Shown here: positions 1 to 23,437 of the stretch, piece after piece
Numbering within the stretch: position 1 is the first letter of the stretch
How the letters are laid out: every line of letters begins with the position of its first letter
IMG/VR virus record: IMGVR_UViG_3300032182_000104
Span: 1-23,437 of that record
DNA: 23,437 nt
Origin: a virus
Direction: 5' to 3' (one strand)
Position numbers and translations under genes: made by a program
Notes under the pieces: generated by a model
What the model was told of the DNA's origin: nothing
The model's database searches: none
The model's input: only the letters and a program-made list of their open reading frames with translations

Positions 1-55
1 AACTCCTGACATCCTGCTTGCAAAGCAGGCGCTCTACCAGCTGAGCTAATTCCCC
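1..55 (-). tRNA. tRNA-Ala(TGC), 3' end cut by window edge
   Basis: Reading the minus strand from 55, the sequence begins GGGGAATTAGCTCAG, a standard acceptor strand and D-arm. It is followed by an anticodon arm CTGCT-TTTGCAA-AGCAG-like hairpin with anticodon TGC. The T-arm and acceptor 3' strand lie outside the window. It is the last visible member of the phage tRNA cluster. Confidence 0.9.
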
Positions 56-184
56 TGAAAATAACCGCTGCAGCGTCCCACAGCGGTAGCACCGAGAAGG
101 ATCCCACTTCTCTCTCACATGGGTTGGATTTCCGATTCTTTTTTCTCTCGGAGATGTGAGCACGGATGTCGCCAATCCGTTTAG
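56..184 (-). other. Structured spacer between two tRNA genes, no recognised gene
   Basis: This 129-nt stretch between tRNA-Leu and tRNA-Ala has no ATG-initiated frame of note and no tRNA T-loop. It holds four separate inverted repeats: 65-70 with 81-86 (6 bp), 94-99 with 107-112 (6 bp, 7-nt loop), 114-120 with 154-160 (7 bp, 33-nt loop), and 163-167 with 175-179 (5 bp, 7-nt loop). It may be a processed leader, a decayed tRNA or a small structured RNA. None of these is proven. Confidence 0.4.
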
Positions 185-267
185 TGTCGGTAAGAGGACT
201 TGAACCTCCACGTCGCAAGGACACTGGAACCTAAACCCAGCGCGTCTACCAATTCCGCCATACCGAC
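185..267 (-). tRNA. tRNA-Leu(TAG)
   Basis: The minus strand gives a full cloverleaf of 83 nt. The acceptor GTCGGTA pairs with TACCGAC. The D-arm is Leu-type (GGCGGAATTGGTAGACGC), the anticodon loop is TTTAGGT with anticodon TAG, there is a long variable arm, and the T-loop is GGTTCAAGTCC. The discriminator is A at 185 and no CCA is encoded. Confidence 0.95.
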
Positions 268-270
268 TGG

Positions 271-344
271 AGCCAAACAACGGACTTGAACCGTTGACCT
301 GCTGTTTACAAAACAGCTGCTCTATCCAGCTGAGCTAGTTTGGC
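271..344 (-). tRNA. tRNA-Thr(TGT)
   Basis: The minus strand gives a 74-nt cloverleaf. The acceptor GCCAAAC pairs with GTTTGGC, and the anticodon arm GCTGT-TTTGTAA-ACAGC carries anticodon TGT. The T-arm has the GGTTCAAGTCC core. The 5' half overlaps the 3' end of the cpeT-like reading frame, whose stop codon falls in the anticodon loop. Confidence 0.95.
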
Positions 345-857
345 AAATTGGAATGGACCGTATTTACCGCCCCAAACCTGATTTTCGGTGTTGAGCAAGT
401 AACCTCTGTCAACCACATGATATTTGTCTTCTGTGAGGAAGATTTCATTCTTGACATAGGTTACCTGATCTTGCCAGTCCACATAGCAACTGCATCCCTC
501 GACTGAACCGCGAAATGCCTTGCCATCGAACTCTAGTATTGTATCACAATTTTCTTTGTGTGTCAACCCTTCATCGTACTTGATTTGATCAAGATTCTTG
601 AATCCGAGAAATGACTCTTTGACAAAATCGTAATTCTTCACTCTAACTACATCACCGTCTTGAATAGCTTCAATAACGAATTGCCTATAGGGGGCATGTA
701 GAGAGTAATTATATGCTTGTTCTCCATAAAACATGGAGTCTGTTCCTGGCACTTTTTCGTGCTTCAGACGCACCATAGCATATTTTGCGGGATACGAAAA
801 TGCCTGAACTTTATTCTCCCACGTTCCCTCAAACCAATCACAAAATAAATCAATCAT
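306..857 (-). CDS. cpeT: CpeT/CpcT-type phycobiliprotein lyase (cyanophage auxiliary metabolic gene)
   Basis: The 183-residue product matches the CpeT/CpcT chromophore lyase family, beta-barrel proteins that bind bilins and attach them to phycobiliproteins; cyanophage versions are known to bind phycoerythrobilin. Seen here are an N-terminal FEGTWENKVQAF segment (9-20), GEQAYNYSLHAPYRQF (45-60), a DGDVVRVKNYDF strand (67-78), and the CDTILEFDGKAFRGSVEG core (104-121). The ATG at 857 is chosen because the ATGATTGA junction overlaps the stop of the upstream gene; an earlier ATG at 896 would bury 40 nt in that gene. Oddly, about 13 C-terminal residues (FAKLAQLDRAAVL) are translated from tRNA-Thr and the TAA stop is in the anticodon loop, so the natural C-terminus was probably extended when the tRNA was juxtaposed. 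In infection it would adjust host light harvesting. Confidence 0.88.
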   Translation of the reverse strand: MIDLFCDWFEGTWENKVQAFSYPAKYAMVRLKHEKVPGTDSMFYGEQAYNYSLHAPYRQFVIEAIQDGDVVRVKNYDFVKESFLGFKNLDQIKYDEGLTHKENCDTILEFDGKAFRGSVEGCSCYVDWQDQVTYVKNEIFLTEDKYHVVDRGYLLNTENQVWGGKYGPFQFAKLAQLDRAAVL

Positions 858-1116
858 CTTTAGGTAATAGTTCAGGATCATTAACTTCAATATCAAACAT
901 TAGAGGATGACATTCCTCACATGCGAGATATGAAGACCACTTGTACAACTCTTCATCGTCCCAATCCCGACCTTCTAATGCTTCAGTCTGAACTGCTGGA
1001 TGATCTTGTACTAATTGTGGTAGTTCATCAAAGGTATATGGGATACCTTGAATGAAATACATTCTCACCACCATTCCCATGTAAAAACAATAAGATTGTG
1101 AAAGTGTGTATTTCAT
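850..1116 (-). CDS. Small hypothetical cyanophage protein
   Basis: An 88-residue acidic protein of unknown function. Its C-terminal half carries ACEECHP (64-70) and an acidic tail NDPELLPKDD. The frame is open from 1116, where a weak GGGA lies five bases upstream. In-frame ATGs at residues 13, 15 and 19 are alternatives, and the segment after residue 19 (YFIQGIPYTFDELPQL) looks like the start of the folded part. Its TGA overlaps the ATG of the cpeT-like gene, so the two are probably translationally coupled. It sits just downstream of tRNA-Leu(TAA), so tRNA and mRNA may share one transcript. Confidence 0.7.
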   Translation of the reverse strand: MKYTLSQSYCFYMGMVVRMYFIQGIPYTFDELPQLVQDHPAVQTEALEGRDWDDEELYKWSSYLACEECHPLMFDIEVNDPELLPKDD

Positions 1117-1149
1117 AACATTCCCACTACATTTTATTTAGCAGTGGAA

Positions 1150-1233
1150 TAGGGCGAGAGAGACTTGAACTCTCACGACTTTGAAGTCAACAGATTTTAA
1201 GTCTGGTGCGTCTACCGATTCCGCCACCGCCCC
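1150..1233 (-). tRNA. tRNA-Leu(TAA)
   Basis: The minus strand gives an 84-nt tRNA. The acceptor GGGGCGG pairs with TCGCCCT, with G-T pairs at both ends. The D-arm is Leu-type (GGCGGAATCGGTAGACGC), the anticodon loop CTTAAAA carries anticodon TAA, there is a long variable arm, and the T-arm is GAGAG-TTCAAGT-CTCTC. A strong promoter lies 14 nt upstream. Confidence 0.95.
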
Positions 1234-1247
1234 TTGAGGACTTGTAT

Positions 1248-1276
1248 ATTATAAGGTATACACCCTTTTTCGTCAA
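1248..1276 (-). promoter_or_regulatory. Sigma70-type promoter for tRNA-Leu(TAA) and downstream genes
   Basis: TTGACG at 1276-1271, a 17-nt spacer and TATAAT at 1253-1248 match the consensus at 11 of 12 positions. The -35 box contains the TGA stop codon of the upstream glutaredoxin-like gene (1275-1273). Predicted transcription begins just before the tRNA 5' end. Confidence 0.8.
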
Positions 1277-1611
1277 GTAATCCAATGAACGCCTTTTAAG
1301 TATTGAAGCGTGTCCTTGATAGAACCGATATGCTTGTATCCAATCGCCACTTGTGGAAAAGTCGCCTCTTTTCCAAATTCGTCGTAAAATGCTTTTTCTG
1401 AATAATGCTTATCTACGCGATATTCGAGAAATTCGCTGATTTGAGGCAAACTGCGTAAAAGCATAGCCATGCGTTCACACTCTTGATTGCCATTTGAGTA
1501 GATAACCGCTGTTTCTGTCATTTTAGTGTCAATTACCATTTTCTTGGTTTTGTCGCACCAAACATATGGTGTTTCAGTGCCATCTTTGTGGATAATGCTG
1601 TATCTAGTCAC
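1273..1611 (-). CDS. Glutaredoxin-like protein lacking the nucleophilic cysteine
   Basis: A 112-residue protein with a thioredoxin-fold glutaredoxin domain from about residue 31: MTETAVIYSNGNQECERMAM, then ATFPQVAIG (83-91) with the cis-proline at 86, then HIGSIKD. It resembles the glutaredoxins of T4-like cyanophages, which can reduce ribonucleotide reductase. The usual CPYC site reads NQEC, so only the second (resolving) cysteine, Cys45, remains; dithiol chemistry is unlikely. Residues 1-30, including WCDKTKK, precede the fold. The start is a GTG at 1611 that overlaps the upstream stop by 8 nt; ATGs at residues 25 and 31 are alternatives and neither has a clear ribosome site. The stop codon doubles as part of the downstream promoter. 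Confidence 0.75.
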   Translation of the reverse strand: MTRYSIIHKDGTETPYVWCDKTKKMVIDTKMTETAVIYSNGNQECERMAMLLRSLPQISEFLEYRVDKHYSEKAFYDEFGKEATFPQVAIGYKHIGSIKDTLQYLKGVHWIT

Positions 1612-1918
1612 GTTGACGCCAATCGTCAGGTTTGTCTTGTTTGAACCAATCTACGATTTCATCAGCTCCAGAAAACCCCGTTTTGTAATTAGATGGGTCG
1701 GGGTCGCCTAATCCCATCTTATTCATAAAATCATCCATACTGCCCTCCTCGATGTCTTGAGCAGCCTGACGACGTGCTTTATTCAACCAATCTCGGGCAG
1801 TTGTATGCCTTTTTGCTAATTTCTCTGCCCAAATCATATCTTCCAAGGGCACTTGTTCTTTGTTTGCGATACATTGACAGATCGACTCCAATCGGAGTCG
1901 GTAGGCAGTAGAAAGCAT
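1604..1918 (-). CDS. Conserved cyanophage hypothetical protein (DPDPSN/DDWRQRD type)
   Basis: A 104-residue soluble protein of a type I recall as common in T4-like cyanophages, function unknown. The N-terminal half is helical and basic (LEDMIWAEKLAKRHTTARDW). It is followed by an EGSMDDFMNKMGLGDPDPSN motif and a C-terminal DEIVDWFKQDKPDDWRQRD. It starts 1 nt after the TAA of the upstream gene and its TAG lies inside the next gene, so this is one polycistronic unit from the promoter at 2137-2165. I do not recognise a domain. Confidence 0.8.
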   Translation of the reverse strand: MLSTAYRLRLESICQCIANKEQVPLEDMIWAEKLAKRHTTARDWLNKARRQAAQDIEEGSMDDFMNKMGLGDPDPSNYKTGFSGADEIVDWFKQDKPDDWRQRD

Positions 1919-1919
1919 A

Positions 1920-2114
1920 TTAGTCTCGCAGTTTTAGTTCTAGATCTTCGAGTTTATGATACTCTGCATGTGCCGCTTCTTGACGGTCACACACAATATT
2001 TAGAATGTCATCCATGATAATGTCGTTATCGACATAATCATCAAGGTACTTGTCAATTGCTTCTTTCAAATACCTGTATCGATGCCACTCTGGTGAATAG
2101 GGTTTGTAGTGCAT
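1920..2114 (-). CDS. Small conserved cyanophage protein
   Basis: A 64-residue protein with many charged residues and probably all helical (YLKEAIDKYLDDYVDNDIIMDDIL, then a C-terminal KLEDLELKLRD). Function unknown. It is the first gene after the strongest promoter in the window (TTGACA-17-TATAAT at 2165-2137), leaving a leader of roughly 15 nt. It has no clear Shine-Dalgarno sequence. Confidence 0.75.
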   Translation of the reverse strand: MHYKPYSPEWHRYRYLKEAIDKYLDDYVDNDIIMDDILNIVCDRQEAAHAEYHKLEDLELKLRD

Positions 2115-2136
2115 GATATAGCAAATTCATACAATG

Positions 2137-2165
2137 ATTATAGGGCAATTTGCCGAAAATGTCAA
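2137..2165 (-). promoter_or_regulatory. Perfect-consensus sigma70 promoter with palindromic spacer
   Basis: TTGACA (2165-2160), a spacer of exactly 17 nt and TATAAT (2142-2137) match the host housekeeping consensus at 12 of 12 positions. The spacer holds an 11-nt perfect palindrome, GGCAATTTGCC at 2144-2154, which could be an operator. The upstream edge merges with the 55-nt repeat at 2164-2218. Confidence 0.85.
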
Positions 2166-2218
2166 CTCGACCTTTTGGGCGATTTTTTGGCGGCGAATTT
2201 TTTTCGGAATTCTGGTAA
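2164..2218 (-). repeat. 55-nt promoter-proximal repeat, copy 1
   Basis: It aligns without gaps to 14367-14421 with about 45 of 55 identical bases. The shared core on the minus strand is CCGCCAAAAAATCGC, flanked by AATTC, GAAAAA and GTCGAG. This copy lies between the stop of the last baseplate gene and the -35 box of the promoter at 2137-2165. Confidence 0.75.
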
Positions 2219-2232
2219 CTGAAGGTCGATTT

Positions 2233-3360
2233 TCAATTGAGGAAAATGGTGAGTGCTTTGACAGTAAGTGTACCAGCAAACGTTGCAGTTGTCACCCCTG
2301 CCATGGTGATCTTGTTCACACCTAGGGCAGACACGATCTCGACACCGCTGGCCATGTTTGCCTTGAATGATTGCTTGCCTGGACCTAGTGAGAGGTCCCA
2401 ACATGCACCCACCACTGGTGGTTTGTCGCCAATAGCAGGGACAACACCCAAAATCTCTTCAGTCTTTGTTCCACCTGCTTTGAGGTAGTGGTTGCCAACT
2501 GTATCTAAACCGAAACCACCAGTGGTTGACTTGAGGTTGATGTTAGCAAGGGCATTGATGTTGTAGTGACCACCAACACCAAGATTATAGTTGCCTGTAA
2601 TACTATGGTTGATAGTTCCAACACTGTTGGTAGCTTCAGTTGATCCTGGTTGTGTGGTGTTGTACGTCTTCTCACCAGCACCATCAACGTAGTCAGCACT
2701 ACCAATAGTCTTGTTATTGAATGAGGTGTTGAGGTTGTAGTCTCCACACCAGACACTAAACTTACCGTTGCCATCACCGACCTCGATGTTGACTGCCTCT
2801 CCTGCCTTGAGTGTTAATGTCTTGAGAGCATTGATTGTAATGTTGTCGCCCTTAAGATCGCAGGAATCTCCTTGCGCTTCAATAGCGACCTTTCCTTCGG
2901 CATACACAGAGTATGCATGGTCTTCCTTTGTAGACTCTCCTCGGTTTCCTCTATCATCTGATGTTCTTGTGGCATCTTTAGGACCCTTCGCTTGTACTGT
3001 AATAGTTCCACTAGCATTATGAATCTGGTCGGCACTGTTGAATACCAACTTACCACCACACCCTGCTTGACCAGGGACACCAGTGGAGAATGTCATGTTG
3101 CCTGTCTCGTCAAAGAACATAGCACTTTGACCGTTGGTTACGACGTAACCTCCAGGCTGACCGTCACTACCAGCCCAGTCCATGCAGGTCCAACCATTGG
3201 AGACCCAATGAACTGCTGGTTTTTCTGTACAAAATTGTTCTGTACTTAACTCACCATCTTTTCTGCCAGACGTAGGTTCTGCCGCACCATCTTGTTTGCC
3301 AAGTGTAGATGACTTGGCAGATGGTTTTACTGTATCTGTTTTGTTGTGTACGTTTGCCAT
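2233..3360 (-). CDS. Beta-rich baseplate/spike protein, gp5 C-terminal or VgrG-like
   Basis: A 375-residue structural protein directly downstream of the gp5-like hub gene; the ATG overlaps the hub TAA (TAATG). The first 50 residues are low-complexity and polar. The rest is a run of short beta strands with glycine and asparagine turns, for example DNITINALKTLTLKAGEAVNIE and NYNLGVGGHYNINALANINLK. This is the style of the beta-helical spike of T4 gp5 and VgrG. The product probably caps or extends the central spike or hub. A TTG start nine bases upstream is possible but less likely. Identification rests on style and context, not on a recognised domain. Confidence 0.7.
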   Translation of the reverse strand: MANVHNKTDTVKPSAKSSTLGKQDGAAEPTSGRKDGELSTEQFCTEKPAVHWVSNGWTCMDWAGSDGQPGGYVVTNGQSAMFFDETGNMTFSTGVPGQAGCGGKLVFNSADQIHNASGTITVQAKGPKDATRTSDDRGNRGESTKEDHAYSVYAEGKVAIEAQGDSCDLKGDNITINALKTLTLKAGEAVNIEVGDGNGKFSVWCGDYNLNTSFNNKTIGSADYVDGAGEKTYNTTQPGSTEATNSVGTINHSITGNYNLGVGGHYNINALANINLKSTTGGFGLDTVGNHYLKAGGTKTEEILGVVPAIGDKPPVVGACWDLSLGPGKQSFKANMASGVEIVSALGVNKITMAGVTTATFAGTLTVKALTIFLN

Positions 3361-6300
3361 TAGGGACAATCAATATATTTACCAGTGCCGATCTTGACAG
3401 CGCCTCTAGTTGCGAGAGCATCAGGATCAAGACATACCATGTTAGGTAGAGCGATTGCTCCACTTCCACTTCCACCAATGATTTGCACCTTGGGAGTCTT
3501 TGTGTATTTAATTGTTCGATCTAGGATTCTGACACTGATAACAAATCCTCGTTCATCAATGATTGCTTCAGCAATTCCCTTCTCACCATTTATGTATACG
3601 GTGGGAGCAGTCTTGTATTTTATACCAGGAGCAATCAGTGTGAAGGAGTCGATGATACATTCGATTCCATTATCTTCGGGAGTGTTGACCTTATACCCTA
3701 GGCCACCCTTGGTGACTCTGATCTCGGAAACGTATCCTCTATCATCTAGGAGAGCGATAGCAGTTGCACCAAATCCTTTACCAGAACTGATGATAACTCT
3801 AGGTGCTTCTTTGTATCTATCACCAGTATCTTTGATAGGAATTTGTATGATAGTGCCAACGTCATCAGTGATAGGAAGATCTGCTCTTGGTTTCGTGAGT
3901 TCTACTCTAGGTGCTTCGGTAACAGGTTCTTCGTCAACATATGTTCCAACGATAGTAACTGTTGCTGTAGCATCGTAACCTACAACCTTGAAGTATACCT
4001 TCTCGTCACGCTCATTATCCAAGTCCTCAACAATACCAACAGTAACTCTTGCTGTGTTATTACGGACTACAAAGTTACCATTTAGATTTTCCTGAACAAA
4101 ATCTTCTGGTCTGATGTCACCATAGAGTTGATACTGTAGACGTGTGCCATCAGGGATGTTCTGTGTAGTAATGGTGTAGTAGATGTCTTCACCTTCATAG
4201 TATAGCTGTTTGTCAGTGGTGACATCAACGAATTCAGTAGGTACTGTGTTTGGATTGTAGTTTGGATTGACTAGACCGTATGCATCATAAGTAATAGTGA
4301 CAAGAGCCGAAGCATCAGTGTCAAGATCTTCCTCGTCAACTACAGTGAATACCAAATCTTGATACTCATTTGTCAATACATTATCATCAGCAAGTTTTAC
4401 CTGGACTGTACCAATACCAAGAGGAATCTGCACAGTAACAACTTCATCGTCATCATTGACTGTTTCTTCCTCGATGGTGTCAATCTCTGTGATTACATAG
4501 TCACCAGTGAGACTACCACTGTCAAAGTATTCAGGTACGATGGTGTCGCCACTCAATCTATACTTTAGAATAGTTCCGATAGGAACATTAGATGTCCTGA
4601 TCGTGTAGGTGATTGTATCACCCTCTGTCACTAGAGTAGGATCAGCAACAACAGTATAGTATCTACCACCACTAGGATCTACAGGTAGATCATCATCAGG
4701 GTCAGCATCATCAGGAGCATCGTCAGGAATGATACCTTCTGGCGTAGGTGAGTTACCACCAGGGAAGAAGTCATCTCCATCATCGTCAGTAAACTGTGGG
4801 ATGATGTTGGGATCGTTGGATGGATCTTCGGCCTCTGATGGGAAGAAATTAGGTGGAGTTTCAACGCCAGGGAATAGATTACCTGGAGGTTCTGAACCAC
4901 CAGAAGGAATCTCGGGAGGATCCCACTCGGGAACACCACCAACGAAAATAACTTGAGTTGGAGGAGCATCAGAATAGTCTAGAGACTCTGGACAATCAAA
5001 ACGCTCACCAGTATCACCGTCCTCTAGATCTTTCAGTAGTTTATCAAGGAAGTCTTCCTCATCTTCATCAGTTCCACAGTCATTACACTTGACAGTTTCC
5101 TCGGAACACTTACTACTAGGTCCACTACAGTTGATGCCAAGGAACGACATTACTTTCTGGACTGCAGAAGACACAAGGTCTACAGCACCACCAATGATTG
5201 ATAGTATCGATTGAATCGGTCCAAGAACTTGAGCAATCAATCCATCAATCAATCCTAGAATCTGATTGACAATACCATCAACTAGGTTAGTGATAGCACA
5301 AGCAGCAGGAGAGAAGATCTCCATGACAAAATCAAACAGAAGATCTGTCAAGAACTGTACTAGTTTGTCAATAAGATCTTCGATAGCACAACCAAGAGCT
5401 TTCAAGATCTGGTCAAGAACTTTCTTGATTGTCTTCAGTACATTACCTTTTGGTTTGACAGTATCAAAGTCTTGTTTAGGATCGACGGGTACTTTTTCTT
5501 TCTCTTCTTCTGGTACGTTGAGACCCAGCGCAATCTTAACTAGGTCTTCAATACCCTGACGAATAGTTCTGATAATTTCTGACTGGATTCTACCAACCAA
5601 ACTTCTTACTAGTCTAGTGACTCTACCAATGTGATAGCGAGCAATCGATACTTTATCATACAAGAATCCATTGACCTGACTGACATAGTAACTACCAAGT
5701 TGACCACCAGATGACTGGTTCGCTGCCAACATATCACCAACGATGTTAGTCAGTTGCTTCGAGAAGTTACTCTCTGTACCACAGGTAGGGTTAGCAATAG
5801 TAACACATGCTTTAGAACCAATAGGGTTTGCTTCACTGTGCTTGCCGCGCAGTGCTGCAATGATAGCGGGAGCACCGTTCTCTTCGTGGGCCTGTGCTGC
5901 ATCAGGTTCACCACCATCTACGTTAGCACCAGTGTCAGGATCAGTACCATCCTGATTCTTCATCGAACGATGAGCTTGTGCTTTAGATTCTGGGTCTGTA
6001 CCTGTAGTATATCCTAATCCTTCTCCAGTGTTCTGCGGAAGATCTACCTTAACTTCAGTTGCACCAGCGGTGTGACCAATCGATCCCATGATGATTGGTT
6101 TCTGTCTGTCATTGTCAAGGAAGAATCCAGTGACCCAGTTACCTGCACGTAGGTTTACAGTAGCACCAGTGACACCACCATCACTGAAAGGTGTGGTGAC
6201 TGGCAGCATAACTTGTGCCCAAGGTAACTCCTTCGTGGGTGTAGTATCCTTGAGGTTATGTCCAATAATTCTTACACGATACCTGCCAGACTTTTTAGGA

Positions 6301-6398
6301 TCATCGGTAGGTGACGTTTCAATCTGACCAATCCACCAGTGGAAACCATCGTCTCCCACCTGATTCGTCTGCATTAATGATGATAATACGGGATCCAT
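3360..6398 (-). CDS. 5: gp5-like baseplate hub / spike protein, long form without lysozyme
   Basis: A 1012-residue hub protein. Residues 15-125 form a gp5/VgrG-type OB fold (WWIGQIETSP, YRVRIIGHN, LPWAQVMLPVTTPFSDGG, VTGFFLDNDRQKPIIMGSIG). In T4 this domain binds gp27 and is followed by a lysozyme domain; none is visible here. Instead come a hydrophobic amphipathic helical stretch (250-420), a cysteine cluster (C424, C431, C438, C441), an acidic proline-rich linker (460-575), two Ig/Calx-beta-like repeats (580-705, 720-820) and three short repeats at 860-985 of the form AP-x-V-x-I..GxGxxAxA. A late promoter lies about 25 nt upstream. The gp27-like gene precedes it, as expected for partners. 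The gp5 call is good for the N-terminus; the function of the remainder is inferred. Confidence 0.8.
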   Translation of the reverse strand: MDPVLSSLMQTNQVGDDGFHWWIGQIETSPTDDPKKSGRYRVRIIGHNLKDTTPTKELPWAQVMLPVTTPFSDGGVTGATVNLRAGNWVTGFFLDNDRQKPIIMGSIGHTAGATEVKVDLPQNTGEGLGYTTGTDPESKAQAHRSMKNQDGTDPDTGANVDGGEPDAAQAHEENGAPAIIAALRGKHSEANPIGSKACVTIANPTCGTESNFSKQLTNIVGDMLAANQSSGGQLGSYYVSQVNGFLYDKVSIARYHIGRVTRLVRSLVGRIQSEIIRTIRQGIEDLVKIALGLNVPEEEKEKVPVDPKQDFDTVKPKGNVLKTIKKVLDQILKALGCAIEDLIDKLVQFLTDLLFDFVMEIFSPAACAITNLVDGIVNQILGLIDGLIAQVLGPIQSILSIIGGAVDLVSSAVQKVMSFLGINCSGPSSKCSEETVKCNDCGTDEDEEDFLDKLLKDLEDGDTGERFDCPESLDYSDAPPTQVIFVGGVPEWDPPEIPSGGSEPPGNLFPGVETPPNFFPSEAEDPSNDPNIIPQFTDDDGDDFFPGGNSPTPEGIIPDDAPDDADPDDDLPVDPSGGRYYTVVADPTLVTEGDTITYTIRTSNVPIGTILKYRLSGDTIVPEYFDSGSLTGDYVITEIDTIEEETVNDDDEVVTVQIPLGIGTVQVKLADDNVLTNEYQDLVFTVVDEEDLDTDASALVTITYDAYGLVNPNYNPNTVPTEFVDVTTDKQLYYEGEDIYYTITTQNIPDGTRLQYQLYGDIRPEDFVQENLNGNFVVRNNTARVTVGIVEDLDNERDEKVYFKVVGYDATATVTIVGTYVDEEPVTEAPRVELTKPRADLPITDDVGTIIQIPIKDTGDRYKEAPRVIISSGKGFGATAIALLDDRGYVSEIRVTKGGLGYKVNTPEDNGIECIIDSFTLIAPGIKYKTAPTVYINGEKGIAEAIIDERGFVISVRILDRTIKYTKTPKVQIIGGSGSGAIALPNMVCLDPDALATRGAVKIGTGKYIDCP

Positions 6399-6419
6399 AC
6401 CGAGCAGCAGTTACTTAAT

Positions 6420-6426
6420 TATTTAT
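6420..6426 (-). promoter_or_regulatory. T4-like late promoter upstream of gp5-like gene
   Basis: ATAAATA on the minus strand matches the T4 late promoter core. It overlaps the TAA of the upstream gene and ends 22 nt before the hub start codon. Confidence 0.6.
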
Positions 6427-7829
6427 TAGGCAGTTTCAGCACTAGAAACGTTATCTCTACGACCATATGAGTCGCGGATCAAAGTGAGGTGAGTGTTTCC
6501 TTTGATGTTCTTGAAGTCATAGGCATGATTCAATTTAGCAATGAGATATACACCACTATGTTCTGGATCCCAAGACTCCTCACTTCTATCTTTACTAGGA
6601 ATCATATTAGGAATGAAGATCTCTACTGTCTGACCGACCATCAACTCCGCATGTAGAGGAACAGTTATCTTCACCTCTTGGTTGTTCATACTCTTTAGTC
6701 TAGAGATAGACTGTGCAACGTAACTCTTCTGCCAGTCAGGGAACTCGGCTTCATTGCTACCACCATCTTTCTTCTCTGGTGATGCCACTGTCTTGTCATC
6801 AAACCATGTTTCATGATCGATCAATGCTGACATGATTCTTGTAGGTTTCGATGCCAGATCTGCCTGTCCCTTGAGCATACCTGACTGCGATCCAAGGTGA
6901 CTCATCTCATCAAAAGAATTCTTGAGAGAGTATGCATACTCTTCGTATGCTCCAGTGCTGTAGTTGTAGAAGCACACAACAGAAGAGAACGTTCCCATCC
7001 TCAACTTGGTGAGCATGTCAATCTCTTGTTTAAAATCGATGTTGAGAATTTTATTTCTAGATTTGTTTTGAAGTCCTTCGTTCTCTTGATAGAGTTGCAG
7101 TACAGGAGGATTCTTTTCTAGATTGTTTAGTCTATCGATAGAGTTGAAATGATATCCTTCATAGTTTTCATAGAATAAGTATCCAGCAGACCCAGACATC
7201 TTGCCATAAGCTCCCGACTCAATGTCAGCAACAGCACCCTGCCCATCAGCACTAGTACCACCAGTTGATTCTGTTGTCTTGTTCTTTGAGTCCTGTGCTA
7301 CTGATTTTGTTAGCAGTCCCTTGATGATTGCAAAAGGTGTTCTCTTACCTGGATGAAATCTTACCTGGAATAGAGTAGGATCTGTTTTAATTTCTTTCTC
7401 TGTCTGTAGATTATTTTTCAGTAGATCACTAACAATAGTGTCTGGTTTACCAGTCAGTAACTTTGGTATTCTAACAGTCTCATTAATCAGGGCCTCATTA
7501 GAAATCAAACCAAGTTTATAAAACTGAACACGATCAGAACTTGATCTATCAAAGACACGGAAAACTTTAAAATTGTACTCTAGATCCTCCATGTCATTTG
7601 CTTCCATAGTAATAGTGATGTCTTCATACCCCTGAATAGGAAGACTAGCGATCAAGTTCTCTCCATTGTCTGCGATAAGGAGAGTTGCTTCTCTTGTAGG
7701 AAGACTGATGTTCTCAAAGTAGTGCAGGTTCTGCACCATGTCAACGATGTCCTTCTCATCACCACCAATAGATTTGATGACAACACTTTTAGGTTTAAAA
7801 CTGGAAGCGTATTGTAATTCTTGTGCCAT
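6426..7829 (-). CDS. gp27-like baseplate hub protein
   Basis: A 467-residue structural protein. The N-terminal region (SVVIKSIGGDEKDIVDMVQNLHYFE..LPTREATLLIADNGENL) looks like a tail-hub beta domain. The C-terminus (ELMVGQTVEIFIP .. SGVYLIAKLNHAYD .. HLTLIRDSYGRR) resembles the end of phage hub proteins in which a ligand-exchange barrel closes the ring. It lies immediately before the gp5-like gene, as the gp27/gp5 pair that forms the T4 hub would predict. The segment around residues 180-210 is low complexity and Gly/Ser rich. The start ATG at 7829 follows the TAA of the previous gene by one base. The gp27 assignment is by context plus end motif. Confidence 0.65.
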   Translation of the reverse strand: MAQELQYASSFKPKSVVIKSIGGDEKDIVDMVQNLHYFENISLPTREATLLIADNGENLIASLPIQGYEDITITMEANDMEDLEYNFKVFRVFDRSSSDRVQFYKLGLISNEALINETVRIPKLLTGKPDTIVSDLLKNNLQTEKEIKTDPTLFQVRFHPGKRTPFAIIKGLLTKSVAQDSKNKTTESTGGTSADGQGAVADIESGAYGKMSGSAGYLFYENYEGYHFNSIDRLNNLEKNPPVLQLYQENEGLQNKSRNKILNIDFKQEIDMLTKLRMGTFSSVVCFYNYSTGAYEEYAYSLKNSFDEMSHLGSQSGMLKGQADLASKPTRIMSALIDHETWFDDKTVASPEKKDGGSNEAEFPDWQKSYVAQSISRLKSMNNQEVKITVPLHAELMVGQTVEIFIPNMIPSKDRSEESWDPEHSGVYLIAKLNHAYDFKNIKGNTHLTLIRDSYGRRDNVSSAETA

Positions 7830-7830
7830 A

Positions 7831-10446
7831 TTACGAAGCAGTTACTGGTGTTGAATTGTATGCATCGGTCAAACTATTATCACCACCCTCTGGAACGACA
7901 GCGGCTTGCGAGTCAGGTGGAGGAGTGGTGGTCGCAGAAGTTTTCCCTTCTATATTTAACGCAGCTACACCCGCAGTTGATCCCTGTCCTCTTCTCCTTG
8001 ACGGTGGTTTCAATGCTTCTTGCTGTGTAGTTGCTGCTTCTTTAGGAGCGGGGGGTGTAATGGATGCAGCACTAGTTTTTTCTCTTGCAGTCTGCAAGAA
8101 ACTCTTTAAGACAGCAGCATGAGTGGGATCATCTTTCTTAATGTGTACACCCCTGAAAATAGTTCCACCCAATCTATACAAATCAAATCCCTTTTCAGTT
8201 TTGTATGCCTCATACAAAACTCCATCATGCATGAACTTCATCTTGTCATGAGTATTCATTCCAAAGTCCTGACTAATTGCTTGCGAATCAGTTGGAGTAT
8301 CTCCTGGTTCTAAACTATCTGATGTTGTCTTCCTCTCTGGTTGTGCCTCGACAAGTGGTCCTGGTTTTGATCCTGGTTTAGCAAATGCAATGCTATATCC
8401 TTCACCAGTTCCAAGGTATGCTCTAGAAGCAACACTCAAGTCAAGCATGTGATTGCTTGAATGTCCTTCAACACCAGGGCCAACATCATTGACTCTGACT
8501 ACTGCTTTCTTCCCAGTCTTCGTATTAGTTACAACTACATTGAAAGGAGACTTGAGTGTTCTACCACCAGGGAATCCTTGAGCAGGGACAGTCATGCTGC
8601 GAGGTAACTTTGCCAGGAATGGTGGGAATGCAGCAGCAGAGAATACATCTCTCTTGTATCCTTCTCCTGTTGATGTGGCAGGCAATCCTTCCGCAGTCTT
8701 AAATCCGCTAGCATTGATGCCGCCCAGATCAGGATCATAATAGGTTGTCTTCGCACCAGTGGTGATCATATCACCAGATTCACCAGCACCTGGAGGTACA
8801 TCAGTGGGTGATCCATCTGGCGTGTCACCTGCTGGTGTTCTGGGAGATGGTGTTCCTCCTCCACCCATCAGACTACCCATCTTGGATAGAATATTCTTGA
8901 AGAACCCTTCCTTTTTCTTGTCTTCTTTCTTCTTCGGTTTCTTCTCGTCAGAGCTATCTTCTGACCCAGATCTACCAGAAACTTTACTCACTAGATTGTT
9001 AGGCAGTCCGAAAACATCAGCAATAGGTCTAGCAACTTTGGCTACTTCACCAGCAACATCAGAATTTTCTGGACCCAGTTGATTCATCAATTGATTAACC
9101 GAAGACAAGATAGTACCACCAGCAACCATCATAGGTAATGACATTGCATCCATGAGTGGTTGTGCCAAGTTATCAGCAGCACTGTTAGATTTTGATCCCA
9201 TGTTACCAAGATCAAGACTGCTGAATCCTATCTTGCTACCAAGTCCAGATGATTGGGGAGTTCCTGTCTCAAATTTAGGAAGTGCAGGAGTCTCTGGGAC
9301 AGGACGAACCTTACCATCCATTGCACTAGGTTGACCTTGGGTATAGTTATTGTCAAGTGGGATGACCATCTCATCACCATGTAACTTGGCAAGGTATCCC
9401 TCATCAGGTCCAGAAATAATACCACCCGTTTCAGCTTGAGGCATATACCTGTCTTGCTGCTGAAACTCAATGTCCTGTGCAGATGTAGCAGCAGGACTAC
9501 CAACGTCACCTAGATTTAACTCCGCGTCGGAAGGATCATCCAAGCGTTCATCCATTTTGGTGGTGACATCATCAAAGTCTCCAGAGTCTGCACCATCTCC
9601 TTGCTGCTGTCTTTCTGTTATATCTTGTTTAGTTTCAGCATCATCATTCATCTTCTTCTGAAGTGCTGTCTGTTCATTGATAGCAGCAACGATAGCATCT
9701 AGTTTACTTTCAATGCTATCAGTTCTCTCACTCAACTGTACAACTACATCAGTCTTAATGGACTGAACACCATCAGCAATAATTTTAGTCTCACCGATAG
9801 TATTGTTGATGGACTGCGCTGTCTTCTCTAGTGACGATGCAATCGCTGTGACTGCGGTGAGGATATCCTCTCTAGAAACTCTACCACCGCCACCAGATGA
9901 CGCTGCCTTGGCAGTCTTCGCCTCTGTCTTGGCGAGCATTGCTTCTTTTGTCTTCGCCTTCCTGGACTGCTCCAGCTGGAAGGGAGACATCTTCTTGGGT
10001 ACTACCTCCGTCTCTGCCTTTACTTCCTTCTCTGGTGGTCGCTTGGCACTCTGAAAGTTATAGTTGTCAAACTGTTTACGAAATCTCTCAACTTGATTCA
10101 GTTTCTTGACATCTTTCCCTTCAGAATCTTTGTTGTCTACAAAGTTCCAGAACTGTGCCTTGGGATTCTTCAGCAGTTTGACACGATCAACTGCTGCCTT
10201 AATATCTTGCCTCTTACCTGATAGATAAGACCCACCAAACTTACTCTTCAGTGCGGCCTTGAAAAAGTATCCTTTCTCTACACCAATCTCTTCCAGACTA
10301 TCATAGCCTGCTTTCTTTGCCTTCTCTTCCGCTAACTTCCTCTCATCTTCAGCAAATCTACGCGCAGCAATAGCCTTGGAGATCAGTGACCCAAGATGAG
10401 ACTGACCTCCTGTTGTATCTGTAAAACCTTCTGTTCCTGCTGCCAT
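7831..10446 (-). CDS. Large tape-measure-like tail protein with RlpA-like double-psi barrel domain
   Basis: An 871-residue protein. It begins TEGFTDTT (5-12), followed by a basic Lys/Ala-rich helical region, a coiled coil (195-282, with DAIVAAINEQTA at 250-261 and DDAETKQDITERQ at 268-280) and a tape-measure-type motif GGIISGPDEGYLAKLHGDEM (341-360). A hydrophobic stretch spans 428-450 and a Lys-rich linker 500-513. Residues 566-690 match the RlpA/expansin double-psi barrel: TYYDP, ASGFKTAEG, VVVTNTKTGKKAVVRVNDVGP with the conserved Asp at 654, and MLDLS at 667-671. In bacteria this fold cuts or binds peptidoglycan glycan strands. The protein shares several motifs with the upstream 988-residue protein and is probably a paralog. 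Likely role: a tail or hub protein that opens the host wall on injection. Confidence 0.72.
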   Translation of the reverse strand: MAAGTEGFTDTTGGQSHLGSLISKAIAARRFAEDERKLAEEKAKKAGYDSLEEIGVEKGYFFKAALKSKFGGSYLSGKRQDIKAAVDRVKLLKNPKAQFWNFVDNKDSEGKDVKKLNQVERFRKQFDNYNFQSAKRPPEKEVKAETEVVPKKMSPFQLEQSRKAKTKEAMLAKTEAKTAKAASSGGGGRVSREDILTAVTAIASSLEKTAQSINNTIGETKIIADGVQSIKTDVVVQLSERTDSIESKLDAIVAAINEQTALQKKMNDDAETKQDITERQQQGDGADSGDFDDVTTKMDERLDDPSDAELNLGDVGSPAATSAQDIEFQQQDRYMPQAETGGIISGPDEGYLAKLHGDEMVIPLDNNYTQGQPSAMDGKVRPVPETPALPKFETGTPQSSGLGSKIGFSSLDLGNMGSKSNSAADNLAQPLMDAMSLPMMVAGGTILSSVNQLMNQLGPENSDVAGEVAKVARPIADVFGLPNNLVSKVSGRSGSEDSSDEKKPKKKEDKKKEGFFKNILSKMGSLMGGGGTPSPRTPAGDTPDGSPTDVPPGAGESGDMITTGAKTTYYDPDLGGINASGFKTAEGLPATSTGEGYKRDVFSAAAFPPFLAKLPRSMTVPAQGFPGGRTLKSPFNVVVTNTKTGKKAVVRVNDVGPGVEGHSSNHMLDLSVASRAYLGTGEGYSIAFAKPGSKPGPLVEAQPERKTTSDSLEPGDTPTDSQAISQDFGMNTHDKMKFMHDGVLYEAYKTEKGFDLYRLGGTIFRGVHIKKDDPTHAAVLKSFLQTAREKTSAASITPPAPKEAATTQQEALKPPSRRRGQGSTAGVAALNIEGKTSATTTPPPDSQAAVVPEGGDNSLTDAYNSTPVTAS

Positions 10447-10465
10447 TTGCTAGTCCTAGTGTTGT

Positions 10466-10472
10466 TATTTAT
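10466..10472 (-). promoter_or_regulatory. T4-like late promoter upstream of the 871-residue tail gene
   Basis: ATAAATA on the minus strand, in context AAATAAATAAC, lies 19 nt before the ATG at 10446 in the short gap after the previous stop. A Shine-Dalgarno-like AGGA follows it. Confidence 0.6.
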
Positions 10473-10473
10473 T

Positions 10474-13440
10474 TCAACCCTGTAGTTTTTGCATTAACAA
10501 AGTCTTTGATGCATTTGATTTCTTCTTGGGAAGTATCGTAGGTCCACCAACTATGATAGGAGGAGGTGAAGGAGCCTGTTGAATAATAATGATGGGTTCA
10601 TCACCCATATCATCTCCCTCTTCATCGTACATCAAAATCTCTGGAGCATGTCTCTCAACTGCACTGACTAACTGATCTGGAGTAGTCGCGGCATTAAAAG
10701 CAGACAACATTTCATAGATCGGTTTGTGTTCATAAACCAAATTTTTCATGACAATTTCAGGACCTTCTTCACCAACAGTGATCTGTTCCTGACCATTCAA
10801 ACCAACATCACCACCATATCTAAAGGCAGGTCCAGGCTTATCAAAGATATCAAAGTCTCTGTTACCACCCTCACGTTTCATAGCAGAGAAGTGCATCGCA
10901 TCTTTAACACTACTCCACGCACCACCCCATCCTAGTCCATGCTTTGCAGCAATCTCACCGATGTTATCTGGCATGTCAGTGACCAACGCTTTTCCATATG
11001 GGTTTTTTGTTGGGTTAATATCGATCGATGCTCCGTATGGGTGAGCATATCTGTTCTTATCATAATCAGCATCAGCAGGTCCAGTACCACCACCAGTTCC
11101 TGCTGGTCTCCATCCACCAATAACATCAATCTTATATCCAGTTGCTTCTAGATCAGTAATGAATCCTTTGAATTGATTAGCAACAATACTAGCTACCTGG
11201 AATGACTTACCACTTTGTGTAGTCAGGGTAGTTAACTTAATACCAGTGTTCCATGGTCTATCTCTGACCACACCTGTTGATGGTAAGTTGGCATCGGTTG
11301 GTGCAGCAGGAGGAACTGGAGTTCCATCGGGACCTCTTGGTGTGATGCCAAAGAATCTAGCAAGACCAGAGAAAAAGTTACCAGTATTTGAATCTGCTTC
11401 ATCTAGTTGCTTCTTCTCTGCATCGGATAAGTCTATTGTTTCTTCCTCAAAAATGTCACCTTTATCTTTTGCTTTCTTTTTACTTTCTTTCAAAGCACTA
11501 TCAATGCCAGCAAAGGATCCACCGACATTTGTTTGTGCCAAAGTAGCAGGAACATCAAATACATTAGTGAGAGATCCAGCAACCTGCTTGAACATGGGAG
11601 CAACTAATGCTGCTGCGGGACCTGCTTGCGTTAAGAAATTAGATGCTGCTCCTATCAAGGCTCCGCCAATAGGACTCAACATCTTGGTGGGAGAATAATC
11701 TTTATCAACAATTGCTTCCGTTCCATGAAGCATGGCAAGTCCTGGTTTAGTTAGTCCACCAGTTTCTTTTTGAGGCAAACTTTCATCAACTGCTTTCTGA
11801 TCTTCGGCAGTAAATTCTCTACCAGTGATGGCATTAAAAATATCATACATGAATAGTCCAGTATCAGCAGCAATAGATACTGCTTCCGCAACCGCTGGGA
11901 CAGCAGCACCAGCACCAGTAAGAGCAGCACCAGAAGTAGCAGTAGTAACTAGACCAGCAGTGCCACCAAGTCCAGCAAGCCATGCACCTACGGTGTCACC
12001 CCTCATTGCTCTATCAGCAGCATCAGCAGCACTAATAGCAGTTCCAGCAACAGGAACCATTCTTCCGCCGTACTTTGTCGATGCTATTGCTATTCTTTTA
12101 GCAACAGGAGAATTTTTTACAAAAGCAAGTCCCCTTTTACCATATCGTACAGCATCATCACCAAATCTTTGACCAAATCTTGCTACACCTTCAAGAGCTT
12201 CGCCACCAAATCTTTTGGTAGCCTTAACTGTATCATCTACCTTTGTAGATACAGCAGTTGTTGTTCTCTTAACAGCACCAGCAATACGATCTTTGGTGTT
12301 GCCTAAAAATCTTGCAGCCCTTTCCTTCTGGGTGTTGAGAAAATTTCCTGCTCTACGTACAATGTTTTTCGGACCAAACTTCATCCTCAACAGACGAAGA
12401 CGAGATCTCATCCATTTTGGAGCAAACTTTTTCCACATCCAACGAGCTATGCGCCCGAAGTAATTACTTTTTCCACCGCCGCCACCCTTCTTATCCTTGT
12501 CGTTAGGGTCTGGGATACCAATTGTGTCAGCAACATCACTCTGTGCTTGACGTGCAGCAATATCTCTAGCAGTTTCTGCATCATCAATCGCTTGCTCTGC
12601 TGCTGCAGTTTGTGCTTGGAAGGCAGCAAGAATAGCATCAAACTTTTGATTGAGTCCCTCATGACTGGTCTCAATCTCTTGCAGATTAGTGACAGTAGAA
12701 CCCAATGCTTCTCCAAGCATTGTATTTTGCTTCTTCAGTTCTACATTAATACTTGACAGAGTACCAGCAATGGCATCTAATGATGACACCAACGTGGACA
12801 ACATCTTCTTGTTAGAGATTGAACCAGAAGACGATGATTTAGAAGTCTTTGGTGTCTTCTCGTAGTTCTGTCCCGTCTGTTGATTGACTGCCGCCAACAT
12901 ACCAGGGGGCAGTAAGTCTACGATGTCAGATAGATCTGGTGCTTCCTCTTTTGCAACTTCAGGTTCTTCTATCGGAGCATCTTCTAGTGCCTCATCTACT
13001 ACTTCAGCAGCCTCTTCAATGTTTTCCTTTACCTCTTCTTCCGCCTCTTCTACAACGTCTTTCGCTTCCTCCTCTACTACCTCTTTCTTATCCTCATTAG
13101 AGATAGTTGTGTCTGTAAATCCTTCGGTGCTAGATTTTACTGGTAGATATCGTTCAATCAACCACTCTTGATACCTTGTCTCGTCAATGCCGCTAGTGCT
13201 ACCAGTTTGAAAGGTTGGATATCCAGCCTCATCCTGCTTCATGTTAGCGATGATAGTATCCAAGTCCTTTGTGGACAACTGTTTACTATGCAACTTAAAA
13301 TATCTGGTGCCATCGTAAGCCTGACCACCAGATAGTTTTGCTCTTACTCTATCAAAAATATGATCCTTCTGTCCACCACCAGGCACACCAGCCCTATACC
13401 ATTGAACTATTCCTTCTGGTGGTGGAGTGGTGAACTTCAT
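10474..13440 (-). CDS. Large tape-measure-like tail protein with M15 (VanY-like) peptidase domain
   Basis: A 988-residue protein. Residues 1-100 form a unique N-terminal domain. Then come TEGFTDTT (105-112), a very acidic Glu-rich segment (117-165), a coiled coil (212-300, with DAILAAFQAQTA at 268-279 and DDAETARDIAARQ at 286-298), a basic stretch (325-460), hydrophobic Gly/Ala segments (485-530, 590-625), and tape-measure motifs at 560-578 (LHGTEAIV) and 875-898 (VGEEGPEIV). Residues 735-855 are an M15 peptidase of endolysin type, with zinc ligands H800, D807 (HPYGASID) and H850 (DAMHF) and probable catalytic D847. It would cleave peptide stems of peptidoglycan. The start overlaps the stop of the gp51-like frame (ATGA). 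Its position after the frameshifting chaperone pair is where tape-measure genes sit, so it is the best tape-measure candidate here. Confidence 0.78.
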   Translation of the reverse strand: MKFTTPPPEGIVQWYRAGVPGGGQKDHIFDRVRAKLSGGQAYDGTRYFKLHSKQLSTKDLDTIIANMKQDEAGYPTFQTGSTSGIDETRYQEWLIERYLPVKSSTEGFTDTTISNEDKKEVVEEEAKDVVEEAEEEVKENIEEAAEVVDEALEDAPIEEPEVAKEEAPDLSDIVDLLPPGMLAAVNQQTGQNYEKTPKTSKSSSSGSISNKKMLSTLVSSLDAIAGTLSSINVELKKQNTMLGEALGSTVTNLQEIETSHEGLNQKFDAILAAFQAQTAAAEQAIDDAETARDIAARQAQSDVADTIGIPDPNDKDKKGGGGGKSNYFGRIARWMWKKFAPKWMRSRLRLLRMKFGPKNIVRRAGNFLNTQKERAARFLGNTKDRIAGAVKRTTTAVSTKVDDTVKATKRFGGEALEGVARFGQRFGDDAVRYGKRGLAFVKNSPVAKRIAIASTKYGGRMVPVAGTAISAADAADRAMRGDTVGAWLAGLGGTAGLVTTATSGAALTGAGAAVPAVAEAVSIAADTGLFMYDIFNAITGREFTAEDQKAVDESLPQKETGGLTKPGLAMLHGTEAIVDKDYSPTKMLSPIGGALIGAASNFLTQAGPAAALVAPMFKQVAGSLTNVFDVPATLAQTNVGGSFAGIDSALKESKKKAKDKGDIFEEETIDLSDAEKKQLDEADSNTGNFFSGLARFFGITPRGPDGTPVPPAAPTDANLPSTGVVRDRPWNTGIKLTTLTTQSGKSFQVASIVANQFKGFITDLEATGYKIDVIGGWRPAGTGGGTGPADADYDKNRYAHPYGASIDINPTKNPYGKALVTDMPDNIGEIAAKHGLGWGGAWSSVKDAMHFSAMKREGGNRDFDIFDKPGPAFRYGGDVGLNGQEQITVGEEGPEIVMKNLVYEHKPIYEMLSAFNAATTPDQLVSAVERHAPEILMYDEEGDDMGDEPIIIIQQAPSPPPIIVGGPTILPKKKSNASKTLLMQKLQG

Positions 13441-13628
13441 CTACGAGCCTTTGCTTCTTCTGCTTTTTTCTTTTCTTCTTGAATGTGCTGAATCAACAGG
13501 GAGGTGTATACTTCACGCTCCCAAGGCATCATGTTTTCTATTTCCGTCAAAGAGTATTTATGGTACTGCATCATAGCGAAGTTAGTCTTGTAGTAGCCCT
13601 CCAGACTATTCTGAAAGACCGCTATGCG
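13437..13628 (-). CDS. 51: gp51-like frame expressed by -1 frameshift from gp26 (or from an internal ATG)
   Basis: A 63-codon frame lies in the -1 phase after gp26, running from 13628 to a TGA at 13437-13439. It ends in a charged helical tail, and its core is MMQYHKYSLTEIENMMPWER. This resembles the small gp51 proteins that follow gp26 in cyanophages (a family I recall, not checked). The frame has no ATG between its opening and the MM pair near 13572-13577, which has no Shine-Dalgarno sequence, yet the coding-like residues upstream (VFQNSLEGYYKTNFA) would be lost from that start. gp26 ends with a T TTT TTC heptamer at 13634-13628, so a -1 slip would fuse gp26 residues 1-236 to these 63 residues. 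The TGA overlaps the ATG of the tape-measure-like gene. Confidence 0.75.
   Translation of the reverse strand, partial: RIAVFQNSLEGYYKTNFAMMQYHKYSLTEIENMMPWEREVYTSLLIQHIQEEKKKAEEAKARR
13555..13561 (-). promoter_or_regulatory. Possible late promoter inside the gp51-like frame
   Basis: ATAAATA (context CCATAAATACTC) lies about 115 nt before the 988-residue tail gene. It coincides with His-Lys-Tyr codons, so it may be a chance match. Confidence 0.3.
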
Positions 13629-14335
13629 AAAAAAGATTGCAGTCCCTCAATAGTATACTTACACTCCACACCAGTGTTGGGATTGTCTACTGTAAATGAG
13701 TGTGAAAGTTTGGGCATAGTCTCATAGAACTTTTGGATTGCCTCGAACTGTCTGCTGGTCAAACCCTCAACGAACTCACGGAACTCTTTCTTACTTGTAG
13801 TAGAAGAGTCATAAACATCTTCACCTTGGAAGATCTGATCGATGTGTTCAGCGATGAAGTTAAAGATGTGCTCGGGGTCTAGATCCTTCTGCAAGAACTG
13901 GGACTCAATAAATCTATCCATGCTGGGATAGTTCATGATGATTCCCATGTCATCAGTCAGCATGATCTTTCTGTCATGGCCCTCCTGCATCTGAACTTCC
14001 ACATCATCAATATCAATGCCTGCTTTTGCTTGAGTTGTACCATCATCAGTACAAGTAACAGTCATCTCAATGAATGATCCAACAGCAGCGGCACGAATCT
14101 TAAGGAACAGATACTCAAGATCAAATGATGGTAGTTGATCTACCTTCACTCTCGAAAGAATACATGCTCTCAATGTGCCCTTCACTGCACTAATAATTTC
14201 TTTCTCGTCTCCAGATTCCAAAGCAAGTAGAAGAATCTTCTCTTCTTTAACTAGGAATGGTCTATACTTTACCGTCTTGCCTGTGGATGGGAGAGTTAGT
14301 TCGTAAGTAGGAACACCAAGTTTAGGTAATGCCAT
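13622..14335 (-). CDS. 26: gp26 baseplate hub assembly protein, with 3' slippery site
   Basis: A 237-residue protein of the T4 gp26 baseplate family. The N-terminus MALPKLGVPTYELTLPSTGK followed by KYRPFLVKEEKILLLALES is the family signature. In T4, gp26 acts in hub assembly. A late promoter and the second 55-nt repeat lie just upstream. The last codons are CAA TCT TTT TTC GCA TAG, which contain the heptamer T TTT TTC in the correct phase for -1 slippage two codons before the stop. This would make two products, gp26 alone and a gp26-gp51 fusion of 299 residues. The layout (tube protein upstream, tape measure downstream) fits a tail-assembly chaperone pair. Confidence 0.9.
   Translation of the reverse strand: MALPKLGVPTYELTLPSTGKTVKYRPFLVKEEKILLLALESGDEKEIISAVKGTLRACILSRVKVDQLPSFDLEYLFLKIRAAAVGSFIEMTVTCTDDGTTQAKAGIDIDDVEVQMQEGHDRKIMLTDDMGIIMNYPSMDRFIESQFLQKDLDPEHIFNFIAEHIDQIFQGEDVYDSSTTSKKEFREFVEGLTSRQFEAIQKFYETMPKLSHSFTVDNPNTGVECKYTIEGLQSFFA
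13628..13634 (-). promoter_or_regulatory. Slippery heptamer T TTT TTC for -1 ribosomal frameshift
   Basis: On the minus strand the sequence reads in the gp26 frame as TCT TTT TTC GCA TAG, an X-XXY-YYZ heptamer with X=Y=T and Z=C. After a -1 slip the next codons are CGC ATA GCG, entering the gp51-like frame. A weak hairpin (CAGA-ATAG-TCTG) follows about 17 nt downstream; no strong stimulatory structure was seen. Confidence 0.7.
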
Positions 14336-14357
14336 GAAATGTGTAAATCAAATCGTA

Positions 14358-14365
14358 TATTTATT
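14358..14365 (-). promoter_or_regulatory. T4-like late promoter for gp26
   Basis: The minus strand reads CTAAATAAATATACG, containing AATAAATA, 22 nt before the gp26 ATG. The 55-nt repeat directly abuts it upstream. Confidence 0.65.
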
Positions 14366-14366
14366 T

Positions 14367-14421
14367 AGCTCGACTTTTTGAGCGATTTTTTGGCGGGAAA
14401 AATTTTTCTGAATTTAGGTAA
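14367..14421 (-). repeat. 55-nt promoter-proximal repeat, copy 2
   Basis: It aligns without gaps to 2164-2218 with about 45 of 55 identical bases. It starts directly after the TGA of the tube-fold gene and runs into the late promoter of gp26. Confidence 0.75.
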
Positions 14422-15120
14422 TCAGAAAGGGAAATCCAGATTGCCAGTTGCATCTCCAAAAACAACAGTGTGCTTTTGATAGTAGAAGTTAGCAGTCACC
14501 TTGGTGATCTGTGACGTACCATATGACAGAGGAACAGAGTCAATAGAGTATGGATATGCGTTCTCCAAAATATATGTGACGGATGCTCTACCGTTAGGAG
14601 CAACACCATTCCTCTCGGTCTTGGTGATCCTCATCGTAGGACAAGCATACTCTTCTGGATACTTCAGACGCACCGCTCTGTTTATCGGTCTGGGTGTGAT
14701 GTTTTTGATAGTATTCAGTCCAGCCTCTGACGTTTTAGGATCATCAGGATCACCGCCATTGAAAATGTATGAGTGCCATGCTGTGACAAACTTCAATGGA
14801 ATCATATCAGCATCACACATCCATGTCAAGGACAAGTCACTATAAAATTTTGCGTAGGGATAGTTAACTTGACTCTCACCCAAGAACCTACCACTCACAG
14901 ATCCAGTTGCTGCCTGCACATTAGGAAGTTGTGCCTCATCACACAACAACTTGATCATGATACCCTTTTCTGATGGGCTTCTGGCATTAGTTACATCACC
15001 AACCCAAGGATTGAGGTAGTTAGCAAGAGATGAAGGTAAGTTAAAGTCTACATCATATCCATTTGTCATGGACATGCCACCACGCTGGGCAATGGATTGT
15101 AAGAAAGTATCTAGTGACAC
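14422..15120 (-). CDS. Tail-tube-fold protein (gp19/gp54-like)
   Basis: A 232-residue structural protein. A central segment (SQVNYPYAKFYSDLSLTWMC followed by DADMIPLKFVTAWHSYIF) and the C-terminal VTANFYYQKHTVVFGD resemble the tail-tube superfamily that includes T4 gp19 and gp54. Because cyanophage gp19 usually sits with the sheath gene, this copy more likely initiates the tube at the baseplate, as gp54 does. The GTG at 15120 gives SLDTFLQSIAQRGG as N-terminus and is preferred over a TTG at 15144; an ATG at 15075 would remove this segment. A late promoter core lies at 15154-15148, so transcription would begin upstream of the GTG. gp26 follows in the same direction. Confidence 0.65.
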   Translation of the reverse strand: MSLDTFLQSIAQRGGMSMTNGYDVDFNLPSSLANYLNPWVGDVTNARSPSEKGIMIKLLCDEAQLPNVQAATGSVSGRFLGESQVNYPYAKFYSDLSLTWMCDADMIPLKFVTAWHSYIFNGGDPDDPKTSEAGLNTIKNITPRPINRAVRLKYPEEYACPTMRITKTERNGVAPNGRASVTYILENAYPYSIDSVPLSYGTSQITKVTANFYYQKHTVVFGDATGNLDFPF

Positions 15121-15122
15121 AC

Positions 15123-15129
15123 TAAATAA
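15123..15129 (+). promoter_or_regulatory. Possible late promoter for the gp4 operon
   Basis: CTAAATAAG on the plus strand, 27 nt before the gp4 ATG, is a degenerate match to the late core. It faces the stronger minus-strand late promoter at 15148-15154. Confidence 0.4.
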
Positions 15130-15147
15130 GAATAGTTGGTCCAACTA

Positions 15148-15154
15148 TATTTAT
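15148..15154 (-). promoter_or_regulatory. T4-like late promoter for the tube-fold gene
   Basis: The minus strand reads TGATAAATATAG, with core ATAAATA. It lies 28 nt upstream of the GTG start chosen for the tube-fold gene and directly beside the ATG of the divergent gp4 gene. Confidence 0.6.
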
Positions 15155-15155
15155 C

Positions 15156-15617
15156 ATGGCATATTCAGGTGTTTATAAACCAACCAACCCACGGAAGTAC
15201 AAAGGTAATCCAACCAGGATTATTTTCCGCTCTCTCTGGGAGCGCAAGTTCATGTTCTTCTGTGATCATAATGATAACATAGTTGAGTGGGGCAGCGAGG
15301 AAGTAATCATTCCGTACAAGTGTCCTACTGATGGCAGGGTACACAGATACTATCCAGATTTTTATATCAAGGTGAAGGATAGGACAGGGCGTTACCAGAA
15401 GTACATCATTGAAGTGAAACCAAAGAAGCAAACTCAACCACCTAATGAGAAACCAAAACGTAAGACTGCCGCTTGGAAGAAAGAAGTCTTTACATTCATG
15501 AAGAACCGTGCCAAATGGGACGCCGCCGAGGACTTCTGTGAGGATAGGCAGATGAAATTTTTAATCCTAACCGAAGATCACCTAGGAGTAGGCACCCATG
15601 GCAAGAAGAAGAGCTAA
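15156..15617 (+). CDS. 4: gp4 head completion protein (PD-(D/E)XK nuclease fold)
   Basis: A 153-residue T4 gp4-family protein needed in T4 to complete filled heads before tail joining. Seen are YKPTNPRKYKGNPTRIIFRSLWERKF at 7-32 with E29 in the helix, EEVIIPY, YYPDFYIKVKD (65-75) with D68, and IIEVKP with E86 and K88. Together these form a complete TnsA/PD-(D/E)XK nuclease site. The C-terminus KFLILTEDHLGV is typical. It is the first gene of the rightward operon, and its last 20 nt overlap the next gene. No Shine-Dalgarno sequence is visible at its start. Confidence 0.9.
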   Translation: MAYSGVYKPTNPRKYKGNPTRIIFRSLWERKFMFFCDHNDNIVEWGSEEVIIPYKCPTDGRVHRYYPDFYIKVKDRTGRYQKYIIEVKPKKQTQPPNEKPKRKTAAWKKEVFTFMKNRAKWDAAEDFCEDRQMKFLILTEDHLGVGTHGKKKS

Positions 15618-16263
15618 AGGGTTCGGTGGAACCCAGAACAAGTACGAAACTATCTTCGAGAAAGTTAGTGCAGCAACTAACGGTGAGAAAAAACCAATAT
15701 CCTGGTACAAAGAGAAGGTAAAGACTCTGGCCGCTACATACGAGACAGAACCTGAACGAGTATTGAGAAAAGAGAAGAGAGATAACAGTGACCAAGTGCA
15801 GGATGAAAACATCTTGCGTAAGACTGTGAAGGATGGACACCTATACTTCTTTGAGTATCAGGCCAAGTCAAAGTGGTTACCATACTATGATAAGTTTCCT
15901 CTTGTTTATATCATAAAAGATATGGGAGAAGAGTTTTACGGAGCGAATTTACACTACATCAATCCCAAACAAAGAGTTAAGGTCATACAAAAACTAGAGC
16001 GTGGACTCATAGATATGCCTCGCTCTATCGTACATAAATATATCAAGGCACACTGTAAGAGTCTCTTCCTTGACCTTGCAATAAGTGAGTGGCAAACATC
16101 CATCTTCCTGCCTGTTGAAGACTTCGTTATTACTAAAGGATCTGGTAAGATTCCATACGAAAGAGAACTAGTATGGGCAGAAACAGATTCCAAAGATCGT
16201 CTCAAAGCACAACGAATCATCAAAGGATATGGTAAACAATCAGATAAGGAGATGGTGAAGTAA
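15598..16263 (+). CDS. Conserved T4-like phage protein of unknown function
   Basis: A 221-residue protein. The first 65 residues are basic (MARRRAKGFGG, WYKEKVKTLAATYETEPERVLR). The core HLYFFEYQAKSKWLPYYDKF, PLVYIIKDM, YGANLHYINPKQRVKVI is a pattern I recall from uncharacterised virion-associated genes of marine T4-like phages. In T4 the gene next to 4 is gene 2 (DNA end protector), so a gp2-like role is possible but unproven. Translation is supported by GGAG nine bases before the ATG. The TAA overlaps the ATG of gp48. Confidence 0.7.
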   Translation: MARRRAKGFGGTQNKYETIFEKVSAATNGEKKPISWYKEKVKTLAATYETEPERVLRKEKRDNSDQVQDENILRKTVKDGHLYFFEYQAKSKWLPYYDKFPLVYIIKDMGEEFYGANLHYINPKQRVKVIQKLERGLIDMPRSIVHKYIKAHCKSLFLDLAISEWQTSIFLPVEDFVITKGSGKIPYERELVWAETDSKDRLKAQRIIKGYGKQSDKEMVK

Positions 16264-17234
16264 TGGGTATTCCAGCAAGTCCTTCGGCTTATGGTGATAG
16301 AGATGCTCTCTCCGATCCCATACAAGATTTGGGTGGCAATGAAGTAATTAATATTGGCGTTACATCTTTCGGTAAAACAAACACGTCTGATAGCAATGCC
16401 TTAAGATATCCAAAGCACCAAGCGATCACACAAAATAGTGATTACGTTGCGTTTGAGTTCTACGAATACGAACCACCATTCAATCAAGATAGATCAGGTA
16501 ACCAACGTCAAGAGTATAGCATGTCAGTCAGTGACGATGTTCTTGGCGAGAACGTTGGTAGTGTTTTGATGTATATGCCTGAAGATATTCAGTCAGAATA
16601 CGGTGCTAACTGGGGTGCTGCTGGGTTTGGTTTGATTGCTAAAGAGATTATGTCTGGAGCTGTAGGAAACTTTGATCTCGGAAGTTTTCTAGAGAGTGCT
16701 GGTGGTGGCATCCAAAGAAAATTAATTGATGAAATTGTAAACAATGCAAACAAAGCATTAGGTACTAGCGTAACAACAAACCAAGCGTTGGGAGGAACCG
16801 TAGGAAAGGTTGTCAACCCAAACGTAGAGATGATGTATGAAGCTCCAGAGATGAGAACTTTCTCATTGAGTTTCAAAATGTTTGCATCAACGGCAGATGA
16901 ATCAGAAGAGATCAGGAGAATCTGCAACACCTTTAAGAGGAACATGCTCCCAGAATTTGGTGGTCAGTTCATCAAGGTTCCAAAAATTGTGAAGGTTACC
17001 TTCATGACTGGCAACAGTGCCAACCAGTTCGTATCCCAATTCAAACCATGTGCTGTAAGTAATGTCAGTGTGAACTATACACCTGATGGATCATGGGCTA
17101 CATATAAAGGAGTATCATCATCTACTGGAATGAATGTAGTCGGTGCGCCAGTAGCAACTACACTCACGTTACAGTTCAAAGAACTCAAGATGCTATTTGC
17201 AGATGATATCACAGTAGACGGAGCAAGTTACTGA
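16263..17234 (+). CDS. 48: gp48 baseplate tail-tube cap / tube initiator
   Basis: A 323-residue protein matching cyanophage gp48. In T4, gp48 with gp54 caps the baseplate and starts tube polymerisation. The N-terminal region has LRYPKHQAITQNSDYVAFEFYEY. A Gly/Ala hydrophobic middle (about 115-145) follows. The C-terminal tube-like fold has MYEAPEMRTFSLSFKMF, EEIRRICNTFKRNMLPEF and a final VATTLTLQFKELKML. It is joined to its neighbours by TAATG and TGATG overlaps, which suggests coupled translation of the gp4, unknown, gp48 and gp53 set. Confidence 0.82.
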   Translation: MGIPASPSAYGDRDALSDPIQDLGGNEVINIGVTSFGKTNTSDSNALRYPKHQAITQNSDYVAFEFYEYEPPFNQDRSGNQRQEYSMSVSDDVLGENVGSVLMYMPEDIQSEYGANWGAAGFGLIAKEIMSGAVGNFDLGSFLESAGGGIQRKLIDEIVNNANKALGTSVTTNQALGGTVGKVVNPNVEMMYEAPEMRTFSLSFKMFASTADESEEIRRICNTFKRNMLPEFGGQFIKVPKIVKVTFMTGNSANQFVSQFKPCAVSNVSVNYTPDGSWATYKGVSSSTGMNVVGAPVATTLTLQFKELKMLFADDITVDGASY

Positions 17235-17917
17235 TGTATTTCAATCTAATTCCTAACATTGAATACGATACTAAACCATTAGAGTATCCGTTTACCAAGT
17301 CTGACTTCGTAACTGCGAAGAACTTCTTCAGGAGATACGAAATCAATCCTGATATCTTCAACTACTCTGTATACTATAACAAGTATGCTGTTGATGATGG
17401 TGAGACTCCAGCAACAATTGCTAATGCTACCTATGATAGTCCATTCTATGACTGGGTTGTTATCTTAACCAATAATATAATCAATCCATTGTTTGAGTGG
17501 CCCAGGTCACCTGCTGCAGTGCAGAAGTATGCTGAAAAGAAATATACTAATGCTTATGCTCCACTGTACTATGAGACTGATGAAGTAAAGACGGATCAGT
17601 ATCTCATTGGCGACTCTACTCGTAGAAGAGTATACAACATCGCTCTAAAAGGTGGACTGAAAGTGGATGAGAACTTCTACAACTCACCGTTCTCGTACTG
17701 GGATGGATCTAATACTGTTACTGTTCCTGGTTCATCTGTATGCCACCCCGTAACTGGGTATGATCATGAGCATAAGATGAATGATAACTTTAGAGAAATT
17801 TATTTACTGAAGTCTGGATACCTCACCCAGTTCGTTGATGAATTCAAGAACTCCAACAACTACAAGAGATCGTCAGACTTCGTTTCAAAAAGGCTTAAAA
17901 AAACAGGGGTCAGATGA
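17234..17917 (+). CDS. 53: gp53 baseplate wedge protein
   Basis: A 227-residue T4 gp53-family protein, the wedge subunit that starts joining of wedges around the hub. Family features are MYFNLIPNIEYDTKPLEYPF, FFRRYEINPDIFNYSVYYNKY, the NATYDSPFYDWVVILTNNI block and PLFEWPRSPAAVQKYAEKKY. Its last ten codons (KRLKKTGVR) also encode, on the other strand, the T-run and stem of the gp32 terminator. Confidence 0.9.
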   Translation: MYFNLIPNIEYDTKPLEYPFTKSDFVTAKNFFRRYEINPDIFNYSVYYNKYAVDDGETPATIANATYDSPFYDWVVILTNNIINPLFEWPRSPAAVQKYAEKKYTNAYAPLYYETDEVKTDQYLIGDSTRRRVYNIALKGGLKVDENFYNSPFSYWDGSNTVTVPGSSVCHPVTGYDHEHKMNDNFREIYLLKSGYLTQFVDEFKNSNNYKRSSDFVSKRLKKTGVR

Positions 17918-17922
17918 CCCCC
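17897..17922 (-). terminator. Rho-independent terminator of the gp32 transcript
   Basis: On the minus strand a GGGGTC-ATCT-GACCCC stem (17921-17906) is followed by TGTTTTTTT (17905-17897). The stem and T-run lie within the final codons and stop of gp53 on the plus strand. Confidence 0.85.
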
Positions 17923-17926
17923 GTAT

Positions 17927-17984
17927 CTACTTAAAAAGTAGTGCATAGTATGTTGCGATAACCAGGAGGGTCAAGCAGACCCTC
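17927..17984. repeat. Two further hairpins in the gp53-gp32 gap
   Basis: CTACTT-AAA-AAGTAG at 17927-17941 and GAGGGTC-AAGCA-GACCCTC at 17966-17984... the latter stem closes at 17966-17972 and 17978-17984. Neither has a T-run. They probably shape the gp32 mRNA 3' end or slow convergent transcription. Confidence 0.55.
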
Positions 17985-17997
17985 TCATAGTTCCACC

Positions 17998-18897
17998 TCA
18001 TTCTTCAGCGAGCTTCTGGAAGTAGGACAGAGCATCGTCGTCATCAGTAGATGAGGATCCGAAACTCTCGGAAGAAGACACAGTGATGTCAGAATCATTG
18101 AAACCACCGATGGGAGCGGGGTCTTGCTCCTCTTCTTCTTGTGCCTGTTGAACAGGGCGCGGGGCCGACAGACCAAGCACAGCATTCAGACGGTTCTCAA
18201 CAGCATCATACTCTTTGAACTCACTGGGAGCAGTGAATGCTTCCAGACTGTATGCTTGCTTCCAGATTGCTTCCATCTCGTCGTCATCAGGAGACAGAGC
18301 AGCAGGAGCAGTGAACTCGGACGCATCGTAGTTCCAGTAACCAGCGACGGTACGAATCTTCAGCTTGAAGTTAGCACCTTCCCAGAAATCAAATACATTT
18401 ACAGGAGATTCGTCTTGAAATTCAGGTTGCATGGCAGCGATGATCTTGTCATGGATCTTCTTGCCATACTTATAAAGGAAGACTTTCCCTCCATTTTCAG
18501 GGTGCTTGGGGTCACTCACAACGAGGATGTTGGAGTAGTATTCAAGCTTGCGCTTCTGCTTACGCGCAGTTTCCTTGTCGCTCTCAACACCACTGTTCCA
18601 CAGCTTGTTGTTGTGGGCACAGACAGGACACTGGTCGCCCTTGGTGGTGAGGCAGTTCTCGATCAACCAACCGCCAGGACCTTGGAAGGCGTGACGATAC
18701 AGTTTTGCCCAGGGGAGGGTCTCACCCTCGGGTGCGGGAAGGAAACGGATGACTGCGTAACCGTTCCCCGAAGCGTCAAGTTCGGGCTTCCACAGACGTT
18801 CGTCGGCACCACCTGAAGTAGTGCTGGACTTGGTGAGTTCCTTCTGGAGGAAGTCAAAGTTGGTCTGGGACTTGCGCTTAAGATCTGCAAAAGACAT
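17998..18897 (-). CDS. 32: gp32 single-stranded DNA-binding protein
   Basis: A 299-residue T4 gp32 family protein that coats ssDNA in replication, repair and recombination. Residues 1-20 (SFADLKRKSQTNFDFLQKEL) form the basic cooperativity domain. The core carries the zinc site H69-x12-C82-x7-C90-x2-C93, close to the T4 spacing of His64, Cys77, Cys87, Cys90. The C-terminus is acidic (EEEEQDPAPIGG and SSSTDDDDALSYFQKLAEE), the usual partner-binding tail. A strong promoter at 18979-18951 gives a leader of about 45 nt with a small hairpin, and a terminator lies past the stop. No Shine-Dalgarno sequence is visible. Confidence 0.93.
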   Translation of the reverse strand: MSFADLKRKSQTNFDFLQKELTKSSTTSGGADERLWKPELDASGNGYAVIRFLPAPEGETLPWAKLYRHAFQGPGGWLIENCLTTKGDQCPVCAHNNKLWNSGVESDKETARKQKRKLEYYSNILVVSDPKHPENGGKVFLYKYGKKIHDKIIAAMQPEFQDESPVNVFDFWEGANFKLKIRTVAGYWNYDASEFTAPAALSPDDDEMEAIWKQAYSLEAFTAPSEFKEYDAVENRLNAVLGLSAPRPVQQAQEEEEQDPAPIGGFNDSDITVSSSESFGSSSTDDDDALSYFQKLAEE

Positions 18898-18929
18898 AGG
18901 ATTGTTCGGATAGATTGGATTTGGTTTGT

Positions 18930-18944
18930 GTGACCCCGCGTCAC
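18930..18944 (-). promoter_or_regulatory. 5' leader hairpin of gp32 mRNA
   Basis: The stem is GTGAC/GTCAC with a 5-nt GCGGG loop at the predicted 5' end of the gp32 mRNA. It is followed by about 30 nt of unstructured A/C-rich leader. T4 gp32 represses its own translation through a 5' pseudoknot and an unstructured leader, so an analogous role is possible. Confidence 0.3.
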
Positions 18945-18950
18945 CAACGA

Positions 18951-18979
18951 ATTATAACACAGGCAGAAGGAGGGGTCAA
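18951..18979 (-). promoter_or_regulatory. Sigma70-type promoter for gp32
   Basis: TTGACC (18979-18974), a 17-nt spacer and TATAAT (18956-18951) match at 11 of 12 positions. The -35 box contains the TGA stop of the DUF1825 gene. Confidence 0.8.
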
Positions 18980-19323
18980 GACCCTTCTGCCTCTAGATGC
19001 TTCTTCATCATCTCAACTTTGCTGATCAGATCATCAAAGATCACGTTCGCGTCCTCATGTTCGCTGGCACCATACATCATAGCAGCTTGCTTAATGCTGT
19101 CTGCCATGTCTTGTGCCTCTTGGTTATCTGGCCCACTCAACTTGAGACGGGCGTAGAAAACCTTCTGCTTTTCGATCATCTCTTGGAGCACGTCGAAGTA
19201 TTCCATCTTCTTTTCAGGAGACAACGCAGGGAATGCCACCATGGATTTCATGCAATACTCTTGCATTTTTGCCAGTTCTTGTAGGTCTCCCTGGACCATC
19301 TCGGATCTAAAGAAGTCACTCAT
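18976..19323 (-). CDS. DUF1825 family protein (cyanobacterial type)
   Basis: A 115-residue helical protein. MSDFFRSEMVQGDLQELAKMQEY, FPALSPEKKMEYFDVLQEMIEKQKVFYARLKLS and the C-terminal ANVIFDDLISKVEMMKKHL match the cyanobacterial DUF1825 family (with 'MSREEKLEHVELLEELLEKQ' at the equivalent place). The function is unknown. T4-like cyanophages keep it between gp33 and gp32, the slot of T4 dsbA, hinting at a role in late transcription or DNA handling; that is inference. The ATG overlaps the gp33 TGA (ATGA). Confidence 0.82.
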   Translation of the reverse strand: MSDFFRSEMVQGDLQELAKMQEYCMKSMVAFPALSPEKKMEYFDVLQEMIEKQKVFYARLKLSGPDNQEAQDMADSIKQAAMMYGASEHEDANVIFDDLISKVEMMKKHLEAEGS

Positions 19324-19538
19324 ACCAATAACAATTTTGCTCTGCTAGTTTTCTTGATGTAGTTTAGTTTTTGTGCGTCGTACTTTAACTTTTCTTTTAG
19401 AGGTTTGCTGATCAGTTTAGGAACTGATTCAAGTTCAATCTCATGTGTTTCACAGTAGTGAACAATCGCATCGATATAGTTCATCGAGTTTTCGTATGCA
19501 ATTTTCTCAACGTCCTGCGAAAATCTCGCAGTTGTCAT
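19320..19538 (-). CDS. 33: gp33 late transcription coactivator
   Basis: A 72-residue gp33-like protein. In T4, gp33 binds RNA polymerase and links it to the sliding clamp to fire late promoters. The body is FSQDVEKIAYENSMNYIDAIVHYCETHEIELESVPKLISKPLKEKLKYDAQKLNYIKK in pattern, as in cyanophage gp33. The ATG at 19538 is chosen because GGAGG lies eight bases upstream; an ATG at 19565 overlaps the exonuclease gene and lacks this. The Shine-Dalgarno sequence is built from the final codons of the exonuclease gene. Confidence 0.85.
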   Translation of the reverse strand: MTTARFSQDVEKIAYENSMNYIDAIVHYCETHEIELESVPKLISKPLKEKLKYDAQKLNYIKKTSRAKLLLV

Positions 19539-19542
19539 AAAT

Positions 19543-20235
19543 TTATCCTCCAGTTTTTCTAGCATGTTTTTCTTGATACTCCTTGATGTATGCTTGTAAT
19601 GATAAAAGGTATTCCTTTTTAGGTGGCATAACTTTTACTTGAGTGTCACCATTCTCACAAGCAACAATAGTAACAAGTTTCTTTACAGACAATCCATATA
19701 CTTCCTGCAGCATACATGCGTAGCCACATTCTTGCACATAATAGTCGTAAAGATATTGCTCCTTCTTTGGTGCTTCTGCTGTCTTGAAATCAATGATGGC
19801 CAGTTCTCCCTCATACTCTGCAATGCAGTCCACTCGTCCTGCAATTTGTAAAACGTCAGAGTATAGTGCCGCCTCTTGTAGGTATACCCTATTTATACGA
19901 TCAAGAATTTCACGGGAGGAATGGAACATCGTCCAAGGCAAGGGCATGTCCTTGTACTTCTCGGTATCAAGTTCGTTGTTGATGTAATCTTCAACCAGTT
20001 TATGGTAGCGAGTGCCTCTACCTGCTGCACGGTTAGACTTTGCTTGCGCTTTGTCTTTGCCTACCCGTGCTCGCCATCTGGCAAGACCTGCTTGCTTGGC
20101 GGAGTTGTTGCTGATGACCGTAGTGATTGATGGGTACTGACCACCAGTTGGGGTGAGATAATATCTCTTCCCATCAATCATTTCTGCTGTCATCTCAATA
20201 GGCACAAGGCCATCTACATGGTTAAAGATATGCAT
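19543..20235 (-). CDS. PD-(D/E)XK exonuclease (Cas4/RecB/MGME1-like)
   Basis: A 230-residue nuclease. It has the RecB-family residues: RGTRYHKLVEDY (73-84) with H78, IAGRVDCIAEYEG (131-143) with D136, IIDFKTA (147-153) with D149 and K151, and a following QECGYACML helix. Such enzymes degrade or trim ssDNA or dsDNA ends. The gene sits next to phoH in many T4-like cyanophages. The start overlaps the phoH stop as TGATG. The C-terminal codons provide the Shine-Dalgarno sequence for gp33. Confidence 0.88.
   Translation of the reverse strand: MHIFNHVDGLVPIEMTAEMIDGKRYYLTPTGGQYPSITTVISNNSAKQAGLARWRARVGKDKAQAKSNRAAGRGTRYHKLVEDYINNELDTEKYKDMPLPWTMFHSSREILDRINRVYLQEAALYSDVLQIAGRVDCIAEYEGELAIIDFKTAEAPKKEQYLYDYYVQECGYACMLQEVYGLSVKKLVTIVACENGDTQVKVMPPKKEYLLSLQAYIKEYQEKHARKTGG
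19890..19897 (-). promoter_or_regulatory. Possible late promoter inside the exonuclease gene
   Basis: GTATAAATAGGG on the minus strand is an exact TATAAATA, about 350 nt before gp33. It could give late expression of gp33, DUF1825 and gp32, or be a chance match in Arg-Ile-Asn codons. Confidence 0.35.
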
Positions 20236-20987
20236 CAGAGTCCTAGGTTCATCTTACTAATCAGGTAGGACTTAACAAGTCCAGAGCGAACGATGTCTTC
20301 GATACCATACTCAACCATCGAGAACTCTTTCATGTTCTCAAGGATGCTTTGGAAGTCTAGGATACCAGTGCGCTCTTGTGCTTTCTGCAGGTCAGACTGA
20401 CGAGCATCACCACAGAACATGATCTTGGTGTCTTGACCACAGCGAGTCATGATCGAATCAAGTTCGTGGAAGTTCAGGTTCTGACATTCATCGATGATAA
20501 CAATGGAGTTGTCCAGCGTAGTACCACGGAGGAATGATGTAGACCAGAACGATACAGTTTCCTGTGCCTTCAGATTTTCATAGAGCATCTCAAAGGATGC
20601 ATCATCAGGCATCTCGAACATGTATTTCACCATGTTCTTGTAAGGAATCTGATACAGAGATGCTTTATCTTCATGGGTTCCTGGTAGAAACCCGATCTCT
20701 CTCGTCGCGACCAAGGATCTAACGATATAAACTTTATCATAGGGAGAGTCCTCGTCTAGTACATCACGGAGGGCCAGGTACAAAGCAACAAACGTTTTAC
20801 CTGTACCAGCAGCACCGTAAGCGAAGATGTTTTGTCCCTTACCATACTCCTCAAACATAACACGTTGGTTATCTGTAAGAGGTTCTACTGGTAGTAGATA
20901 GGATGAATTGATAGGTTTCTTTCTCTTCATCATCTTCGTAGACATACCGTTGATGTCAGGTTGATTACGCTTTCTTGCTCTTGCCAT
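20235..20987 (-). CDS. phoH: PhoH-like P-loop ATPase
   Basis: A 250-residue PhoH family protein. It has Walker A GAAGTGKT (58-65), Walker B IVIIDE (162-167, followed by CQN) and the sensor segment FCGDARQSDL (191-200). The first 30 residues are basic (ARARKRNQ .. KMMKRKKP) and may bind nucleic acid. PhoH is a common cyanophage gene whose bacterial homologues respond to phosphate starvation; its biochemical role in phage is unsettled. It is followed directly by the exonuclease gene and preceded by an FmdB-like small gene with three bases between. Confidence 0.93.
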   Translation of the reverse strand: MARARKRNQPDINGMSTKMMKRKKPINSSYLLPVEPLTDNQRVMFEEYGKGQNIFAYGAAGTGKTFVALYLALRDVLDEDSPYDKVYIVRSLVATREIGFLPGTHEDKASLYQIPYKNMVKYMFEMPDDASFEMLYENLKAQETVSFWSTSFLRGTTLDNSIVIIDECQNLNFHELDSIMTRCGQDTKIMFCGDARQSDLQKAQERTGILDFQSILENMKEFSMVEYGIEDIVRSGLVKSYLISKMNLGL

Positions 20988-20990
20988 AGT

Positions 20991-21230
20991 TTACCACTCG
21001 ATAGTTGAATTGCGGATCTTTGATGCTCGGGTCATGATGTCATTCCATCCAGGATGAGTCTTGCTCATCTTGTTTTTCCAGTCACCAACCTCACCGACGC
21101 CAGAGACGCCTGCTTGCCAGTCTTTATCCCACTCGGGATTTTCTTCCCGCCATTTTGTATACTCGGTCATGGTCATGGAGAGTTCTTTCTTCTCCCCAGT
21201 CTCCTTATGAATTACTGGATACGTCGGCAT
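20991..21230 (-). CDS. Small phage protein, FmdB-like N-terminus
   Basis: A 79-residue protein. It starts MPTYPVIHKETGEKKELSM, the PTY(E)F-type strand pattern of FmdB-like phage proteins but without their zinc cysteines. EYTKWREENPEWDKDW and GEVGDWKNKMSKTHPGWNDIM follow. Function unknown; such proteins are common beside phoH or regA-like genes in T4-like phages. The ATG at 21230 has AGGAG seven bases upstream; an ATG at 21257 has no such site. Confidence 0.8.
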   Translation of the reverse strand: MPTYPVIHKETGEKKELSMTMTEYTKWREENPEWDKDWQAGVSGVGEVGDWKNKMSKTHPGWNDIMTRASKIRNSTIEW

Positions 21231-21435
21231 CTTCTTTCTCCTTTTTGTTGAATCCAAATGGTCCTGTAAGTTTCTCTTCTAGTGCCACCTTCAAAGCAAC
21301 CCCACCGATTGCTTCCATGACTTTGAGAACATCTTCTGTCCTGGCACCATCGCCAAGTTCTTTGGCAACGTAACGATACTTCGGCCAGAAGTTCTCGCCC
21401 GCCTTCTCATAATCTTCAAGTGTAAGTAGTTTCAT
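21205..21435 (-). CDS. Small conserved phage protein
   Basis: A 76-residue protein. MKLLTLEDYEKAGENFWPKYRYVAKELGDGARTEDVLKVMEAIGGVALKVALEEK is mostly helical, and the acidic tail KKEKEDADVSSNS overlaps the next gene by 26 nt. The overlap carries the next gene's Shine-Dalgarno sequence. Function unknown. The ATG at 21435 overlaps the thyX TGA (ATGA); an ATG two codons earlier is possible. Confidence 0.78.
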   Translation of the reverse strand: MKLLTLEDYEKAGENFWPKYRYVAKELGDGARTEDVLKVMEAIGGVALKVALEEKLTGPFGFNKKEKEDADVSSNS

Positions 21436-22070
21436 AACCATTCAAGTGCTTCAGATACTGTAGGGAATTGCTCGACAAAGATATCTTTGCAAGCGTTAGC
21501 GATGTCCATGTGTTCTTTCTGTGTTCCATTAGCAGAACGCAGTTGGATATAATGGATCCATGAGCGACATGAACCGCTCATGTATAATCTTGTGGGTACG
21601 GCGAGGGGGAGTACAAAACGAGCACACTCCTTTGCGATATCAGCATCGAGCATGTCTTTATATAGCTTCATTCCTTCATCAAAGTGCTTCTGCATTTTGA
21701 TCTGGAACTCCTGCCGTGTGAAAGGATCGATGTCATCAATAGAGTTCTGTCGATTCTTTGTGTCTTGACGACGCAGATCAGGTAGAGGGATCTTGTCTGC
21801 CAACATAGAACTGTCAGCATACCGTTGGGAAAACTCTTGATATGTGAAGCTACGGTGCCTCAAAATTTGAGCTGCCAGTCCCCTGGTAGTTTCAATCTCA
21901 AGAGTCATGAATGCCTGCTCAAAGACAGACCAGTGTTGATGCTTTACACAATACTTAAGGAGTCCCGCTACCTTCGGGTTCTCCTGGTTGTTCGGATTGC
22001 TGACTCTCGCTACGTACCCCATCGTCTTCTCCGCCTCTGGGGTCACTGAAATCAGTCTCACGTTCGACAT
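21432..22070 (-). CDS. thyX: FAD-dependent thymidylate synthase ThyX
   Basis: A 212-residue ThyX. It makes dTMP from dUMP using methylene-tetrahydrofolate, FAD and NADPH, feeding phage DNA synthesis. The ThyX motif RHR-x7-S is RHRSFTYQEFSQRY at 71-84. YCVKHQHWSVFEQAFMTLEI (40-59) and SWIHYIQLRSANGTQKEHMDIA near the C-terminus are family blocks. The ATG at 22070 is taken rather than a TTG six bases upstream. About 116 nt of its 5' end overlap the C-terminal part of the preceding gene in another frame. Confidence 0.94.
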   Translation of the reverse strand: MSNVRLISVTPEAEKTMGYVARVSNPNNQENPKVAGLLKYCVKHQHWSVFEQAFMTLEIETTRGLAAQILRHRSFTYQEFSQRYADSSMLADKIPLPDLRRQDTKNRQNSIDDIDPFTRQEFQIKMQKHFDEGMKLYKDMLDADIAKECARFVLPLAVPTRLYMSGSCRSWIHYIQLRSANGTQKEHMDIANACKDIFVEQFPTVSEALEWL

Positions 22071-22209
22071 AACCAAAACCTTTTCTTTTATTTGTTTGTT
22101 TGATGAGTGCTTCTTTCAGCAACTCGTCCGCATATGCACCAACTAGATTGTCAAGTCCTTTGCCATTGCGAACCGCACTCTTAATTGCTTTCTTTAGAAT
22201 ACGAGAACG
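21955..22209 (-). CDS. Small basic protein overlapping thyX
   Basis: An 84-86 residue frame. The first half (KRSRILKKAIKSAVRNGKGLDNLVGAYADELLKEALIKQ) is basic, helical and protein-like. The second half (GVRSESQQSEQPGEPEGSGTP) lies opposite thyX in another frame and is low complexity, as expected when thyX constrains it. The frame opens at the ATG at 22215 (22213-22215); the end given here allows for that uncertainty of two codons. A sigma70-like promoter lies a few bases upstream, leaving almost no leader. Function unknown. Confidence 0.65.
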   Translation of the reverse strand, partial: RSRILKKAIKSAVRNGKGLDNLVGAYADELLKEALIKQTNKRKGFGYVERETDFSDPRGGEDDGVRSESQQSEQPGEPEGSGTP

Positions 22210-22221
22210 TTTCATGTGTGT

Positions 22222-22250
22222 ATTATAACATAGTTTTGTCAGTCTGTATA
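22222..22250 (-). promoter_or_regulatory. Sigma70-type promoter upstream of the 86-residue/thyX operon
   Basis: TATAAT at 22227-22222 with TATACA 17 nt upstream (22250-22245), matching 4 of 6 in the -35 box. The spacer contains the TGA of the upstream small gene. Its start site would lie at the ATG, so the mRNA may be nearly leaderless or serve thyX. Confidence 0.5.
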
Positions 22251-22406
22251 CCCATCGTCATCATCTTGCGAATCATACCTAGCATAAGCCGCAGATACTT
22301 TTGAGTCTTCTGTGTAAGCGTCTGGGTCTGAATAGATCTCTGATTCTAATGCATTTAGAATAGATTTAAGATTCTTGTAGATCAGTTTGAGTTTATCTCT
22401 GTCCAT
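22239..22406 (-). CDS. Small acidic hypothetical protein (55 aa)
   Basis: A 55-residue protein, MDRDKLKLIYKNLKSILNAL then ESEIYSDPDAYTEDSK and an acidic end DSQDDDDGYTD. A helical N-terminus and an acidic tail are the only visible features; similar short proteins occur in T4-like cyanophages as far as I recall. The second ATG (22406) is preferred because GGGAG lies six bases upstream; the ATG at 22412 is too close to it. The leader is nearly the same as that of the gene at 22842. Confidence 0.75.
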   Translation of the reverse strand: MDRDKLKLIYKNLKSILNALESEIYSDPDAYTEDSKVSAAYARYDSQDDDDGYTD

Positions 22407-22407
22407 A

Positions 22408-22427
22408 TTCATCTCCCTTTTATTATA
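22408..22427 (-). repeat. Repeated leader motif TATAAT-AAAGGGAG, copy 2
   Basis: TATAAT-A-AAAGGGAG-A-TG, identical at 16 of 18 positions to the leader at 22845-22862. It includes the ribosome-binding site of the 55-residue gene. Confidence 0.5.
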
Positions 22428-22842
22428 TATCCAGTCTACGAACGTAGTCTTTTACCTCATCATATTCAATGACATAGAATAGACTAGAGGTTACACCAGA
22501 CAGAAGTAACTTCATCATCCTATGCTTTCCATCGATCATTCGATAGTCATTTGCATATGGATTGGGAGCATTGTGCAGAACTATTCCTGGGTAGGATGTA
22601 TCAGCAGTAGTATACCTCTGACCACCACAACAAAAGCATTCTTCTCCACATTGATAGGGGAAGAAATGCTTTCCTTTCCATGCGATGTCACGTAGACTCA
22701 ACCTTTTTAATCTAGAGTCGTCTAGGAGGTGTAGGATATGTCTCATGGTAATTGTAGAACGTTTGCCTGCTCCAGGTAGTTCCCAATTTCCTTGAAGATT
22801 ATCATACCATGCTTCATGATAATGATCATACCAATTAGACAT
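22423..22842 (-). CDS. ParB-motif protein with cysteine cluster
   Basis: A 139-residue protein. YRMIDGKHRMMKLLLSG (100-116) matches the ParB/sulfiredoxin nucleotide-binding motif GxHR (G105, H107, R108), followed by SSLFYVIE. Residues 63-74 (YQCGEECFCCGG) hold four cysteines (C65, C69, C71, C72) that could bind zinc or an iron-sulfur cluster. Phage ParB-like proteins act as nucleases, NTPases or DNA modifiers; the function here is unknown. GGGAGG lies five bases before the ATG. A terminator for the preceding gene lies immediately upstream. Confidence 0.75.
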   Translation of the reverse strand: MSNWYDHYHEAWYDNLQGNWELPGAGKRSTITMRHILHLLDDSRLKRLSLRDIAWKGKHFFPYQCGEECFCCGGQRYTTADTSYPGIVLHNAPNPYANDYRMIDGKHRMMKLLLSGVTSSLFYVIEYDEVKDYVRRLDI

Positions 22843-22844
22843 AG

Positions 22845-22862
22845 CACCTCCCTTTAATTATA
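22845..22862 (-). repeat. Repeated leader motif TATAAT-AAAGGGAG, copy 1
   Basis: TATAAT-T-AAAGGGAG-G-TG directly before the ATG at 22842. It carries the ribosome-binding site. The TATAAT is too close to it to be an ordinary -10 box with a normal leader. Confidence 0.5.
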
Positions 22863-22871
22863 TTTTACCAT

Positions 22872-22896
22872 AAAAAAAGAGGGGTCGCAACCCCTC
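22872..22896 (-). terminator. Rho-independent terminator
   Basis: On the minus strand a 7-bp GC-rich stem GAGGGGT-TGCG-ACCCCTC (22896-22879) is followed by seven T (22878-22872). It terminates the transcript of the 51-residue gene, whose stop codon overlaps the stem. Confidence 0.88.
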
Positions 22897-23050
22897 ACTT
22901 GGTCTTCCAGATTTTATCTGCTCTAGATTTTAGATCTACCCACTTGGCATAATGTACACCACGATAGGTCAAAAATCCGAAGACTTTATCTGGATCGTGT
23001 TTTGATGGATCGTATTCTGGAAGGTCATATTCAAATCTGACCTTCAGCAT
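22895..23050 (-). CDS. Small hypothetical protein (51 aa)
   Basis: A 51-residue protein, MLKVRFEYDLPEYDPSKHDP then DKVFGFLTYRGVHYAKWVDL and a basic end KSRADKIWKTK. The alternation looks like a small beta fold with a C-terminal helix. Function unknown. An AGG lies a few bases upstream. Its stop lies in the following terminator and its start is 4 nt past the stop of the membrane microprotein, so they are in one operon. Confidence 0.75.
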   Translation of the reverse strand: MLKVRFEYDLPEYDPSKHDPDKVFGFLTYRGVHYAKWVDLKSRADKIWKTK

Positions 23051-23054
23051 TTAC

Positions 23055-23150
23055 CTACCCCCTATGTAAGAGGAGTAGTTCTCCATAAATCATGCCGATG
23101 AATGCCACACAACCTAGGGAAATCAGTCCCGAAATTTGTAGTGCTTCCAT
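23055..23150 (-). CDS. Single-pass membrane microprotein (31 aa)
   Basis: MEALQISGLISLGCVAFIGM then IYGELLLLHRG. One hydrophobic helix spans about residues 5-27, with a short acidic N-terminus and basic end (HRG), so N-out/C-in or host-membrane insertion is expected. The size and shape resemble small cyanobacterial photosynthetic subunits, but no specific match is recognised. It starts 3 nt after the DUF4278 stop and has no Shine-Dalgarno sequence, so it is probably coupled to it. Confidence 0.6.
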   Translation of the reverse strand: MEALQISGLISLGCVAFIGMIYGELLLLHRG

Positions 23151-23155
23151 GGCGA

Positions 23156-23323
23156 TCACTTGGTGTAAGTGCGACCACGATAGCAGTAAGTGCCATGTGG
23201 TTCGGTCATCTCAACACAACGTGTGTCATACGCAACGCCACGATATGCAGCGTGGGTAATCTGTGCGTCATGAAGTGCAGCAGCTTTGTTGATCTGCTTG
23301 CGAATGAGGTTAAGGGTGTTCAT
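23156..23323 (-). CDS. DUF4278-like small protein
   Basis: A 55-residue protein. AAYRGVAYDTRCVE (30-43) and TYCYRGRTYTK (45-55) carry the paired YRG motifs of the cyanobacterial DUF4278 family, function unknown. MNTLNLIRKQINKAAALHDA forms an N-terminal helix. The ATG at 23323 has AGGAG seven bases upstream; an ATG at 23392 has no such site. A host-derived small gene is likely. Confidence 0.7.
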   Translation of the reverse strand: MNTLNLIRKQINKAAALHDAQITHAAYRGVAYDTRCVEMTEPHGTYCYRGRTYTK

Positions 23324-23336
23324 TGTAGGTCTCCTA

Positions 23337-23363
23337 AAAGAATGGGATTGTAGCCCCGTTCCT
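23337..23363 (-). terminator. Possible weak terminator
   Basis: On the minus strand GAAC-GGG, an 8-nt loop and CCC-ATTC with one mismatch are followed by TTTT, directly after the TGA of the partial gene and before the DUF4278 ribosome site. The stem is short, so it may only attenuate. Confidence 0.35.
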
Positions 23364-23435
23364 TCAGTCGTTTGCGTCCCAATAGTAGTCACATTCTGGC
23401 ACTGATTCCTTTACGGTCTCGACCAGTTCCACTTT
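23364..23435 (-). CDS. C-terminus of a gene cut by the window edge
   Basis: An open frame enters from the right edge and ends KVELVETVKESVPECDYYWDAND then TGA. It has charged, protein-like composition, with a conserved-looking CDYYWDAND end. The other two frames of this strand close within the same stretch. No function can be given from 23 residues. Confidence 0.5.
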   Translation of the reverse strand, partial: KVELVETVKESVPECDYYWDAND

Positions 23436-23437
23436 CC

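Follow-up and report, generated by a model that had tools for sequence, protein, structure and literature searches.

Comparative evidence for programmed -1 ribosomal frameshifting in the tail assembly chaperone gene of T4-like cyanophages

How is a conserved reading frame that lacks a start codon translated? The question is raised by a locus on the minus strand of the window, that is, the whole 23,437-nucleotide stretch of viral DNA that was analyzed (IMG/VR record IMGVR_UViG_3300032182_000104). The upstream gene occupies positions 14335-13622, encodes 237 residues, stops at TAG (13624-13622), and is labelled 'gp26 baseplate hub subunit' in relatives. Its 3' end reads GAG GGA CTG CAA TCT TTT TTC GCA TAG and contains the slippery heptamer T TTT TTC (13634-13628) in the X XXY YYZ phase, with the first T at the third base of a codon as a -1 slip requires; one sense codon (GCA) lies between the heptamer and TAG. 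After a slip of one base, reading would continue CGC ATA GCG and so on for 63 codons (13628-13440), and end at a TGA (13439-13437) that overlaps the ATG (13440) of the next gene in the form ATGA. The predicted fusion joins residues 1-236 of the short product to these 63 residues, giving 299. At the predicted junction it would read YTIEGLQSFFR, where the 0-frame product ends in YTIEGLQSFFA. A sequence-only reading of the window had pointed to this heptamer and its phase, to the 63-codon frame ending on the next ATG, and to a 299-residue product, all of which were found as described. Its central proposal, a -1 frameshift linking gp26 and gp51, is supported by the comparisons reported here, from which we conclude that this tail assembly chaperone gene is very probably expressed via programmed -1 ribosomal frameshifting.

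The two parts were examined by profile and structure searches. The 0-frame product, the short tail assembly chaperone (TAC-N), matched PF12322 with E=2.6e-68 and 230 bits against a curated cut-off of 24.5, and matched phrog_150 with E=6.7e-77. The AlphaFold model of the short form had a pLDDT of 86, and its sole high-probability match in the PDB was 2ob9, the tail assembly chaperone HK97 gp13, a weak match at E 0.85 across 62 columns despite a probability of 0.82. Among viral models its matches included many T4-like 'baseplate hub' proteins. Family scans found no sequence relation of the PF12322 family to lambda gpG. The C-terminal extension in the -1 frame (13628-13437, TGA included), labelled 'gp51' in relatives, matched phrog_634, the 'baseplate hub assembly catalyst' (gp51) family, with E=6.9e-29. 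In one relative (L060) the two parts are naturally fused in frame; structure prediction of this fusion gave a pLDDT of 72 and a pTM of 0.49, and was poor both at the junction and over the latter half of the short domain.

We then asked how widely the heptamer is kept. IMG/VR yielded 80 relatives (48-85% identity), and in 78 of them the heptamer recurs at the end of the gene with one codon left before the stop; the exceptions are a broken reading frame (L003) and the in-frame fusion L060. When IMG/VR relatives, public phages and genome contigs were pooled and near-duplicates removed, 88 homologous loci remained, of which 86 carry TTTTTT[C/T/G] in phase (C in 80, T in 5, G in 1). Of the other two, L088 retains TTT TTC, but the stop codon after it is gone, and Vibrio phage D503 is an outlier. 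In the 70 cyanophage-type genes, both Phe codons are invariant (TTT in 70/70, TTC in 70/70), where the gene-wide mean of synonymous codon identity is 53%. Of the 77 Phe-Phe pairs at other places in these genes, 4 are spelled TTT TTC, which makes it the rarest spelling there. Within the genes of the window, T TTT TTC occurs in phase once in about 7,100 codons. Chance was gauged with Phe-Phe codon pairs, per-column codon identity, dinucleotide shuffles and slid pairings; the conservation tests count related phages as independent, which inflates their P values, so that more weight belongs to the controls by shuffling, by sliding and by comparison within genes. At the level of sequence, the arrangement of the heptamer is far beyond chance and strongly conserved.

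The annotations of S-CAM3, P-HM1, S-PM2, S-RSM4 and other phages give gp51 as a gene of its own, which corresponds to another way of expressing the -1 frame: ribosomes would initiate a small, independent gp51 at an ATG inside the frame, either the MM or one just past the end of gp26, through reinitiation or translational coupling. An ATG does lie within a few bases past the gp26 stop in 48 of 86 loci. However, the position of the first ATG varies widely (codon 4, 5, 10, 11, 20, 21, 33 or later), two loci have no ATG at all, and in 82 of 84 loci no Shine-Dalgarno-like motif was found at the first ATG. In the window, no ATG occurs in the -1 frame before the ATG ATG (MM) at 13574-13569, about 20 codons into the conserved -1-frame protein; at this position most relatives have LM, LI, LV or LL, in keeping with the earlier suggestion that the frame has no start before this MM and that the MM itself is unsupported. 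From the gp26 stop to the MM, the sequence differs from six close relatives (L001, L002, L004, L005, L006 and S-CAM3) by changes that are all synonymous in the -1 frame, which indicates protein-coding evolution upstream of any ATG in the window. A more distant relative (L007) shows one non-synonymous change there. On both sides of the MM, the -1 frame varies almost solely at its own third codon positions, and this pattern together with the phrog_634 match bears out the view that the frame is coding. The extension is 58-70 codons long in all 86 loci that bear the heptamer. A separate start accounts neither for the invariant heptamer nor for the GAG bias described below, and in T4 and RB43 the extension is part of one continuous protein with a PF12322 domain. 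Homologues with a proper Shine-Dalgarno sequence and ATG for gp51 and without the heptamer were not seen among the loci compared. An independent start of gp51 was rejected as very improbable.

Candidate stimulators of frameshifting are present on both sides of the heptamer. A Shine-Dalgarno-like GAGGG, the presumed 5' stimulator, lies at 13648-13644, 9-10 nt before the heptamer, and belongs to a GAG GGN codon pair placed 14 to 9 nt upstream of it. Where a Glu precedes the Gly, it is spelled GAG in 62 of 67 rows (92%), versus 33% elsewhere in the genes; the resulting fraction of 0.92 is the highest of 17 Glu columns, the others ranging from 6 to 81%. The enrichment for GAG is 25.7-fold (P = 5e-24, with rows treated as independent). 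A Shine-Dalgarno-like 4-mer occurs at the GAGG position in 74 of 86 loci. The Glu-Gly ahead of the slip site is partly a protein constraint, and the glycine is one.

The presumed 3' stimulator is a stem-loop at 13620-13595, with 11 bp and a 4-nt loop, that starts 7 nt after the heptamer and is lengthened by a 3-bp lower stem to 13624-13591. Its minimum free energy in the window is -15.2 kcal/mol, with a z of -4.0. The 40 nt of RNA downstream had a mean z of -2.81 in 60 cyanophage loci, compared with -0.02 to -0.93 in control windows. RNAalifold returned no consensus structure over all 70 rows together, likely as a result of two pairing registers that are one base apart, and both helices are supported when the two register groups are counted separately. 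For the main helix, with 68 distinct rows, 70.9% of cells were paired, versus 26-45% in slid versions; double changes numbered 53, versus 22 in shuffles; and covariation was 0.240, versus 0.044-0.140 for slid pairings. The window's own group has its helix one base out of register (column sum 83, versus 84 in the main group); in its 10 distinct, close sequences 98.9% of cells are paired, and one pair is swapped between GC and CG in a compensatory manner. The hairpin was found in 48 of 70 cyanophage-type loci versus 2 of 16 others, against a background of 4.6%. Known -1 frameshifting works with a Shine-Dalgarno spacing of 9-14 nt and a hairpin spacer of 5-9 nt (PMC5009743), and the GAGG about 10 nt upstream and the stem-loop 7 nt downstream fall inside these ranges. 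From their conservation and placement, the two elements are likely stimulators of frameshifting. Neither had been remarked upon in the sequence-only reading.

Six T's are a plausible though short tract for RNA polymerase to drop or add a U on, and polymerase slippage can be aided by hairpins; yet making the long form by transcriptional slippage has very little probability given the strict codon phase, a tract limited to six T's, C being the following base in 80 of 86 loci, and a 5' Shine-Dalgarno-like element with GAG codon selection that suits ribosomal -1 frameshifting.

Under programmed -1 frameshifting, most ribosomes would terminate at TAG and yield the short form TAC-N ('gp26', 237 aa), and a minority would move back by one base on the heptamer, gaining the 63 residues of 'gp51' to give the long form TAC-NC (299 aa). 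Pairing of the GAGG with 16S rRNA would favor the slip, with the stem-loop as a second stimulator. If the lambda pair gpG/gpGT is a guide, the tape-measure protein would be covered by numerous short copies, and the extension would let the few long copies recruit tube subunits. We infer the slippage from comparative evidence, and its efficiency and the roles of the proteins from lambda.

Upstream of the chaperone gene lies a tube-fold gene (14422-15144, minus strand) that matches phrog_45 (tail tube) and PF23849; relatives are annotated as gp54-type tube initiators. Downstream is the gene (10474-13440, minus strand) for a 988-aa protein with an M15-type peptidase domain (phrog_11440, PF13539), which by its position is a candidate tape-measure or internal tail protein. 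The chaperone gene is placed between the tube-fold gene and this candidate tape-measure gene. The sequence-only reading had likened this order to V, G, T, H of lambda; the tube-fold gene does belong to a tail-tube family, but it is not necessarily the one for the main tube protein gp19.

The same reading had held T4 gp26 and gp51 to be separate proteins. Genes 26 and 51 of T4 are indeed separate, lying on opposite strands and divergent, but T4 gp51 does not correspond to the 63-codon tail alone, since it has the whole of PF12322. Both T4 proteins match PF12322 over its full length, and only gp51 runs on into phrog_634. A profile built from the cyanophage extensions alone found the C-terminus of T4 gp51 (E=1.7e-5), the long protein of RB43, gp51 of phage 31 and gp51 of phiP4-3, with gp51 of KARL-1 marginal (E = 0.02); no gp26 was matched by it. 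Because both have PF12322 and only gp51 has the extension, T4 gp26 is, by sequence, the counterpart of the short product and T4 gp51 that of the long one. Short and long products with a common N-terminal domain would thus arise by frameshifting in this clade and, judged by sequence, come from two paralogous genes in T4, RB43 and KARL-1. The long and short tail chaperones known from other phages are thereby connected with two classical T4 factors, the hub assembly catalyst gp51 and the hub factor gp26, respectively. The short:long ratio would come from ribosome slippage in cyanophages, and from two separately expressed, divergent genes in T4.

The same site and extension were found in pf16, DLP6, Stenotrophomonas Yut2, Menderavirus, Rhizobium/Agrobacterium Pootjesviridae and Acinetobacter SH-Ab 15599, and also in Vibrio KVP40, K575 and vB_VmeM-32, Aeromonas Aeh1, phiAS5 and avDM6, and Cronobacter S13. 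VAP7 and D503 have kept the -1 extension with a different putative slip site. Two genes are present in T4, KARL-1, Aeromonas 31, phiP4-3 and RB43, the last with both in tandem, long then short. Scans with KVP40, DLP6, RHph_Y68 and SH-Ab 15599 as queries yielded few or no further loci. In a 30-row tree, to be read without a fixed root, the long forms make one clade, and the frameshifted genes with VAP7 and D503 fall on one side of a branch with support 98/97; four of the five short forms group together, and RB43 short, on a long branch, stands apart. Tail assembly chaperones are reportedly a conserved family in which frameshifting is the rule among tailed phages (Xu, Hendrix and Duda are said to have described this in 2004), and for that reason a single change from frameshifting to duplicated genes is favored. 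We lean, with some reserve, towards a broader reading: that a dnaX-like three-part cassette sets the short:long ratio in marine T4-like phages, that frameshifting is ancestral across the T4 superfamily, several Straboviridae included, and that the divergent T4 genes 26 and 51 arose once, when the single frameshifted gene was duplicated and split.

Several known systems resemble this one. Lambda gpG/gpGT likewise consists of short and long chaperones, made at the slip site G GGA AAG, whereas here the family is PF12322, the site is T TTT TTC, and a Shine-Dalgarno-like element and hairpin are conserved. T4 gp26/gp51 uses two divergent genes without a frameshift, in contrast to the single frameshifted gene found here. 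The layout of E. coli dnaX is the same, with a Shine-Dalgarno-like element about 10 nt upstream, a homopolymer heptamer and a hairpin downstream; it is a different gene, and dnaX slips to terminate whereas the cyanophage gene would slip to extend. Vladimirov, Gautam and Davidson reportedly identified tail assembly chaperones of T4-like phages in 2022. Two papers that cite this work credit it with showing that some T4-like phages encode the long fusion in a gene apart from the short one (PRFect, PMC10885494) and that TAC-N genes of T4-like phages contain poly-T signals for frameshifting (PMC12846349). Judging from these citing papers, the core idea and both arrangements are already described, including the link to lambda G/GT. 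The second paper also describes the locus of Vandenendeviridae/Andersonviridae, where the 3' end of TAC-N has a conserved poly-T site for -1 slippage and the -1 extension, >200 bp long, mostly appears in annotations as a gene of its own (PMC12846349); their motif is GTTTTT, in other phage families, as opposed to T TTT TTC here. Set against what these sources convey, the Shine-Dalgarno-like element, the covarying hairpin in two registers, the near-universal conservation in cyanophage-type loci and the frameshifting within Straboviridae are possibly new.

The frameshift would also change how these genes are annotated. The short 'gp51' reading frame without a start in many cyanophage records would be the end of a fusion protein, and the annotations should be changed. 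Among the public records examined, none joins the two frames: those of S-CAM3, P-HM1, S-PM2, S-RSM4, DLP6 and KVP40 give gp51 separately, with its start placed either past the end of gp26 or at an internal codon, and those of S-CAM1, Aeh1, S13 and avDM6 have no gp51 entry. The annotators of KVP40 had already likened its small reading frame to the C-terminus of T4 gp51.

The -1 extension was retained in Vibrio phages VAP7 (L097) and D503 (L098), whose junctions read CAC GTT TTT CGC and TCA CTT TTC AAG, respectively. The X XXY YYZ heptamer was absent from the junctions of both phages, and a different tRNA pairing may underlie the slip at these sites. Another relative (L088) retained TTT TTC and carried TTG at the expected position of the gp26 stop, so that the 0-frame continued several codons further.

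In one relative, on a 236-kb contig (L060, 3001-3894), both chaperone parts were found in one reading frame, encoding a single 297-aa protein. The slip site was replaced by TCTTTTTGG, and the genes adjoining the fusion were intact. This in-frame arrangement reflects either a sequencing error or a natural loss of frameshifting. In RB43 (L102, 2501-3794), we observed tandem paralogues in the order long form, short form, next hub gene, whereas the corresponding pair in T4 is divergent. The tandem order is possibly an alternative outcome of the same duplication as that proposed for the T4 pair.

The stem-loop predicted downstream of the heptamer (window 13591-13624, and its counterparts in relatives) adopted two pairing registers, offset by 1 base, in two cyanophage groups, which is probably why the joint RNAalifold run missed it. 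The long gene following the chaperone (window 10474-13440, minus strand) encoded a D-Ala-D-Ala carboxypeptidase (M15_4) domain close to the C-terminus of its product, and this domain suggests an internal tail or tape-measure protein with cell-wall activity.
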